Assembly (NCBI GenBank): GCA_019084245.1
Contig: JAHRFE010000028.1
Location: 310,001 to 374,000 of the forward strand
Direction: 5' to 3'
Source of the DNA: Hoeflea sp.
GTDB taxonomy: Bacteria; Pseudomonadota; Alphaproteobacteria; Rhizobiales; Rhizobiaceae
Length of the DNA stretch: 64,000 bases
The translations under genes and the position numbers were made by a program. Of this stretch, positions 1 to 64,000 are shown in pieces. Numbering within the stretch: the stretch's first letter is position 1; the number at the start of each line of letters is the position of its first letter. Under the pieces are notes generated by a model that searched no databases, had not been told where the DNA came from, and saw only the letters and a program-made list of their open reading frames with translations.

Positions 1-921
1 GCCCAGACGGTGCCACTCATTCTCGAGACCGGCAGCGAGGACGGCTACCAGCTCCTCGACACGGGCGTGAACGTTTTGGGACAGGGCGAGAAGCTCGAGC
101 AATATGGAAGCCTCCGCATTGTCCGCCCCGAGGCGCAGGCGTTGTGGGCGCGGGGCCTCGCCGATGGCGTCTGGGACCGGGCGGATGCGGTGTTTACCGG
201 CGACATGGACGAGGACGGGATCGGGCGCTGGGCGTTTCCGAACGTGCCGCTGGGCGAGACCTGGCCGATGAAACTGCTCGGCGTCGATTTTCACGGACGG
301 CTGACCTCGTTCCGGCATGTCGGCGTGTTTCCCGAACAGATCGCGCACTGGCGCTGGATGGCGGACCGGATCACCGAGACCAAACGACCGCTCAAGGTGC
401 TCAACCTGTTCGGCTATACCGGCGTCGCCTCGCTGGTGGCGGCAAAGGCGGGCGCCGAAGTCACCCATGTCGACGCTTCGAAGAAAGCCATTGGCTGGGC
501 GCGCGAGAACCAGACGCTGGCCAGGCTCGAGGACAAGCCTATCCGCTGGATCTGCGAGGACGCGATGAAGTTCATCGCGCGGGAAGAGCGCCGCGGCAGC
601 CGCTACGACATCATCCTCACCGATCCGCCGAAATTCGGCCGCGGACCCAATGGCGAGGTCTGGCAATTGTTCGAGCACCTGCCGCTGATGCTCGACATCT
701 GCCGCGAGCTTCTGAGTCCGAAGCCGGTGGGTCTGGTGCTGACGGCGTACTCGATCCGCGCCTCGTTCTACTCGATCCACGAATTGATGCGCGAAACCAT
801 GCGCGGCGCCGGCGGCCGGGTGGAATCGGGCGAGCTGATCATCCGCGAGAGCGGCAAGCCCGATCCGGCCGATTGCCGCGCGCTGTCGACCTCGCTGTTT
901 GCACGGTGGCTGCCGCAATGA
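1..921 (+). CDS. Class I SAM-dependent methyltransferase (RlmI/RlmK-like), possibly 5'-partial
   Basis: Transfers a methyl group from S-adenosylmethionine, probably to RNA, because the architecture (short N-terminal domain, then a Rossmann methyltransferase) resembles the rRNA large-subunit cytosine methyltransferase family. Counting from the GTG at 10, the SAM-binding loop NLFGYTGVAS lies at about residues 132-141, the acidic ribose-binding VDAS near 154, and the catalytic-type DPPKFGRG near 205-212. The frame stays open from base 1 to the GTG at 10, so the true start may lie outside the window; from that GTG it has 303 residues. Its TGA overlaps the ATG of the next gene (ATGA), so the two are translationally coupled and both are RNA-modification type genes. 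The exact substrate is not determinable here. Confidence 0.85.
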   Translation, partial: AQTVPLILETGSEDGYQLLDTGVNVLGQGEKLEQYGSLRIVRPEAQALWARGLADGVWDRADAVFTGDMDEDGIGRWAFPNVPLGETWPMKLLGVDFHGRLTSFRHVGVFPEQIAHWRWMADRITETKRPLKVLNLFGYTGVASLVAAKAGAEVTHVDASKKAIGWARENQTLARLEDKPIRWICEDAMKFIAREERRGSRYDIILTDPPKFGRGPNGEVWQLFEHLPLMLDICRELLSPKPVGLVLTAYSIRASFYSIHELMRETMRGAGGRVESGELIIRESGKPDPADCRALSTSLFARWLPQ

Positions 922-1781
922 GCGATCACCAGACACAGACCGGGGCCGGACGGGTGGGGCAAGTGAAGGAGATCACCAGCCTGTCCAATCCGGTGATCAA
1001 GGACATCCGCGCGCTGTCGATGAAGAAGCACCGCGACGAGACCGGAACCTTCCTGGCCGAAGGCCTGAAGCTGGTGATTGACGCGATCGAGCTCAGCTGG
1101 GCGATCCGCACGCTCATCTACGCCAAGGGCCAGCGCGGCAAGGCGCAGGTCGAGAAGATCGCAGCGCTGACGGTGGCGCGCGGCGGGCTGGTGCTCGAAG
1201 TCACCGACAAGGTGCTGACCGCGATCACGCGCCGCGACAATCCGCAGGCCGTCATCGCGGTGTTCGAGAGCCGCGTCACGGCGCTCGATGCGGTGAGGCT
1301 CAAGCCGGATGAGACATGGGTGGCGCTCGACCGGGTGCGCGATCCCGGCAATCTCGGCACCATCATCCGCACGGCGGATGCGGCAGGGGCTGCGGGCGTG
1401 ATGCTGATCGGCGACACGGTCGATCCGTTTTCCACCGAAACGGTGCGCGCCACCATGGGCTCGATCTTCGCGGTGCCGCTGGTGCGGACCTCGGAGAAGG
1501 AATTTCTCGCCTGGTCGAAGAAAACGTCCCCCCTGCTGGTCGGCAGCCACCTCAAGGGCAGCGTCGATTACCGCACCATCGGCTACAAGGGCCAACCGGT
1601 GGTGCTGCTGATGGGCAATGAGCAGGCGGGCCTGCCCGAGACGCTGGCGGACGCCTGCGGCAAGCTCGCGCGGATTCCCCAGGCCGGCCGGGCCGATTCG
1701 CTCAACCTGGCTATTGCCACCGGCGTGATGCTATTTGAAGCGCGGCGGCATTGTCTCGATCTGGGAGACCCCGCCCCGTGA
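918..1781 (+). CDS. TrmH/SpoU-family RNA 2'-O-methyltransferase
   Basis: Predicted 287-residue SPOUT-fold enzyme that 2'-O-methylates a tRNA or rRNA nucleotide using SAM. The N-terminal substrate-binding domain begins with the typical EITSLSNPVIKDIRAL segment. The C-terminal SpoU domain shows motif 1 (DPGNLGTIIRTADAAG), motif 2 (LLMGNEQAGLP) and motif 3 (IPQAGRADSLNLAIA), which form the trefoil-knot SAM site. I chose the ATG at 918 because it overlaps the upstream TGA and the protein then starts just before the conserved N-terminus; the frame is open further upstream, but that is a shadow of the preceding gene. Its own stop overlaps the GTG of lspA. The target nucleotide (RlmB-like or another) cannot be assigned. 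Confidence 0.9.
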   Translation: MSDHQTQTGAGRVGQVKEITSLSNPVIKDIRALSMKKHRDETGTFLAEGLKLVIDAIELSWAIRTLIYAKGQRGKAQVEKIAALTVARGGLVLEVTDKVLTAITRRDNPQAVIAVFESRVTALDAVRLKPDETWVALDRVRDPGNLGTIIRTADAAGAAGVMLIGDTVDPFSTETVRATMGSIFAVPLVRTSEKEFLAWSKKTSPLLVGSHLKGSVDYRTIGYKGQPVVLLMGNEQAGLPETLADACGKLARIPQAGRADSLNLAIATGVMLFEARRHCLDLGDPAP

Positions 1782-2287
1782 CCCCGACTTCGCAGCGCCA
1801 CTCCATGATGAGCCGGATTTTCCCCATGGTGTCGCTGGTGACGGGTGCTGTCGCGCTCGACCAGGTGATCAAATGGCTGGTGGAAACCCGGCTGCCGTTT
1901 CACGAGATGGTGCCGGTGATCCCGATGCTGGCGCTCTACCGCACCTGGAACGAGGGCATTGCGTTTTCCCTGCTGCGCGACATGCCCGATACCTGGCTGC
2001 TGGCGTTGACGGCGGTGGTGATCGTCTTCGTTTCCTATCTGTGGTGGCGCAATCCGCCCGGCCGGCCGATTGCGCATTTCGGTTTCGCGCTGATCATCAG
2101 CGGCGCGCTCGGCAACCTGATCGACCGGGCAGTCTATGGTCACGTGGTCGACTATATCCTGTTTCACACCGAAACCTGGTCCTTTGCCGTGTTCAATCTT
2201 GCCGACAGCTTCATCAGCGTCGGTGCCGCAATGATCGTTCTTGATGAGCTGATCGTGGTCCTCAAAGACCGCAAAACTCGCAAATGA
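1778..2287 (+). CDS. lspA: Lipoprotein signal peptidase (signal peptidase II)
   Basis: Inner-membrane aspartyl protease that removes the signal peptide of diacylglyceryl-modified prolipoproteins. Four hydrophobic segments are visible. The family blocks are present: ALDQVIKWLV near the N-terminus, the NLIDR block carrying the first catalytic aspartate, and FNLADSFI carrying the second. The GTG at 1778 overlaps the upstream TGA (GTGA) and has a GGAGA about ten bases upstream, giving 169 residues; an ATG at 1805 would give the more usual 160 and is equally possible. It is the third gene of an overlapping operon with the two methyltransferases. Confidence 0.93.
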   Translation: MTPTSQRHSMMSRIFPMVSLVTGAVALDQVIKWLVETRLPFHEMVPVIPMLALYRTWNEGIAFSLLRDMPDTWLLALTAVVIVFVSYLWWRNPPGRPIAHFGFALIISGALGNLIDRAVYGHVVDYILFHTETWSFAVFNLADSFISVGAAMIVLDELIVVLKDRKTRK

Positions 2288-2358
2288 CCTGACGGATCCG
2301 GCCTTGATCTTGGGGCCGGGGCGGGTCAGTCTGGACCCACACATCATGAGGAGCTTCC

Positions 2359-3363
2359 ATGCAAGACCGTTTCAAGGGCATTCTGCTCACCCGCGACGAG
2401 AACAAGGTGATGTCGGTCAACGTGACCGAGCTTGGCCTTGAGGACCTGATGGAGGGCGACGTCGTCGTCGAGGTCGAGTGGACCACCATCAACTACAAGG
2501 ACGGGCTGGCGATCACCGGCAAGGGTCCGGTGGTGCGGCGCTGGCCGATGGTGCCGGGGATTGACTGCGCCGGCACGGTGGTGCGGTCGGACAATGCCCG
2601 CTTCAAGCCCGGCGACACGGTGATCCTCAACGGCTTTGGCGTCGGCGAGACCCACACCGGAGCCTACGCGGCCTACGCCCGGCTCAAGGGCGACTGGCTG
2701 ATCCCGATGCCCGAAGGCATGGATGGCCGCTCGGCGATGGCGATCGGCACCGCCGGCTACACCGCCATGCTCTCGGTGATGGCGCTCGAACGCCACGGCA
2801 TCACGCCGGATCGCGGCCCGGTGGTGGTCACCGGCGCCAATGGCGGCGTCGGAACGGTGGCGATCGCCCTGCTCGGCAAGCTCGGCTACGAGGTGATTGC
2901 CTCCACCGGCCGCACCGAGGAGGCGGATTTCCTCAAGAGCCTCGGCGCGTCGGAAATCATTCATCGCGACGAATTGTCGGGCCCGGCCAAGCCGCTCGCC
3001 AAGGAACGCTGGGCAGGCGGCATCGATGCTGTCGGCAGCCACACATTGGCGAACGTGCTGTCGATGACCTCCTATGGCGGCGCAGTCGCTGCCTGCGGCC
3101 TGGCGCAGGGCATGGATCTGCCTTCATCGGTCGCGCCGTTCATCCTGCGCGGCGTCTCGCTGCTGGGCATCGATTCGGTGATGGCACCGCTCGCGCTCCG
3201 CCAGGAAGCCTGGTCGCGACTGGTTCAGGATCTCGACATCGCCAAGCTCGAGGCGCTGTCGAGCGAAGTGGGCTTTGACGGCATTGTCGATGCGGCACAT
3301 GCCATCATCGACGGCAAAATCCGCGGCCGCGTCGTGGTCAATATGAAACAGACAAATGCGTGA
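2359..3363 (+). CDS. acuI: Acrylyl-CoA reductase-type MDR oxidoreductase (AcuI/YhdH)
   Basis: Zinc-independent medium-chain dehydrogenase/reductase of 334 residues. Characterised AcuI enzymes use NADPH to reduce acryloyl-CoA to propionyl-CoA, for example in DMSP or 3-hydroxypropionate metabolism. Visible features are the N-terminal NYKDGLAITGKG and VPGIDCAGTV blocks typical of YhdH/AcuI, and a nucleotide-binding loop VTGANGGVGTVA at about residue 155. No structural zinc cysteine cluster is present, as expected. A GAGGAG ribosome site precedes the ATG. No DMSP genes are adjacent, so acryloyl-CoA as substrate is inferred from family only. Confidence 0.85.
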   Translation: MQDRFKGILLTRDENKVMSVNVTELGLEDLMEGDVVVEVEWTTINYKDGLAITGKGPVVRRWPMVPGIDCAGTVVRSDNARFKPGDTVILNGFGVGETHTGAYAAYARLKGDWLIPMPEGMDGRSAMAIGTAGYTAMLSVMALERHGITPDRGPVVVTGANGGVGTVAIALLGKLGYEVIASTGRTEEADFLKSLGASEIIHRDELSGPAKPLAKERWAGGIDAVGSHTLANVLSMTSYGGAVAACGLAQGMDLPSSVAPFILRGVSLLGIDSVMAPLALRQEAWSRLVQDLDIAKLEALSSEVGFDGIVDAAHAIIDGKIRGRVVVNMKQTNA

Positions 3364-3403
3364 TCGTTAAAATTCGAGGCTTTTGACAAAAACTTTGCTT
3401 ACC

Positions 3404-3425
3404 GGGCCCGTGCTATCACGGGCCC
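3404..3425 (+). promoter_or_regulatory. Perfect hairpin abutting the histidine-kinase start codon
   Basis: GGGCCCGTG (3404-3412), loop CTAT, then CACGGGCCC (3417-3425) form a perfect 9-bp stem whose last base touches the ATG at 3426. There is no room for a free Shine-Dalgarno site. A TTGACA (3383-3388) lies upstream but has no well-spaced -10 partner. It could be the 3' hairpin of acuI (there is no U-tract) or a translation-control structure. Confidence 0.5.
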
Positions 3426-5759
3426 ATGAGCACAGAACCGCGACGACTCCAGGACGCACTTCACCAGGCCCTGAACCAGCCGCTGGGCCGGCACATCTCC
3501 GCGCCGCATCAGGCCCCGGATGTCATTCCGCCGGTGCACTATCCCGTTCCTGGCGAGTTTGCGCATGGCAACCACCGAGAAATCGGCACGCCGGGTTCGG
3601 CCTCCGGGGCGCTGTTTGCCGTCTCGGCCGCGATGGCCGCGACGGCGCTTTCGGTGGCGTTCAACGCGCCGGCGCTGCTGCTTGCCTCGGTCGCTGGGCT
3701 GGCGGTCTACGCCGCAATGCCCCTCCTGCAGCGCTCCGTCAAGCACGCCCCATCGGGACATCCGGCCCGCGCCATGGCCGAAAAGGCAGCGCTTGCCGAA
3801 CGCGATATCGACCGCAACTGGGAACTGGGCGAATTTTCCGGGCAATTGGCCACGGTCTTCGACGCGCTCGGCGACATGGTCGTTGCCTGCAACCTCGATG
3901 GCCGCATCGTCTATGCCAACGAGACCTTCCGGACAGTGACTGGCTCGGACAACCCCGCCGGGCTGACGCTTGCCATGGCGGGCATCGAGCCGGTGGAAAA
4001 CGAGACAACCGGCGCGCGCGAACTGGTGCTGGGCGAAGGTGACACCCAGACCATCTGGACCTGGCATGAAACCGCCTCGCGCGATCCCTCGTCGGGCGAG
4101 CTGTTCGTCAATTGCATCGGCCGCAATGTCACCGCGGCGCGCAAGGCGGAGGCCGAACTGGTCGAGGCGCGGGAAAAGGCGGAAGCCGCAAACCATGCCA
4201 AGTCGCGATTCCTCGCCACTGTCAGCCACGAGATCCGCACACCGCTGAACGGTATTCTGGGCATGACCCATCTGCTGGAGCAGACCGAGACCACACCCGA
4301 GCAGGCGAGCTATCTCAAGACCGCGCGCGAATCCGGCCAGTCGCTGCTGTCATTGATCGAGGATCTGCTCGACGTCACCTCGATCGAGGCCGGACGGCTG
4401 CATCTGCGCCATGAAGAGGGCGACCTTGAGGAACTGGTCAACGGGGTGTGCGAACTGATGGCGTCGCGCGCCCATGAAAAGGGCATCGAGATCGCCGTCC
4501 ACATCGCGCCCGAGGCACCGCGGAAGATCACTTCCGATATTGGCCGCTTGCGCCAGGTCCTGTTCAATCTGGTTGGCAACGCCATCAAGTTCACCGAGAG
4601 CGGCGGTGTGCTGATCGAGGTCGGGCGGCAGGACTCACAGCTGGCCTTCATCGTCTCGGACACCGGTCCGGGCCTGAAGGACGCCGACAAGGAGCGGATC
4701 TTCAACGAATTCGAACGCGCCGACAACGGCCCGACCCGCAAGCAGGGCGGCGCCGGTCTCGGCCTGTCGATCTCGGCGCGAATCGTGGCGGCGCTGGGCG
4801 GGCGCATCGGCGTCACCTCAAGGCTTGGGCAGGGCAGCACCTTCCAGTTCTCCGTGCCGGTCCGGGAGCTTGCCGAACCCGAAGCCGGCAAGCCGGTGCA
4901 GGGACCGCTGGCCGACCGCACCGTGCTGGTGATCGCCCCCCGGGGTCCGGTTTCGACGGCGCTGATGTGGACCATCCGGGATCTCGGCGGCATTGCCGAG
5001 ACCGCCGATGATGCCGACACCATGATGACGGCGCTCACACGGCTCTACCGCTCGGGCACGCCGCTCAGCGACATCATTGTCGACCGGCGGCTTGCCGACC
5101 GCGCCGAGGCGCTGCTCGCGGCGGCGCCGGCGGAATTTGCCACCGGCATTGCCCGCACCCTGGTGATTGCGCCCGAGGACAGCCGCGATCTGGAAAAACA
5201 TGCCGTTCACGGAGCCGATGCCTGGCTGGTGCGGCCGGTGCGGCGCGAATCGCTCGTCAATGTGCTGACCCGCCGTGATGACCGGGATGACCGCGACAGG
5301 CTGAGCGCCAGGCAGCGCCCCGCGGTGCTCGAACGCTCCTCGGACAATCCCACGCTGGATATTCTGCTGGCAGAAGATGACCCGGTCAATGCGCTGGTGG
5401 TGCGCAAGATGCTGGCCCGCCAGGGACATCGGGTGACCGTTGTCGAAAACGGCCGCGACCTGGTCAGCGAAGCCATGGAGCGTCCAGGCGGCGTGCCTGG
5501 CTATGATCTCGTCATCACCGATCTGTCGATGCCGGAGCTTGATGGCCGCAGCGCGATTCTCCAGATCCGCGCCGAGGAGGCCGCAGGCCAGCTGTCGCGG
5601 CTTCCAGTGATCGTGCTGTCGGCCGATGGGCAGGCCTCGACCCGCGACAGTCTGCTTGCCGCCGGCGCCGATGGCCACGCGGAAAAACCGGTCGATCCGG
5701 ACTGGCTCCTGCAGCTTGCGACCGTCACTGCGCGCAAAAGATCGCGTGCTGCAGGCTGA
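3426..5759 (+). CDS. Hybrid sensor histidine kinase/response regulator
   Basis: 777-residue membrane-anchored hybrid kinase. Order of parts: a hydrophobic N-terminal region at about 58-105 (one or two membrane spans), a PAS-like sensor segment at about 140-220, a short coiled region, and a HisKA box [10 protein letters not shown] with phospho-acceptor His268. Next come an HATPase_c domain with N, G1 and G2 blocks ([26 protein letters not shown]), a degenerate receiver-like linker at about 490-615, and a C-terminal receiver with LAEDD and phospho-acceptor Asp699 in [11 protein letters not shown]. No HPt domain or cognate regulator is adjacent, so phosphate probably passes to an external phosphotransfer protein. 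The signal is unknown. The start follows the hairpin described separately. Confidence 0.9.
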
Positions 5760-5762
5760 GAG

Positions 5763-5781
5763 TTACACTGTGAAAGTGTAA
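5763..5781 (+). terminator. Hairpin just after the histidine kinase stop
   Basis: TTACACT (5763-5769) pairs perfectly with AGTGTAA (5775-5781) across a 5-base loop, flanked by GAG and CTC that could extend the stem. It starts four bases after the TGA. No clear U-tract follows, so it is a 3'-end stem or weak terminator rather than a canonical one. Confidence 0.4.
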
Positions 5782-5932
5782 ATCTCCGGCATCGCTCGAA
5801 GGTCTCCACTGCGCGCTGGATGCAGCAAAACACGTAAATACCTTGATGCGACCATATACGGGATGGCAAATGTCACTCGGATGTCGCAGAATCATGGTTG
5901 AACCCCGCCATAACCCAAGCGGGAGAACACCC

Positions 5933-6802
5933 ATGGAAACGCACGTGCAACGGCCTTTGTCAAAGCCCTTCCTCGCACCGGTCGCGAAGTTTCAACCGGC
6001 GAACCCGATCCTCGGACGCATCGGATCTCTGGAAGTGCGTCTGGCGGCTTCCCTGAGCGAAGTCGAAGCGGCGCAAGCGATCCGTTACCGGGTCTTTGTC
6101 GAGGAAATGGGTGCGCAGCTTCCCGCCGAAGCGATGATGCAGAAACGCGACTATGACACCATCGACCGCTATTGCGATCACCTGATTGTGCTCGATACGG
6201 CGCTCGCAGGGGACACCGAGGAGCAGATCGTCGGCACCTACAGGCTGCTCAGGCAGGAAGTGGCGGCGCGCCATGACGGGTTTTACTCGCAAAGCGAATT
6301 CGATGTGATGGACCTGGTCGGACGCAATCCCGACAAGCGCTTTCTCGAGCTTGGCCGCTCCTGCGTGCTGCGCGAATACCGCACCCGCCGGACGCTCGAA
6401 GCGCTGTGGCAGGGCAACTGGGCCTACGCGCTCAACCATGATGTCGATGTGATGTTCGGATGCGCCTCGTTTCCGGGCGACAGGCCCTATGCGCATGCGC
6501 TGGCGCTGTCGTTCCTCAACCAGACCGCGGCAGCGAACGCAGACTGGAGCGTCCGCGCCATTGCCGGCCGCGGCCTGTCGATGGACATGATGCCTGTCGA
6601 GGCGATCAATCCGCGTGCGGCGATCGCCGCGATGCCGCCGCTGGTCAAGGGCTATCTCCGGGTCGGCGCGCTGGTCTCATCCGAGGCGGTGGTCGATCTC
6701 GCCTTCCGCACCACCGATGTGCTGGTGATGCTGCCGGTCAAGCAGATCAACGGCCGCTACATCAACCATTACGGCGCCGACGCCTCCCGCTTTGCTGCTT
6801 GA
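5933..6802 (+). CDS. olsB: L-ornithine N-alpha-acyltransferase (ornithine lipid synthesis, OlsB-type)
   Basis: 289-residue GNAT-like acyltransferase. OlsB transfers a 3-hydroxyacyl group from acyl-ACP to the alpha-amino group of ornithine, giving lyso-ornithine lipid, the first step of phosphorus-free ornithine lipid synthesis. Family blocks seen: RYRVFVEEMGAQLP near residue 50, the long FLELGRSCVLREYRTRRTLEALWQ region, and FGCASFPG. The ATG at 5933 is chosen because GGGAG lies nine bases upstream; an in-frame ATG at 5843 would add 30 residues unlike the family. The OlsA partner, which adds the second acyl chain, is not in the window. Confidence 0.85.
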   Translation: METHVQRPLSKPFLAPVAKFQPANPILGRIGSLEVRLAASLSEVEAAQAIRYRVFVEEMGAQLPAEAMMQKRDYDTIDRYCDHLIVLDTALAGDTEEQIVGTYRLLRQEVAARHDGFYSQSEFDVMDLVGRNPDKRFLELGRSCVLREYRTRRTLEALWQGNWAYALNHDVDVMFGCASFPGDRPYAHALALSFLNQTAAANADWSVRAIAGRGLSMDMMPVEAINPRAAIAAMPPLVKGYLRVGALVSSEAVVDLAFRTTDVLVMLPVKQINGRYINHYGADASRFAA

Positions 6803-6870
6803 AGGCGAAGCATGACCGGGCTCGGGAAACCTGACGCCCGGTCATTCGCCTGGATCCGGCCTGAGCTTTC

Positions 6871-9156
6871 TCAACTCGCGGCGTTGTAGGCGGCGATCGC
6901 CGCCATGTTGACGATGTCGGAGTCCTTGGCGCCCATCGAGACGATCTGCACCGATTTGTTGAGCCCGACGAGCAGCGGTCCGATGACGGTGGAGCCGCCC
7001 AGTTCCTGCAACATCTTGGTCGAGATCGAGGCCGAGTGGAAGGCGGGCATGACCAGCACATTGGCGGTGCCCGAAAGCCGACAGAACGGATATTGCTCCA
7101 TCACCTGCGGATTGAGCGCCACGTCGGCGGCCATTTCGCCGTCATACTCGAAATCGACCCGGCGCTTGTCGAGGATCCTGACCGCCTCGCGGACCCGTTC
7201 CGAGCGTTCGCCCGTCGGGTGGCCGAAGGTGGAATAGGCCAGCATCGCCACCCGCGGCTCGTAGCCGAGCCGCCGCGCCATGCCGGCGGCCTCCTCGGCG
7301 ATGTCGGCCAGTTCCTCGGAATTGGGCATGTCGATCACCGCCGTGTCGGCCACGAACACGGTGCGGCCACGGCACAGGGCCAGCGACACGCCGATGGTCC
7401 GGTGACCGGGCCTGACGTCGATGCAGCGGAGAATGTCCTCAAGCGCGGTTGAATAGTTGCGCGTGGTGCCGGTCACCATGGCGTCAGCGTCGCCCAGCGC
7501 CACCATGCAGGCGCCGAAATGGTTGCGGTCGGTGTTGATCAGCCGCTGGCAGTCGCGGTGCAGATAGCCTTTGCGCTGCAGCCGTGCGTAGAGATAATCG
7601 GTGTAGGCCTCGACCCGGCGCGACACCCGGGCATTGACCAGTTCGATGCCCGGCCGGTCGAGATCGATGCCGGCGAGCCTGGCGGTTTCGCGCATCTGCT
7701 CCTCGCGACCGAGCAGGCAGGCGGTGCCGAGCCGCTGGTTCACATAGGAGACGGCGGCGCGCATCACCTGCTCTTCCTCGCCCTCGGCAAAGACCACCCG
7801 CTTGGGATGGCGGCGGACCCGTTCATAGAGCCGTTGCAGCGTCGAGGCGATCGGATCGCGCCGGGCAGACAGTTCCTGCGCATAGGCGTCCATGTTGAGG
7901 ATCGGCTTCTGCGCCACGCCCGAATCCATCGCAGCCTTCGCGACCGCGACCGGAATGGCCGAAATCAGGCGCGGATCGAACGGCACCGGGATGATGTATT
8001 GCGGGCCGAAGCGCGGCCGCACCCCCTGGTAGGCGGCCGCGACATCGTCGGGCACATCCTCGCGGGCGAGTGCCGCCAGCGCATTGGCGGCGGCGATCTT
8101 CATCTCCTCGTTGATCGTCGAGGCCCGGACATCGAGCGCGCCGCGGAAGATATAGGGAAAGCCCAGCACATTATTGACCTGGTTGGGATAATCCGAACGG
8201 CCGGTGGCCATGATCGCGTCATTGCGGATGCGGGCCACTTCCTCGGGCGTGATTTCCGGGTCCGGATTGGCCATGGCGAAGATGATCGGATTGGGCGCCA
8301 TCGCGCGGATCATGGCTTCGGTCAGCGAGCCCTTGACCGACAGGCCGAGCACCACGTCGGCGCCCTCCATGGCCTCGGCGAGCCCGCGCGCCGGGGTTTC
8401 GATCGCATGGGCCGATTTCCACTGGTTCATGCCCTCGGTGCGGCCCTTGAAGATCACGCCCTTGGTGTCGCACAAGGTAACATTCTGGGGCGCAAACCCC
8501 ATTGCCTTGAGCAGCTCGATACAGGCGATCGCCGCAGCTCCCGCGCCATTGCAGACGAGCTTCGTGGTCTTGAGATCGCGGCCGGTCAGGTGCAGCGCGT
8601 TGATCAGGCCGGCAACGGCGATGATCGCGGTGCCGTGCTGGTCGTCGTGAAACACCGGAATGTCCATGATCTCGCGCAGGCGTTGCTCGATGATGAAACA
8701 GTCGGGCGCCTTGATGTCCTCGAGATTGATGCCGCCGAAGCTCGGGCCCAGGAAACGCACGCAGTTGATGAACTCGTCAACGTTCTCGGTGTCGACTTCG
8801 AGATCGATGGAATCGACATCGGCGAAGCGCTTGAACAGCACCGCCTTGCCTTCCATCACCGGCTTGGAGGCCAGCGCGCCGAGATTGCCAAGCCCCAGAA
8901 TGGCGGTGCCGTTGGAGATCACCGCGACCAGATTGCCCTTGGCGGTGTAGTCAAACGCCCGCGATGGATCCTCGGCGATGGCCTTGACCGGAACCGCGAC
9001 GCCGGGCGAATAGGCGAGCGACAGGTCGCGCTGGGTCGACATCGGCTTGGTCGGGTTGATTTCGAGCTTGCCGGGCCTGCCGCGGGCGTGGAAATCCAGC
9101 GCCTCCTGGTCGGTTACCGCGGAAAACGAGCGATCTGGCTTGTCGGTGTCTGGCAT
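6871..9156 (-). CDS. maeB: NADP-dependent malic enzyme with phosphotransacetylase-like domain
   Basis: 761-residue bifunctional-looking malic enzyme that oxidatively decarboxylates malate to pyruvate. Residues 1 to about 430 form the malic-enzyme half, with the LSLAYSPGVA block, the catalytic FHDDQHGTAI segment and the nucleotide loop VCNGAGAAAIA. Residues from about 440 to the end match a phosphate acetyl/butyryltransferase domain, which in rhizobial DME/TME enzymes is regulatory rather than catalytic. The ATG at 9156 gives the family length; the frame is open for another 92 codons upstream but that is unsupported. It is divergent from mutS, an arrangement I recall for the NADP-dependent tme gene of rhizobia, hence the cofactor call. 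Confidence 0.9.
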   Translation of the reverse strand: MPDTDKPDRSFSAVTDQEALDFHARGRPGKLEINPTKPMSTQRDLSLAYSPGVAVPVKAIAEDPSRAFDYTAKGNLVAVISNGTAILGLGNLGALASKPVMEGKAVLFKRFADVDSIDLEVDTENVDEFINCVRFLGPSFGGINLEDIKAPDCFIIEQRLREIMDIPVFHDDQHGTAIIAVAGLINALHLTGRDLKTTKLVCNGAGAAAIACIELLKAMGFAPQNVTLCDTKGVIFKGRTEGMNQWKSAHAIETPARGLAEAMEGADVVLGLSVKGSLTEAMIRAMAPNPIIFAMANPDPEITPEEVARIRNDAIMATGRSDYPNQVNNVLGFPYIFRGALDVRASTINEEMKIAAANALAALAREDVPDDVAAAYQGVRPRFGPQYIIPVPFDPRLISAIPVAVAKAAMDSGVAQKPILNMDAYAQELSARRDPIASTLQRLYERVRRHPKRVVFAEGEEEQVMRAAVSYVNQRLGTACLLGREEQMRETARLAGIDLDRPGIELVNARVSRRVEAYTDYLYARLQRKGYLHRDCQRLINTDRNHFGACMVALGDADAMVTGTTRNYSTALEDILRCIDVRPGHRTIGVSLALCRGRTVFVADTAVIDMPNSEELADIAEEAAGMARRLGYEPRVAMLAYSTFGHPTGERSERVREAVRILDKRRVDFEYDGEMAADVALNPQVMEQYPFCRLSGTANVLVMPAFHSASISTKMLQELGGSTVIGPLLVGLNKSVQIVSMGAKDSDIVNMAAIAAYNAAS

Positions 9157-9313
9157 TGTTCCATCCCGTTGTGGGCGACCGTGTGAACGGCGCCTCAACC
9201 CTGTTGTCTTTGTCCTCGTCCCACCGTTAGGGTGGTTGGCGCGGCGTGTAAAGCCGACCGTCCGCTGAAGCTTACATCGCAAACCACTGAAAAACCAAGG
9301 CAGGCCCCTCCCC

Positions 9314-12052
9314 TTGAACGCCGAAAACCCGCTCCCTCCCGCCACGCTGACGACGGCCCAGCTCGCCACGGCGGAAAGCCGCGCCACGGCGACGCCGATG
9401 ATGGAGCAGTTCATCGAGATCAAGGCGAACAATCCGGATTCGCTTCTGTTCTACCGGATGGGCGATTTCTACGAACTGTTCTTCGAAGACGCGGTCGACG
9501 CCTCGCGCGCGCTCGGCATCACGCTGACCAAACGCGGCCAGCATCTGGGCCAGGACATTCCGATGTGCGGCGTGCCGGTGCATGCCGCCGACGATTACCT
9601 GCAGAAGCTGATCTCGCTGGGCTTCAAGGTGGCGGTCTGCGAGCAGACCGAGGATCCCGCCGAGGCCAAGAAGCGCGGCGCCAAATCGGTCGTGCGGCGC
9701 GACGTCACAAGACTGGTGACGCCCGGAACGCTGACCGAGGAGAGGCTGCTCGATCCGTCGCAGTCCAACTTCCTGATGGCGCTGGCGCGGATCAAGGGTT
9801 CAGGCGAGGCGCAGTTCGGGCTCGCCTGGATCGACATTTCCACCGGCGCCTTCCATGTCACGGAGAGCCGCGCCGCGCGGCTTCTGGCCGATATCGCCCG
9901 GGTCGAGCCGAGCGAGCTGATCGTCGCGGAGAACGTGTTCCACGATCCCGAAATCCGGCCGCTGATCGACCAGATCGGACGGGTGGCCTCGCCACAGCCG
10001 GCGGTTCTGTTCGACAGCGCCACCGCCGAGGGGCGGATTGCGCGCTTCTTCGAGGTGGGGTCTCTCGACGGCTTCGGCAGTTTTTCGCGCGCCGAACTCG
10101 CCGCAGCAGCAGCCGTCATCGCCTATGTCGAAAAGACCCAGATCTCCGAACGCCCGCCGCTGGGCAAGCCCGCGCGCGACAGCGACGGCGCGCGGATGTT
10201 CATCGATCCGGCGACGCGGGCCAATCTGGAGCTGGTGCGCACGCTCTCGGGCGAGCGCCAGGGCAGCCTGATCAAGGCCATCGACCGCACCGTGACCGGC
10301 GGTGGCGGCCGCAAGCTCGCCGAATGGCTGATGGCGCCGCTGACCGATCCGGCCGCCATCAACGCAAGGCTCGACGGCATCTCCTGGCTGATGGCAGAAC
10401 AGGCGCTGACCGACACGCTCCGGCGGGCGCTGAAGGGCGTGGCCGACATGCCGCGCGCACTCTCGCGGCTGGCGCTCAATCGCGGCGGCCCGCGCGATCT
10501 GGGCGCAATCCTGACCGGCGTGAAAGCCGCAGGCGACATAGCCAAATTGTTTGCCGCCGGTGATCCGCCCGAGCATCTGGCGCGCGCAGTGACGGCGCTT
10601 GAGGCGCTTCCCGGCGAGATCGCCGCGCAATTGTCCGAAACGCTGGATGACGAACTGCCGCTGATGAAGCGCGATGGTGGGTTTGTCCGCGCCGGCTATT
10701 CCGCCGAGCTCGACGAGCTCCGGGCGCTCCGCGACCAGTCGCGCCGCGTGATCGCCGGGCTGCAGCTTTCCTACGCCGAGGAAACCGGCGTGCGCTCGCT
10801 CAAGATCAAGCACAACAACATGCTGGGCTATTTCATCGAGGTCACCGCCCAGAACGCCGGGCCGCTGACCGAGGGCGACGCGGCAAGAGCGCGCTTCATC
10901 CACCGCCAGACCATGGCCAACGCCATGCGCTTCACCACCACGGAACTGTCCGATCTCGAAACCCGCATCGCCAATGCGGCGGGCGAGGCCCTGACCATCG
11001 AACTGGCGGCCTTCGACGCGCTGGTGCTGCTTGCGGTGTCCCATGCCGACGCGATCAAGGCCGCCGCCGACGCGCTGTCGGTGATCGACGTGACGGCGGC
11101 GCTGGCCGAGCTTGCCCAGGAGCAGGGCTATGCAAGGCCACGCGTCGACGACAGCCTCGCCTTCGAGATCACGGCCGGGCGGCATCCGGTGGTCGAGCAG
11201 GCGCTGCGCCGCCAGGCGGCGCAGCCCTTCGTCGCCAATGATTGCGATCTCTCGCCGCCCGAGGGCAGCCCGGAAGGCGGCGCGATCTGGCTGCTGACCG
11301 GTCCCAACATGGGCGGCAAGTCGACATTTCTGAGACAAAACGCGCTGATTGCGATTCTCGCGCAGATGGGCTCCTTCGTGCCGGCGGGGGCGGCCCATAT
11401 CGGCGCGGTCGACCGGCTGTTCTCCCGCGTCGGGGCGTCGGACGATCTGGCGCGCGGGCGCTCGACCTTCATGGTCGAGATGGTCGAGACGGCGGCGATC
11501 CTCAACCAGGCCGGCCCGCGCTCACTGGTGATCCTGGACGAGATCGGCCGCGGCACTGCGACCTTCGACGGGCTGTCGATCGCCTGGGCGGCGGTCGAGC
11601 ACCTGCACGCCGAAAACCGCTGCCGCGGCCTGTTCGCCACCCATTTCCACGAGTTGACCGCGCTGTCGGACAAGCTGCCGCGGCTCTCCAACGCCACCAT
11701 GAAGGTCAAGGAATGGCAGGGCGACGTGGTGTTCCTGCACGAGGTCGGACCGGGTGCGGCCGACCGCTCCTACGGCATCCAGGTGGCGCGGCTCGCCGGA
11801 CTTCCCGACGCCGTGGTGGCGCGGGCCCGCGAAGTGCTCGACCTGCTCGAATCGACCGAGCGGGAAAATCCGGCGACACGGCTGATCGACGATCTGCCGC
11901 TGTTTGCCGTCCCGGTGAACCGGGCGCCCGCGAAGACCGCCAAGGGACCGTCTGCATCGGATACTTATCTCACGGCTCTCAATCCCGACGACATGACGCC
12001 GCGCGATGCGCTTGAGGCGCTGTATGAACTCAAGCGGCGGCTGGCCGAGTAA
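9314..12052 (+). CDS. mutS: DNA mismatch repair protein MutS
   Basis: 912-residue mismatch-recognition ATPase. The mispair-contacting Phe-Xaa-Glu motif lies in [12 protein letters not shown] near residue 50; the Walker A motif GPNMGGKS is at about residue 663 and Walker B in [11 protein letters not shown]. The C-terminus is typical. It acts with MutL to license strand excision after replication errors. The start is a TTG at 9314, chosen because residues from there match the usual rhizobial N-terminal extension; the first in-frame ATG is at 9395 and also lies before the conserved core. AAGG sits about 13 bases upstream of the TTG, a weak site. In many Rhizobiaceae glnD follows mutS; here a peptide/radical-SAM cassette does. 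Confidence 0.96.
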
Positions 12053-12182
12053 GGCCCGGGCTGATCCCCGCCGTTCAGGATATTCGAACCCTTCCCCACG
12101 CCCGGCATCCCGCCCCATCTTGTTGATGGTCTGCGCAGTCGTTTCTGCGACGCGGAGGATTCAACGGGTCGTTTGTATTCGG

Positions 12183-12211
12183 TTGTATTTATAATTTATT
12201 TCTACTATAAG
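12183..12211 (+). promoter_or_regulatory. Predicted sigma70-type promoter of the peptide/radical SAM cassette
   Basis: TTGTAT (12183-12188) is followed after exactly 17 bases by TATAAG (12206-12211), inside a strikingly AT-rich tract (about 12171-12217) in otherwise GC-rich DNA. A second TATAAT at 12190-12195 overlaps. Initiation about seven bases downstream would place the following hairpin in the 5' leader. Confidence 0.55.
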
Positions 12212-12244
12212 TTTATTTCGCCTTTGAGGCATGCTACCATTGCG

Positions 12245-12274
12245 ATGGGTCCGGCCTGTTCGAACCGGGCCCAT
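12245..12274 (+). promoter_or_regulatory. 5'-UTR hairpin upstream of the peptide gene
   Basis: ATGGGTCCGG (12245-12254) pairs with CCGGGCCCAT (12265-12274) around a 10-base loop, all ten positions pairing if one G-U wobble is counted. It lies about 30 bases before the start codon and between the promoter and the AGGGAG ribosome site. The wobble fits an RNA structure on the plus strand. Confidence 0.5.
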
Positions 12275-12305
12275 ATCCAGGTTCATCGAACACAGGGAGC
12301 GAAAT

Positions 12306-12509
12306 ATGGGATCCAGAGATGCACCGGACCTGTCCCATCTGTCGGGCAGGGACATCGAGAAAGTCGCCGAAGCCATTGGAGCGGGACCGATCCGCGCGCT
12401 GATGGCGAACAAGGAAGCCATCGCCGCCATGAGCGCCGATGACATCAACAAGCTCTCCGAGCTTGCGGCGGCAACGCGGGCCAATTGCGGCGGGATCGGC
12501 TGCGGCTGA
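12306..12509 (+). CDS. Putative RiPP precursor peptide with C-terminal Cys/Gly core
   Basis: 67-residue peptide that I do not recognise as a named family. Residues 1 to about 58 look like a helical leader: acidic and Ala/Leu-rich with two similar helix-like stretches (HLSGRDIEKVAEAIG and MSADDINKLSELAAA). The tail is NCGGIGCG, with the only two cysteines at positions 61 and 66. A leader plus short Cys/Gly-rich core beside a SPASM radical SAM enzyme is the classic layout of a ribosomally made, post-translationally modified peptide. The ATG at 12306 is fixed by AGGGAG seven bases upstream; an upstream in-frame start would run through the hairpin. There is no double-glycine cleavage site before the core, and no peptidase or exporter is adjacent. 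Confidence 0.75.
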   Translation: MGSRDAPDLSHLSGRDIEKVAEAIGAGPIRALMANKEAIAAMSADDINKLSELAAATRANCGGIGCG

Positions 12510-12520
12510 CACCATTGCCT

Positions 12521-12568
12521 CGGCGGCGGTCGACATCCATCGGCCGCCGCACCGGGTCACCCGTTTTT
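12521..12568 (+). promoter_or_regulatory. Intergenic hairpin and weak terminator-like stem between precursor and maturase
   Basis: CGGCGGC (12521-12527) pairs with GCCGCCG (12543-12549). Just downstream, CGGG (12553-12556), a three-base loop and CCCG (12560-12563) run into five T residues (12564-12568). A leaky attenuator here would give more precursor than enzyme mRNA, as in many RiPP operons. The second stem is only 4 bp, so termination should be partial at most. Confidence 0.45.
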
Positions 12569-12585
12569 GAAAATGGAAGAGCGCC

Positions 12586-14025
12586 ATGTCCCCTTCGATT
12601 CCAAGCGGCACCGCGCCGCAGCCCGTACGAAATGACGCAGCGAAAGGCCGGTTCACCATCGTGTCCGGGTCGCAGGGCGACTATATCTTCTTGCCGGAGG
12701 TCTGCACGATATTCGAGGCGCCCGGCGCGGTGATCGCGGAACTCGAAGATTTCCGATCCGATGCGTTTTCAAAGAACCTGCCCGGCGAAAAACCCTATGA
12801 GGCCGCCGCGCGCAGCTTCTTTGAAAGCTTCATCGAGGGCAAGCAACCGCCGCCCGGCCCGACGACACGCGGCGACGCCGGATTGAAGGATCTGGTGCTC
12901 AACATCAGCCAGATCTGCAATCTGGCCTGTTCCTATTGCTATGCCGAGGATCTGAACAAATCCAGGAAGATCATGCTCCCCGAGACCTGCCGGGCAGCCA
13001 TTGACCGGGCGTTGCTCCTCTCCCGGGACGGATTGAAGAGCGTGAAATTCCTGGGCGGCGAGCCCGCGCTTGCGTTCCGCGAAATTTGCCTCACCGTCGA
13101 GTATGTCGAAGAGAAATGCACTGAACTCGGCTTTCCAACGCCATCCTTCGTGATCGTGACCAACGGCACTCTTGTGACCGATGAGATGATCGCCTTCTTC
13201 GCGTTGAAGAACTTTTATGTCCTGGTCAGCATGGACGGCAACCAGAGCATCCATGACACTCTGCGTCCGTTCTCGGGAGGCCGTGGCTCCTACGCCAAGG
13301 TCTCCGACACGATTGCCAAATTCCAGCAATTTGGCAGTCCGGTGGCGGTGGAGGCGGTCTACACCCGAACCCACTACCAGAACGGCGTCGGCGTCAAGGA
13401 TGTGGTCGCCCATTTGCTTGGCCTCGGCGTGCGGGAGATGCAGATCACTTTGGCGCTCGGCTCCTGGCACGGCGAAGGCGCCTATGCCGAGATCGAGGCG
13501 GTGTCCCGCGATTTCTCGGAGGTTGCGCGCGCGTGCATCCGGTCCTTCCTGTCGGACGATCCGTTTTTGCTGCGCGGCATCCAGTTCGTCATCGACGGCT
13601 TCGTCAACCGGACGAAGAATTCCCATGTCTGCGGCGCGGGCCGGAGTTTCATGGCGGTCAATTACGACGGCGAGGCATTTCCCTGCTATCTGCTGGAATC
13701 GGCGGAAACCTCCTACGGCTTCATCGGCAAGGAGTGGGATCAGGACCGCTACTCGCGGATCTCGAAAAAATTCGTCGAGAACGGAAAGGACTATCACGAG
13801 ACCTGCGGCAAGTGCTGGGCCAATGAAATCTGCCAGTCCTGTCTCGGCTCCTCGTTTCTGCTCGAGAAAAAGATCGCCAAGCCGCCGGCTTGGTTTTGCG
13901 GGGTCCAGAAAACCTTGATCTCGGCGGTTCTGGGCGAAATCGGCGATGCCCTGAACAGCCCGCAGAAACAGAGATTTCTGGAAAATCTTGCCGAATTCCT
14001 GCGCCCGCGCTTGTTCGAGGCCTGA
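12586..14025 (+). CDS. SPASM-domain radical SAM peptide maturase
   Basis: 479-residue radical SAM enzyme. The [4Fe-4S]/SAM motif is CNLACSYC (Cys111, Cys115, Cys118), with GGEP at 157-160 for SAM binding. A full SPASM-type C-terminal set is visible: Cys349, the GEAFPC turn ending at Cys367, Cys407, Cys410, Cys416, Cys419 and Cys438, enough for two auxiliary clusters. Residues 1-95 precede the radical core; the segment around GDYIFLPEVCTIFEAP resembles the small beta-rich peptide-recognition region found at the N-terminus of thioether-forming maturases (inference). It follows the precursor gene by 76 bases, with GGAAG before the ATG. Likely chemistry is a Cys-linked thioether or another C-H crosslink on the peptide tail, but the sequence does not tell which. 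It is not QueE, MoaA or anSME by context. Confidence 0.85.
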   Translation: MSPSIPSGTAPQPVRNDAAKGRFTIVSGSQGDYIFLPEVCTIFEAPGAVIAELEDFRSDAFSKNLPGEKPYEAAARSFFESFIEGKQPPPGPTTRGDAGLKDLVLNISQICNLACSYCYAEDLNKSRKIMLPETCRAAIDRALLLSRDGLKSVKFLGGEPALAFREICLTVEYVEEKCTELGFPTPSFVIVTNGTLVTDEMIAFFALKNFYVLVSMDGNQSIHDTLRPFSGGRGSYAKVSDTIAKFQQFGSPVAVEAVYTRTHYQNGVGVKDVVAHLLGLGVREMQITLALGSWHGEGAYAEIEAVSRDFSEVARACIRSFLSDDPFLLRGIQFVIDGFVNRTKNSHVCGAGRSFMAVNYDGEAFPCYLLESAETSYGFIGKEWDQDRYSRISKKFVENGKDYHETCGKCWANEICQSCLGSSFLLEKKIAKPPAWFCGVQKTLISAVLGEIGDALNSPQKQRFLENLAEFLRPRLFEA

Positions 14026-14231
14026 TTCACTGCCGGTTTCGGCTCGCGATTTCATTTTCAGGACTGTCCGACGGAATTCAGCGCCGGCTGCACCGGTTTC
14101 GGTTCGCACAGAACCTAAGAGACGCGAGCCAGGATGTGCGGATTTTGCGCAGCCGAGGGTTCCAATAGAGCGCCAAACCGCTATGAAGCTCCCTGACAAG
14201 ACCACACGAGCCAGCCAAGCGGAACCATCTC

Positions 14232-15224
14232 ATGAGCAAGTTTGACGTCCTTTGCATCGGCAACGCCATTGTCGACATCATCGCCCGCTGCGACGAGTCG
14301 TTCCTCGTCGACAACGATATCATCAAGGGTGCGATGAACCTGATCGACGCGGACCGCGCCGAACTTCTGTATTCGCGCATGGGACCGGCGATCGAGGCAT
14401 CGGGCGGCAGCGCCGGCAACACCGCGGCCGGGATCGCCAGCTTTGGCGGACGCTCGGCCTATTTCGGCAAGGTTTCGGCCGATCAACTGGGCCAGATCTA
14501 CACCCATGACATTCGCGCCCAGGGCGTGCATTTCGCGACCCCGCCGCTCGACGGCACGCCACCCACCGCCCGGTCGATGATCTTCGTCACGCCCGATGGC
14601 GAGCGCTCGATGAACACCTATCTCGGCGCCTGCGTCGAGCTTGGGCCCGAGGACATCGAGGCCGATGTGGTGGCGGAGTCGAAGGTCACCTATTTCGAGG
14701 GCTATCTGTGGGATCCGCCGCGCGCCAAGGAAGCCATCCGGCTCGCCGCCGAGATCGGCCACAAGCACGGCCGCGAAATGGCCATCACCCTGTCGGATCC
14801 GTTCTGCGTCGGCCGCTACCGCGATGAATTCCTGGAGCTGATGCGTTCGGGTACGATAGACATCGTGTTCGCCAATTCCGACGAAGTGAAATCGCTCTAC
14901 GAAACCGACGACTTCGAGGATGCGGCGCGGCAACTGGGCAAGGATTGCCGGCTTGCCGTCATCACCCGCTCCGAACTCGGCTCGCTGATCCTCTCGGGCG
15001 GCGAACGATTCGACGTGGCGGCCTATCCGGTCGATGAAGTTGTCGACACCACCGGCGCCGGCGACCTCTATGCCGCGGGCTTCCTGCATGGCTATGCGCA
15101 GGGCAAGCCGCTCGATGTCTGCGGCAGGCTCGGCAGCCTCGCCGCCGGCCTGGTGATCCAGCAGATCGGGCCGCGGCCACAGCTTTCGCTCAAGGACGCC
15201 GCAAGCGAGGCGGGGCTCGCCTGA
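14232..15224 (+). CDS. PfkB-family carbohydrate kinase, adenosine kinase-like
   Basis: 330-residue ribokinase-fold sugar/nucleoside kinase. The substrate-end signature GGSAGNTAAGIASFGG is near residue 58, and the ATP-site/catalytic signature DTTGAGDLYAAGFLHG near 275 contains the catalytic Asp. The N-terminus FDVLCIGNAIVDIIA and overall length match the rhizobial adenosine kinase-like subgroup, which would convert adenosine to AMP and recycle nucleosides released from SAM metabolism. The ATG at 14232 is the first residue of the conserved block. It converges with the TRIC-family gene, with the two stop codons almost touching. Substrate assignment is by similarity only. Confidence 0.85.
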   Translation: MSKFDVLCIGNAIVDIIARCDESFLVDNDIIKGAMNLIDADRAELLYSRMGPAIEASGGSAGNTAAGIASFGGRSAYFGKVSADQLGQIYTHDIRAQGVHFATPPLDGTPPTARSMIFVTPDGERSMNTYLGACVELGPEDIEADVVAESKVTYFEGYLWDPPRAKEAIRLAAEIGHKHGREMAITLSDPFCVGRYRDEFLELMRSGTIDIVFANSDEVKSLYETDDFEDAARQLGKDCRLAVITRSELGSLILSGGERFDVAAYPVDEVVDTTGAGDLYAAGFLHGYAQGKPLDVCGRLGSLAAGLVIQQIGPRPQLSLKDAASEAGLA

Positions 15225-15225
15225 T

Positions 15226-15861
15226 CTACATCACGTCTTCGGGCGGACGGCCTGGCCGGGGTTTGTAGGGTGAGAAGGCCCAGCCGTAGCGGATGGCGCC
15301 GCCGCGCACGGCGAAGGCCAGAATGACGCCCGCGAGCGAGGCGGCGATCAGCGGCGCGCCGATGAGGCTTGCGGCAATGAAGCCGCCGGCGCCGGCGAGT
15401 GCGGCGGACACATAGATTTCCGGGCGCATCAGCACCGAGGGTTCTCCCGACAACAGATCGCGCAGGATGCCGCCGAGCGTCGCCGTCATCATGCCGGTGA
15501 CCAGCGCCACGATCGGGGAGCCCGACAGCGCCAGCCCCTTTGCGGCGCCCATCACCGAATAGGCCGACAGTCCGACCGCGTCGAGCCAGAGCAGCAGGCG
15601 GTAGCGCGATTCAACCAGATGGGCGGTGAAATAGACGATCACCGCGACGCCGACGCAGACCAGCAGGTACTCAGGCTTTTGCACCCAGAACACCGGCGTG
15701 GCGCCCAGCACGATGTCGCGGAAGGTGCCGCCGCCGATGCCGGTGACGGCAGCCAGAAAGATGAATCCGATCATGTCGAGCTGCTTGCGCGACGCCGCCA
15801 GCGCGCCGGTGGCGGCGAAAACCGCGACACCGGCATAGTCAAGGATTTCGAGCAGGGTCAT
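15226..15861 (-). CDS. TRIC/UPF0126 family membrane channel
   Basis: 211-residue integral membrane protein with about seven hydrophobic helices arranged as a tandem repeat: the blocks GIGGGTFRDIVLG (first half) and TATLGGILRDLLSG (second half) are the duplicated glycine-rich kinked-helix motifs of this family. Bacterial and archaeal TRIC proteins form trimeric cation channels, and some UPF0126 members have been linked to glycine transport. A GGGAGAGG ribosome site precedes the ATG. No functional partner is adjacent. Confidence 0.85.
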   Translation of the reverse strand: MTLLEILDYAGVAVFAATGALAASRKQLDMIGFIFLAAVTGIGGGTFRDIVLGATPVFWVQKPEYLLVCVGVAVIVYFTAHLVESRYRLLLWLDAVGLSAYSVMGAAKGLALSGSPIVALVTGMMTATLGGILRDLLSGEPSVLMRPEIYVSAALAGAGGFIAASLIGAPLIAASLAGVILAFAVRGGAIRYGWAFSPYKPRPGRPPEDVM

Positions 15862-15900
15862 GCGTCACCTCTCCCGCCCGCGGATCCCGCGGCGTTGACC

Positions 15901-16527
15901 TCAGGCGTCTTTTTCGGCCTGGGGGCTCGGCCCGGGCTCGGCGGCGACGGCCATCTCTTTCGGGCCGCCCTTGGCGACGCCGACCATGGCGGGCCTGAGC
16001 ATGCGATCGCCGATCACGTAGCCCGGCTGCACCACGTCGACCACCGTGTTGTTGGGCACCTCGGTGTTGGGCACCTCGTACATCGCCTGGTGGAAGTTCG
16101 GATCGAACTTCTGGCCCATCGGCTCGAGCTTGCGCACGCCGTGGCGTTCCAGCGCGGTGGCCATGGCGCGCTCGGTCAGCTCGACGCCCTCGACCAGCGT
16201 CTTGAGGCCGTTGTCGGTCGCGTCATCGGCCTGTTCGGGGACAGCCGCCAGCGCGCGCTGGAGATTGTCGGAGACCTGCAGCATGTCGCGGGCAAAGCCG
16301 GAAATCGCATAGCTCTTGGCGTCACTGATCTCGCGGGCGGTGCGGCGGCGCAGGTTCTCCATGTCGGCCGCCATCCGGAGGCGCTGATCCTTGAGCTGCT
16401 CGATATCGGCGGCCAGCGCCGCCATCGGGTCGTCGTCGGCCTGCATGGGAGTAACGGTCTCGCCATCCTTGGGTGCGGCGTCGGCCTGTGGCTTGGTGTT
16501 TTCGCGGCCCTGGCTTTCATCGCTCAT
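15901..16527 (-). CDS. grpE: Nucleotide exchange factor GrpE
   Basis: 208-residue DnaK co-chaperone that promotes ADP release in the DnaK/DnaJ folding cycle. A long predicted coiled coil occupies about residues 38-100 ([21 protein letters not shown]), followed by the C-terminal beta domain with the signature block [14 protein letters not shown] and [16 protein letters not shown]. The N-terminus is acidic and disordered-looking. I chose the ATG at 16527; 24 extra upstream codons are open but unlike the family. It lies just downstream of hrcA on the same strand, the usual alphaproteobacterial heat-shock pairing. Confidence 0.95.
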
Positions 16528-16640
16528 GGTGTGCTTGTCCTGACTGTTTCCGATTAAAATCTTAGGGAGATGTCCCGCATATCGACGTTCGGGCAGCAAA
16601 AATCAAGGCCCGAGCTTGATGCGAAGCCGATCGGGCGGTG

Positions 16641-17726
16641 CTATTTGCGCACGAGACGGGAGACCAGCTGCGCGGTGTAATCGACCATCGGCACGATCCG
16701 CGCGTAGTTGAGCCGGGTCGGGCCGATAATGCCGACGGCGCCCACCACCTTGTCCTCGCTGTCGCGCCAGGGGGCGACGATCAGCGACGAACCCGACAGC
16801 GAGAACAGCTTGTTCTCGGAGCCGATGAAAATGCGCACGCCCGATCCTTCCTCGGCCAGCGTCATCAGCTCGATCAGGCTTTCCTTGCGCTCGAGTTCGT
16901 CAAACAGCAGCTTGAGCCGGTCGAGCTCCTCGCCCGCCGACAGGCCTTCCAGCAGGTTGCCGCGGCCACGCACGATCAATCGGGCGGCGCTTGCGCCTTC
17001 GCGCGCGCCGGCCCAGGCGGCGAGGCCGCGTTCGACCAGATCGCGCGACAACACGTCGAGTTCGGAGCGCACTTCATCGGTGATGCGTTCGAGTTCGCTG
17101 CGCACTTCGCCGAGTGTGCGTCCAGCCAGATGGGCGTTGAGAAAGTTGGATGCCTCGATCAATTGCCCGGCCGTCACACCGTCGGGCAGTTCCATCACCC
17201 GGTTTTCGACCTGGTCGTTGCCGCCGACCAGCACCACCAGCGCCCGCTTCGGGTCAAGCCTTATGAACTCGATGTGGCGGATGACGGTGTCCTGCTTGGC
17301 GGCGATCACCAGGCCCGCGCCGCGGGTCATGCCCGACAGCATCTGGCTCGCCTCGGTCAGCAGCGTCTCCACCGGCCGGCTCGGATCCTCGGCATGCACC
17401 TGGCGTTCGATGGTGGCGCGCATGTCGGGCTGCAGGTCGCCCACCTGCATGAATGCGTCGACGAAGAAGCGCAGGCCCTTCTGCGTGGGCAGGCGGCCGG
17501 CGCTGACATGCGGCGCATAGATCAGGCCCAGATCCTCGAGATCGCTCATCACGTTGCGGATCGAGGCAGGCGACAGCGACATCGGCAGCATGCGCGACAG
17601 GCTGCGCGAGCCCAGCGGATCGCCCGATTCCATGTAGCTTTCCACAAGCGCGCGAAAGATCTCCTGCGAGCGCTCATCGAGCGTTCCGGCAAGATCCGCC
17701 GATATGGATGGCGTGTTCATGGTCAT
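16641..17726 (-). CDS. hrcA: Heat-inducible transcription repressor HrcA
   Basis: 361-residue repressor of heat-shock operons that binds CIRCE elements and is stabilised by GroEL. The N-terminal winged helix includes RSQEIFRALVESYMESGDP and LSPASIRNVMSDLEDLGL, and AGRLPTQKGLRFFVDAF links to the GAF-like dimerisation domain. The ATG at 17726 has GAGG about ten bases upstream; a second ATG two codons in (17720) is less well placed. The frame is open upstream, but that stretch is antisense to the rph leader. I see no CIRCE inverted repeat in the 233-bp hrcA-rph intergenic region, so the regulated operons are elsewhere. Confidence 0.95.
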   Translation of the reverse strand: MTMNTPSISADLAGTLDERSQEIFRALVESYMESGDPLGSRSLSRMLPMSLSPASIRNVMSDLEDLGLIYAPHVSAGRLPTQKGLRFFVDAFMQVGDLQPDMRATIERQVHAEDPSRPVETLLTEASQMLSGMTRGAGLVIAAKQDTVIRHIEFIRLDPKRALVVLVGGNDQVENRVMELPDGVTAGQLIEASNFLNAHLAGRTLGEVRSELERITDEVRSELDVLSRDLVERGLAAWAGAREGASAARLIVRGRGNLLEGLSAGEELDRLKLLFDELERKESLIELMTLAEEGSGVRIFIGSENKLFSLSGSSLIVAPWRDSEDKVVGAVGIIGPTRLNYARIVPMVDYTAQLVSRLVRK

Positions 17727-17959
17727 CAACAATGTCCTCAAGGGCTCCGCTGGCAAGGGCCTGGGACGGGTCTTCCGGGCCCCTTGCCGGGAAATATAGG
17801 GTTTTGCGGCGCAGCGCGGAAGGGGCAATGCGAAGACCCATGCCTTAGCCTTGCCATACCGGGCTGGACCGGACCGGCCCCCAGCCTGAACGCTTTTCCT
17901 TTGCATCCGGCAAGCGGCGCCGATAGAACGCGGCAACATGTGACATCAGGAGAGACAAG

Positions 17960-18685
17960 ATGCGTCCATCGGGCCGGAAGACAGACAAGATGCGGGCGGT
18001 CAGCTTCGAGCGCAACGTGTCCAAGCATGCCGAGGGATCCTGCCTGGTCAAGTTCGGCGACACCCATGTGCTGTGCACGGCGAGCCTTGAGGAGCGGGTT
18101 CCGCCATGGCTGCGCAACGGCGGCAAGGGCTGGGTGACGGCCGAATACGGCATGCTGCCGCGCTCGACCGGCGACCGCATGCGCCGCGAGGCGACTGCCG
18201 GCAAGCAGGGCGGCCGGACACTCGAAATCCAGCGGCTGATCGGCCGCTCGTTGCGCGCCGTGGTCGATCTCACAGCCCTCGGCGAGCGCCAGATCACGGT
18301 GGATTGCGATGTCATCCAGGCCGATGGCGGAACACGCACGGCTGCGATCACCGGCGCATGGATTGCGCTGCATGATTGCCTGACTTGGATGGAAGCGCGC
18401 TCCATGGTCAAGACCGAGCGGGTACTCAAGGATCATGTCGCCGCCGTCTCCTGCGGCATCTTTGCCTCCCAGCCGGTCATCGATCTCGATTATCTCGAGG
18501 ATTCGGCTGCCGAGACCGACGCCAATTTCGTCATGACCGGTTCCGGCGGCATCGTCGAAATCCAGGGCACCGCCGAGGGCGCGCCGTTTTCGGAAGCGCA
18601 GCTGCTGGAACTGATGGCGCTGGCCAAGGCCGGCATCGCCGATCTTGTGGAGCTGCAGAAGGAGACGGTCGCAAGACCGCTGTAA
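17960..18685 (+). CDS. rph: Ribonuclease PH
   Basis: 241-residue phosphate-dependent 3'-5' exoribonuclease that trims tRNA 3' extensions. It begins with the canonical [11 protein letters not shown] and carries the RNase PH signature [33 protein letters not shown] (given here only as a region, residues about 75-107) and the [18 protein letters not shown] substrate/phosphate region near 115-132. It is the first gene of rph-rdgB-hemW and divergent from hrcA. Six bases separate it from rdgB, supporting co-transcription. Confidence 0.96.
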
Positions 18686-18691
18686 CAGCCG

Positions 18692-19360
18692 ATGTCGATG
18701 TCCACCCCTGCCCCCGCCATGCTGACCACGCTCCTGGTCGCCAGCCACAATTCCGGCAAGATCTCGGAAATGCGCGACCTGTGCGGCCCGCTCGGCATCG
18801 AGGTCACGTCGGCGGCCGAGCTCGGCCTGCCCGAGCCCGAGGAGACCGGCGACACCTTCGAGCTGAACGCCGCAACCAAGGCGCTCGCCGCGGCGCGCGC
18901 CTCGGGCCTCATCGCGCTGTCGGATGATTCCGGCCTGGTGGTGGATGCGCTGGACGGCGCGCCGGGCGTCTACACCGCCGACTGGGCGACGCTGCCTGAC
19001 GGCAGCCGCAGTTTCGAGGTCGCCATGCAGAAGGTCGAGGATGCGCTCAAGGCCCGCGGTGCTGCGACCGACGCCGAGCGCACCGGCCGGTTTGTCAGCG
19101 TCTTGTGCCTGGCGACGCCCGAGGGCGAGACCAGCTTCTATCGCGGCGAGGCGCCGGGCGTGCTGGTCTGGCCGCCGCGCGGGTCTTTGGGCTTCGGCTA
19201 TGATCCGGTGTTCCGGCCCGATGGCCACAGCCGCACCTTCGGCGAGATGCCTGCCCAAGAAAAGCACGGCTGGAAACCCGGTCAGCCGACCGCGCTGTCG
19301 CACCGGGCGCGCGCCTTCAAGCTGTTTGCGGAACAGCGCCTGGGCGTTCCCACCACGTGA
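18692..19360 (+). CDS. rdgB: dITP/XTP pyrophosphatase (RdgB/HAM1 family)
   Basis: 222-residue house-cleaning pyrophosphatase that hydrolyses non-canonical purine triphosphates (dITP, XTP) to monophosphates before they are incorporated into DNA. Visible blocks: [15 protein letters not shown] (nucleotide-binding start), [35 protein letters not shown] (Mg-binding region) and LGFGYDPVF. The ATG at 18692 and another at 18698 are both possible. Its TGA overlaps the GTG of hemW. Confidence 0.95.
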
Positions 19361-20577
19361 GCGAGGCATCCGAAACCGCCGGCGGGATCGACCCGGACAG
19401 CATCACACCCGATGCCATTGCGCCCGACACCGGCAAGCCCGGTTTCGGCATCTATCTGCATTGGCCGTTCTGCGCGGCCAAATGCCCCTATTGCGATTTC
19501 AACAGTCATGTCCGCCATGCAGGCGTCGACCAGCAGGCCTATGTAGAGGCCTTCCGCCGCGAGATTGCGACCATGCGGGAGATCTCCGGTCCGCGTGTTG
19601 TCACCTCGATGTTCTTCGGCGGCGGCACGCCCTCGCTGATGGCGCCCGAGACGGTGGCAGCCATTCTCGACGCCGTGCGCGCAGCCTGGCTGGTGCCGGA
19701 CGGCATCGAGATCACGCTTGAGGCCAATCCGTCGAGCGTCGAGGCCGGCCGGTTCCGCGGCTACCGCGACGCCGGGGTCAACCGGGTGTCGATGGGCGTG
19801 CAGGCATTGAACGATGCCGACCTCAAGCGGCTTGGACGGCTGCATGACCGGGCCGAAGCGCTGAAAGCCATCGGCCTGGCGCGCGAGATCTTTCCGCGGA
19901 TGTCGTTCGATCTCATCTATGCGCGGCCCGACCAGACGCTTCAAGCCTGGGAAGCGGAGCTCAAGGAAGCCATTTCGCTCGCCGCCGACCATCTGTCGCT
20001 CTACCAGCTGACGATCGAGGAAGGCACGCCGTTCTACGGCCTGCACAAGGCCGGCAAGCTGATCGTTCCCGATGGCGAGCTATCGGCCGAACTCTACGAG
20101 CTGACCCGGCAGGTCTGCGAGGATCACGGCCTGCCCGCCTACGAGGTCTCCAACCACGCCCGCCCCGGCGCCGAGAGCCGGCACAATCTCACCTACTGGC
20201 GCTATGGCGACTATGCCGGCATCGGACCCGGCGCCCATGGACGGCTGCTCACCGCGGAAGGCAAGATCGCGACCGCGACCGAGCGCAGCCCTGAAAAATG
20301 GCTGGAGCTGGTCTCGGCCAACGGTCACGGCATGGTCGAGACCAGCGAGTTGAGCGCATCCGAACAGGCCGACGAGCTGCTGCTGATGGGGCTGAGACTG
20401 CGCGAGGGCATCGACCTCAAGCGCTGGAGCGCGCTATCCGGCCGCACGCTCGATGCCGAGCGCACAGGGTTCCTGATCAGCCACGGCATGATCGAGCAGA
20501 TGACGCCCGACCGCATTCGCTGCACGCCCGAAGGCATGCTGGTGCTCGACGCCGTGGTGGCCGATCTGGCGTTCTGA
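19357..20577 (+). CDS. hemW: Radical SAM heme chaperone HemW
   Basis: 406-residue HemN-related protein. It has the four-cysteine motif [10 protein letters not shown] of HemW, but it is the short form lacking the CPO residues of HemN, so it is a heme-trafficking chaperone rather than an oxygen-independent coproporphyrinogen oxidase. FFGGGTPS follows for SAM binding, then the HemN C-terminal domain with [12 protein letters not shown]. The start is a GTG overlapping the rdgB stop (GTGA), giving a 25-residue Pro/Asp-rich N-terminal extension before the conserved [11 protein letters not shown]. Confidence 0.93.
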
Positions 20578-20610
20578 GGGACGCGGGTCCATCGGGGAAC
20601 CGCCACACGT

Positions 20611-20913
20611 CTAACCCTCTTCGATAGAATCCGGCCATTGCTGCGCGGTGTGCATCACGGTCAGAATGTCCACATTCCTGTCCATGACGCGGTAGGCGAT
20701 GATGTAGGGAATATCGGGCAGGACCAGCTCACGCGTGGTCTTGATCCTGCCGGCGCGGCCCAGGGCGGGATGCTCCGCCAGGGCGTCAACGGCTGTCACG
20801 AGGCGAGCTATGACGCGGACGGCTGCATCGGGATTGTCCCGGGCAATATAGGCGCCGATCTGGTCAAGCCGCCGCAAGGCAAGCCGTGTCCACCTGATCG
20901 CCCTCAGTGTCAC
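20611..20913 (-). CDS. ParE/RelE-family toxin
   Basis: 100-residue plasmid-stabilisation-type toxin. It has the fold pattern of the ParE/RelE superfamily: WTRLALRRLDQIGAYIARDNPDAA (helical hairpin region near residues 9-32), HPALGRAGRI, the REL block, and the beta-strand YIIAYRVMDRNVDILTVMHTAQQWP. ParE members poison gyrase while RelE members cleave mRNA at the ribosome; the PALGR and MHTAQQWP blocks are commoner in ParE-like proteins. Its ATG overlaps the antitoxin stop by four bases (ATGA), the standard antitoxin-first arrangement. Confidence 0.88.
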   Translation of the reverse strand: MTLRAIRWTRLALRRLDQIGAYIARDNPDAAVRVIARLVTAVDALAEHPALGRAGRIKTTRELVLPDIPYIIAYRVMDRNVDILTVMHTAQQWPDSIEEG

Positions 20914-21155
20914 GGCTTGCGGGCTGGCTGCACATATTTAGATATCACGCGGGCCACGTCATCGGCGCCGGCAAACTGGCCGTCAGCGGCCTCAGCCAGC
21001 CCCGCCTCGATTTCGGCGTGCTGCCACTCTTCAAGCGCGACAAAGTTCTCAATCGCCTTGGCGGCCATGTAGGCGCGGGAGCGCTCCTGCTTGTGAGCCA
21101 GCCGGTCAAGCCGCTCGGCGGTCTCGTCCGGGACGCGAACTGTAAAGGAGGTCAT
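20910..21155 (-). CDS. Ribbon-helix-helix antitoxin (CopG/ParD-like)
   Basis: 81-residue antitoxin. The N-terminal ribbon-helix-helix segment TSFTVRVPDETAERLDRLA is followed by a helix (RSRAYMAAKAIENFV) and a C-terminal toxin-neutralising tail. It should bind the toxin and autorepress the operon. The ATG at 21155 is preceded by AAGGA at good spacing; an upstream in-frame start would read through the promoter. Operator and promoter candidates lie directly upstream. Confidence 0.88.
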   Translation of the reverse strand: MTSFTVRVPDETAERLDRLAHKQERSRAYMAAKAIENFVALEEWQHAEIEAGLAEAADGQFAGADDVARVISKYVQPARKP

Positions 21156-21171
21156 GGCCGTCGTTTTCCTT

Positions 21172-21196
21172 GGTTCACTGTGATTGTTTGTGAACC
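21172..21196 (-). promoter_or_regulatory. Inverted-repeat operator of the toxin-antitoxin operon
   Basis: GGTTCAC (21172-21178) and GTGAACC (21190-21196) are perfect inverted repeats with an 11-base centre. The repeat covers the predicted -10 box, so binding of the RHH antitoxin would block transcription. Confidence 0.55.
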
Positions 21197-21211
21197 AGAG
21201 TGACCTGTCAA
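21183..21211 (-). promoter_or_regulatory. Predicted promoter of the toxin-antitoxin operon
   Basis: On the minus strand a perfect TTGACA (21211-21206) is separated by 17 bases from AACAAT (21188-21183). The start codon lies 28 bases further on. Confidence 0.55.
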
Positions 21212-21246
21212 GCTTTGCATGGATCAGATGCTGATCCATGCAAAGC
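21212..21246. repeat. 35-bp near-perfect palindrome between sulP and the toxin-antitoxin operon
   Basis: Left arm GCTTTGCATGGATCAG (21212-21227), three-base centre ATG, right arm CTGATCCATGCAAAGC (21231-21246): sixteen perfectly paired bases on each side. It begins three bases after the sulP stop codon in the direction of sulP transcription and ends against the antitoxin -35 box. As RNA it would be a very stable hairpin, but no U-tract follows, so a terminator, operator and recombination/integration scar all remain open. Confidence 0.7.
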
Positions 21247-21249
21247 CCC

Positions 21250-22515
21250 TCACCGGTCCGGCTCGGACCAATCGGTCTCCACCGCCTTGCGCCGGCTGAG
21301 CCTGAGCGCGAGGCCCACCGACACGCCGACGCCGATGGCGACGGTCAGGTCGACCAGCACGGTCAGCACCAGCGTCAGCAGCAACAGCAGGATGTCGCTT
21401 TTCCTGCCGCGCGCATACTCGCGCCATTTGTGCGGCTCGGTCATGTTCCAGGCTGTGATGATCAGAAGTGCTGCGAGCGCCGGCATGGCGAGATAGCCCG
21501 CGAGCGGGGCTGCCAAAAGCATCACCAGGAGGATGATGGCGGCATGGACCAGCCCCGCGACCGGTGTCTTGCCGCCGGCCTTGATGTTGGTGGCGGTGCG
21601 CGCGATGGCGCCGGTGGCGGGAAGACCGGTGAACAGCGCCGAGCCGATATTGGCGATCCCCTGGGCCGTCAGTTCGGCATTGGGCCGGTGCTGGCCCTCG
21701 ATCATCTTGTCGGCGACCATCGCCGAAAGCAGCGATTCGACGCCGGCCAGAAACGCGATGACGAAGGCCGACGGCAGCAGCTCGATCATGCGGGAGGGTG
21801 AAAGATCGGGCAGTTCCGGCCACGGCATCTGATTGGGCAGGTCGCCGAAGCGGGAATAGAGCGTATCGACGGGCAAGGCCATCAGCGCCACGAAGGCCGA
21901 GCCGACCCCGACAGCCAGGATGAGGCCGGGAAATCGCGGAAACAGCCGGCGCAGGAGCACGATCAGGATGAGCGTCATCACCGCAATGCCGAAGGACGGC
22001 AGGCTGAAGCTCGCGCGCGCCTCCCAGAGTACCGGTATTTTTTCCAGGAAATCGGCGGGGACCTCGGCGACGCGCAGTCCGAGGAAATCGCTGAGCTGGC
22101 TGGTGGCGATGATGATGCCGATGCCGATGGTGAAGCCGTTGATCACCGCTTCAGGCACAAAGGCGATCAGGTTTCCGGCCCGGAAATAGCCGGCGATGAT
22201 GAGAATGATGCCCGCCATGAAGGTGGCCAGCACCAGGCCGTCATAGCCATGCTGGGCGATGACCCCGAAGACCACGACGATGAAGGCGCCTGTCGGTCCG
22301 CCGATCTGCACCCGGCTGCCGCCGAACAGCGAAATCAGGAACCCGCCGACAATGGCGGTGATGATGCCCTTGGCCGGATCGGCGCCCGAGGCGATGGCGA
22401 TGGCGAGGCTGAGCGGCAGGGCAACCATGGCGACGGTGGCGCCGGCCAGCAGGTCGCTTACGAACAGCGGCCAGCTGTAGGTCTTCATGGTCGTAAGAAT
22501 CTTTGGCTGGCGCAT
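21250..22515 (-). CDS. SulP-family inorganic anion transporter lacking a STAS domain
   Basis: 421-residue membrane transporter with about 11-12 hydrophobic segments. The N-terminal SulP region is clear (DLLAGATVAMVALPLSLAIAIASGA, GPTGAFIVVVFGVIAQHG). Relatives carry sulfate, bicarbonate or other anions, often with Na+ or H+. It stops right after the membrane domain (SRRKAVETDWSEPDR), without the cytoplasmic STAS domain most bacterial SulP proteins have at the C-terminus. The stop is followed by a long palindrome and a toxin-antitoxin pair, so truncation by insertion is possible; STAS-less members also exist naturally. An alternative ATG is at 22488. It pairs with the small Xre regulator upstream. 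Confidence 0.85.
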   Translation of the reverse strand: MRQPKILTTMKTYSWPLFVSDLLAGATVAMVALPLSLAIAIASGADPAKGIITAIVGGFLISLFGGSRVQIGGPTGAFIVVVFGVIAQHGYDGLVLATFMAGIILIIAGYFRAGNLIAFVPEAVINGFTIGIGIIIATSQLSDFLGLRVAEVPADFLEKIPVLWEARASFSLPSFGIAVMTLILIVLLRRLFPRFPGLILAVGVGSAFVALMALPVDTLYSRFGDLPNQMPWPELPDLSPSRMIELLPSAFVIAFLAGVESLLSAMVADKMIEGQHRPNAELTAQGIANIGSALFTGLPATGAIARTATNIKAGGKTPVAGLVHAAIILLVMLLAAPLAGYLAMPALAALLIITAWNMTEPHKWREYARGRKSDILLLLLTLVLTVLVDLTVAIGVGVSVGLALRLSRRKAVETDWSEPDR

Positions 22516-22614
22516 GGCATGAGCCCATTGTTGAAGTCGAGAAATGTCGCCTTGTTCGTCTGTCCGGCGGCGGTGTCATCACTGGTCAGGCAACGTGCGC
22601 GGCTTGACGAGAAG

Positions 22615-22887
22615 CTAGTCCTGGTTACCGGACGGAAACGCTGGCGATTTGAGCCGCACGCCGCGCCCGCCCCTGTCGCTGCGGGCGTCATCGCCGATGA
22701 GTTCGATGCCTGCCTTGTCGAGCGCCGCCACCACCTTGGTGAGCGTGTCGACGATGCCGCGAACATTGCCGTCGCTGGCCTCCATTCGCTGAATCGTCGG
22801 CAGCGAGACGCCGGCCAGCGCCGCAAGCGTCTTCTGGTCCATTCCCAGCAGCGCACGGGCGGCGCGCAATTGTGAAGCGGTGATCAC
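22615..22887 (-). CDS. Xre-family helix-turn-helix regulator
   Basis: 90-residue DNA-binding protein. The HTH occupies about residues 3-55 (SQLRAARALLGMDQKTLAALAGVSLPTIQRME), followed by a short tail (VVAALDKAGIELIG) typical of the rhizobial subgroup. The start is GTG with AGAGGA eight bases upstream. It lies 99 bp upstream of the sulP gene on the same strand, suggesting it controls that transporter and itself. Confidence 0.88.
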   Translation of the reverse strand: MITASQLRAARALLGMDQKTLAALAGVSLPTIQRMEASDGNVRGIVDTLTKVVAALDKAGIELIGDDARSDRGGRGVRLKSPAFPSGNQD

Positions 22888-22920
22888 GGTCTATCCTCTC
22901 GCCTCAGCACTTGGGATGAA

Positions 22921-22949
22921 CGTATAAAACCTGCATCATGATGTGTAAA
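22921..22949 (-). promoter_or_regulatory. Predicted promoter of xre-sulP with nested palindromes
   Basis: On the minus strand TTTACA (22949-22944) and TATACG (22926-22921) are 17 bases apart. The spacer holds CATCATGATG and the bases just upstream hold CATCAATGATG, two similar short palindromes that could be operator sites for the adjacent Xre protein. Confidence 0.5.
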
Positions 22950-23017
22950 GCATCATTGATGACCTGTGAGGCATGATCAAACGAAAAACGCCGCGTATCT
23001 ATCCGGCGGCCTGCGCC

Positions 23018-24934
23018 TCAACCGGCTGGAGCAGAAACCCGGCGACTTCGATTTCGGGCATGGGACGGGAATAGACCCTGCACCAGTTCACCGCCGAGGC
23101 TTTTCAGCACCGCCAGTTCCTCCTCGGTTTCGACGCCTTCAATGACGCAGCTCAGGCCCATGTCGGAACTCAGCGCAAGCAGCGACTTGACGATCTTGAA
23201 GCTCGCCGGGTTCTTGTGCAGGTCGGTCACGAAACTGCGATCGATCTTGATCTTGGTCAGCGGCAGGGCGTGAAGCTGGCTGAGGCTCGAATATCCGGTA
23301 CCGAAATCATCAAGTGCAATGCCGCAGCCCAGCCCCTTGAGCAGGTCGATGGCGGACTTGGCCTGAACGAAATCATACATCATGGCGGTTTCGGTGATCT
23401 CGAAATCAAGCCGTGCCGGATCGACGCCGCTTGCCAGGATGATGCCGACGATGGCCACCGCGCCGTCGGCCGTGCTGATGTCATGGGTGGACAGATTGAA
23501 CGACAGGCCGACATCATCCGGCCAGCGCGATGCCGAGGCCAGGGCTTTCTTGAGCAGCACGCGCGTCAATGGACCGATCAGGCCGATCCGCTCGGCGACA
23601 GGGATGAACTGCCCCGGCGGCAAATTCCCCAGCACCGGACTGGTCCAGCGCGCCAGCGCCTCGAACGCCACGGTCCGGCCGTTTTGAATGTCGACGATGG
23701 GCTGAAAGAACACGTCGATCTCATGCTCGAGGTCGGCAGTGCCGAGCGCCTGTTCGATCTGTTTTTCCGTCTCGATTTCGACAACATGGCTGTTGGCGAA
23801 CAGCACGGCATGGCCGCGGTTGGATCGCTTGCCCTGATAGAGCGCGTAGTCGGCCCGCTCATAAAGATCATGGGCGCTGTCGGCCATCTCGGGATAGACG
23901 GCGAAGCCGATCGATCCCGCGAGTTGCACGGTTGCTTCCGTCAGCACGAAAGGATCGCGCAAGGCCTTGCAGATCCGCTCGCCCAGCGCCAGCAACTGTT
24001 CATCACCTGGACAATTGGCAACCGTCAGGGCGAATTCGTCTCCGCCGAGCCGGGCGATGCGGGTGTTGTCTTCCATGAGCGCCGCCAGCCGGCGTCCGAC
24101 CTCGACCAGCAAATCATCGCCGATCTTGTGGCCGTAAAGATCATTGACCGGCTTGAAGCCATCGAGATCGATGATGCCGACGGCGAGGCGGCGTTCGCCG
24201 GTTTCGGCGAATGTCTCCTCGAGATGGGTGAAGAACCGGCGGCGATTGGGCAGGCCGGTAAGGCTGTCGAGGTTGGCGAGCCGGAAGTTTTCCCTGCTGA
24301 CCGTTTCGAGCTTGCGTCGCGCGCTCACTGCACCGGCAAAATGCCTGAACTGCACCGTCACCACCATCAACAGGGCGATCGAGACCAGCGCCAGATTGGC
24401 CGCCATGCCCGCGAATGCCGCGACGCCTGTCAGGCTGAACCACATCACGAAGCCGCCATTGATCACGATGGCAGCGATAAAGGCCGCCGATGGCAGCTGC
24501 TGCAGGCAGATGATGACGCCGAGACCGGTAATGCCGATGAAAAAGGCGATGGAGCCTTGCAGATAGGCGTCGCCATAGGGAAAGAGGGCCAGCGCCCAGG
24601 CCGTCAGCGTGACGGAGAGGATGAAAGCGAACCGGTTGGTCTGCTTCAGCGCCTTGTGCGCCGCCTCCGACGTCGGCACCGTGTGCCTTGCCCGCCACCA
24701 GATCAGAAGGCGCGCGCTGCAAATCAGGGTAAAGCCGAGAGGAACGTGAACGACCAGCCATGTCGGGGCAACCGCCATGAAGTTCACGGCAAGCGCCCAG
24801 GCGTTGATGAGCACTATCGAGTACATCAACGGCACCTGGCTCGAGAAGACCTCGAATTGAGCCTTGAGAAGATCCGGATTGCTGCCGGGTACCGAAAAAA
24901 GACGGATCAGACGGGTATAGATTGGTCTCAACAT
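23018..24934 (-). CDS. Membrane GGDEF-EAL cyclic-di-GMP protein, apparent C-terminal frameshift
   Basis: 638-residue protein with six or so membrane spans in residues 38-195, a GGDEF domain with an intact GGDEF motif at 297-301 (RLGGDEF), and an EAL domain with EAL at 425-427 and DDFGTGYSSL near 545. Both active-site signatures look intact, so synthesis or breakdown of cyclic-di-GMP is possible. The last 25 residues (from about GELVQG onward) are unlike the family. Shifting frame at 23074-23077 restores VYSRPMPEIEVAGFLLQP, the expected EAL ending, with a stop at 22999. This is either a real frameshift or a sequencing error. A rsmI gene is divergent. Confidence 0.88.
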   Translation of the reverse strand: MLRPIYTRLIRLFSVPGSNPDLLKAQFEVFSSQVPLMYSIVLINAWALAVNFMAVAPTWLVVHVPLGFTLICSARLLIWWRARHTVPTSEAAHKALKQTNRFAFILSVTLTAWALALFPYGDAYLQGSIAFFIGITGLGVIICLQQLPSAAFIAAIVINGGFVMWFSLTGVAAFAGMAANLALVSIALLMVVTVQFRHFAGAVSARRKLETVSRENFRLANLDSLTGLPNRRRFFTHLEETFAETGERRLAVGIIDLDGFKPVNDLYGHKIGDDLLVEVGRRLAALMEDNTRIARLGGDEFALTVANCPGDEQLLALGERICKALRDPFVLTEATVQLAGSIGFAVYPEMADSAHDLYERADYALYQGKRSNRGHAVLFANSHVVEIETEKQIEQALGTADLEHEIDVFFQPIVDIQNGRTVAFEALARWTSPVLGNLPPGQFIPVAERIGLIGPLTRVLLKKALASASRWPDDVGLSFNLSTHDISTADGAVAIVGIILASGVDPARLDFEITETAMMYDFVQAKSAIDLLKGLGCGIALDDFGTGYSSLSQLHALPLTKIKIDRSFVTDLHKNPASFKIVKSLLALSSDMGLSCVIEGVETEEELAVLKSLGGELVQGLFPSHARNRSRRVSAPAG

Positions 24935-25246
24935 ACGTGGCAGCCGTGACGTTTGAGAATCTGAAATTGCCGATAGTATCCGGGTGACCGTATATGTGAG
25001 TAGTTAAGTTAGGGTTTCCATCGCGTAGGTTGCATTACGGCAGTCTAAAGCGGCAAAATCTCCGGAATCAGGACCTGCCTGACCAAGGCCGACAACAGAC
25101 ATGTGCCGAATGCGAAGCCTACGGGCCTGAAGCCGCAATTGAATGGCTTCAATCCCGGATCCGGCTCGGCTTCTTCCGGAAAATTCTGCTAAACCCTACC
25201 TGTAGGAACCCTCGCTTTCCCCAGGCAAGCAGCAGGCGGAGCAGAC
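24935..25246. other. Intergenic region between GGDEF-EAL gene and rsmI
   Basis: About 310 bp, divergent. It must contain the promoters of both genes. It is somewhat less GC-rich than its flanks, especially 24955-25060. I find no well-spaced -35/-10 pair, repeat or small gene I can defend. Confidence 0.6.
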
Positions 25247-26200
25247 ATGATACGCAAGACATCAAAGGCCACAGACGACGCGGGCAAAGAGGCGAATGCC
25301 GCTCAGCCGGCGCGCAGCTTCCGCATCGGCGCGCATGAAATCCCCGCCCGCCCGCTCGAGCCGGGGCTCTATCTGGTGTCGACGCCGATCGGAAACCTGG
25401 GAGACATGACGCTTCGCGGGCTCGAAACGCTCGCCGGCGCAGGCATCATCGCCTGCGAGGACACCCGTGTCAGCCGGGTGCTGCTTGACCGCTACGGCAT
25501 CGCGACCAGGCCCTACGCCTATCACGAGCACAATGCCGAGCGCGTCGGACCCAAGCTGATGGCGGCGCTTGAAGCCGGCAAGAGCGTGGCGCTGATCTCG
25601 GACGCCGGGACGCCGCTGATCTCCGATCCCGGCTACCGTCTGTCGCAGAGCGCAATCGAGGCCGGGGTGCCGGTGATCCCGATCCCCGGCGCCTCGGCGC
25701 CGATGGCAGCGCTGGTGGCCTCGGGACTGCCGAGCGACGCCTTCCTGTTCGCAGGCTTCCTGCCATCGAAAGACAAGGCGCGGCGCGACCGGCTGGCTTC
25801 ACTGGCTGCGACGGAAGCGACACTGATGTTCTTTGAAAGCCCCAACCGGCTGGCGGCCTGCCTCAGATCCGCGTCCGAGGTGCTCGGGCCCGACCGCCCG
25901 GCGGCCGTCTGCCGGGAACTGACCAAGGCCTTCGAGGAAGTGCGGCGCGGTACGTTGGGGGAGCTTGCGGCCAGTTACGACGAAGAGAATGTGCGCGGCG
26001 AAATCGTGCTGGTGATCGGCCCCGGCTCCACGCCTGAGCCCTCGGACGAGGATGTCGACGGACTGCTTGTAAAGCTTGCCCGGGACCTTCCCGCCGGCAA
26101 GGCCGCGACCGAAGCGGCACGGCTCACCGGGCAGCCGCGCAAGGACCTCTACCAGCGGCTCCTCGCCATGAAGGACCGCCCGCCCGGGGACGAGGCGTGA
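25247..26200 (+). CDS. rsmI: 16S rRNA (cytidine(1402)-2'-O)-methyltransferase
   Basis: 317-residue SAM-dependent methyltransferase of the tetrapyrrole-methylase fold that 2'-O-methylates C1402 of 16S rRNA in the P site. Clear signatures: LYLVSTPIGNLGDMTLRGLETL, ACEDTRVSRVLLDRYGI, HEHNAER, SDAGTPLISDPGYRLS and FFESPNRL. A 35-residue polar N-terminal extension precedes the core; the ATG at 25247 (after GGAGCAGAC) is the only good start. The TGA overlaps the GTG of yraN, the usual pairing in proteobacteria. Confidence 0.95.
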   Translation: MIRKTSKATDDAGKEANAAQPARSFRIGAHEIPARPLEPGLYLVSTPIGNLGDMTLRGLETLAGAGIIACEDTRVSRVLLDRYGIATRPYAYHEHNAERVGPKLMAALEAGKSVALISDAGTPLISDPGYRLSQSAIEAGVPVIPIPGASAPMAALVASGLPSDAFLFAGFLPSKDKARRDRLASLAATEATLMFFESPNRLAACLRSASEVLGPDRPAAVCRELTKAFEEVRRGTLGELAASYDEENVRGEIVLVIGPGSTPEPSDEDVDGLLVKLARDLPAGKAATEAARLTGQPRKDLYQRLLAMKDRPPGDEA

Positions 26201-26565
26201 GCCCGTCCGGCAGGCTTGAGAGCAAGCGGCGCTTCGAGCGCAAGGGCCGGCGCGCCGAATGGATGGCGGCCCTTGCGCTGATGCTGAAGCGCTACCGGAT
26301 CGTGGCCCTGCGCTACAAGACGCCGGTGGGCGAGATCGACATCGTGGCGCGCAAGGGCGATCTCATCGCGCTCGTTGAGGTCAAGGCGCGCCGCGATCTT
26401 ATCTCCGGCGTCGATGCGGTCAGTTACCCGGCCCAGCGGCGCATTGCGGCGGCCGGCGCGCTCTATATCAGCCGGCAGCCTGACTCGGCCCGGCTTTCCT
26501 GGCGCTGCGACATCGTCGTGGTCAGCCCCTGGCGCTGGCCGCAGCATCTGGAGGATGCGTTCTGA
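26197..26565 (+). CDS. YraN/UPF0102 family nuclease-like protein
   Basis: 122-residue member of the YraN family, which has a restriction-endonuclease-like fold and proposed roles in DNA processing. The acidic/lysine core is visible: GEIDIVARKGDLIALVEVKAR (E, D and E-x-K arrangement), with an upstream helix RRAEWMAALALMLKRY. It starts with a GTG overlapping the rsmI stop. In many Rhizobiales gshB comes next; here about 9.3 kb of unrelated genes intervenes. Confidence 0.9.
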   Translation: MSPSGRLESKRRFERKGRRAEWMAALALMLKRYRIVALRYKTPVGEIDIVARKGDLIALVEVKARRDLISGVDAVSYPAQRRIAAAGALYISRQPDSARLSWRCDIVVVSPWRWPQHLEDAF

Positions 26566-26596
26566 GCTGTGGTCGTTCGGCCCTGGATGGAGGCCA

Positions 26597-27568
26597 TCAA
26601 CCGGCCGGGCGCGCCACGAAATTCGTTATCTCGGCGGTCAGTTCTTCGTCGTGGCCAAGCCAGAGATGACCGCCCGTGGGGAAGATCACAAGCCGCGCCG
26701 ACGGAATCCGTCCCGCAAGCAATTGCGCGGCCTGAGCCGTGCCGAACCGGTCATCCTCCGCCGAGACGATCAAGGCCGGCATCTCAATCCTTGACACGTC
26801 CATGCCGGAAGGAGCGCCCGCCATCTGGCCATCCTGGGCCATGCCTTGCAAGCGCTTGTGGATCGGCATCAACTCGTCCAGCACCAGATAGGCCCGTTCC
26901 CGCTCTGATGCGGGGACAGAGGCGAGAAGCGCCGGATCGGTCGCAAGCAGGGTGCCGATCAACTGGTCGGGCGCCCATGTCCGGGCGGCCCAGAACCAGC
27001 GGTCCGACGTCAGCAGTCTCTCCACGAAAAACTGCTGGAGCCGGGTGAATTCGACAGGATCACGGTTGCTGAGATTCATCGCCGGAACCAGGAGGATCAG
27101 ATGCGAGCACCGGTCGGGATGGCGGAGCGCGAAACTGGCGGCAGGCAATGCCCCGGCGGAACCGCCGACGATGGGGATCCTGTCGATGCCCAGATGATCG
27201 AGCAACTCCGCGAAGGCATCCGCCTGATGCTCAGGTGACGGGTCGTCCGGAAAGTCGCTGCGCAGATAGCCGAACCGCGAGGGCGCGACGACCTGAAATC
27301 CGCTGGCAATCAGTCCGCCCGCAAACCGCAGGCCCTGATCAAATCCGCCGCCGGTGCCGTGCACCATCAGCAAAGGCTCTCCGCGGCCCGCGACTGCATA
27401 TTCGAGCTGCCCGAACCGCGTTGTCACCAGGCTGCTTTTCCCGGTGATCCGCGCATTGGCGGCAGCCATGGCCTCGCCATAGGATCCCATGGCGTAACCG
27501 CCGCCAAACGCCGCCAAACTGAAGGCGGCGGCGGACCCAAGGACAAGACTGCGGCGAGACAAGGGCAT
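26597..27568 (-). CDS. Alpha/beta hydrolase with twin-arginine-like signal
   Basis: 323-residue alpha/beta hydrolase. The N-terminus LSRRSLVLGSAAAFSLAAFGGG resembles a Tat signal (twin arginine then a hydrophobic stretch), so a folded periplasmic enzyme is likely. The oxyanion HGTGGG is near residue 70, the nucleophile elbow GGSAGALP contains the catalytic Ser, the acid is probably in SAEDDRFG, and the His in GGHLWLGH near the C-terminus. I chose the ATG at 27568 because it begins the signal sequence. The substrate is unknown; the fold covers esterases, haloperoxidases and C-C hydrolases. It is the first gene of the yraN-gshB insertion. Confidence 0.85.
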   Translation of the reverse strand: MPLSRRSLVLGSAAAFSLAAFGGGYAMGSYGEAMAAANARITGKSSLVTTRFGQLEYAVAGRGEPLLMVHGTGGGFDQGLRFAGGLIASGFQVVAPSRFGYLRSDFPDDPSPEHQADAFAELLDHLGIDRIPIVGGSAGALPAASFALRHPDRCSHLILLVPAMNLSNRDPVEFTRLQQFFVERLLTSDRWFWAARTWAPDQLIGTLLATDPALLASVPASERERAYLVLDELMPIHKRLQGMAQDGQMAGAPSGMDVSRIEMPALIVSAEDDRFGTAQAAQLLAGRIPSARLVIFPTGGHLWLGHDEELTAEITNFVARPAG

Positions 27569-27657
27569 TATGGCGCCATCACATCCAAAAACGGCAGCAT
27601 AGCAGGGATCGGCAGGTTGGCCTTGATATCGCTCAAGGCGTGCGGCCTGCGCCGTGC

Positions 27658-29757
27658 TCACCAGCTGATCCTCAGACCGACCGTGCCCTGATGGGCGTCA
27701 AAGCCTTCGCGGAATTCGCCGTCATAGCGCGCGAAGATCTCCGCCCCGGCGGCAATGCGGTAGCGGGCCTCCCCGCCGAGATCGAGGCCGATGCGGCCTT
27801 CGGAGGCGCCGGTGACGGTGAGCGGCGCGCCGGGCGATGACGCCAGCACCACCGGCAAGAGACGTTCCTCGCCCGACAGCACGCCGACGATGCGGGCGCT
27901 GCCCAAAAGCTCGAGCCGGCCGCCGCCGTCGGTCTCGAAGGCCCGGGCGATGCCGAGCCCGGCGAAGGCGCGGGTGCGCTCCGAGGTGAAGGCGGGAGCG
28001 GACAGCGCCGCGCCGCCCGTGCCGGTGAAGGCGCTGGTCCTCAAGCTGGTGAAATCGAGGCCGGCCGAGGGCGTCAGCGTCACGCCGCCGAGGTCGAACC
28101 GGTAGCCCGCTTCCGCGGACAGGCCGAACACCGTCAGATCATAGGCCGCGGTGGAGACGCCGCCCAGCGTCTGGGTGGTTCGGGCCTCGCCCAGACCATA
28201 GCTGAGCCCGCCGCCGGCGAACCAGCGCCCGGCGTCGAACCGGGCCGAGACGCCGAACTGGGTCAGCTCGATGTCGCCGCTCTCGCCGACGGTGGACAGC
28301 GACACACCGGTGCGGCCGCGGTCGACGCCGAAACCGAGCGTCAGCCCGTTGGCGAAGCTGTAGGCGGCGCCGCCCGACAGTCCCCAGGCGGTGCGCCGGT
28401 CGCCCGGCGCCGCCCCTTGTGCGGCCGCCGACGCCGTGCTGCCGTAGCTCTCCAGCCAGCCGTGATAGCGAAAGCCCGCGTCATTAACGTTCGCCGCATC
28501 GCCGATCGCGCCGGTGGCGAGCCGGTCGACCGCGCCCGCCGCTTGGCTCTGTTGCGGTTCCTGTGCATAGGCGAGCGGCACTCCGCCCAGCGACACCGGC
28601 TGCTGCACGGCACCCTGCGCCATCAGCCTGCGCAGGAAGCGCGCATTCATGTCATAGCCGCCCGAGCGGACCGAGGCGTTGACCGTGCCGATAGCCTGCA
28701 CGATGCCGGCAATGTCCCAATGCTCGAAAATCAACCAGGTCTCGGTGCCGGTGATGGTTTCGAGGATATCGGAATGGGTGTTGAGATTGAACAGGGTCAG
28801 GTACGCGGGGAACGGGACGACCACGATGGCGTCGTCATTTTCGCATCCCGTCGGCGGCTGGTTGGTCGCCCCCGGCGTCGCGCAGAGGCCATAGTCGCCG
28901 GAGAAGACTCCGCCCGAGTTCGAGGCCCCTCCGTCGGGCAGGACGGTGGGTCCGGGGGCGCCGATTGGCGCGCTCATGCCCCCACCTGCGCTGCCGAACA
29001 CCACTGTGAGCGTCACTGTCGGAATCGGGTCAACCTGCGCCTGCCGGTCGATGACCGTATCGGTCGAGGTCAGGGCTTCGGTCCGCTCCACCAAAACCGG
29101 GTCGAACACCACCACCCCCGGCCCCCCGGCAGCGGTGACGGCCAGCCCGGCCCCGGTCAGCGCCGCCTGCGCCGCGGCGTCGCCGACCGCTCCCGCGACC
29201 GTCTGGTCAAAGATCACCCCGCCATTCAAAGTGCCGGTGATCCGCGTCTCGATTGCGTCGGTGCGGTCGGTGGCGTCCATCGTCGTCACCGTCTCGGTGC
29301 GAGAGGTTGTCTCGGCAAACCATGTGACAAAACAAGAGTCGCTTGCGATACCAGTGCCTTGAATACACCTGATAGGCGGACGGTACTCGGCGCCCGTGGA
29401 GTCCAGAAAGATGCGCGTATGGTCTTGCCGCGCCGCATCGAAGACCTGCTGCGCCGTCGGACCGCAGTCGGCATCGCCCGCCTCGCACAGCATCGCGTCG
29501 GCAATCAGCATCCGCCATTCCTGCGCCGTCGCTTCAGTGTAATCGCTGAAGCACTGCGTGCCCGGGGGCAAGGCGGTGCCGTCGAAATCGAAGCCTGGAC
29601 ATTGCGTCGGTTCGCGCTGCACGGCCTGCGCCTTGGCCTCGCCCATCCCCAGTCCGATGAGGCCGAGCGGCAGGGCGAGCGCCAGCGCCGGAAGGGCGGT
29701 GGCTGAAAGGGCAAGCGCCCTGTGTGTAAGGGCCCTGTGTGTCAGGAATGTCTTCAT
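27658..29757 (-). CDS. Autotransporter with cysteine-containing passenger and C-terminal beta-barrel
   Basis: 699-residue type V secretion protein. It has a signal peptide at about residues 1-44 (hydrophobic ALALSATALPALALALPLGLIGL, ending AKAQA). The passenger, at about 45-420, is rich in Gly/Ala/Thr. A C-terminal autotransporter barrel occupies about 430-699 with alternating strands and ends in the outer-membrane targeting residues ISW. The passenger has eight cysteines (53, 69, 91, 98, 131, 142, 292, 305), unusual for autotransporters, which normally avoid disulfides. Residues THRALTHRA in the signal come from a tandem duplication at DNA level. I do not recognise the passenger. A LuxR-type gene lies directly upstream on the same strand. 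Confidence 0.8.
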   Translation of the reverse strand: MKTFLTHRALTHRALALSATALPALALALPLGLIGLGMGEAKAQAVQREPTQCPGFDFDGTALPPGTQCFSDYTEATAQEWRMLIADAMLCEAGDADCGPTAQQVFDAARQDHTRIFLDSTGAEYRPPIRCIQGTGIASDSCFVTWFAETTSRTETVTTMDATDRTDAIETRITGTLNGGVIFDQTVAGAVGDAAAQAALTGAGLAVTAAGGPGVVVFDPVLVERTEALTSTDTVIDRQAQVDPIPTVTLTVVFGSAGGGMSAPIGAPGPTVLPDGGASNSGGVFSGDYGLCATPGATNQPPTGCENDDAIVVVPFPAYLTLFNLNTHSDILETITGTETWLIFEHWDIAGIVQAIGTVNASVRSGGYDMNARFLRRLMAQGAVQQPVSLGGVPLAYAQEPQQSQAAGAVDRLATGAIGDAANVNDAGFRYHGWLESYGSTASAAAQGAAPGDRRTAWGLSGGAAYSFANGLTLGFGVDRGRTGVSLSTVGESGDIELTQFGVSARFDAGRWFAGGGLSYGLGEARTTQTLGGVSTAAYDLTVFGLSAEAGYRFDLGGVTLTPSAGLDFTSLRTSAFTGTGGAALSAPAFTSERTRAFAGLGIARAFETDGGGRLELLGSARIVGVLSGEERLLPVVLASSPGAPLTVTGASEGRIGLDLGGEARYRIAAGAEIFARYDGEFREGFDAHQGTVGLRISW
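29717..29746. repeat. 15-bp tandem duplication inside the autotransporter signal sequence
   Basis: GCCCTGTGTGTAAGG (29717-29731) is followed immediately by GCCCTGTGTGTCAGG (29732-29746), differing at one base. It encodes the repeated five-residue unit in the signal peptide n-region and preserves the frame. Confidence 0.85.
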
Positions 29758-29865
29758 TGCCGCGCCGCCCCCGCACACCGACTCCATCGTGCAAAAGTGG
29801 CACAGCCCGTCCCGCCGGTGAACTATCCGATCAGATAGTCCGGCGGCGAAAACCGCCCGAATTCC

Positions 29866-30570
29866 TCACAAAATCCCGTCCAGCGCGCAGATCGCCACCG
29901 CTTCGGCCCGCGTTCGCACGCCGAGCAGGCGCTTGGCGTTCTCGATGTGATAATGCGCGGTTGCCGCGCTCAGCCCCAGTTCGCGCCCGATCCGGGCGTC
30001 GGTCATACCGCGCGCGGCAAGCCGCAGACAGGCGCGTTGCCGCTCGGTCAGGTCCGGCGCGGGCGGCATCCGCGCACCGAAGCCGGGTGCATCCTGGCAC
30101 CGGTCATGCACGGCGTGGGCAAGGGTGGCGAGCCAGGCCAGCGCGCCCACCTCCACGCTCACCGGCGTCAACGAGGCCAATGTGATCAGCCCCTGATAGC
30201 CGCCCGGCCCGTGGATCGGCACCGCCATCACCTCGACCCAGCCGAACTCCAGGGCGGCGTCAACGGTTGCCGCCCCGCCGGGATAGCCGCGCAGGACCGG
30301 CTCCGCCTCGCTCATCAGAAAGACGCCGCGGGTGGTGCGGGCATGGGCCACCACCGGATCGCTCAGAAACAGGCCGCGCTCGGCATAGGCGCGGTTCCAG
30401 GCCTCGGGCCAGGTGTTGAAATAGAACCGGTAGACCCGCGCGGTTGCAACCCCGACCCACCCCCCTGCCGCCACATGGGAAAAGCCCTGCGCCTCTGCCT
30501 CGGCCAGAAAGCGCGCCACGGCCGCCTCGGGATCGACGGCGGTGGAGATCGCGGTCAGGGCATCTCGCAT
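29866..30570 (-). CDS. LuxR solo with altered acyl-homoserine-lactone pocket
   Basis: 234-residue LuxR-type regulator: an N-terminal autoinducer-binding domain and a C-terminal LuxR helix-turn-helix (LTERQRACLRLAARGMTDARIGRELGLSAATAHYHI, region at about 173-210). Aligned to TraR, the ligand-contacting Trp57, Tyr61 and Asp70 are kept (Trp58, Tyr62, Asp71 here), but the Trp85 position is Met86, so a non-canonical ligand is likely. No luxI-type synthase is in the window. It lies 108 bp upstream of the autotransporter on the same strand, making that gene the obvious candidate target. Confidence 0.85.
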   Translation of the reverse strand: MRDALTAISTAVDPEAAVARFLAEAEAQGFSHVAAGGWVGVATARVYRFYFNTWPEAWNRAYAERGLFLSDPVVAHARTTRGVFLMSEAEPVLRGYPGGAATVDAALEFGWVEVMAVPIHGPGGYQGLITLASLTPVSVEVGALAWLATLAHAVHDRCQDAPGFGARMPPAPDLTERQRACLRLAARGMTDARIGRELGLSAATAHYHIENAKRLLGVRTRAEAVAICALDGIL

Positions 30571-30700
30571 CGGGGGCCTCGCTTAACGCTGAGGAAGCTC
30601 TTGTGAAAACCGTGCCAGAAGCATGACGCCGTGACAAGCCAGCGCGGCGCGGTCATACCGGCAGGTCGGTTTCTGCCGCTGACAGCCGGATGCCTGCCAT

Positions 30701-30940
30701 TCATCCGTCAGCGATCCGTCGGAAGACGGCTCGGCGGGCACGGCGGCCGGCGGGTCCAGATCCGGATGCCAGCCGCCAGGCTGCATCGAAGCGCGACCCC
30801 AGCCACTCAACCGTCAGATAGACCAGCCGGCTGCCTCGTCCGCCATGCAGCTCCATGAATTCGTCTTCCTCGCGCAGCGCATTTGCCCCGCGGGACGGCT
30901 CGAACGGCCGGCTGGTCGGGCCGATACTGTAGATCATCAT
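30701..30940 (-). CDS. Small hypothetical protein
   Basis: 79-residue reading frame with an ATGATG start and a strong ribosome site (AGGAGAGAGG) ending just before it. Its N-terminal half (MIYSIGPTSRPFEPSRG, then LREEDEFMELHGGRGSRLVYLTVEWLG) looks protein-like; the C-terminus is Arg/Ala-rich and less convincing. I do not recognise the family. It is divergent from the LysR gene and sits upstream of the LuxR solo. The ribosome site is the main support. Confidence 0.45.
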   Translation of the reverse strand: MMIYSIGPTSRPFEPSRGANALREEDEFMELHGGRGSRLVYLTVEWLGSRFDAAWRLASGSGPAGRRARRAVFRRIADG

Positions 30941-31046
30941 GGCCTCTCTCCTGTGCTCTCAAGCCCGCGCTAGGCGCGCTTGACCTCACCGCAATTTAAT
31001 GGCTCGCTGGGGCACACGAAATGAAACGGTTTGAAAGGATCTTTTC

Positions 31047-31871
31047 ATGGATGAAACGACAACCGGCTGGGACGATCTTCACCTGTTTCTTGCGGTGGCG
31101 CGGGAGGGCGGGTTGTCTCCGGCGGCGCGCACCACCGGACGCAGCCCGGCGACGCTCGGACGGCGCATGCTGGCGCTGGAGCGGTCGATGCGGCGCGAAC
31201 TGTTCGTCCGCCATGAGCGCGGTTATGAGCTGACCGCTGACGCGCGCGACCTCGTGGCGGAACTGACCGCAATCGAAGCCCGCATCACAAGGCTTACCGC
31301 GGCCCCTGGCGGCGCGGAGCGGCCGCTGGTCAAGGTCTCCGCCGGCACCTGGACCACCCTCGCCCTGCTCGAAAGGCTCGACGACTTCATAGGCACCCCC
31401 GCCGACATAAGGCTTCGTTTCGTGTCGTCGGAAGCCAGGCTCGACATCGCCCGGCGCGAGGTGGTCATCGGCATCCGCAACGCGCGGCCGACCGGAGACA
31501 GCCTGACCGGGCGGAGCCTGTCGCGCGTCGAGTTCGCACCTTATGCGAAAGACGGCGCCCCGGACCGCTGGATCAAGGTCATGGCCGACACGCCTTCGGC
31601 GCGCTGGCTCGACAGAAAAGTGGGCAATGACGCCGTCTGCGAGGTCAATTCCCCGCGCAACAGCCTCGATCTGGCGCTCAAGGGCAAGGGCATGGCGCTG
31701 CTGCCCACCTTCATCGGCGAGCGCCAGAGCGAACTCCGCCAAGTGGGCGCCACCATCCCCGAACTGGCCCACGATCGCTGGATCGTCACCCATCAGGACG
31801 ACCGGCATCTGCCCGAAGTCCGCCGCACCATCGACCGGTTGTGCCGCGCGCTGGATGACCGGTTCCGATAG
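31047..31871 (+). CDS. LysR-family transcriptional regulator
   Basis: 274-residue regulator. The N-terminal winged HTH is DDLHLFLAVAREGGLSPAARTTGRSPATLGRRMLALE (residues about 9-45), followed by a short type-2 periplasmic-binding-like effector domain ending near 270. It is slightly shorter than the usual 300 residues, and its effector half is closer to the LysR subgroup that lacks strong ligand motifs. AAGGA lies about nine bases before the ATG. No divergent metabolic gene adjoins it other than the small hypothetical frame, so its target is unclear. Confidence 0.88.
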   Translation: MDETTTGWDDLHLFLAVAREGGLSPAARTTGRSPATLGRRMLALERSMRRELFVRHERGYELTADARDLVAELTAIEARITRLTAAPGGAERPLVKVSAGTWTTLALLERLDDFIGTPADIRLRFVSSEARLDIARREVVIGIRNARPTGDSLTGRSLSRVEFAPYAKDGAPDRWIKVMADTPSARWLDRKVGNDAVCEVNSPRNSLDLALKGKGMALLPTFIGERQSELRQVGATIPELAHDRWIVTHQDDRHLPEVRRTIDRLCRALDDRFR

Positions 31872-31947
31872 GGACGTGGAGGCCGGTGGCAGGCAATGCC
31901 GGGATTGCGACCGCATTCGTCACTGACGCTGGCCACCCCGGGTCGGA

Positions 31948-32889
31948 TCAAGCCCGCGCAGCGCGGCCAGCTTCGTCCCAAACGCCCGACTGTCTCATGA
32001 ACTGGCCCGGCGGCACGCCGACATGGCGGCTGAAGGCCGTGCTGAAGGTGCTCGACGAGCTGTAGCCGATACGGCCCGCCACTTCATCAAGCGCCATGGT
32101 TTTGCCGCGCAGCAGGTCCTTGGCGATGGTCATGCGCCAGGCCACGAGATACTCCATTGGCCGCGCGCCGACCAGGCGGACGAAGCGGTCGAAAAAGGCC
32201 GACCGCGACATGCCCGCTGCATTTGCAAGCTCGGGAATCGTCCAGGCGCGCTCGACATCGCCATGCAGAAGGCGCAACGCGGCGGCGATCCGGGGGTCAG
32301 CGAGACCACGCAGCAGGCCCGGCTCCGCTTGCTGCGCGGGCGCTGCCCGCAGCGCTTCGATCAACAGGATTTCCACCAGACGCTCGAGAATGAGGTCACG
32401 GCCGATGTCCTCGCGCGCCGCCTCCTCGCCAACCAGCTGCACGAGGCTGGTCAGCCGGGGAGCGCCGCTGATGCGGATCATCCGCGGCAGCAGCGAGACC
32501 AGCAGACCGGCGTCGGGTGCGCCAAAGGAGAAATAGCCGCCGAACTGACGCATGTCGGGCGGTCCTTCCGTCCGCCCGTAGCGGATTTCCCGGTTCTGAG
32601 CCGACGCCGCTTTTGGGTCCACCGGCTGAATGCGCAGGGAGTGCGCGGCATCCACGCTGGACATGGTGAAAGCCGGCGTGGCCGGCAGCAGAACGAAATC
32701 GCCCGCCTCAAGGAACACCGGTTCCTCGCCGTCGACGGCCAGGCGGCATCGCCCCTCGGTCATGGCGCAAAACCCGGGCAGCCCGAACTCTTGATAGCGG
32801 ACCGTCCAGCTGCCGAGCCCGGTGATCCCCTTCGAGAACACCGCGCGGGGGCGCAGCAACTGTATCACCTGGGCGAGTGGATCTGTCAT
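31948..32889 (-). CDS. AraC-family regulator with cupin effector domain
   Basis: 313-residue regulator. Residues about 10-180 form an AraC-binding cupin-type sensor domain (GLGSWTVRYQEFGLPGFCAMTEGRCRL start, LEAGDFVLLPA core). The C-terminal double HTH spans about 200-300, with WTIPELANAAGMSRSAFFDRFVR and the typical second helix LDEVAGRIGYSSSSTFSTAFSRHVGVPP. It is divergent from an SDR oxidoreductase gene with a 99-bp intergenic region, the standard arrangement for a regulator and its target. Confidence 0.9.
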   Translation of the reverse strand: MTDPLAQVIQLLRPRAVFSKGITGLGSWTVRYQEFGLPGFCAMTEGRCRLAVDGEEPVFLEAGDFVLLPATPAFTMSSVDAAHSLRIQPVDPKAASAQNREIRYGRTEGPPDMRQFGGYFSFGAPDAGLLVSLLPRMIRISGAPRLTSLVQLVGEEAAREDIGRDLILERLVEILLIEALRAAPAQQAEPGLLRGLADPRIAAALRLLHGDVERAWTIPELANAAGMSRSAFFDRFVRLVGARPMEYLVAWRMTIAKDLLRGKTMALDEVAGRIGYSSSSTFSTAFSRHVGVPPGQFMRQSGVWDEAGRAARA

Positions 32890-32988
32890 TTCCGGACTCT
32901 TGCAAACAAAATCTGGATTTCAAGTTGATGATCGTCCTGATTATGCGCGGTAAATCGGTCCCGTCAACATCAAACACAGGAGAGACTC

Positions 32989-33732
32989 ATGACCACCGCC
33001 CTCATCACCGGCTGCTCGTCCGGCTACGGACTTGAAACCGCCCGCCACTTCCTCGCCCAAGGATGGAACGTCATCGCCACCATGCGTAGCCCGCGCCCGG
33101 ATCTGTTTGAGCCGTCCGATCGGCTGTGCATCCTTTCCCTCGACGTCACCAGCCCCGACAGCATCGCGGCGGCGATCGAGGCCGCCGGGCCGATCGATGT
33201 GCTGGTCAACAATGCCGGGATCGGCGTCGTCGGGGCCTTTGAAGCGACCCCAATGGCGCATGTGCGCAAAGTGTTCGAGACCAACACCTTTGGCGTGATG
33301 GCGATGGTGCAGGCGGCGATCCCGCAGATGCGCGCGCGCCGCTCGGGCGTCATCGTCAACGTGACCTCCAGCGTCACGCTCGCGCCGATGCCGCTGGCTG
33401 CCGCCTATACCGCCACCAAGCAGGCGATCGAGGGTTTTACAGGCTCGCTCGCCCACGAACTTGCCGCCTTCGATGTCCGCGTCAAGCTGGTGGAACCGGG
33501 CTATGCCCCGACGACGCGCTTTGCTGACAACACCGCCATTCCGGTCATGGACCTCATCCCCGAAGCCTATGCGGATTTCGCGGGCCCTGTTTTTGCGAAA
33601 TTTGCCAACCCGGGGCTGACGACAAGGGAAGCCGACGTGGCCGAGGCGGTGTGGCGGGCAGCCCACGACACCTCCGCCCGCCTGCGCTATCCGGCCGGCG
33701 CCGACGCCGTGGCGCTGGCAAAAGCCGGTTGA
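32989..33732 (+). CDS. Short-chain dehydrogenase/reductase
   Basis: 247-residue classical SDR. The NAD(P) loop is TGCSSGYG (residues 7-14), NNAG is at about 73-76, the catalytic Ser lies in VNVTSSV, and the YxxxK pair in YTATKQA near residue 142. The glycine loop variant (GCSSGYG) and the VEPGYAPT block place it near the oxidoreductases often annotated as YSIRK-free SDRs of unknown substrate. CAGGAGAG gives a strong ribosome site. Expression is probably controlled by the divergent AraC protein. Confidence 0.92.
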   Translation: MTTALITGCSSGYGLETARHFLAQGWNVIATMRSPRPDLFEPSDRLCILSLDVTSPDSIAAAIEAAGPIDVLVNNAGIGVVGAFEATPMAHVRKVFETNTFGVMAMVQAAIPQMRARRSGVIVNVTSSVTLAPMPLAAAYTATKQAIEGFTGSLAHELAAFDVRVKLVEPGYAPTTRFADNTAIPVMDLIPEAYADFAGPVFAKFANPGLTTREADVAEAVWRAAHDTSARLRYPAGADAVALAKAG

Positions 33733-33739
33733 CCAGACG

Positions 33740-33777
33740 GGCGCCGATCATCGGCTGCCGCCCATGATTGGCGCCCG
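33740..33777 (+). terminator. Hairpin terminator candidate after the SDR gene
   Basis: GGGCGCCGATCAT (33740-33752) pairs with ATGATTGGCGCCC (33765-33777) over 13 positions with one G-T wobble and a 12-base loop, starting eight bases after the stop. It is followed by GGGTTTC, a weak U-tract. Confidence 0.5.
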
Positions 33778-34188
33778 GGTTTCATTCCCTTCAGTGTTAT
33801 GCGTGAAACTTTCCGCTGATTCGCCGTCATGCATGAAACGCAACAAGGCCGGAGCCTTTGCACGGTTGACAACAAACCGGGAGTTCATTTTTATGCCTAT
33901 ATTGGTATTGGCATCGCACATCTCACGATGACCATGACCACTGCTTTGCGGCAGCACAGGTCTACATGCGCCGAACGTGCTCGGTTCGATCCAGGTGCGC
34001 CGGATATGTCGGCGCGTCGGTTTTCCTGTCCGGCCCCCACAAAGGGATACGATCATGGAACAAGCCAATCCCTCAGACTTGAGACGCTGCTCATGCCTGC
34101 AAACAGGGGATCGGGCCGCTGTTTCTGCTCTCAGTCACCTTGACCTGCGAGCCTCCGGCGACATGCCGGATACAAGAAAGGCAAAGAC
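33778..34188 (+). promoter_or_regulatory. Leader region of the OmpA-family gene
   Basis: About 410 bp with no clear full-length gene. TTGACA (33866-33871), 17 bases, then TTTTAT (33889-33894) form a plausible promoter reading toward the OmpA gene, giving a leader near 290 bases. Two similar octamer-like sequences, ATGCGTGAAAC and ATGCATGAAAC, lie at about 33799 and 33829. A 45-codon frame at 34055-34192 occupies the end of the leader and is listed separately. Confidence 0.45.
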
Positions 34189-34192
34189 ATGA
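34055..34192 (+). CDS. Possible 45-residue leader peptide overlapping the OmpA start
   Basis: ATG at 34055 has AAAGGGA about nine bases upstream, and the stop overlaps the next start (ATGA), which suggests translational coupling. The sequence (MEQANPSDLRRCSCLQTGDR at the start) matches nothing I recognise, and composition alone does not prove coding. An alternative is that it is chance and only the coupling geometry looks real. Confidence 0.3.
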   Translation: MEQANPSDLRRCSCLQTGDRAAVSALSHLDLRASGDMPDTRKAKT

Positions 34193-35103
34193 CGATCCTG
34201 CGCCCCCTGTTCGCCCTGTTGGTTGCCACCGGCCTGTCTGCACTCGTTACCCCCGTTGCGGCGCAGGACAACCTGACGCTGGTGATCGAACCCTATGCCG
34301 GTTCCGAGGAGCGCGTTCGCGAGCGGGTGACGGAGGCCTATGGCCGCACGGCGCGGATCCTCGGCTTCGAGGACGGCAAGGTGCTCGACGAACGCTTCGA
34401 GGGACGCGTGCTGCTCATGCGGTTTCGCAATCCCAAGGACCGCTCCACATTCGAGATCGCGACCAATTACAGGCAGGCGCTGGAGGCCCGCGGCTTTACC
34501 GTCGAATGGCAATGCGAAACCCGGGCGCTTTGCGGCAACGGCTCCGATGGCGGCTGGGTCAAGCGCAATGGCATGAATCTCGGCATCGGGCGCGATATCG
34601 ACTATTTCACCGGCCAGATGCCCTATGAAGGCGGAACGGTGTTCGTGTCCGTCGGGGTGGAGCGGTCCAACCACTATGTCCAGGTGCTTCAGTCCGATGC
34701 GATGGAGACCGGCCAGGTCCGCGTCCTGGATGCCGAGGCGATGGCCTCGTCCCTCGACGCGCAAGGCAAGATCACGGTCGAGAACATCTATTTCGATTTC
34801 GGCAAGGCAGACCTTCTGCCCGAATCCGACGAGGCCATCGCCGAGATCGCCCGTCTTCTGTCCGACCGGGCCGAGATCGGCCTTTATGTCGTGGGCCATA
34901 CCGACAGCATCGGCGGTTTCGAGGCGAACCTCTCGCTTGCCCGCGAAAGGGCCGCTTCAGTGGTCAGCGCGCTTGAAAGCCGGCACGGGGTGGCGGCGGG
35001 CCGGGCCGTTCCCGCCGGCGTCGGCCCGCTCGCCCCCGTCGCCAGCAACGCGACCGAAGCCGGCCGCGCGCTCAACCGCCGGGTCGAGATCGTTCTGCGA
35101 TAG
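34189..35103 (+). CDS. OmpA-family protein with N-terminal DUF4892-like domain
   Basis: 304-residue periplasmic/outer-membrane protein. A Sec signal peptide covers residues 1-25 (LFALLVATGLSALVTPVAAQ). Residues about 30-180 resemble the DUF4892 domain found on some OmpA-like proteins. The C-terminal OmpA domain (about 195-304) shows IYFDFGKADLLPES, the peptidoglycan-binding VVGHTDSIGG and LARERAASV, and ends NRRVEIVL. It probably anchors to peptidoglycan; there is no beta-barrel, so it is not a porin. It starts at an ATG overlapping the small leader frame and is followed 52 bp later by a histidine phosphatase gene. Confidence 0.85.
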   Translation: MTILRPLFALLVATGLSALVTPVAAQDNLTLVIEPYAGSEERVRERVTEAYGRTARILGFEDGKVLDERFEGRVLLMRFRNPKDRSTFEIATNYRQALEARGFTVEWQCETRALCGNGSDGGWVKRNGMNLGIGRDIDYFTGQMPYEGGTVFVSVGVERSNHYVQVLQSDAMETGQVRVLDAEAMASSLDAQGKITVENIYFDFGKADLLPESDEAIAEIARLLSDRAEIGLYVVGHTDSIGGFEANLSLARERAASVVSALESRHGVAAGRAVPAGVGPLAPVASNATEAGRALNRRVEIVLR

Positions 35104-35155
35104 GTCGGGGCTATTCGTCTTTCCTGACGTTGTTCGCGGCAAAAAGGAACACGAC

Positions 35156-35731
35156 ATGGAACAGCCCGCTCTTCGTCCCTTCATCTTTGTCAGGCACGGG
35201 CAAACAGACTGGAACCTTGAGGGACGGTTTCAGGGACGAACGGATATCCCGCTCAATGACAAAGGGAGGGAGCAGGCGCTGCTCGCACGACGCCTGTTGG
35301 CCAAAACCGAGGTTTCGCGCGTGCTGACAAGTCCGTTGAGCAGGGCCGTAGAGACGGCACGCCTGGTTTTCCCGTCCCTTTCCAAACTGATCGAGACGGA
35401 AGACTTGCTGATCGAATGTGATTTCGGTCGGTTGGAAGGCCGCCCCATCCTGCAAGTGATGCAGGAGCACGGACTTGCCCGGAAGGAACAGCTTGCAGAG
35501 ATCCTGCCGGACGATGGTGAACAGTGGGCAAGCGTAACCGCCCGTTGCCAATTCCTGCTGGGACGCTTGGTAATGCTGCAAACCGAGCGCCCGATTGCCC
35601 TTGTCGGCCATGACGCTGTGTTGCAAGGTCTCTCCGAGTTGCTCACCGGCAAATGGTTCGACAGCCAACATGCACATCCCTACCTCTTCACAAAAGCAGA
35701 TGGTTCATGGCGGGTCGTGGATATATGCTGA
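35156..35731 (+). CDS. Histidine phosphatase (phosphoglycerate mutase-like)
   Basis: 191-residue branch-1 histidine phosphatase. The catalytic RHGQTDWN is at about residues 13-20 (His14 would be phosphorylated), and FQGRTDIPLNDKGREQA follows. The second catalytic arginine/glutamate region is TSPLSRAVETA and CDFGRLEGRP, and the second His lies in LVGHDAVLQG. Dedicated glycolytic mutases are longer, so a small-molecule phosphatase such as a CobC- or GpmB-like enzyme is more likely. AAGGAAC precedes the ATG. It is the last gene of the yraN-gshB insertion. Confidence 0.88.
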   Translation: MEQPALRPFIFVRHGQTDWNLEGRFQGRTDIPLNDKGREQALLARRLLAKTEVSRVLTSPLSRAVETARLVFPSLSKLIETEDLLIECDFGRLEGRPILQVMQEHGLARKEQLAEILPDDGEQWASVTARCQFLLGRLVMLQTERPIALVGHDAVLQGLSELLTGKWFDSQHAHPYLFTKADGSWRVVDIC

Positions 35732-35877
35732 GTGCCGTCCACTTTGTCCGGAGTGGTACCCAGATAGACGGCTGGCTGGTCTGGAGGAGCAGGCCCAAAT
35801 TCCACCCCCTCCCCCGTTGCAATCTGCCCCCCTCAGCGCCTATGTGAGACCCTCAGAGTGGCGGAGACGAACGACCC

Positions 35878-36825
35878 ATGAGCAAGATCCGGAATGTCGC
35901 GGTCCAGATGGACCATGTGAGGTCGATCAGGATTGCGGGGGATTCGACCTTCGCGATGTCGCTTGAGGCGCAAGCGCGCGGCTATCAATTGTTTCACTAC
36001 ACGCCGGACCAGCTGTCGATGCGCGACGGTGTGGTGCAGGCGGTGGCCGAGCCGATGATCCTCAGGGATGTCGAGGGCGACCATTTCGAACTCGGGCCGC
36101 AGGAGAAGATCAATCTGGCCGACATGGACGTGGTGCTGCTCAGGCAGGATCCGCCGTTCGACATGGCCTACACCACCTCGACGCATCTGCTCGAGCGGGT
36201 GCACCCGAAGACGCTGGTGGTCAATGACCCGGCCTGGGTGCGCAATTCGCCCGAGAAGATCTTCGTCACCGAATTTCCCGACCTGATGCCGAAGACGCTG
36301 ATTTCCCGCGATCCGGCGACCATCAATGCCTTCCGCGCCGAGGTCGGCGATATGATCCTCAAGCCGCTCTACGGCAATGGCGGCGCCGGCGTGTTCCACA
36401 TCAAGCCGGATGACCGCAACATGTCGTCGCTGCTCGAAATGTTCGCGCAGATGTACCGCGAACCGTTCATCGCCCAGGAATATCTGTCCAGGGTCCGCGC
36501 CGGCGACAAGCGCATCATCCTGATCGACGGCGAGCCGGTGGGCGCCATCAACCGGGTGCCGGCCGAGCATGATTCGCGCTCCAACATGCATGTCGGCGGC
36601 CGCGCCGAACACAGCGAGCTGACCGAGCGCGAGCATGAAATCTGCGCCCGGATCGGGCCGGCGCTCAAGGCGCGCGGCTTCATCCTGGTCGGCATCGACA
36701 TCATCGGCGACCTGATGACCGAGATCAACGTGACCTCGCCCACCGGCTTGCGCGAAATCCGCAATTTCGGCGGTCCGGACATCGCGAGCCTGTTCTGGGA
36801 TGCGGTGGAATCCAAGCGCGTCTGA
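35878..36825 (+). CDS. gshB: Glutathione synthetase
   Basis: 315-residue ATP-grasp ligase that adds glycine to gamma-glutamylcysteine. Visible: the N-terminal domain with [19 protein letters not shown], the [18 protein letters not shown] substrate-side block, [13 protein letters not shown], the ATP-grasp [12 protein letters not shown] near 162 and the metal-binding [17 protein letters not shown]. It is the length of proteobacterial GshB. The upstream neighbours are accessory, and a RES/Xre toxin pair lies directly downstream on the opposite strand. Confidence 0.96.
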
Positions 36826-36829
36826 GGCT

Positions 36830-37528
36830 TCAGCTCACCGCCAGCACCGCACCGGTGTCGTGCTGGCGGACGAAATCGACGCGGGACCCGTCCCAGTGAT
36901 AGCTGTAATGCCGGCCCTGGACCGGAATCGGCACGACATCCGGCCAGAATGCGCCGATGCAACTCCCACCTACCATGCGGACGCTGCTCCATGCCAGGCC
37001 GTCGCTTCCCGCCGCCCGGAGCGCCCGTCCCTCGGCTTGGGCCAGAGTATAGTCCTCGGGGTCGCGTGTGCCGGGGACCGCGTCGACATCATCGAGATCA
37101 CGGTCGATGGCGCCGATCAGAACGCGGAAATCCGCTGTCCAGCCGGGGGCTTCGCTTGTGGCGCGCATGAAGGCCTGATGGTGGTGGATGGTTTCGGCGA
37201 CAGCCACCGGCTCGCTGTCAGCGGCATAATAGATCCCGTAACTGCCATCCGAAAAACGGCTTGGCCGCAGCGTGGAGCAGTGCACGAACGGCGCCATGAC
37301 GAGGCTGGCACCGGGGCCGGACACCCGCCGCGCGGCAGGCACCTTGCCGAGATCGCCGATCTCGAACCGGATGCGCGGATTGGTCTTGGCCTCGACCGAG
37401 GCCAGCGCCTCCCAATCCCGAGGATCGGCGATGTCCTCGAACAGATTGATCGGCGGAAAGATCGACCGGATGATGCGATAAGTCTGCAGCCATCGCACGC
37501 GGCGGCGGACCGCCCGTCCGCTTACCAT
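36830..37528 (-). CDS. RES-domain toxin
   Basis: 232-residue RES-family toxin. Characterised members (ParT, MbcT, Res) deplete NAD+ or modify a metabolic enzyme. The RES pattern is visible: RIIRSIFPPINLFEDIADPRDW (start of domain), the conserved arginine/glycine strand with GSYGIYYAADSEPVAVAETIHHH, and a C-terminal QGRHYSYHWDG strand. The ATG at 37528 overlaps the antitoxin TAA by five bases (ATGGTAA), the typical gene order and overlap. The frame is open for 92 codons upstream, but that is a shadow of the antitoxin gene. Confidence 0.87.
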   Translation of the reverse strand: MVSGRAVRRRVRWLQTYRIIRSIFPPINLFEDIADPRDWEALASVEAKTNPRIRFEIGDLGKVPAARRVSGPGASLVMAPFVHCSTLRPSRFSDGSYGIYYAADSEPVAVAETIHHHQAFMRATSEAPGWTADFRVLIGAIDRDLDDVDAVPGTRDPEDYTLAQAEGRALRAAGSDGLAWSSVRMVGGSCIGAFWPDVVPIPVQGRHYSYHWDGSRVDFVRQHDTGAVLAVS

Positions 37529-37941
37529 GCGCCGCGCTCGGCATCGATCCATTCGCGCATGGCCGAGAGATCCGAGATTTCTCCGCGCAGCATCAGATCG
37601 AGCGCCGAAAGGCCGCCGAAAGCCGCGTTGGGCCGGCGGAGCCAGCCATAGCCGCGCGCCGGTTCCCTGAACAGATAGCGCAGCCCCTTGTGGATGCCCA
37701 TCAGGTGCGCCATCCGCATTCTCAGATCCCTGTCGATCCGGCCGATTGCGCCATCCTTCCAGCGCGCCCAGGTGCGCGGAGACATGCCGCCCAGAAGCGT
37801 GCAAGCCTCAGCATCGGTCAGTTCCCACGCACGGAACAGATTGACGGTGGCGCGCGCCAGCGCCCCGGCCTCCGTGTCGGTTATGACGCTTGCCTCAGCT
37901 TCGGCTGGGGTGGAGACGATGGGTTTAAGCTGCATGGTCAT
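37522..37941 (-). CDS. Xre/MbcA/ParS-type antitoxin
   Basis: 139-residue antitoxin partnering the RES toxin. A helical N-terminal dimerisation/DNA-binding half contains the Xre-like segment LFRAWELTDAEACTLLGGMSPRTWARWK, and the C-terminal half (MRMAHLMGIHKGLRYLF, then LMLRGEISDLSAMREWIDAERGAW) is the DUF2384-type toxin-binding part. Starts at 37941 or 37935 are both possible; the latter has GAG six bases upstream. With the predicted promoter the leader would be only 9-15 bases long, so the mRNA is nearly leaderless. Confidence 0.87.
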   Translation of the reverse strand: MTMQLKPIVSTPAEAEASVITDTEAGALARATVNLFRAWELTDAEACTLLGGMSPRTWARWKDGAIGRIDRDLRMRMAHLMGIHKGLRYLFREPARGYGWLRRPNAAFGGLSALDLMLRGEISDLSAMREWIDAERGAW

Positions 37942-37946
37942 CTCGC

Positions 37947-37984
37947 ATTTGGCGATATTATATAGGATTGTCGCCAAATGGCAA
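37947..37984 (-). promoter_or_regulatory. Promoter and operator of the RES/Xre toxin-antitoxin operon
   Basis: On the minus strand TTGCCA (37984-37979) and a perfect TATAAT (37962-37957) are 16 bases apart. The inverted repeat ATTTGGCGA (37947-37955) / TCGCCAAAT (37971-37979) flanks the -10 box symmetrically and reaches the -35, the expected position for autorepression by the Xre antitoxin. Confidence 0.65.
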
Positions 37985-38210
37985 GAACTGCGCTCCAGCG
38001 CATACAACGCGGTCCGGTGTTCTCCCCCTGTCTCCGTTCCCGCTCCACAACCCGCCACAACCACGCTCCCCTTTAAAGTGCAATTGTTGCCAGATTGTTC
38101 TTGTTTTGCCCCGCATACCGTGCTTCACTGGAATTGATCGCGCATAACGGGAATTATTCGCATCCCGGCGCGGCTTGACGGGCACAATCTCAGAGCAAGG
38201 GGCCGGGAAC

Positions 38211-39743
38211 ATGGTTGCGCGGGTCAGTACGGTTTCGTTCCAGGGCATCGAGGCGGTGCCGGTCGATGTGCAGGTGATGATCGCGCCGGGGAAGGTGGGC
38301 ATGCATATCGTCGGCCTGCCCGACAAGGCGGTGGCCGAAAGCCGCGAGCGGGTGCAGGCGGCGCTGCACGCCTCCGGGCTGTCGCTGCCGGCCAGGAAAG
38401 TCACCGTCAACCTGGCGCCGGCGGACCTGCCCAAGGAAGGATCGCATTTCGACCTGCCGATCGCGCTCGGACTGATGGCAGCGCTCGGCGCCATCCCGGG
38501 CGATGCGCTCGACGGCTATGTGGTCTTAGGCGAACTTTCGCTCGATGGCACCATCGCAACGGTGGCGGGCGCGCTGCCCGCGGCGATCGGCGCCAATGCG
38601 CTCGGCAAGGGGCTGATCTGCCCGGCGGGCAGCGGCCCGGAAGCGGCCTGGGCCGGCGCGGACATCGACATCATCGCGCCGCGCTCGCTGATCGCCATCG
38701 CCAATCATTTCCGCGGCACGCAGGTGCTTGCGCGCCCGGTGCCGGCAATGCGGGCGGCGCCCCTCAACATGCCCGACCTTGCCGAGATCAAGGGCCAGGA
38801 GACCGCCAAGCGGGCGCTCGAGGTGGCGGCCGCCGGGGGGCACAATCTGATCATGGTCGGCCCGCCCGGATCGGGCAAATCGATGCTCGCCGCCCGGCTT
38901 CCCTCGATCCTGCCGCCGCTCTCGGCGCCCGAGCTGCTGGAAGTGTCGATGATCCATTCGATTGCCGGTCAGCTCGCCGGCGGCAAGCTGTCGGACCGGC
39001 GGCCGTTCCGGGCGCCGCATCATTCGGCCTCGATGGCGGCGATGGTCGGCGGCGGCCTGCGCGCCCGGCCCGGCGAGGTGTCGCTGGCCCATAACGGCAT
39101 ACTGTTTCTCGACGAGTTTCCCGAATTCACGCCGCAGGTGCTCGATTCCTTGAGGCAGCCGCTGGAGAATGGCGAGAGCGTGATCGCGCGGGCCAATCAC
39201 CGGGTGAGCTATCCCGCCAACATCCAGCTGATCGCGGCGATGAACCCCTGCCGCTGCGGCATGGCCGGCGAGCCGGGCCATTCCTGCGCCCGCGGTCCGC
39301 GCTGCCAGGCCGATTACCAGGGGCGGATTTCGGGGCCGCTGATGGACCGGATCGACATCCGCATCGACGTGCCCGCGGTCAGCGCGCAGGACCTGATCAA
39401 GCCGCAGCCGGCGGAAGGCAGCGCCGATGTCGCGGCCCGCGTCGCTGCCGCACGGCAGATCCAGCAGGCCCGCTTCCGCGCGCTGGGCCGCCCCGACATC
39501 CGCACCAATTCGCAATGCTCGACCTCGCTGGTCGAACAGGTGGCCAAGCCCGACGCAGGCGGCCAGGCGCTGCTCAGCGACGCGGCGGAAAAGCTCCGGT
39601 TCTCGGCCCGCGCCTATCACCGCATCCTCAAGGTGGCGCGGACGCTGGCCGATCTCGACGGCGCGGAGACAGTCGGCCGCATTCACCTGGCCGAGGCGAT
39701 CTCCTACCGCATCGCCACCGAACGGGTGTCGGCGGCGGCGTGA
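38211..39743 (+). CDS. comM: YifB/ComM family Mg-chelatase-like AAA+ ATPase
   Basis: 510-residue hexameric ATPase. In naturally competent bacteria ComM drives branch migration of incoming DNA; most carriers, including this lineage, are not known to be competent. Features: N-terminal ChlI domain with VGLPDKAVAESRERVQAAL, Walker A GPPGSGKSMLA near residue 220, Walker B ILFLDEFPEF, and a C-terminal Mg-chelatase domain including the paired-cysteine segment MNPCRCGMAGEPGHSC. The ATG at 38211 starts the conserved ARVSTVSFQGIEA block; a GTG-type upstream start would add 12 unusual residues. Confidence 0.95.
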   Translation: MVARVSTVSFQGIEAVPVDVQVMIAPGKVGMHIVGLPDKAVAESRERVQAALHASGLSLPARKVTVNLAPADLPKEGSHFDLPIALGLMAALGAIPGDALDGYVVLGELSLDGTIATVAGALPAAIGANALGKGLICPAGSGPEAAWAGADIDIIAPRSLIAIANHFRGTQVLARPVPAMRAAPLNMPDLAEIKGQETAKRALEVAAAGGHNLIMVGPPGSGKSMLAARLPSILPPLSAPELLEVSMIHSIAGQLAGGKLSDRRPFRAPHHSASMAAMVGGGLRARPGEVSLAHNGILFLDEFPEFTPQVLDSLRQPLENGESVIARANHRVSYPANIQLIAAMNPCRCGMAGEPGHSCARGPRCQADYQGRISGPLMDRIDIRIDVPAVSAQDLIKPQPAEGSADVAARVAAARQIQQARFRALGRPDIRTNSQCSTSLVEQVAKPDAGGQALLSDAAEKLRFSARAYHRILKVARTLADLDGAETVGRIHLAEAISYRIATERVSAAA

Positions 39744-39818
39744 GGGCGCCCCGGTCGGGGTGCTGCACCCGGACACTCATGACGTCCTTCGTCATGACGC
39801 AGAGACCCCGTCGTCGTC

Positions 39819-39944
39819 GTCCTCAGGCCTGTCCAGGACAAGCGAAGCGACGTCCGAGAGGATCTACCGGCCCCTCGGGTTTTCCGCTGGACCACCTGTT
39901 GCGGTATGGCGCGTGGAGATCCTCGGGACAGGCCCGAGGAGGAC
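39819..39944. repeat. REP/BIME-like inverted pair between comM and cysK
   Basis: Two copies of one palindromic element face each other. The right copy reads AGATCCTCGGGACAGGCCCG and continues GAGGAGGAC (39917-39944). The left copy begins GTCCTCAGGCCTGTCC (39819-39834), which is close to the reverse complement of the right copy's end, and includes AGGATCT (39859-39865) paired with AGATCCT (39917-39923). The layout resembles bacterial interspersed mosaic elements at the 3' junction of convergent genes. A third copy is at 56649-56681. Confidence 0.6.
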
Positions 39945-39964
39945 GGAACGCGAGGGCGCTGCGC

Positions 39965-40936
<972 letters not shown>

Positions 40937-41087
40937 GGCAAACTCCTTTGTTCTTTGACCCGAGTGTAAGGCCGCAAGCCCGGCGAGACCAGTCAAGAGG
41001 CGTGAGGATCACCGGGACGCTGCGGAAATTTATTCTAACCAAATACTTGAGACCGGATAAAACTTCCGCATGCAGCCGTATTTGAGC

Positions 41088-42092
41088 TCAACGGACAAGA
41101 AATCCTTCCGCCAGGGGATCATCTTCCTCGACAATGAACTCGGCCTTGCCGGCATAGAACGCGCGGCCCGAGACCGTGGCGGTGATCGCGCGATGCGGCC
41201 CGGCTTGCGTGACCGAGGCGACGCGGCCTGAAAACCGGCTGCCGATGATGCTGAGGAAGATCCGTTCCTGGCCCGGGGCGAACTGGCCGCGGGCCTGCAT
41301 GGCTGCAAGCCTTGCGGTGACGCCGGAGCCGGTGGGCGAGCGGTCGACCTGGCGGTCAGCGAAGACGCAGACATTGCGGGTCGGCTGTTCGGAGAAGGCG
41401 TCGCGGCCATCGGTCAGGATCGTGCCGTAGAGGAAGGCGAGGTCGGAGGCATCGGGATGGCTCAGCGGCACCGCCGCCTGGGCCGCCTTCGTCAGGCTGT
41501 CCGCCGCCTCGACAAAGGCCGTCACCGGGTCGCGGCCGAATTTGAGCCCGAACTGTCGGGCGTCGGCCAGCGCGTAGAATGCGCCGCCATAGACGATGTC
41601 GAAATTCACCTTGCCCCAGTTGCCGATGGTCAGCGCCTTGTCCTTCGCAAACAGGAAGGACGGCACGCTCTCGAAGCTCACCTCGGCCGGCTTGCCGTCG
41701 CGCATGGCGACTTCGGCGCGGACCATCCCGCAGGGGCATTCGATGTTGACCACGGTCACATCCTCGCCGGCGGGCACCAGCCCCTGGTCCACCGCGTAGC
41801 GGCCGAGCGCGATGATGGCGTGGCCGCACATGGTGGAATAGCCCTCATTGTGCATGAACAGCACGGCAAGGTCGGCGCCGGGCAGATCCGGCTCAACCAG
41901 CAGCGCGCCATACATGTCCTGATGACCGCGCGGCTCGAACATCAGGATCTTGCGCAAATGATCGAGATGATCGCGGACATAAGCGCGCTTTTCGAGGATG
42001 GTGCCCTTGGGCAGTTCCGGGTAGCCACCGGTGACGATCCGCAGCGGCTCGCCGCCTGTGTGCATGTCGATGACGGTGAGCGGGCCGCTCAT
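41088..42092 (-). CDS. Trans-3-hydroxy-L-proline dehydratase (proline racemase family)
   Basis: 334-residue proline-racemase-fold enzyme. Family members have two catalytic residues: Cys/Cys in true racemases and 4-hydroxyproline epimerases, Cys/Thr in trans-3-hydroxyproline dehydratase. Here the first is Cys89 (STMCGH) and the second is Thr254 in DRSPTGSG, so the dehydratase call follows directly from the residues. It would convert trans-3-hydroxy-L-proline to pyrroline-2-carboxylate, on a route to proline. The dut stop overlaps its ATG (ATGA), so dut and this gene form a coupled pair that I do not expect to see usually. Confidence 0.85.
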
Positions 42093-42610
42093 TGCGCCCC
42101 GGTCGAGCCGAAACCGCCGGCGCCGCGCGCGGTGTCGGTGAGCGCCTGATGCACGGTGACCCGGGCCTGGACCACCGGGGCGATGACCAGTTGCGCCACA
42201 CGCATGCCGCGGCTCACCACGAAGGGTTCCGCGCCGAGATTGGCGAGGATCACCTTGACCTCGCCGCGATAGTCGCTGTCGATGGTGCCGGGTGAATTCA
42301 AACAGGTGACGCCGAATTTCAGCGCCAGCCCCGAGCGCGGCCGGACCTGGGCCTCAAAGCCCTCCGGGATTTCCATGATCAGCCCGGTGGGAACGGCGAA
42401 GCGGCCGCCCGGGGCGATATCGAGCGGCGCGCTGTCCTCGACGGCCGCCCGCAGGTCCATGCCCGCCGAGCCCGGCGTTTCATAGACGGGCAGATCCAGA
42501 CCCTCGCCATGCGGCAGGACAATGACCCGCAGTTCGGGGACCCGCAGCTCGGGTCCGGACGCCAGAGCGTCATGGGAGGTATCTTGAGGCAGGCGATCAG
42601 GATGGGTCAT
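42089..42610 (-). CDS. dut: dUTP diphosphatase
   Basis: 173-residue trimeric dUTPase that keeps uracil out of DNA and supplies dUMP for thymidylate synthesis. The five family motifs are all visible: [39 protein letters not shown] and [10 protein letters not shown]. It has a 25-residue N-terminal extension rich in polar residues. It lies upstream of and overlaps the hydroxyproline dehydratase. In many Rhizobiales coaBC precedes dut directly; here coaBC is about 20 kb away. Confidence 0.95.
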
Positions 42611-42703
42611 GGATCAAGCTTTCACCCTTGTCGGGCCGCGGTCAATTGCATGGCGGGCCGCAAGCCGCTAGAAGGCAACCCAATCAACAGGAATTCGCCA
42701 CCG

Positions 42704-44293
42704 ATGCCCGATACACTCGCCGACGAGGTCGCGCGCCGCCGCACCTTCGCCATCATCTCGCACCCGGACGCCGGCAAGACGACGCTGACCGAAAAACTGC
42801 TGCTGTTCGGCGGCGCGATCCAGTTGGCGGGCGAGGTCAGGGCCAAGAAGAGCCGGATCCAGACCCGCTCGGACTGGATGAAGATCGAGCGCGAACGCGG
42901 CATTTCGGTGGTCACATCGGTGATGACGTTCGAGTACAACAATCACGTGTTCAACCTGCTCGACACGCCGGGCCACGAGGATTTCGCCGACGACACCTAC
43001 CGGACGCTGACGGCCGTGGATGCGGCGGTGATGGTGATCGACGCGGCCAAGGGCATCGAGCCCCGGACGCTGAAGCTGTTCGAGGTGTGCCGGCTCAGGG
43101 ATATCCCGATCATCACCTTCGTCAACAAGATGGACCGCGAGGCGCGCAACCCGTTCGATATTCTCGACGAGGTGGAGCAGAAGCTGGCGCTTGATTGCGC
43201 ACCGATGACCTGGCCGATCGGTCAGGGGCGCAGCTTCGCGGGCACCTATCATTTGAGCAAATCGGCGATCCGCCATTCCGACACGGAGATGGAACTGACG
43301 CCGGTCAACGGCCCGGAATCCGATGCCGTGGCCGGGCTACTGCCCGAAAACGAGCGCGACACCTTCATCGAGGAGGCGTCGCTCGCCGTGGAGGCCTGCA
43401 AGCCGTTCGATCTCGCGGCCTTTCGCGAAGGCCATCTGACGCCGGTCTATTTCGGCTCGGCGCTGAAAAATTTCGGCGTGCGCGACCTCATCAATGCGCT
43501 CGGAGAGTATGCGCCGCAGCCGCGGGCGCAAGTGGCAGACACCCGCACGGTGGAGGCCACCGACCCGAAGATGACCGCCTTCGTGTTCAAGATCCAGGCC
43601 AACATGGACCCCAACCACCGAGATCGCATTGCCTTCGTGCGGGTGTGCTCGGGAACGCTGGAGCGCGGCATGAAGGCCAGGCTCTCGCGTACCGGCAAGC
43701 CGATGAGCCTGTCGGCGCCGCAGTTCTTCTTCGCCGCCCAGCGGCAGATCGCCGACACCGCCTATGCCGGTGACGTGGTCGGCATCCCCAATCACGGCAC
43801 GTTGCGGATAGGGGACACGCTGACCGAGGGCGAGGCGCTGGTGTTCCAGGGCGTTCCGAACTTCGCGCCGGAAATCCTGCGCCGGGTACGGCTCGAGGAC
43901 GCGATGAAGGCCAAGAAACTCAAGGAAGCGCTGCAGCAGATGGCCGAGGAAGGCGTGGTGCAGCTGTTCTCGCCCGAGGATGGCTCGCCGGCAATCGTCG
44001 GCGTGGTCGGCGCGCTGCAGCTCGACGTGCTGAAGGAGCGGTTGTCCGCGGAATACGGCCTGCCGGTCAGCTTCGAGATGGCGCGGTTCTCGATCTGCCG
44101 CTGGATCTCGGCCGATGACAAGAACGACCTTGAACGGTTTGTCACCAGCCATCGCGGCGACATTGCCCGCGACCTTGATGGCGATCCGGTGTTTCTGGCG
44201 TCCGATCAGTTCTCGCTCAATTACGAGGCGGAGCGCTGGAAGATGATCACCATGGTGGCGATCAAGGAATACCAGGTCGCCAAGGCGGCATAG
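42704..44293 (+). CDS. prfC: Peptide chain release factor 3
   Basis: 529-residue translational GTPase that recycles RF1/RF2 from the ribosome after termination. G1 is HPDAGKTTLTEK, G2 in the RGISVVTSVMTFEY region, G3 DTPGHEDF, G4 NKMDR; the RF3 C-terminal domain follows. Length matches the family (E. coli 529). The ATG at 42704 starts the conserved LADEVARRRTFAIISHPDAG; 65 open upstream codons are antisense to dut. It is divergent from dut and not clearly operonic with the ABC transporter downstream. Confidence 0.96.
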   Translation: MPDTLADEVARRRTFAIISHPDAGKTTLTEKLLLFGGAIQLAGEVRAKKSRIQTRSDWMKIERERGISVVTSVMTFEYNNHVFNLLDTPGHEDFADDTYRTLTAVDAAVMVIDAAKGIEPRTLKLFEVCRLRDIPIITFVNKMDREARNPFDILDEVEQKLALDCAPMTWPIGQGRSFAGTYHLSKSAIRHSDTEMELTPVNGPESDAVAGLLPENERDTFIEEASLAVEACKPFDLAAFREGHLTPVYFGSALKNFGVRDLINALGEYAPQPRAQVADTRTVEATDPKMTAFVFKIQANMDPNHRDRIAFVRVCSGTLERGMKARLSRTGKPMSLSAPQFFFAAQRQIADTAYAGDVVGIPNHGTLRIGDTLTEGEALVFQGVPNFAPEILRRVRLEDAMKAKKLKEALQQMAEEGVVQLFSPEDGSPAIVGVVGALQLDVLKERLSAEYGLPVSFEMARFSICRWISADDKNDLERFVTSHRGDIARDLDGDPVFLASDQFSLNYEAERWKMITMVAIKEYQVAKAA

Positions 44294-44650
44294 ACCGCGG
44301 GCGAAACATCTCCTGCCGTCCGGTCATGACCGGCTAAGCTCCAGTTGCGCGTCAATGACGCTACCCTCCATGCTGTCATCCAATGGGATACGCGGCCGGC
44401 TTCGCCGCCGGCCGGCTGGAAGGCTGCGCCGCCGCCAATGTCCGAAGGACAAACCGCCGCGGCCAATGTCACAAATCTGTTGCGCCGGTCGATTACCTCT
44501 TCCCGCCGCTGCAAGCGATTACGGGGCTGCGCGGCTTCCGCATCTATTCCGAAATATGAAGGTCACGGATGCGGCGATACATACGGCAAGTCCCCGGACA
44601 TGATGCTCACGAAACCGGCGCAGAGACCGCGCCACAAAGGGAGACAACGG
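44294..44650. other. Intergenic region between prfC and the iron-type ABC transporter
   Basis: About 360 bp. It holds a perfect 14-bp palindrome CCGGTCATGACCGG (44320-44333) and a strong GC-rich hairpin GGCCGGC...GCCGGCC near 44391-44414, either of which could end prfC transcription. I looked for an iron-responsive box (TGA-N9-TCA type) in the downstream promoter area and did not find a convincing one. Confidence 0.5.
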
Positions 44651-45667
44651 ATGTACAGACGTTTCACACTGGCCGCGGCCACTGCCTTGGCGCTTTTGCC
44701 CGTCAGCACGTTTGCCCAGTCAAATGAACTGGTGCTTTACTGCTCTGTCGGCGAAGAATGGTGCCGGGCGCAATCCGAAGCCTTTTCGCGCGAGACCGGC
44801 ATCAACGTGCTGATGACGCGCAAATCCTCCGGCGAGACTTTTGCCCAGATCAAGGCCGAGGAAGGCCAGCCGCGCGGCGACGTGTGGTGGGGCGGCACCG
44901 GCGACCCGCATCTGCAGGCCGCGCAGGAAGGCCTGACGGAAGAGTACAAGTCGCCGATGCTCGCTGAACTGCAGGCCTGGGCCGTGGGCCAGGCTGAAAC
45001 CTCGGGCTTCCGCACCGTCGGCATTTACGCGGGCGCGCTCGGCTTCGGCTACAACTCGACCCTGGTGACCGAGAACCCGCCAGCCTGTTGGAAAGACCTG
45101 CTGGACGCCCGCTACAAGGAAGACATCCAGGTGGCGAACCCGAATTCCTCGGGCACGTCCTACACCATGCTCGCCACCATGGTGCAGCTGATGGGCGAGG
45201 ATGAAGCCTTTGCCTATCTCAAGGATCTGCACGCCAACATCAACCAGTACACCAAGTCGGGCTCCGCCCCGATCCGTGCAGCGGCCACCGGCGAAAGCGC
45301 CATCGGAATCGTGTTCATGCACGACGCCGTGGCGCAGACCGTCGAAGGCGCGCCGATCGTGACCGTGGCGCCTTGCGAGGGCACAGGCTACGAAGTCGGC
45401 TCGATGTCGCTGATCAAGGGCGGACCGAACCCGGAAGCCGCGAAGGCATGGTACGAGTGGGCTCTGTCCGCCAAGGCTCAGGAAATCGGCGCGACAGCGA
45501 AGAGCTTTCAGGTGCCTTCCAACAGCAATGCCGCCACTCCGCCGGAAGCTCCGAAGCTGGCCGATATCAAGCTGATCGACTATGACTTCGCCAAATACGG
45601 CTCGTCTGAAGTCCGCACTGCCTTGCTCGCCCGCTGGGATGCCGAGATCGGCGCGCTGCCGAAGTGA
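44651..45667 (+). CDS. Iron(III)-type ABC transporter substrate-binding protein
   Basis: 338-residue periplasmic binding protein with a cleaved signal (LAAATALALLPVSTFAQ, cleavage after about residue 22). The mature part (ELVLYCSVGEEWCRAQSEAF start, DVWWGGTGDPH, VANPNSSGTSYTML) resembles the FbpA/AfuA/phosphonate-related family that binds Fe3+ or small anions. It is the first gene of a three-gene ABC operon: binding protein, fused permease, ATPase. The ATG at 44651 is preceded by AAGGGAG. Ferric ion is the family-level guess; 2-aminoethylphosphonate or thiosulfate-like ligands cannot be excluded. Confidence 0.85.
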   Translation: MYRRFTLAAATALALLPVSTFAQSNELVLYCSVGEEWCRAQSEAFSRETGINVLMTRKSSGETFAQIKAEEGQPRGDVWWGGTGDPHLQAAQEGLTEEYKSPMLAELQAWAVGQAETSGFRTVGIYAGALGFGYNSTLVTENPPACWKDLLDARYKEDIQVANPNSSGTSYTMLATMVQLMGEDEAFAYLKDLHANINQYTKSGSAPIRAAATGESAIGIVFMHDAVAQTVEGAPIVTVAPCEGTGYEVGSMSLIKGGPNPEAAKAWYEWALSAKAQEIGATAKSFQVPSNSNAATPPEAPKLADIKLIDYDFAKYGSSEVRTALLARWDAEIGALPK

Positions 45668-47829
45668 TGAAAGCCTTTGAAGGCCGGATCGGCCTCATCT
45701 GGTCCGGCCTTCTGCTGGCCAGCGTTCTGGCCCTGCCCTGGTTCAAGGGCGGGGCCATTGGCGCATCCGCCCTTGCCGAGGGTGTGGCCGGACGGGCCTG
45801 GCTGCTGCCGCTGGTGGCGGTGGCGGTGGCGCTCACAGCATTGACTTTCCTGACCCGCAACTGGCGGGTGCACCAGGCCGCAGCGGCGCTGGTCGGCGCA
45901 GGGCTGGCATGGCTGATCCTGCAGGGGTTCGGTATAGGGCTTCGCGGCCCGGCCCTGCCCGGCATCGAGCTGCTATTTCCGGCCGCCGCCGCCGGGCAGC
46001 CGGGGTTCGGCTGGGGCGCCTGGCTCGCGGGCGTGGCGCTGATCGGCGCGTTGGCGGAAGTGCTTGCCGCGCGCGGCTTCTGCCGGGGCGAGCGGTTCGC
46101 GGCCTTCTCCATTGTCGGCATCGTGGCGGCGCTGACGCTGTTCGTGTTCTTTCCGATCCTGAAACTGATGTCGGCGGCGTTCATCGCACCCGACGGCACG
46201 CTGTCGGCCCTGCCATTTCTGGCGCGGATCACCGCCGCTGACCTGTGGTCCGTCGGCTGCCTGACCGGCGCGGGGCGCTGCGGCGTGGTGATCAACTCGG
46301 TGGTGCTTGGCGTGCTCTCGGCAGCCTTCGCCACGGCGTTGGGGCTGGCGCTGGCGCTCTTGGTGGCGCGCACCGACTTCCGCATGAAACGGGCGCTCCG
46401 GGCGATCTCGATCCTGCCGATCATCACGCCGCCCTTCGTGGTGGGGGTGGCGATCATCGTTCTGTTCGGGCGCACCGGCGTCGTCACCGTCGAGGTGGCC
46501 GAGTGGTTCGGGGTGCGGCCCTCGCGCTGGGTCTATGGTCTGCCCGGCATTCTGATGGCGCAGGTTCTGGCCTTTGCGCCGGTCACCTTCCTGGTGATCC
46601 TGTCGGCGCTGGAGGCGATCAATCCCACGCTGGAGGAAGCCTCGACGACGCTCGGGGCGCGGCCAGTCACCACGTTTCGCACCGTGACCTGGCCCTTGCT
46701 GCGCCCCGCGCTGGCGGCGGCCTTCCTGCTCGCCTTCATCGAAAGCCTAGCCGATTTCGGCAACGCGATCGTGCTGGGCGGCAGCTATGACGTCTTGTCG
46801 ACCAAGATCTTCTTCGCCGTTGTCGGCGCGCAATACGACCTTGGCCAGGCCGCCACCTTGTCGGTCCTGCTGCTGGCGCTGACGGTTGCCGCCTTCTGGG
46901 TGCAGACACGCTGGCTGGGCCGGGCGAGCTATGTCACCGTCACGGGAAAATCCGATGCCGGACTGGTGGCGCCGATGCCGCTGCTGATCAAGTGGGCGGC
47001 GGTGGCGGCCGTGCTGCCCTTCGTCATCTTCACCGCCGGCGTCTATATGATTGTGCTGATCGGCGGCTTCGTCACCGACATTGCCCGGCTCGAGATGTCG
47101 CCGACCTTCGGTCACATCTGGACCGCGTTTTCCTTCGAGGTGGGCGACCGGGGGCTACAGCTGTTCGGCTCGGCCTGGGACAGCATGATCACCACGCTGT
47201 GGGTGTCCGCCCTGTCGGCGCCGCTGACCATGGGCATCGGCATTCTGACCGCCTGGCTGATCGCGCGGCAGGATTTTGCAGGCAAGCGCGCCTTCGAGTT
47301 CGGCACGCTGCTCTCCTTCGCCATCCCTGGCACGGTGGTCGGCGTCAGCTACATTGCCGCCTTCAACGTGCCGCCGATCGACATGACCGGCACCTTGTGG
47401 ATCCTGGTGATCTGCTTCGTGTTCCGCAATCTTCCCGTCGGCATGCGGGCGGGCATCGCAGCACTTGCGCAGATTGACCGCAGCATGGAGGAGGCAAGCC
47501 AGACCATGGGCGCGGGCGGTGGCCGGGTGCTTGCCGACGTGGTGCTGCCGCTGATCCGGCCCGCGATCTTCACGGCGCTGGTCTACTCCTTCGTCACCGC
47601 GATGACGGCGGTTTCGGCGGTGATCTTCCTGGTCTCAGCCCGGCACAACATGGCGACCGCCTATATCATGGGCCGGGTCGAGAATGGCGAATATGCGCTG
47701 GCCATCGCCTATTCCACCGTGCTGATGCTGGTGATGGTGGTCTGCGTCGCATTGATGAACCTTGCCGTTGGACGGCGGAAACTGGGGCGGCGGACGGCGG
47801 TGACGGGGACCGCCCAACCGGCGCAATGA
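45667..47829 (+). CDS. ABC transporter fused permease (FbpB/AfuB type)
   Basis: 720-residue permease of two tandem BPD domains, about 12-14 membrane spans. The conserved EAA loops are EEASTTLGARPVTTFRTVTWPLLRPAL (first half, near residue 325) and EEASQTMGAGGGRVLADVVLPLIRPAI (second half, near 620). The four spans at residues 1-130 are an extra N-terminal membrane block. Its ATG overlaps the upstream TGA; a GTG one codon earlier is also possible. It pairs with the adjacent binding protein and ATPase. Confidence 0.9.
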   Translation: MKAFEGRIGLIWSGLLLASVLALPWFKGGAIGASALAEGVAGRAWLLPLVAVAVALTALTFLTRNWRVHQAAAALVGAGLAWLILQGFGIGLRGPALPGIELLFPAAAAGQPGFGWGAWLAGVALIGALAEVLAARGFCRGERFAAFSIVGIVAALTLFVFFPILKLMSAAFIAPDGTLSALPFLARITAADLWSVGCLTGAGRCGVVINSVVLGVLSAAFATALGLALALLVARTDFRMKRALRAISILPIITPPFVVGVAIIVLFGRTGVVTVEVAEWFGVRPSRWVYGLPGILMAQVLAFAPVTFLVILSALEAINPTLEEASTTLGARPVTTFRTVTWPLLRPALAAAFLLAFIESLADFGNAIVLGGSYDVLSTKIFFAVVGAQYDLGQAATLSVLLLALTVAAFWVQTRWLGRASYVTVTGKSDAGLVAPMPLLIKWAAVAAVLPFVIFTAGVYMIVLIGGFVTDIARLEMSPTFGHIWTAFSFEVGDRGLQLFGSAWDSMITTLWVSALSAPLTMGIGILTAWLIARQDFAGKRAFEFGTLLSFAIPGTVVGVSYIAAFNVPPIDMTGTLWILVICFVFRNLPVGMRAGIAALAQIDRSMEEASQTMGAGGGRVLADVVLPLIRPAIFTALVYSFVTAMTAVSAVIFLVSARHNMATAYIMGRVENGEYALAIAYSTVLMLVMVVCVALMNLAVGRRKLGRRTAVTGTAQPAQ

Positions 47830-47836
47830 GGGTGAC

Positions 47837-48850
47837 ATGACCGAACCAGCCATCGAATTCCGCAGCGTGGTCAAACGCTATGGCGACGCCTCCGCCGTTG
47901 CCGGGATCGACCTTGCCATTGCAAAGGGCGAACTGATGACCTTCCTCGGCCCCTCGGGTTGCGGCAAGACCACATCGCTGCGGCTGATCGCCGGGCTGGA
48001 ACTGCCCACCGAGGGGCAGGTGCTGATCGCCGGGCGGGACGTCAGCCGCGACCCGGCGTCGGCGCGCAATGTCGGCATGGTGTTCCAATCCTATGCGCTG
48101 TTCCCGCATATGAGCGTGCTCGACAATGTCGCCTACGGCCCGGCCATCCGCGGCACGCCGAAGGCACAGGCTCAGGCCCGGGCGCGCGAAATCCTCGACC
48201 AGGTCGGGCTCGCAGGCCTCGAGGCGCGGCTTCCGTCCGAATTGTCCGGCGGCCAGCAGCAGCGCGTGGCGGTGGCCCGCGCCATCGTGCAGCAGCCCGA
48301 TGTGATCCTGTTCGACGAGCCGCTGTCGAATGTCGACGCCAAGCTGCGCCGCAAGGTGCGCGAGGAAATCCGCGCCCTGCAGCGCCGTTTCGACCTCACC
48401 GCTGTCTATGTTACGCATGACCAGGAAGAGGCGCTGGCGGTCTCGGACCGCATCGTGGTGATGGACAGAGGCCGCATCGCCCAGGTGGGTACGCCGGCCG
48501 AGCTCTATGAACGCCCGGCCACGCCCTTCATCGCGAGTTTCATCGGCGACGCGAACCTGATCGAGGGTCAAGTGGTGGAGGGCCGGTTCACAGCGCCGGG
48601 CATGACGCTCGATGTGCCGGGCCAGGACGGACCCGCCACCCTGTCGATCCGGCCCGAGCGGATCACGCTTGCCCCCGGCGGGCCGGACCGGGTGATGACG
48701 GCCACCTATCTGGGCAGCCGCATGGAATACCTGGTCGCGGCGCAGGTCGGCGAGATGCTGGTGTCGCGGCCGATCTTCGAGCCGCGACTGGCCGCAGGCC
48801 AGGACGTGTCGCTGCACATCGCCGCCACGGACGTCTCGCGCGTCGCCTGA
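47837..48850 (+). CDS. ABC transporter ATP-binding protein (FbpC type)
   Basis: 337-residue nucleotide-binding subunit. Walker A GPSGCGKTT (residues 36-44), Q-loop MVFQSYALFPH, ABC signature LSGGQQQRVAVARAI, Walker B VILFDEPLSNVD and the H-loop VTHDQEEA are all present. A TOBE-like C-terminal extension follows, characteristic of Fe3+, sulfate and spermidine/putrescine-type importers. It starts seven bases after the permease stop. Confidence 0.93.
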   Translation: MTEPAIEFRSVVKRYGDASAVAGIDLAIAKGELMTFLGPSGCGKTTSLRLIAGLELPTEGQVLIAGRDVSRDPASARNVGMVFQSYALFPHMSVLDNVAYGPAIRGTPKAQAQARAREILDQVGLAGLEARLPSELSGGQQQRVAVARAIVQQPDVILFDEPLSNVDAKLRRKVREEIRALQRRFDLTAVYVTHDQEEALAVSDRIVVMDRGRIAQVGTPAELYERPATPFIASFIGDANLIEGQVVEGRFTAPGMTLDVPGQDGPATLSIRPERITLAPGGPDRVMTATYLGSRMEYLVAAQVGEMLVSRPIFEPRLAAGQDVSLHIAATDVSRVA

Positions 48851-48893
48851 CCAGCATCCGGGACAGGAAAGGAACAATCCGCCTGCGCCGGAG

Positions 48894-48913
48894 TTGAGGG
48901 ACTAACCCCTCAA
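48894..48913 (+). promoter_or_regulatory. Hairpin overlapping the ribosome site of the DUF305 gene
   Basis: TTGAGGG (48894-48900) pairs perfectly with CCCTCAA (48907-48913) across six bases. The last two bases overlap the AAGGAGG ribosome site (48912-48918) of the gene starting at 48924, so folding could modulate its translation. It may instead be the 3' end of the ABC operon. Confidence 0.4.
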
Positions 48914-48923
48914 GGAGGCAAGC

Positions 48924-49403
48924 ATGCAAAATTCCTATCTCCGTTTCGGCGCGATGATCCTCACCTCGACGGTGGTGATGTTCGGGCTGATGTATCTCAA
49001 CACCTATGAAGCGGGCCATGTCTGGTTCAGCCAGACACGGATGTGGATGGCGCTCTACATGGGCGCAGCGATGGCGGTGGTGATGCTCGGCTTCATGCTT
49101 GGCATGTACACCAGCAAAAAGCTCAATATCGCAATTCTTGCGATTGCCGTGCTGATGTTTTCAGTCTCGCTTTACCTGGTGCGCAGCCAGGACACGGTGG
49201 GCGACGAGGCCTGGATGAAGGCGATGATCCCGCATCATTCGATCGCCATCCTGACCAGTTCCCGCGCCAATCTCTCCGACCCGAGGGTGCGCGATCTGGC
49301 CGACGAGATCATCGAGGCGCAGCGCCGGGAGATCGCCGAAATGGAAGCGCTGATCGCCGATCTGAACGGCGACCCGGCGGCGTCCGAGATTGACGGCCAG
49401 TAG
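48924..49403 (+). CDS. DUF305 membrane-anchored protein
   Basis: 159-residue protein with three hydrophobic helices (about residues 9-25, 37-57 and 65-84) and a C-terminal DUF305 helical hairpin. The family motif is MIPHHSIAILTSS, with paired histidines (HH) thought to bind a metal, often copper. The strong AAGGAGG site supports the ATG. It precedes a glutaredoxin-MauE fusion by 50 bp, so the two could belong to a metal or redox stress unit; this is inference. Confidence 0.85.
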   Translation: MQNSYLRFGAMILTSTVVMFGLMYLNTYEAGHVWFSQTRMWMALYMGAAMAVVMLGFMLGMYTSKKLNIAILAIAVLMFSVSLYLVRSQDTVGDEAWMKAMIPHHSIAILTSSRANLSDPRVRDLADEIIEAQRREIAEMEALIADLNGDPAASEIDGQ

Positions 49404-49453
49404 GCCAGTCGCGGCGCCTGCCTGCCAACACACTCAATTCGCGAGGAGACATC

Positions 49454-50191
49454 ATGGCTCAGACAGCACAGCTCTACCGGATGGTCACCGACGATCACAT
49501 CTGCCCCTATGGGCTGAAATCAAAGGACCTTCTGGAACGCAAGGGATTCGCAGTCGAGGATCATCCGCTGACAAGCCGCGAGGAAACCGACGCGTTCAAA
49601 AGCAAACACGATGTCGAGACCACGCCGCAGACCTTCATCGACGGCGAGCGGATCGGCGGGTTCGACGCGTTGCAGGACCATTTCGGCGAGGAAAAGCATG
49701 ATCCCGGCGCCACCAGCTACCAGCCGGTGATCGCGATCTTCGCGGTTGCGGCGCTGATGGCGCTGGCTGTGAGCTGGGCGGCATTTGGCACGTTCTTTAC
49801 CGTGCGCACAGCCGAATGGTTCATTGCCATCTCGATGTGCATCCTGGCGATCCAGAAACTCCAGGATCTCGAGTCCTTCCAGATGATGTTCATCACCTAT
49901 GACCTGCTGGCGATGCGGCAATTGCGGTATGCGAAGATCTATCCCTTCGGCGAGGCGCTTGCCGGCGTTCTGATGATCGCAGGCGTGCTGATATGGCTGG
50001 CCGCACCGGTGGCGCTGTTCATCGGCACGATCGGCGCGATCTCGGTGATCAAGGCAGTCTATGTCGACAAGCGCGAGCTCAAATGCGCCTGCGTCGGCGG
50101 CGGCAGCAATGTGCCGCTGGGCTTCATCTCGCTGACCGAAAACCTGATGATGGTGGCGATGGCGATCTGGATGCTCGCCAAGGGGATGTGA
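49454..50191 (+). CDS. Glutaredoxin-MauE membrane fusion protein
   Basis: 245-residue protein joining two redox parts. Residues 1-85 are glutaredoxin-like with the CPYG active site (HICPYGLKSKDLLERKGF) and TTPQTFIDGERIGGFD. Residues about 88-245 form four membrane spans of the MauE/DoxX-like family, with KCACVGGGSNVPLGFISLTEN near 205-225. MauE-type proteins help form disulfides in periplasmic proteins, so a domain that shuttles electrons or thiols across the membrane is plausible. The GAGGAG ribosome site is clear. The exact partner is unknown. Confidence 0.87.
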   Translation: MAQTAQLYRMVTDDHICPYGLKSKDLLERKGFAVEDHPLTSREETDAFKSKHDVETTPQTFIDGERIGGFDALQDHFGEEKHDPGATSYQPVIAIFAVAALMALAVSWAAFGTFFTVRTAEWFIAISMCILAIQKLQDLESFQMMFITYDLLAMRQLRYAKIYPFGEALAGVLMIAGVLIWLAAPVALFIGTIGAISVIKAVYVDKRELKCACVGGGSNVPLGFISLTENLMMVAMAIWMLAKGM

Positions 50192-51046
50192 GCCGCGGTT
50201 CCGACGGAGGTTTCGCCGGACACGCGAAAACACCCGCGCGCGAAGAACTCGCCGTCGGCATCGGGGCAGTTCGGAGTCCGATCTGAAACCGGACTTGCGG
50301 GGCGCACGGGCGGCTGGCCCGTGAGGAATGGATGAGTTGGCTTGGCGCAGCACCCCGCGCCCCGCCGGTGAGGGAAACCCGCACCTTCCGGGCGCGGACC
50401 GGCTCTCCTTCCTGCGAAACCAGACGCGAGCCCTGGCGGTTTCGTTTCGTTCGGCCCTTCGGAGGTCGAACACCGCCCTCTCCCATCCGCGTGTGTCAGG
50501 CGCGGCAGGGACTTGGCAGGCCGGCGTTTGCGGTGGCGCCGCAGTCCTGGAGGGGCAGCCCGCCCGGACCAGGATCGCGGATCAAACGCCGCCGGCTGCG
50601 GCCCAAGGGTCTCAGCCGGTTCCGGCCATTCGCGCGAAAAGCCCTTGCCGCAATCCACCACGATCGGGCAGGCCCCCACGCTGACCGGGGACTTCGCTTC
50701 GCAAGCGTCTGGCCCACGGGTACGGCCCCCATGCACCAGACCTCACCGCCTTCCGCCGGCCCGGGCTCCGTCAGCCCCGGCCATCCATTGGAGCGGAAGA
50801 TGCGGCCAGTATCGCATGGCGCAAACAGGTGGGGATAAAAGCAGCGAGAAAATTTTCACGCGAGTGCGGATCGTGCCGGTGAAAGCCCGATTTCCGGGGT
50901 TTGATGCTTGCAGACCGCGGTTGATCCCACTCTCGGCTTCCCCGTTTATATGGGGACATTGCGTGAGCCACATCGGCCAAAACCGGCGAATCCGGTGGAA
51001 CCAAAGCGCTGACCGGGCGTTGATAGGACAATTCAAGGAGAAAACC
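50192..51046. other. Non-coding GC-rich region with multiple strong stems
   Basis: About 850 bp without a gene I can defend, although all three minus frames and two plus frames stay open in parts, which indicates base composition rather than coding. Perfect or near-perfect stems occur one after another on the plus strand: GCCGGT/ACCGGC (50364-50403), CGAAACC/GGTTTCG (50415-50444), GTTCGGCCC-TTCG-GAGGTCGAAC (50449-50471), TGCGG/CCGCA (50529-50543), TCCTGG/CCAGGA (50545-50574), GTCTGG/CCAGAC (50707-50741) and GGCCCGGGCT/AGCCCCGGCC (50758-50782). The UUCG loop closed by a C-G pair suggests RNA. It is not tmRNA or RNase P as far as I can tell. Confidence 0.55.
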
Positions 51047-51277
51047 ATGCGCAACCGAACCATGATAGCGGCTCTGATCTCGCTGCCCGTCAACGCGGTG
51101 ATCTTCGGCGCCGGCGCCATAACCGTACTGTCGATCCCGGCTCTGGCCGAACAGGCGAAGTATCTGCTGCCGGCGGTGATTGTCGGCGGCTTCCTGGCGA
51201 CCTTCCCCGTCGCCTGGATCCTGGCGCCGCGTTTGCGCGCCCGGTTCAACTATCCCGAGGCACGGCGCAACGCTTGA
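51047..51277 (+). CDS. Small two-helix membrane protein
   Basis: 76-residue protein with two hydrophobic segments at about residues 10-33 and 38-60, ending in the basic tail RARFNYPEARRNA. The start at 51047 is well supported by AAGGAG six bases upstream, inside otherwise non-coding DNA. I do not know its function; short membrane proteins of this form are common in Rhizobiales. It is convergent with the MgtC/DUF4010 gene. Confidence 0.8.
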   Translation: MRNRTMIAALISLPVNAVIFGAGAITVLSIPALAEQAKYLLPAVIVGGFLATFPVAWILAPRLRARFNYPEARRNA

Positions 51278-51317
51278 TGCGCGGCGTGAGCAACAAAGCC
51301 ACATCCAGATCAATGCG

Positions 51318-52589
51318 TCAGGCGCCGAACCAAAGGCTCGCCGCGCCTGCCGCCAGGACCGTGACATAGACCGAGCCAACGCGCAGGCCGAGCCCGACAG
51401 TGCCAGCGACGAAGGCAATGACCCCCTTCACCACGGTGTTCACCGAAACGGCGATGAAAATGGCGAGCATCCCGGTTTCGAGCGCCAGATCCTGTGAGAC
51501 GAGGCGCGCCATCGAAATGGTCAGCGCATCGACATCGGTCAGGCCCGAAAGCGCTGCTGCGGCATAGACGCCGGCTGTCCCGAGCCACGCACGCAAATAA
51601 TAGACCCCGAGGAGTACCACCGACAAAGCTGCGCCGAACAGCAGCGCTGTCTTCAGCTCCAGCGGGTTGGAGATGCCTTTGACCTCGTCTTCGGCCGCAG
51701 GCTTGTCGCCGCTTAGAAGATAGATCAGCGCCGCCCCGATCAGCCCGGTCGCGGCCATCACCGCCATCGGCAGCGCCAGCGGCGCGAGCAAGGCGGGCTC
51801 AAACACCCCGACGAGAACGAGGATGCGCAGGAATGTGATCGCGCCTGCGACGACAATGCCCGCCGCGGCGACGGGAACGAGCGCCGGGCGCTCCCGCGCC
51901 ATCCGCGCCAGCACCAGCGATGTCGAGGTGGAGGAGGCGAGACCGCCGAAAAATCCCGTCATCAGGATGCCGAGGCCGGCGCCTGCCAGCCTGATGCCGA
52001 GATAGCCCAGAAAGGACAGGCCCGCCACCACCACGACCGCCCACCACAGCTGGTAGGGATTGAAGGTTCCGCCGGGCCCAAAACCCTGGTCGGGCAGCAG
52101 CGGCAGGACAACGACGGAGATCAACCCGAGCTTGACCACCGCATCGAGTTCGAGCCTGTCGATCCGCGCCACAAAGCTGTGAAGCCGGGCTTTCATGGTC
52201 AGGAGAAAGGCCGCGACGACTGCGCTTGCCGCGACCGGGGCCATCTCTCCCAGAACCGACGCGGCGCCGAGCGCAAAGGTCAACAACAGCGCGATCTCGG
52301 TGGTCAGGCCGATGTCCTGATCGCCCTTCACCTGCCCATAGTAGCTGACGGCCAGCAGGATGCCGAGGGCTGCCAAACCCACGGCGAGCACGACGGGCGA
52401 TGTGAGGGCTGAAAGCCAGGCGGCCACCCCGCCCAAGAGCGCCGTCAGCGCAAAGGTGCGAATCCCGGCGATCCGCGCGCCCTCGGACTGCTGACGCCCA
52501 TGCCAGCCGCGTTCAAGCCCGAGCAGAAGCCCGATTGCCAGCGCCAGGCCAAGGCGAGCGAAAATCTGTGTTTCATCCATTGCCGCCAT
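51318..52589 (-). CDS. MgtC/SapB-DUF4010 family membrane protein
   Basis: 423-residue protein with about 11-12 membrane helices. The N-terminal MgtC/SapB domain (LALAIGLLLGLERGWHG, GARIAGIRTFALTALLGG) is followed by a DUF4010 domain (LISVVVLPLLPDQ, GILMTGFFGGLASSTSTSLVLARMAR, SGLTDVDALTISMAR). MgtC-like proteins are linked to Mg2+ limitation and virulence in some pathogens; the DUF4010 fusion is uncharacterised. Start options are 52589 and 52580; neither has a clear ribosome site. It is unrelated to its neighbours. Confidence 0.85.
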   Translation of the reverse strand: MAAMDETQIFARLGLALAIGLLLGLERGWHGRQQSEGARIAGIRTFALTALLGGVAAWLSALTSPVVLAVGLAALGILLAVSYYGQVKGDQDIGLTTEIALLLTFALGAASVLGEMAPVAASAVVAAFLLTMKARLHSFVARIDRLELDAVVKLGLISVVVLPLLPDQGFGPGGTFNPYQLWWAVVVVAGLSFLGYLGIRLAGAGLGILMTGFFGGLASSTSTSLVLARMARERPALVPVAAAGIVVAGAITFLRILVLVGVFEPALLAPLALPMAVMAATGLIGAALIYLLSGDKPAAEDEVKGISNPLELKTALLFGAALSVVLLGVYYLRAWLGTAGVYAAAALSGLTDVDALTISMARLVSQDLALETGMLAIFIAVSVNTVVKGVIAFVAGTVGLGLRVGSVYVTVLAAGAASLWFGA

Positions 52590-52908
52590 GATGATTGATT
52601 TCGATTGCGGGCGCCAGAGTGCATGCTGCCGGGTGGCATTGACGATCAACACAGCACTTCAGGAGCGTAATAGAGCTTGATCGGCGCCAGGGATGGCGGC
52701 ACTGTAAGGCGAAAGCGGACCGGCAGGGCTTCGCGGTGGAGATCCAGGCCTGGATCGACACGGCCAGGCGCATACGATGCGTCAAGGCCGCCGTGAATCC
52801 TTGAAATGCATGCACTTCATCGCGCCTTCCAATCGACGGCGACAGGCATGACGATTTGAATTTTCCGACACCGGCGCGGTGCGGGGCCAGAACGGGGACT
52901 GTGTCTTG

Positions 52909-53949
52909 ATGGCACCGACAGATGGGGCGATCAGGCAGGCCGGACCGCGATGGCGCGCGATGCTGGCCGCCATGTTGTTCCTGTCCGCGGCGCTGGCAGG
53001 GTGCGCGACGCCGACGGGGCGGCCGGGCGACGCATTGATTGCCCAGCCTCTGCGCAGCATCGGGCTGGCGCACCATCATGCCAGCCTGGCCCTGGGGCAG
53101 TACAGCCGGAACGCGGGGCCTGCGGCGGAAATCCTGCCTGGCGCTACGGCCAATGTCCGCCGCGCCTGCAGCGGCGACCGGCCTGCGGTAACGTGGCTCG
53201 GCCACTCCTCGGCCATCATCTCCATCGGCGGGCAATGCATCCTCACCGATCCGGTGCTGGAGGCCAACCGATCGCTTGCGAGCCCCCTGCCGAAACGGCT
53301 GGTCGATATTCCCTTCAGCGTCGACGACCTGCCGGACATCGACGCGATCATCCTGTCCCATGGCGACTATGATCATCTTCACATGCCGACGATCGCTGCA
53401 CTGGCGCGCCGGTTTCCGGATATAGCGATCCTTGTCCCTCCGGGCGCAGCCGGCCCGGGGGCGCTCAAACGCTTTGCGCGCGTGGAACAACCGCTTCCGG
53501 GACAAGCGGCCCGGATTGGTGGCCTGACAGTCACCGCCGAGCGTGCCTATCATGCGACCCGACGAAACCTCGCCGCGATCAAGACCGGCCATGCCTTTTC
53601 CTGGGTTGTGTCGGACGGACGCACGAAGGTCCTGTTCATCGGCGACTCGGGCTACGGGCCAGCTTTCAGGGATATCGGCAGATCGCACGGACCGTTCGAT
53701 CTGCTGCTGGTGCCCATCGGCTCCTATGAGCCCAGTGAGCTGGTGGCTGCCATGCACGCCAATCCCGAGGAGGCGGCCCGGATCGCGCGGGATGTGGGTG
53801 CGCGGCTCGCGATCGGCATCCATTGGGGCACCTTCGCGCTGTCGCCGGACCGGCCCGACGAGACCGTGCGCCGGTTCAGGCAGGCGGGCCGCAAGACCGG
53901 CGTGACAACACGGGTGCTGCCGATCGGCGGCACCGTCGTGGTTCCCTGA
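52909..53949 (+). CDS. MBL-fold metallohydrolase, putative lipoprotein
   Basis: 346-residue protein. The N-terminus has a lipobox (LAGC, cysteine at about residue 32), preceded by a hydrophobic stretch MLAAMLFLSAA, so it should be an outer-membrane-anchored or periplasmic lipoprotein. The metallo-beta-lactamase domain has the motif HGDYDHL in ILSHGDYDHLHMP, a variant of the usual HxHxDH with Gly in place of the second His. Related NAPE-PLD/UlaG-type enzymes use HNHYDH. GDSGYGPAF and IGIHWGTF provide later metal-site residues. The start could be any of the in-frame ATGs at 52909 or 52960. Confidence 0.82.
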   Translation: MAPTDGAIRQAGPRWRAMLAAMLFLSAALAGCATPTGRPGDALIAQPLRSIGLAHHHASLALGQYSRNAGPAAEILPGATANVRRACSGDRPAVTWLGHSSAIISIGGQCILTDPVLEANRSLASPLPKRLVDIPFSVDDLPDIDAIILSHGDYDHLHMPTIAALARRFPDIAILVPPGAAGPGALKRFARVEQPLPGQAARIGGLTVTAERAYHATRRNLAAIKTGHAFSWVVSDGRTKVLFIGDSGYGPAFRDIGRSHGPFDLLLVPIGSYEPSELVAAMHANPEEAARIARDVGARLAIGIHWGTFALSPDRPDETVRRFRQAGRKTGVTTRVLPIGGTVVVP

Positions 53950-54006
53950 ACCAGCCCGCCGGTGTAAACCCGGACTCGATCTCCCCTCCTGCCACGGAAT
54001 TCCGTC

Positions 54007-55047
54007 ATGAAAGCCATTCTCTACGAAGCCTTTTCCGCGCCGCCGAAGCTTGTCACCTTGCCGGATCCTGCGCCGGAGCCCCATGGCGTCGTGGTCAGGG
54101 TGGGGGCCACGGGCGTGTGCAGAAGCGACTGGCATGGCTGGGTGGGGCACGACCCGGACATCGCGCTGCCGCATGTGCCGGGCCATGAGCTTGCGGGCAC
54201 GATCGCGGCGGTGGGCCGCGAGGTCACGCGCTGGAAGGTGGGCCAGCGGGTGACAGTGCCGTTTGTCGGCGGCTGCGGGCACTGCCCCGAGTGCCATGCC
54301 GGGCACCAGCAGGTGTGCGACCACCAGTTTCAGCCCGGCTTCACCCATTGGGGCTCGTTTGCGGAATTCGTGTCGATCCACCGGGCCGATCTCAACCTTG
54401 TGGCGCTGCCCGAGAGCCTGGATTTTGCCACCGCCGCGAGCCTCGGCTGCCGCTTCGTCACCTCGTTTCGCGCCGTTGTCGACCAGGGCCGCGTCTCGGC
54501 GGGGGAATGGGTGGCGGTGCATGGCTGCGGCGGCGTCGGACTGTCGGCGATCATGATCGCCGTGGCGTCGGGGGCGAATGTGGTGGCGGTCGATATTTCC
54601 GATGCGGCGCTGACACTGGCGCGCCAGCTGGGGGCTGCGGCAGTGATCAATGGCCGGCAGGTCGACGACGTCGCGGGCGCAGTGCGCGACATCACCGGGG
54701 GCGGGGCGCATGTCTCGCTTGATGCACTGGGTTCGGTCGTTACCTGCGTGAACTCGATCAACAGCTTGCGCAAGCGCGGGCGGCATATCCAGGTCGGGCT
54801 GATGGCCGGCGATCACAGCCTACCGCCGGTGCCGATGGGGCGGGTGATCAGCCACGAGCTGGAGATCCTAGGCAGCCACGGCATGCAGGCGCACCGCTAT
54901 GGCGCGATGATGGCCATGATCGAGGCGGGAACCCTGAAGCCGGACCTGCTGGTGGGGCAGCGGATCACGCTTGAGCAATCGATCGACGCGCTGATGGGCA
55001 TGGACAGGTTCGCGGGCGTGGGCGTGACGGTGGTGACGGAGTTTTGA
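54007..55047 (+). CDS. Zinc-dependent alcohol dehydrogenase (MDR)
   Basis: 346-residue medium-chain dehydrogenase. Catalytic zinc ligands are in [10 protein letters not shown] and PGHE; the structural zinc site is the [15 protein letters not shown] lobe near residues 94-108; the NAD-binding loop is [11 protein letters not shown] near 174. It resembles the ADH group active on primary and aromatic alcohols (for example the AdhC/YahK-like dehydrogenases). The ATG follows the MBL-fold gene by 57 bp, with no strong ribosome site. Confidence 0.9.
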
Positions 55048-55080
55048 GGGGCTCGGTCGACGGTCTTGCAGTCCAACGTG

Positions 55081-56469
55081 CTACGCCGCGACCTCGGCGT
55101 TGAGCCTTGCCAGGCCGGACTTGAGCGCGGCGATGCAGGCGGGGTCGAAGGCCGTGCCGGCGTCCGTGTCAAGGATGGCGAGCGCCCTGGAGATCGGCAT
55201 GGCGGCGCGGTAGGGGCGTTCGGCGGAGAGCGCGTCAAACACGTCGGCGACGGTGAGAATGCGCGCTTCCAGGCAGATCTCGTCGCCCTTCAGGCCGTAA
55301 GGATAGCCCTTGCCGTCGAGCCGCTCGTGGTGGGCGGCGGCTATGGGCGCGATGTCGTGGAAGGCGTGGACGCGCCTGAGGATGGCTTCGCTCTGGGCCG
55401 GGTGCCGGCGGATCGACGTCCATTCGTCCGCGTCGGGCTTGCCCGGCTTGTCGAGGACCTGGTTGGAAACGCCGAGCTTGCCGAGATCATGCAGCAGTGC
55501 GGCGCGCCTGAGCCAGCGGCGGTGATCCGGGCTGAGACCCATCTCCTCGGCGATCATGTCTGTGTAGAGCGTGACCCGGTTGGAATGGTCGGCGGTGAAA
55601 GGGCTCTTGGCGTCGACCACATCGGAGAAGGCAGCGGCGATGTCGTCGAGATAGTCCTCATTGACCGGCTCGGACTGCAATGCCGGCTTCATCGAAAAGA
55701 CCCGGGCCTCAAGCTCCGGCGATGTGAGCATCGCCCAGAATTCCGGATCGGCCTGGGCGGTGACGAAGGCCGCCACAAGCGCGGGATCAAACCACGCGCC
55801 GGAGCGCGCCTTGATCTCGCTGAGCGCGGCGCTGGCGCCATTTTCGGTGTGAAACACATCGATCACCTGGGCCATCAGCGCCAGGCGCGCGATCAGCGGG
55901 ATCCGGTCACCAGTCAGGCCTTCAGGCTTGCCGGAGCCGTCCCAATGCTCGTCGAGCGAGCGGATGCCGTCCCGCACGGCCTCGGAGAACCGCATCTGCG
56001 CGGCGATGTCGGCGCCGCGATGGCAGCGGGTCTCGATGAGGTTGCGCGAGATCTCGCCGCCGTTCTGCAGGATGTTGACGATGGCGCGGATGCGCTCGGA
56101 GAGGCCCGATTCAAGCCCGGTTTTCCTGAACACGAAGCGCAGCGCCGAGGACAGGCTGCCGTCGATGGTCTTGAAATCGCGCTTGAAGGCAATGTCGTCG
56201 GCGAGATAGAGTTCGCAGATCCGCGCGGCGTTGCTGGAGCAGCCGAGATCCTTGAGCAGCAGCGTGTAATAGAGATCCTTGAGCACCTCGTCGGGCAGTT
56301 CCAGCGCCTCGCCGATGCGCGTGCCGATCCAGGCGCAGCGGATACAATGGCCCTCGGGCTGTCCCTCGGTCATGTCGAGCGCATAGCTGAGCGCTCCCAG
56401 CAGATCGGCGAGTTTGAAAGCCGCCGGACGCGCGGGTTTGGCGAGGGTCAGATAGAGGCTTGAACTCAT
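55081..56469 (-). CDS. HD-GYP cyclic-di-GMP phosphodiesterase
   Basis: 462-residue protein. The N-terminal helical half (about residues 17-230) looks like a second, degenerate HD domain (KDLGCSSNAARI, DEHWDGSGKPEGL). The C-terminal half carries a true HD-GYP: HDLGKLGVSNQVLDKPG, HHERLDGKGYPYGL and VADVFDALSAERPYRAAM. It would hydrolyse cyclic-di-GMP. Unlike many HD-GYP proteins, no receiver domain is fused. It joins the GGDEF-EAL gene as a second cyclic-di-GMP enzyme in the window. Confidence 0.9.
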   Translation of the reverse strand: MSSSLYLTLAKPARPAAFKLADLLGALSYALDMTEGQPEGHCIRCAWIGTRIGEALELPDEVLKDLYYTLLLKDLGCSSNAARICELYLADDIAFKRDFKTIDGSLSSALRFVFRKTGLESGLSERIRAIVNILQNGGEISRNLIETRCHRGADIAAQMRFSEAVRDGIRSLDEHWDGSGKPEGLTGDRIPLIARLALMAQVIDVFHTENGASAALSEIKARSGAWFDPALVAAFVTAQADPEFWAMLTSPELEARVFSMKPALQSEPVNEDYLDDIAAAFSDVVDAKSPFTADHSNRVTLYTDMIAEEMGLSPDHRRWLRRAALLHDLGKLGVSNQVLDKPGKPDADEWTSIRRHPAQSEAILRRVHAFHDIAPIAAAHHERLDGKGYPYGLKGDEICLEARILTVADVFDALSAERPYRAAMPISRALAILDTDAGTAFDPACIAALKSGLARLNAEVAA

Positions 56470-56648
56470 GGGGCGGCTCCGGTGTGCGGAATGGTCTAAC
56501 AGCTGCGGCTTAAGAAGGGTTTACCGGGGGCGGGTGTCCGTGGAGGGACGGTTGCGGATAGGGGGATGAACCGGACGAAGGCCCCTCAGGCCGCCATGCG
56601 TGGGCCGGTCCCGAGCATCTGCGGGACCGGCCGTTTGGCGGGGCCAAC

Positions 56649-56681
56649 AGATCCTCGCCACAAGGGCGAGGATGACGGCGG
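56649..56681. repeat. REP-like palindrome, third copy
   Basis: AGATCCTCGCCACAAGGGCG, continuing AGGATGACGGCGG. Aligned with the copy at 39917-39944 it differs mainly at the stem pairs GG/CC versus CC/GG (compensatory changes) and keeps the GATCCTCG...CGAGGA frame. The stem ATCCTCGCC/GGCGAGGAT is 9 bp with a short loop. Confidence 0.6.
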
Positions 56682-56814
56682 AGGGGGCAGTGGATGACGG
56701 CGGGAGGGGGAGTGAATGACAGCGGTGTGGCGGAGGAACGTCGTCGGCTGGAACGTACCAGCCAACGCAGGCAGACGCCCCCACTCCGACTTGACGGCCA
56801 GATGAAACCAGCAT

Positions 56815-56849
56815 ATCCCTTATGTGAGAATCTATCTCATATAGGGGAT
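56815..56849 (+). promoter_or_regulatory. Inverted-repeat operator upstream of the Xre-cupin gene
   Basis: ATCCCTTATGTGAGA (56815-56829) and TCTCATATAGGGGAT (56835-56849) pair at 13 of 15 positions around a five-base centre, just before the GTG start at 56855. It overlaps the weak -10 candidate and is AT-rich in a GC-rich setting. The adjacent Xre protein is the likely binder. Confidence 0.55.
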
Positions 56850-56854
56850 TAGGG

Positions 56855-57406
56855 GTGCAGACGACGCTCAATGACAGGCTGGCGGAGCGGCTCAAGCAGA
56901 TCCGGACATCGCGGGGATGGTCGCTTGAGGTGCTGGCGGAGAAGAGTTCGGTCAGCCGCTCGACGCTGTCGCGGATCGAGAATGCCGAGGTGAGCCCGAC
57001 GGCTGAGACGCTGGGCAGCCTGTCGAGCGTCTACCAGATGAGCATTTCGCAATTGCTGGCGCCGATCGAGACGCCGTTCACGCCGCTGGTGCGACGGGCC
57101 GAGCAGAGCCAGTGGCGCGATGCCGAGAACGGATTTGCGCGCCGGATCGTGTCGCCGCCGAGCGGCGGGCTGGCGGCGGAAGTGGTGCAGTGCGAACTTG
57201 CGGCCAACCAGCGGATCTCCTACTCCGTGCCATCGGTACCTGGACATGAGCATCATCTCGTGCTGTTGAGCGGCATCCTGGCGGTGACGATCTCGGACGA
57301 GACCCGGGTGCTCGAGGCGGGGGACTGCCTGCGCTATCAGCTCTACGGCCCGTCGCGGTTTCAGACCGGGGATCAGCCGGCATCCTATCTGATTGTTCTT
57401 GTGTGA
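56855..57406 (+). CDS. Xre-family regulator with C-terminal cupin
   Basis: 183-residue regulator. The N-terminal HTH (RLKQIRTSRGWSLEVLAEKSSVSRSTLSRIENAEVSPTAETL, region about 11-53) is followed by a cupin sensor of about 90 residues (VPGHEHHLVLLSGILAVTI, LEAGDCLRYQLYGPSRFQ). Such proteins control polyamine, amino-acid or nucleotide catabolic genes. The GTG at 56855 follows GGGG and lies right after an inverted repeat. A GNAT acetyltransferase gene begins eight bases after the stop, a common Xre-cupin partner. Confidence 0.9.
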   Translation: MQTTLNDRLAERLKQIRTSRGWSLEVLAEKSSVSRSTLSRIENAEVSPTAETLGSLSSVYQMSISQLLAPIETPFTPLVRRAEQSQWRDAENGFARRIVSPPSGGLAAEVVQCELAANQRISYSVPSVPGHEHHLVLLSGILAVTISDETRVLEAGDCLRYQLYGPSRFQTGDQPASYLIVLV

Positions 57407-57413
57407 GGCCCCG

Positions 57414-57941
57414 ATGACCCGCATTGCCATTCATGCCCTTGCTGCCGACGAGCTCGACGCCCATGCCGAGGCGCTGGCGCAAATAATGGCGGACACTGTC
57501 ACGGACGGGGCAGCGATCGGCTACATGCAGCCATTTGCGCTGGAGCACGGGCTGGAGTTTTTCACGACCCAGGTTTTCCCCGAGGTGCGGGCCGGGCGGC
57601 GCAGGCTGCTCCTGGCCCGGCTTGACGGCGCGACCGCGGGCTCGGTGCAGCTGATCATTGCGCTGCCGCCCAACCAGCCGCACCGCTGCGAGGTGGCCAA
57701 GATGATGGTGGCGCCCGCGGCACGGAGGAACGGCATCGGCCGTGCCCTGATGCAGGCGGTTGACGCGGAGGCGCGGGCGGCCGGCAAGAGCCTGATCACG
57801 CTCGACACCCGCACCGGCGACCGGGCCGAGCCGCTCTACCGGACGGCGGGGTTCGAGATCGCGGGCGTGATCCCCGGTTTCGCGCTTGATCCCGACGGGC
57901 GCGCGCTGCACGCCACCACCTATATGTACAAGACACTGTGA
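57414..57941 (+). CDS. GNAT-family N-acetyltransferase
   Basis: 175-residue GNAT enzyme. The acetyl-CoA site is KMMVAPAARRNGIGRALMQAV, with the Q/RxxGxG/A block RRNGIGRA, and strand LITLDTRTGDRAEPLYRTAGF follows. It is probably co-transcribed with the Xre-cupin regulator, with GAGG six bases before the ATG. The substrate is not identifiable; small amines are typical for this operon type. Its TGA overlaps a truncated transporter start. Confidence 0.9.
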   Translation: MTRIAIHALAADELDAHAEALAQIMADTVTDGAAIGYMQPFALEHGLEFFTTQVFPEVRAGRRRLLLARLDGATAGSVQLIIALPPNQPHRCEVAKMMVAPAARRNGIGRALMQAVDAEARAAGKSLITLDTRTGDRAEPLYRTAGFEIAGVIPGFALDPDGRALHATTYMYKTL

Positions 57942-58141
57942 GCCCGGCACTGTCCTGGCTGATGGGATTGGCGGCGATGCTGGGCGGCATTCTCATGGCC
58001 GCGCAGGGACCGATCTATGCGCGCATGTCGGCCGCACTCGGCGGCAATCCGCTGTTTGCGGCGATGCTGGCGTTCGCTCTGGCGACGCTCCCGGGCGGGT
58101 GTTCAGGCTGCACGCTGGGTGCGCCGCGAAGGCGGATCTGA
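57938..58141 (+). pseudogene. Truncated DMT/DUF606 (YdcZ-like) membrane protein fragment
   Basis: 67-codon frame starting with a GTG that overlaps the GNAT stop. Its first 53 residues match the start of the DUF606/EamA-type transporters (two helices, ...LMGLAAMLGGILMAAQGPIYARMSAAL...), which normally run about 140 residues. After LATLPGG the sequence turns into a Cys/Gly/Arg run and stops at 58141, 30 bp before the MarR gene on the other strand. It is either a frameshifted remnant or an assembly artefact. Confidence 0.55.
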
Positions 58142-58171
58142 CGGCGCGCCGGCCGGATTGACCTCACCCTG

Positions 58172-58705
58172 CTATCGCGGCGGCGTGCCGCCGAGGATGG
58201 CCAGGGCAATCGTTCCGGTCTCCTCATGGTCCGGATGCGACGCATCTGCCGGCAGGGGCTCGCGATTTGCCTCAAGCACCTTGCGAATGGTGGCGAGCCC
58301 GGGCAAGGCATCGGTCATGGTCTGGCGATCATGGTCGCTCAGGATATGGTTGAAGGTTCGCGCTGCGGCGTTGATCGCCTCCTCGCAGAAGACACGCCCG
58401 GCGGTGGTAAGGAACACCTGCTTGGAGCGGGCGTCGAATTCGCAGGGCCGGGTTTCGATGAAGCCGCGTTTTTCCAGCACCTGGATCGAATGGCTGATCG
58501 TCGCCTTGGACACATTCATCGCCCCGGCGAGGCTGAGCGGCGTGACGCCATCGCCCGCGCGGACCAGATGCAGGACGATGGCGAAATGCGACGGGTGAAC
58601 GCCGTCGGGCAGCATCTTGCCGACCAGCGTCGTGCACAGCTGGTCGATCTTGCTGATTTCGCTGAAAAAGATGTAGCCGTCGCCAGGCTTGTACAGGGCG
58701 TTCAT
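58172..58705 (-). CDS. MarR-family transcriptional regulator
   Basis: 177-residue winged-HTH regulator. The DNA-binding core is LSLAGAMNVSKATISHSIQVLEKRGFIETRP (residues about 55-85) followed by the wing DARSKQVFLTTAG. The ATG at 58705 (M-N-A-L-Y) has AAAGGTGACGG upstream and is preferred over the ATG at 58723. MarR genes commonly repress nearby efflux or aromatic-degradation genes. The C-terminus is a little longer than usual. Confidence 0.88.
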   Translation of the reverse strand: MNALYKPGDGYIFFSEISKIDQLCTTLVGKMLPDGVHPSHFAIVLHLVRAGDGVTPLSLAGAMNVSKATISHSIQVLEKRGFIETRPCEFDARSKQVFLTTAGRVFCEEAINAAARTFNHILSDHDRQTMTDALPGLATIRKVLEANREPLPADASHPDHEETGTIALAILGGTPPR

Positions 58706-58930
58706 TCCGTCACCTTTCACCATAATCGATCCCTGATCGGCCTGAAAGTCAGACTTATCGGACTGTCAGTGCTGCGGCGGGGCCTCAGCTCCATTTGACC
58801 CGTGCGACCCTCACAACGCAAGCGGTGATCGGGATTATTCAACGATTACGGCCGGTTCAAGATTGAAACCTGCGGCTCGGAGCCGCGCGAGGCGTGTGAC
58901 AGGGTCCCCGGGACGCTTTTTACACCGGAA

Positions 58931-59044
58931 TCAGAGAAGGCTAGCCCCGATGCTGTCGAGGATCGCCGTCCAGCCGACGATATGGCCACCTCGCACGCCT
59001 TCGCTCATGAAGTCGGACTGATGCAGGGTGATTTCGGTCACGCC
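58931..59044 (-). pseudogene. Remnant C-terminus of an SRPBCC/AHSA1-like gene
   Basis: Reading the minus strand from 59044 gives GVTEITLHQSDFMSEG then VRGGHIVGWTAILDSIGASL and a stop at 58931-58933. The pattern (T-E/R-L-x-L, F-x-S-E, H-x-x-G-W-x-x-I-L-D) is the C-terminal strand-helix ending of the SRPBCC/AHSA1 family. There is no ribosome site and the terminator of pirin lies where the 5' part of the gene should be, so this is a truncated decay product, not an intact gene. Confidence 0.45.
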
Positions 59045-59061
59045 TGGACAGCAAACACAAA

Positions 59062-59083
59062 ATGCCGGGACGAACCCCGGCAT
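59062..59083 (-). terminator. Rho-independent terminator of the pirin gene
   Basis: On the minus strand the stem ATGCCGGG/CCCGGCAT (arms 59083-59076 and 59069-59062, loop of six) is followed by TTTTGTGTTT, a proper U-tract, 30 bp after the pirin stop. Confidence 0.7.
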
Positions 59084-59113
59084 TCTGGCAGATCACGTGG
59101 ATCAGGACCGGAC

Positions 59114-60025
59114 CTAATGACCCGGCTTGATGAAGGTGCCGTTCTGCAGTTCCGTCACGGCCTGGATCAGTTCGGCGCGGGTGTTCATGACGATCGGGCC
59201 GTGCCAGGCCACAGGCTCCTTGATCGGCTTGCCGGAGACCAGCAGGAAGCGGATGCCTTCGTCGCCCGCCTGGACCGTGACCTCGTCGCCGGTGTCGAAG
59301 ACCACAAGCGTGCGGTCGCCCGACATGTCACGGATCTGGATCTCCTCGCCCTCGACTTCCTTCTCGACCAGCACGCCGAAGGGTTTGGAGGCGTCGCGGA
59401 AGGTGCCGGAGCCTGCGAAGATATAGGCAAAGGCCGAGCGGTAGGCGTCGACCTTGAAAGTCTTCTTCCTGCCCGGCGGCACCGAGATGTCGACATAGGA
59501 CGGCTCGGCGGCGATGCCGTCGACCGGGCCGCGCTTGCCCCAGAACTCACCGCAGATGATGCGGGCGGCGGTGCCGTCATCATCGATCTCGACAGGGATG
59601 TCAGCGGCGGTGACGTCCTGGTAGCGCGGCGCGGTCATCTTCATCGACGACGGCAGGTTGGCCCAGAGCTGGAAGCCGTGCATCTTGCCGGCGAAATCGC
59701 CCTTGGGCATTTCCTGGTGCATGATGCCGCGGCCGGCGGTCATCCACTGCACGTCGCCGGCGCCAAGCGTGCCGGTGTTGCCCAGGCTGTCGCCATGCTC
59801 GACGGTGCCGGCCAGCACATAGGTGATGGTCTCGATGCCGCGGTGCGGATGCCAGGGGAAGCCCTTGAGATATTTCTCGGGGCTCGAGTTGCGGAAATCG
59901 TCAAACAGCAGGAACGGATCGGTGAGCGAGGGATCGTCGAAGCCGAAGGCGCGCTTGAGATGGACGCCGGCGCCTTCGAGATGGGGCACGGCAGTGGATT
60001 CGTGACGGACAGGCCTGATGGACAT
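59114..60025 (-). CDS. Pirin family protein
   Basis: 303-residue bicupin. The pirin N-terminal cupin (FLLFDDFRNSSP, PWHPHRGIETITYVLAGTVEHGDS) carries the metal-binding His/His/Glu set seen in PHRGIET, and GDVQWMTAGRGIMHQEMP follows. The C-terminal cupin has AYRSAFAYIFAGSG and RFLLVSGKPIKEPVAWHGPIVMNT. Pirins may act as quercetinases or redox-linked transcription cofactors. ATG at 60025. A good terminator follows. Confidence 0.9.
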   Translation of the reverse strand: MSIRPVRHESTAVPHLEGAGVHLKRAFGFDDPSLTDPFLLFDDFRNSSPEKYLKGFPWHPHRGIETITYVLAGTVEHGDSLGNTGTLGAGDVQWMTAGRGIMHQEMPKGDFAGKMHGFQLWANLPSSMKMTAPRYQDVTAADIPVEIDDDGTAARIICGEFWGKRGPVDGIAAEPSYVDISVPPGRKKTFKVDAYRSAFAYIFAGSGTFRDASKPFGVLVEKEVEGEEIQIRDMSGDRTLVVFDTGDEVTVQAGDEGIRFLLVSGKPIKEPVAWHGPIVMNTRAELIQAVTELQNGTFIKPGH

Positions 60026-60240
60026 TGGGGGTCTCCTCAGTGTCGGCCGGCGACGGGGGCCGGCAATGGTTGCGTTGACGTCAATGTAGCGGGCGGGCGG
60101 GCATCTTATAAGGGGCCGCAGGGAAACGGATTGTTCAATTTTGCGAGGTCCTGGCGGCGCGGGACCAGCTCGGACAGTGAACTGTCGGAACCCTGGGGGG
60201 TGGAGTGCGTTGTCCTGTCATCATGACAAAGGAGATGCAG

Positions 60241-60456
60241 ATGGCCATCAAGATCGATTCAAAACTGGAAACCGAACTGACACCGGAACAGGTCCCGGAC
60301 GATCAGACCATGACGCAGGAGGAGAAGCTCAACCGGCTCAGCGACATGAAGTTCGAGCTGGAACGCCAGACGGGCCGCGGAACCGCTGATCTCGACCAGG
60401 TCGAGGCGCGGATGGCGTCCATCAATCTGGCTTTGTCGCGGGCAAAGGGAAAGTAG
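60241..60456 (+). CDS. Small conserved hypothetical protein
   Basis: 71-residue acidic/basic, helix-forming protein (MAIKIDSKLETELTPEQ, then EEKLNRLSDMKFELER and a C-terminal helix). The ATG at 60241 has AAGGAGA seven bases upstream; an ATG at 60223 is also in frame. It lies between pirin and the Lrp gene, convergent with the latter. Function unknown; the composition suggests a coiled-coil or nucleoid-type small protein. Confidence 0.75.
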   Translation: MAIKIDSKLETELTPEQVPDDQTMTQEEKLNRLSDMKFELERQTGRGTADLDQVEARMASINLALSRAKGK

Positions 60457-60465
60457 CTCCAGGCC

Positions 60466-60960
60466 TCAGCTTGCGCCGCCGCGCCCCAGCGCCGACAGCG
60501 GAATGGCGGTGGTTTCCTTGATCTCCTCCATCACGAAGGAGGCGGAAACATCGGCCAGCCGCACCCTGGCGATCAGCTTTTGATAGAGCCGGTCATAGGC
60601 CTTGACGTCGAAGACGCGGGCGCGGAGCACGTAATCGAGATCGCCCGAGGTGCGGTAGACGCCGACGATCTCGGGAAAGCCCGCGACCGCCTCTCGGAAG
60701 GTCTTGAGCCAGTCGGCATCATGGCTCGCGGCGCGAACAAAGATGAACACCGACAATCCGCAGCCGGCGGCCTCGGCGTCGAGGATGGCGACGCGCTCCC
60801 TGATCAGCCCGCGCTCCTCAAGCACTTTCACGCGGCGCCAGCAGGCGTTGCGCGACAGGTGAACCCGCTCCGACAGCGCGTCGACCGACAGGGTGCCGTC
60901 GCGCTGCAACTGGCTCAGGATTCGGACATCCATGTCGTCTATCTGGTGCATGCGGTACAT
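60466..60960 (-). CDS. Lrp/AsnC-family transcriptional regulator
   Basis: 164-residue regulator. The N-terminal HTH is DDMDVRILSQLQRDGTLSVDALSERVHLSRNACWRRVKVLEERGLI (about residues 9-54), followed by the RAM/ActB effector domain with the VGVYRTSGDLDYVLRARV strand. Start options are ATG at 60960 or 60951. It is divergent from the DUF6356 gene, and the shared region contains an AT-rich palindromic ATATC/GATAT pair (60961-60981) that could be its operator. Confidence 0.9.
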   Translation of the reverse strand: MYRMHQIDDMDVRILSQLQRDGTLSVDALSERVHLSRNACWRRVKVLEERGLIRERVAILDAEAAGCGLSVFIFVRAASHDADWLKTFREAVAGFPEIVGVYRTSGDLDYVLRARVFDVKAYDRLYQKLIARVRLADVSASFVMEEIKETTAIPLSALGRGGAS

Positions 60961-61075
60961 ATATCCCAATATTTGAGATATTCAAAGGATGTTCGGGACA
61001 TTTCTCCCTCGGAATCGGGCTATCCTCACACAATCAAATCACATAGAGGCAAATCACAAAGAGGGACGCCCGCCC

Positions 61076-61294
61076 ATGCCGACCAAGCAGATCGCCCGCC
61101 TGTTCACCGATCATCCGCAATCGGTTGACGAGACCTATCTCGAGCATCTGGTGTTTGCCGGAAAGTTCTCAGGCAAGCTGTTTGCCGCGGGGTTTTGCGC
61201 GCTTGTTCATGCCGTGCTGCCGTTTACCTTTGAGAAAACTGCTAGCCGTATGATCAACGAGATGCATCACCGGATGCACAACCGGAGCAAATAG
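61076..61294 (+). CDS. DUF6356 family small protein
   Basis: 72-residue protein matching the pattern of the DUF6356 family: LFTDHPQSVDETYLEHLVFAGKFSGKLFAAGFCALVHAVLPFTFEKTASRMI (residues 10-62). The ATG at 61076 is the sensible start; a frame upstream is open but unconvincing. No function is known; the family is common in alphaproteobacteria. Divergent from the Lrp gene and followed after eight bases by the class II amidotransferase, likely the same operon. Confidence 0.85.
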   Translation: MPTKQIARLFTDHPQSVDETYLEHLVFAGKFSGKLFAAGFCALVHAVLPFTFEKTASRMINEMHHRMHNRSK

Positions 61295-61301
61295 CGCCAA
61301 C

Positions 61302-62111
61302 ATGTGCCGCTGGGCCGCCTATCGTGGAACACCCATCCCGCTCGAGCAGATCGTCTCGGCGCCGGGCCATTCGCTGATCGAACAATCCCACCGGGCGACC
61401 GAGGCCAAGACCGCCACCAATGGCGACGGTTTCGGCATCGCCTGGTATGGCGAACGCCCCGAACCGGGGCTGTACCGTGACGTGCTGCCGGCCTGGTCGG
61501 ACTGCAATCTCAAATCGCTGGCGCGGCAGATCCGCTCGCCCTTGTTTCTGGCCCATGTGCGCGCCTCGACCGGAGGCGCCACCAGCCGCGACAATTGCCA
61601 TCCCTTCGTGCATGGCGCCTGGTCGTTCATGCACAATGGCCAGATCGCCGGTTTCGAGCAGATCCGGCGGCCGATGGAAGCCGCGCTGTCGGACAGGCTC
61701 TACCAGGCCCGGCATGGCACCACCGATTCGGAACTCCTGTTCCTGCTGGCGATCGAATTCGGGCTCGAGACCGACCCGGCCGGCGCCTTTGCCGCGGCGA
61801 TCCGCTTCGCGCTGGCGGAATCGGCGCGGGCCGGCCTTCGCGAACTGATCCGCTTCACGGCCGCCTTTTCCGATGGCGAGACGCTCTATGCGATCCGCTA
61901 CGCCACCGATGCCTACGCGCCGACGCTCTATTCCGCGCCAACGTCGGGCGGCACCGGCCATTGCCTTGTGTCCGAACCGTTCCATGACACCGACACCAAA
62001 TGGCACGAGATCCCGGCAGGCAGTTTCGTCACGCTGAAGGACGGCGGGATATCGTCTGCGCGGTTTAATCCGGTGCAGGTGGAGCGGGTGGAGATTGCCG
62101 AGGTGGCGTGA
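61302..62111 (+). CDS. Class II glutamine amidotransferase (EgtC/YafJ-like)
   Basis: 269-residue Ntn-hydrolase-type amidotransferase. After Met removal the protein starts at Cys2 (MCRWAAYRG), which is the catalytic nucleophile in this family. The fold markers GDGFGIAWYG, AHVRASTGG and HPFVHGAWSFMHNGQI (oxyanion and glutamine site) follow. EgtC-type relatives act in ergothioneine synthesis and YafJ-like ones are of unknown substrate; there are no Egt genes nearby. It ends just before an AT-rich region. Confidence 0.9.
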   Translation: MCRWAAYRGTPIPLEQIVSAPGHSLIEQSHRATEAKTATNGDGFGIAWYGERPEPGLYRDVLPAWSDCNLKSLARQIRSPLFLAHVRASTGGATSRDNCHPFVHGAWSFMHNGQIAGFEQIRRPMEAALSDRLYQARHGTTDSELLFLLAIEFGLETDPAGAFAAAIRFALAESARAGLRELIRFTAAFSDGETLYAIRYATDAYAPTLYSAPTSGGTGHCLVSEPFHDTDTKWHEIPAGSFVTLKDGGISSARFNPVQVERVEIAEVA

Positions 62112-62220
62112 GGGAAAGGAAAGGTATTGCCACAGCAGATTAAATCTGACTTGACCACAGGTATAAGAAAGGTAATGAACTCAAGAAGTTTTTGATTCAC
62201 CGTCTGCTTATGGAGTGAGC

Positions 62221-62802
62221 GTGAACTATATTGAATATCTGAAATTTTCAGCACAATCGATACTCCAATCTACATATGTTTATGATCATGCGCGATCTGC
62301 GGAGCGATTGACAGACCATCTTCCCATAAACAAAGAGGTTGGTCCGTATCTTGCGTCTCATGACGCAGACCTAACAGCCCTTTCCGCCTGCTATCTTTTT
62401 ATAAGCATTGAAATGCAGGCTGCGTTCAACGTTAGCAAGACAGGGAGATACGATCAGTCTCCCGCAGCCCCAAATGGACGTATTCCGCTTGAATTAGATT
62501 TACTGCCGACGCTGGAGGGATCAAGAGTAACACCTTACGTGGCTAAAACTGCAATCGTCGAACAGTTTGAATTGTTGAAGAAATACCTAATTTACGTCAA
62601 TGCGCCGTATAATGTGAAGATGTTGGAAAAGTCGCGCGAAATACTCGACGTGGATATTTTCGACAAAATGGAACGGTTGATTTTGCGCCGTAACGAATTG
62701 ACCCACGAGATAGATGCTCCAATGGCCTCTATGAAGAATGCGGTCGAATATTTTTACTCGTGCCGCTGGCTAGCGACGTTTTTTCACGAAAATTCTCCAT
62801 AA
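62221..62802 (+). CDS. HEPN-like protein in low-GC DNA
   Basis: 193-residue mainly helical protein. The HEPN ribonuclease motif R-x4-6-H is present as RNELTH (Arg157 to His162, with the polar Asn directly after Arg), near the end of a helix and followed by a last helix with EYFYSCRW. HEPN proteins are common RNA-cleaving toxins and antiphage effectors. The start is GTG at 62221 because GGAG lies five bases upstream; the GTG at 62215 leaves no room. GC content is clearly lower than the neighbours, and codon use is unlike them, consistent with transfer. No MNT or other antitoxin partner is adjacent. Confidence 0.6.
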   Translation: MNYIEYLKFSAQSILQSTYVYDHARSAERLTDHLPINKEVGPYLASHDADLTALSACYLFISIEMQAAFNVSKTGRYDQSPAAPNGRIPLELDLLPTLEGSRVTPYVAKTAIVEQFELLKKYLIYVNAPYNVKMLEKSREILDVDIFDKMERLILRRNELTHEIDAPMASMKNAVEYFYSCRWLATFFHENSP

Positions 62803-62832
62803 ATTAGTTTCGACCTAGGTTCTTACAATTCA

Positions 62833-64000
62833 TTAACGGTTCTTTAGAACCAAACGCTCCGCAATCCTCGCCGCCAGCCTTTCAGCGACCTCATCCTTGC
62901 TCAGATCCGGCCACTCCTCGACACCCTCCTTCGAGACGATGCGGACGCGGTTGCGGTCGCCGCCCATGATGCCGGTGGCGTGGGAGACGTCGTTGGCGAC
63001 GATGAAATCGGCGCCCTTGCGGGCGAGCTTGGCCTGCGCGTTGGAGACGACATCGGCGGTTTCGGCGGCGAAGCCCACGACCAGCTTCGGGCGGCTTGCG
63101 TGATGGCCGATGGTTCTGAGGATGTCGGGGTTTTCGGTGAGTTCGAGCGGCGCGGGGCCCTCGCCCTCCTTCTTCTTGATCTTGTTGCCGGCGGCGGTGG
63201 CCACGCGCCAGTCGGCGACGGCGGCGACGAAGACCGCGATGTCGGCGGGCAGCGCCGATGTCACGGCGTCGAGCATGTCGGCGGCGCTTTCGACCCGGAC
63301 GACATCGACGCCGACCGGATCGGGGATGGTCACCGGGCCAGAGACCAGTGTCACCTCGGCGCCGAGCCTGGCGAGAGCGCCAGCGATGGCGTGGCCCTGC
63401 TTGCCGGACGAGCGGTTGGCGATGTAGCGCACCGGGTCGATCGGCTCGTGGGTCGGGCCGGAGGTGACGATGGCGGTCTTGCCGGCGAGCGGCTTTGGCA
63501 CATTGTCGAGCAGCGCTTCGATGCTGGCGACGATCTCCAGCGGCTCGGCCATGCGGCCCTCGCCGGCTTCTCCGGTTTCGGCCATTTCGCCCCGCATCGG
63601 GCCGATCAAGCGGATGCCGTCCTTGCGCAGCGTTTCGATGTTGCGGCGGGTGGCGGGATGGGACCACATGGCGGGGTTCATGGCAGGCGCGACCAGGACG
63701 GGCCTGTTGGTGGCAAGCAGCACGGTGGAGGCGAGATCGTTCGCGAGACCATGGGCCAGTTTCGCCATCAAGTCGGCGGTGGCGGGCGCCACGCAGACCA
63801 GATCGCAGTCGCGCGCGAGGCGAATGTGGCCGACATCCTGCTCGTCCTCACGGGAAAACAGGTCGGTGTAGACGTGATCATGGGCCAGTGCACCGACGGC
63901 GAGCGGCGTGACAAATTGCTGCGCGGCCGCAGTCATCACTGGCCGCACGGAAGCGCCGCGCTCGCGCAGGCGGCGGATCAGGTCGAGGGATTTGTAAGCC
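62833..64000 (-). CDS. coaBC: Bifunctional CoaBC, 5'-partial at the window edge
   Basis: Phosphopantothenoylcysteine decarboxylase/phosphopantothenate-cysteine ligase of CoA synthesis. Within the window 389 codons are open, from AYKSLDLIRRLRERGASVRPVMT at the right edge to the stop at 62833. The CoaC half has the flavin/substrate PAMNPAMW and APATADLMAKLA blocks; the CoaB half begins near TSGPTHEPIDPVRYIANRSSGKQGHAIA and has the NPDILRTIG and ANDVS motifs. The start codon lies outside the window. In related genomes dut lies next to it. Confidence 0.95.
   Translation of the reverse strand, partial: AYKSLDLIRRLRERGASVRPVMTAAAQQFVTPLAVGALAHDHVYTDLFSREDEQDVGHIRLARDCDLVCVAPATADLMAKLAHGLANDLASTVLLATNRPVLVAPAMNPAMWSHPATRRNIETLRKDGIRLIGPMRGEMAETGEAGEGRMAEPLEIVASIEALLDNVPKPLAGKTAIVTSGPTHEPIDPVRYIANRSSGKQGHAIAGALARLGAEVTLVSGPVTIPDPVGVDVVRVESAADMLDAVTSALPADIAVFVAAVADWRVATAAGNKIKKKEGEGPAPLELTENPDILRTIGHHASRPKLVVGFAAETADVVSNAQAKLARKGADFIVANDVSHATGIMGGDRNRVRIVSKEGVEEWPDLSKDEVAERLAARIAERLVLKNR

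Follow-up and report, generated by a model that had tools for sequence, protein, structure and literature searches.

A rare two-gene cassette from Hoeflea, pairing a two-cysteine-tail peptide with a radical SAM/SPASM enzyme, as a probable minimal RiPP system

Two adjacent genes in Hoeflea sp., encoding a 67-residue peptide with a two-cysteine tail and a 479-residue radical SAM enzyme, are a real, rare and mobile two-gene unit. We consider it likely that they form a minimal RiPP cassette in which the enzyme reshapes the tail of the peptide by a cysteine-based crosslink; the most likely assignment is to a radical-SAM RiPP family that is new and very small and in which the crosslink acceptor is not an acidic residue. 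The genes lie in the window, the stretch of 64,000 nucleotides that was analysed, in a genome of 4.8 Mb belonging to the same genus as Hoeflea sp. MAG-81. A first-pass annotation had described the peptide, the enzyme with its CNLACSYC motif and seven SPASM cysteines, and the spacing of 76 bp in a single orientation, and each of these is present. If the proposal holds, the radical-SAM peptide systems are extended by a compact one of two genes in the Alphaproteobacteria.

The peptide gene occupies positions 12306..12509 of the forward strand, with its ATG at 12306 and its stop codon at 12507–12509. A Shine-Dalgarno-like GGGAG, read directly from the sequence, is found six bases 5′ of the ATG (12295..12299, +). 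The full 67-residue product, MGSRDAPDLSHLSGRDIEKVAEAIGAGPIRALMANKEAIAAMSADDINKLSELAAATRANCGGIGCG, consists of a helical-looking leader and the tail RANCGGIGCG, the presumed core (12477..12506, +), which contains Cys61 and Cys66. At the equivalent locus in Hoeflea sp. MAG-81 (L004), the same protein is encoded with four base differences, four of them synonymous and none a replacement, and the bases from about 12264 up to the ATG are the same. The peptide from Roseovarius sp. A-2 is 73% identical, with a pS of 0.73 and a pN of 0.17. The tail is the best-conserved part of the peptide: all ten residues are the same in Roseovarius, the last ten codons having undergone six synonymous changes and no replacements. 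The dN to Roseovarius is lower for the peptide (0.19) than for the enzyme (0.35). The back-translated tail with its stop codon occurs once, against 0.00 expected from 100 shuffles. We conclude from the synonymous bias, and from the absence of replacement changes in the tail, that the peptide is encoded by a gene under selection. This clear bias also answers the suggestion that an unconserved peptide frame would count against a RiPP. That the frame is a chance small ORF beside an orphan enzyme would sit easily with the existence of three close copies only, but the identity across families, the saturated synonymous sites with their low pN and the conservation of the pair at two unrelated sites leave this reading a negligible probability, and the synonymous bias refutes it in practice.

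The peptide alone was sought in its own genome, in the genomes of loci L004 and L005 and in plasmids, and the tail pattern was sought in viral contigs. The plasmid collection gave partial matches only, with E values of 0.6 or worse and none reaching 80% coverage. The one exact viral match to the tail pattern (L094) was rejected, since it falls within a 184-aa phage ORF but in another reading frame, and the place is not the end of any ORF of at least 40 aa. Matches of the peptide in the PDB, to a CAP repeat (E 0.003) and a chaperonin (E 0.1), were set aside as chance. In the open literature, the letters of the tail were matched only by a paper on a keratin-associated protein, and among the papers listed none was recognised as naming the peptide. 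PMC9062424 includes 22 new RiPP pathways, and the Hoeflea cassette could be among them.

The enzyme gene (12586..14025, +) is preceded by a Shine-Dalgarno-like GGAAG, again read directly (12575..12579, +). Its product matches the Pfam Radical_SAM model with 60.3 bits (cut-off 29.5) and narrowly misses the SPASM model, at 21.1 bits against a cut-off of 21.5. The radical SAM cluster motif CNLACSYC spans residues 111–118 (12916..12939, +), and its three cysteines are invariant in our alignments A4 and A5. The cysteines of the SPASM region, at residues 349, 367, 407, 410, 416, 419 and 438 (13630..13899, +), are invariant in A4, an alignment of four sequences, and all seven line up with cysteines in 5wgg, a chain of a SCIFF maturase. 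Identity to the L004 enzyme is 95%. Residues 1–100 evolve fast, with 34% identity to Roseovarius; searched for a leader-binding (RRE) domain, they gave no match in Pfam and no profile match to QhpD N-termini, and against the PDB they gave antibody-type chance matches only. Leader-recognition domains of the RRE kind are common in RiPP pathways, though not universal. A search of PHROGs matched the enzyme to phrog_1802, a family of radical SAM proteins.

For this peptide, no described family was known to the first-pass annotation. In NCBIfam and Pfam, the peptide reached the cut-off of no family, Nif11 models included. The enzyme is matched by 75 NCBIfam families, of which the 25 shown all consist of radical SAM enzymes, chiefly maturases of peptides or sulfatases, and it reached the cut-off of none of these 25. 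Its four best matches there are the PapB, QhpD, Nif11 and SCIFF maturases. The highest-scoring of the maturase models is NF047865, for the PapB/PapA (freyrasin) ranthipeptides, with 177.4 bits against a cut-off of 340; QhpD proteins outscore the Hoeflea enzyme on this same model (255–275 bits), and it is likewise the top maturase model for the enzymes of Roseovarius and of the more remote loci L050, L013 and L023, which score 175.5, 136.9, 120.5 and 149.8 bits, respectively. The resemblance to PapB/PapA extends to a small cysteine-containing peptide with a leader. QhpD/PeaB, the maturase of quinohemoprotein amine dehydrogenase (TIGR03906), is 29% identical over 339 aligned columns, with an hhalign probability of 99.9%, and shares the radical SAM and SPASM cysteines; the Hoeflea enzyme nevertheless scores 148.3 bits on this model against a cut-off of 453, has no peaA, qhpC or peaD gene beside it and falls outside the QhpD branch in trees. 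On TIGR04064, for the Nif11-like peptide maturase NlpM, the Hoeflea and Roseovarius enzymes score 147.2 and 158.2 bits (cut-off 518.7), and the Hoeflea peptide has no Nif11 match in Pfam or NCBIfam. The SCIFF maturases (ScfB/CteB) provide the best solved relative, PDB 5wgg (profile E 9e-30), yet the score on TIGR03974 is 144.7 bits against a cut-off of 425, and SCIFF peptides carry six cysteines in 45 residues, compared with two in the Hoeflea peptide. Thus the enzyme may work in the manner of the PapB- and QhpD-type maturases, but membership of those families is unsupported by the cut-offs.

The chief difference from these systems lies in the tail. In the portion of PMC9413430 that describes PapB, cysteine is joined to a downstream Asp or Glu in Cys-X3-Asp/Glu, and a peptide with Asp transposed to precede Cys is left unprocessed; in QhpC, the bonds run from Cys to carbons of Asp or Glu, as given in the part of PMC8172795 that concerns them. 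When compared with PapB as that source presents it, the tails of Hoeflea and of its wider enzyme clade have no Cys-Xn-Asp/Glu acceptor downstream of cysteine. The acid nearest to the Hoeflea tail is Glu52, nine residues before Cys61. With Asp and Glu absent from Cys61 onward, a thioether, if one is made, must have an acceptor other than the residues used by PapB and QhpD. If the proposal is right, a different bond could result, one that cannot involve the acidic side chain used by the closest characterised enzymes.

A sequence of events can be proposed on this basis. The 67-residue peptide would be the precursor, with residues 1 to about 57 serving as a leader recognised by the enzyme and RANCGGIGCG as the core. 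The CNLACSYC cluster, together with SAM, would generate a 5′-deoxyadenosyl radical, which would take hydrogen from a carbon in the tail. With the help of the SPASM clusters, this carbon would then be joined to the sulphur of Cys61, Cys66 or both, with a mass change of −2 Da per bond. The acceptor would probably be Gly, Ile, or the Asn/Ala just before the first cysteine, in which respect the system would be unlike PapB and QhpD. The bond of a sactipeptide runs from Cys sulphur to an alpha-carbon, and the Gly-rich tail appears, from its composition, compatible with such a linkage. The leader would presumably be removed by a protease encoded elsewhere, and the product may act in the cell or exit by an unlinked route.

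The pairing of enzyme and tail extends beyond the close relatives. In trees of radical SAM cores, the three close enzymes group with those at L050 (genome G808), L013 (G258, in the genus of Hoeflea) and L023 (G629). The support for this clade is 95/88 in a tree of 33 rows, and 90/87 after removal of L048, L074, L019, L020, L029 and L027 and addition of L085–L088, which come from the search in the order of G808 and fall outside it. For five rows the support is 86/83 without L023 and 97/93 without L013. The remote members are on long branches, and the tree program warns of long branches meeting. The close three share the tail RANCGGIGCG; L013 has GGCFIGCSGAAS upstream of the enzyme, L023 has SSCGVVVCGNGAAV directly upstream, and L050 has KNFCCSGVG downstream. 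None of these tails contains Asp or Glu from the first cysteine onward. The remote peptides resemble the Hoeflea peptide weakly, the observed scores being reached by 1, 9, 15 and 20 of 2000 shuffles.

A peptide with a two-cysteine tail lies beside the enzyme at six of six loci in the clade and at one of 43 other radical SAM loci, under a rule that was drawn up with the clade peptides already in view: the peptide must be small and must carry two or three cysteines, all of them within its last 22 residues. The outside set numbered 46 loci, many of them related QhpD loci, from which L007, L069 and L086 were left out as giving no frame; the single outside match (L085) shares the frame of a 345-aa ORF and coincides with its end. 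An 89-aa ORF with cysteines upstream of L048 is missed by the rule. According to the first-pass annotation, enzymes occurring without the peptide would speak against a RiPP. All three close enzymes have the peptide, in one case apparently split off by an insertion sequence (see below), and each of the three remote clade enzymes is accompanied by a two-cysteine-tail peptide of another kind.

Might the enzyme instead perform other radical chemistry on the tail, such as carbon–carbon bond formation, epimerisation, dehydrogenation or cleavage, leaving the cysteines uncrosslinked, so that in the product they serve as metal or thiol ligands? The lack of the Asp/Glu acceptors used by the nearest characterised enzymes, and scores below every known-family cut-off among the 25 NCBIfam families shown, would accommodate this. 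Set against it are the two cysteines, which are the one feature common to all four tail types in the clade, and the four best NCBIfam matches, all of them maturases linked to cysteine-peptide or thioether systems by NCBI's description or placement. We therefore regard such chemistry as unlikely, and crosslinking through cysteine as the better explanation. Our broadest proposal is put forward tentatively and at less than even confidence. It is that the clade represents a proteobacterial RiPP group, undescribed so far, of two-cysteine-tail peptides (CGGIGCG, CFIGCSG, CGVVVCG and FCCSGVG), with SPASM enzymes forming a clade apart from the PapB, QhpD and SCIFF maturases, a crosslink from Cys to a residue that is not acidic, which in Hoeflea would lie in an invariant CGGIGCG ring, and a product that remains inside the cell and is no secreted antibiotic.

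The neighbours of the cassette in Hoeflea are genes for malic enzyme, MutS, PfkB, a PF03458 protein (glycine transporter/TRIC type), GrpE, HrcA and RNase PH. It had been suggested that the cassette stands where glnD would be expected after mutS. This does not hold for the genus: pfkB was found in 16 of 18 Hoeflea-genus genomes, and the 14 others that showed both genes all have pfkB after mutS, with no cassette. The remaining two pfkB genomes are the cassette carriers, the window's own and MAG-81 (G701). Since mutS and then pfkB is the order in the other genomes of the genus, the cassette is an insertion between these two genes and does not mark a missing glnD. In the 14 genomes without it, the mutS–pfkB gap measures 90–177 bp (seven genomes), 661–762 bp (six) or 1,418 bp (one). 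Five of the seven longer gaps hold an ORF of 182–204 aa with a P-loop-like GASG(S/A/G)GKS (L065, L064, L060, L058 and L056), and those in L061 and L054 hold shorter ORF pieces.

In Roseovarius sp. A-2, the pair is at a site other than mutS/pfkB, where the outer neighbours include CcmF beyond the peptide and CcmE beyond the enzyme, so that the pairing of precursor and maturase is kept at two unrelated sites. The Roseovarius genes are on two contigs: 126 bp separate the end of the peptide from the terminus of contig C7, and 190 bp the start of the enzyme from that of contig C11. A genome-wide search with the repeat at the enzyme-side end placed some 127 bp of this contig end at nine positions in the Roseovarius genome, six with 97–100% and three with 70–72% identity. 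The repeat is followed by TTAA in four of the six loci examined (L039–L042, its own included); L043 has another sequence, and L044 has no match to the search word. The sequence starts with TTAACCCGGATAATTCACG on the peptide side and, when reversed, with TTAACCCGAATAATTCATG on the enzyme side; judging by these ends, the pair seems to be split right at the stop codon of the peptide gene by an insertion sequence that has inverted ends and targets TTAA. When the flanks are joined, the gap between peptide and enzyme is 63 bp. An HMM scan of a subset of the ORFs at these two loci (L092 and L093) matched CcmF, CcmE, a FecCD permease, a SPASM enzyme and a metallo-hydrolase.

As the first-pass annotation had noted, no linked exporter or protease could be recognised among the neighbours checked by HMM. 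A linked leader protease or exporter is an optional element of RiPP pathways. The absence of an exporter, together with the invariant tail, raises the question of an intracellular role, and the peptide could be the carrier of a small intracellular redox cofactor, released as a tail fragment along the lines of PQQ or mycofactocin. The tail amino acids are invariant between two families, unlike many antimicrobial cores, and a radical SAM/SPASM gene that we take to be PqqE-like, with other presumably pqq-like genes, lies 6–9 kb from the Roseovarius peptide. The very patchy distribution nevertheless makes a cofactor improbable, as does the fact that in Hoeflea neither a dehydrogenase gene nor any additional maturation gene is linked.

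The distribution of the cassette is narrow. With a close enzyme defined as one of at least 60% identity, enzyme searches found the close cassette in two of 18 Hoeflea-genus genomes and one of 84 Roseovarius-genus genomes. The searched samples, which overlap, thus contain three known close members, two of them in sister Hoeflea genomes. A scan with six eight-residue patterns of one genome from each of 84,980 species recovered seven relatives, two of them at 60% identity or above. The enzyme was matched in two of 297 genomes of its own family at E 1e-20 (its own and a relative at 32%) and in three of 18 genomes of its own genus at E 1e-10, two of the matches being close. Matches were found in 20 of 394 genomes of the Roseovarius family, one at 60% and the others at 31% or less, and in two of 84 genomes of the genus, at 60% and 34%. 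Profile searches gave matches in two of 398 genomes of a phylum sample, seven of 385 of a class sample and four of 48 in the order of G808. An origin from phage was rejected, enzyme relatives being absent from viral contigs, as was one from plasmids, where the enzyme relatives in all 204 records have less than 60% identity and the cassette DNA has no match. A defence system was likewise set aside, as the only matches, to viperin, were weak and reflected general radical SAM similarity.

All six non-self matches in the class sample are QhpD by TIGR03906 (five at 722–744 bits and one at 721, with a cut-off of 453), and these relatives were accordingly discarded as a source of adjoining RiPP peptides. 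This preponderance of QhpD/PeaB among the better-scoring relatives is what might be expected if the enzyme acted on another protein, as QhpD does on the structural subunit QhpC, with the peptide as a subunit or regulator. We think this very improbable, given that a second conserved partner is absent at the two unrelated sites and that conservation within the peptide is highest in the tail, and retain the peptide as the probable substrate.

Of the AT-rich promoter described upstream in the first-pass annotation, the base composition is confirmed (31% GC at 12170..12240, +, compared with 64.8% for the window), so that a promoter region may lie here, but a sigma-70 scan found no site. A hairpin at 12243–12273 was rejected as not significant (z −1.38 and −0.48). 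Between the peptide and enzyme genes there is a further hairpin with 11-bp arms and a 6-nt loop (12523..12550, +), whose fold has a z of −2.35 and is equalled in stability by two of 200 shuffles. This hairpin could set the ratio of peptide to enzyme, and may raise it. No gathering-level match to Rfam was listed, the one match, to SNORD95 (E 0.4), being due to chance. The signal is absent from the peptide–enzyme gap of L013 (z −0.39), and at L023 there is no gap between the genes. In L004, the hairpin is kept (z −3.90, 0 of 200 shuffles). Roseovarius has a hairpin of different sequence (z −2.81, three of 200 shuffles), and at L050 one is found between enzyme and peptide (z −2.77, two of 200 shuffles).

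The interval between mutS and pfkB, which holds the cassette of peptide and radical SAM/SPASM enzyme genes in the window, differs among the Hoeflea-genus genomes (loci L053–L066): in some it is short, in several it accommodates an ORF of roughly 190 aa with a P-loop, and in two it is occupied by the cassette. The gene that follows pfkB in the window, on the opposite strand at 15226–15861, encodes a PF03458 membrane protein of the glycine transporter/TRIC type and is an ordinary neighbour.

In Roseovarius sp. A-2, where peptide and enzyme lie on two contig ends, the cassette seems to have been split by an insertion sequence, with the peptide and enzyme frames both apparently unbroken; its insertion point appears to coincide exactly with the peptide gene's stop codon (L015, 1701–1827; L005, 1–131). 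At a distance of 6–11 kb from this peptide (L092, 2179–7787) are genes for a PqqE-like radical SAM/SPASM protein, a metallo-hydrolase, which we take to be PqqB-like, and a FecCD permease.

Remote members of the enzyme clade are also accompanied by peptides with two-cysteine tails. The Hoeflea-genus genome G258 has a remote cassette of its own, separate from that of the window (L013), in which a 73-aa peptide ending in GGCFIGCSGAAS (1179–1400) is followed about 150 bp downstream by the SPASM enzyme (1552–2685); a transglutaminase-like gene lies upstream. In genome G808 (L050), the enzyme comes first (1177–2622, reverse complement coordinates) and the peptide, with the C-terminal end KNFCCSGVG, lies downstream (2692–2880, likewise reverse complement), a hairpin being situated between them.

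On contig C46 of Hoeflea sp. MAG-81 (L048), a genome with a listed contamination of 9%, an unrelated SPASM enzyme has immediately upstream of it an 89-aa ORF containing four cysteines. Rhizobial plasmids (L068, L070 and L071) encode a SPASM enzyme whose neighbours are two hypothetical genes and a gene for either a tryptophan 7-halogenase or an FAD monooxygenase.
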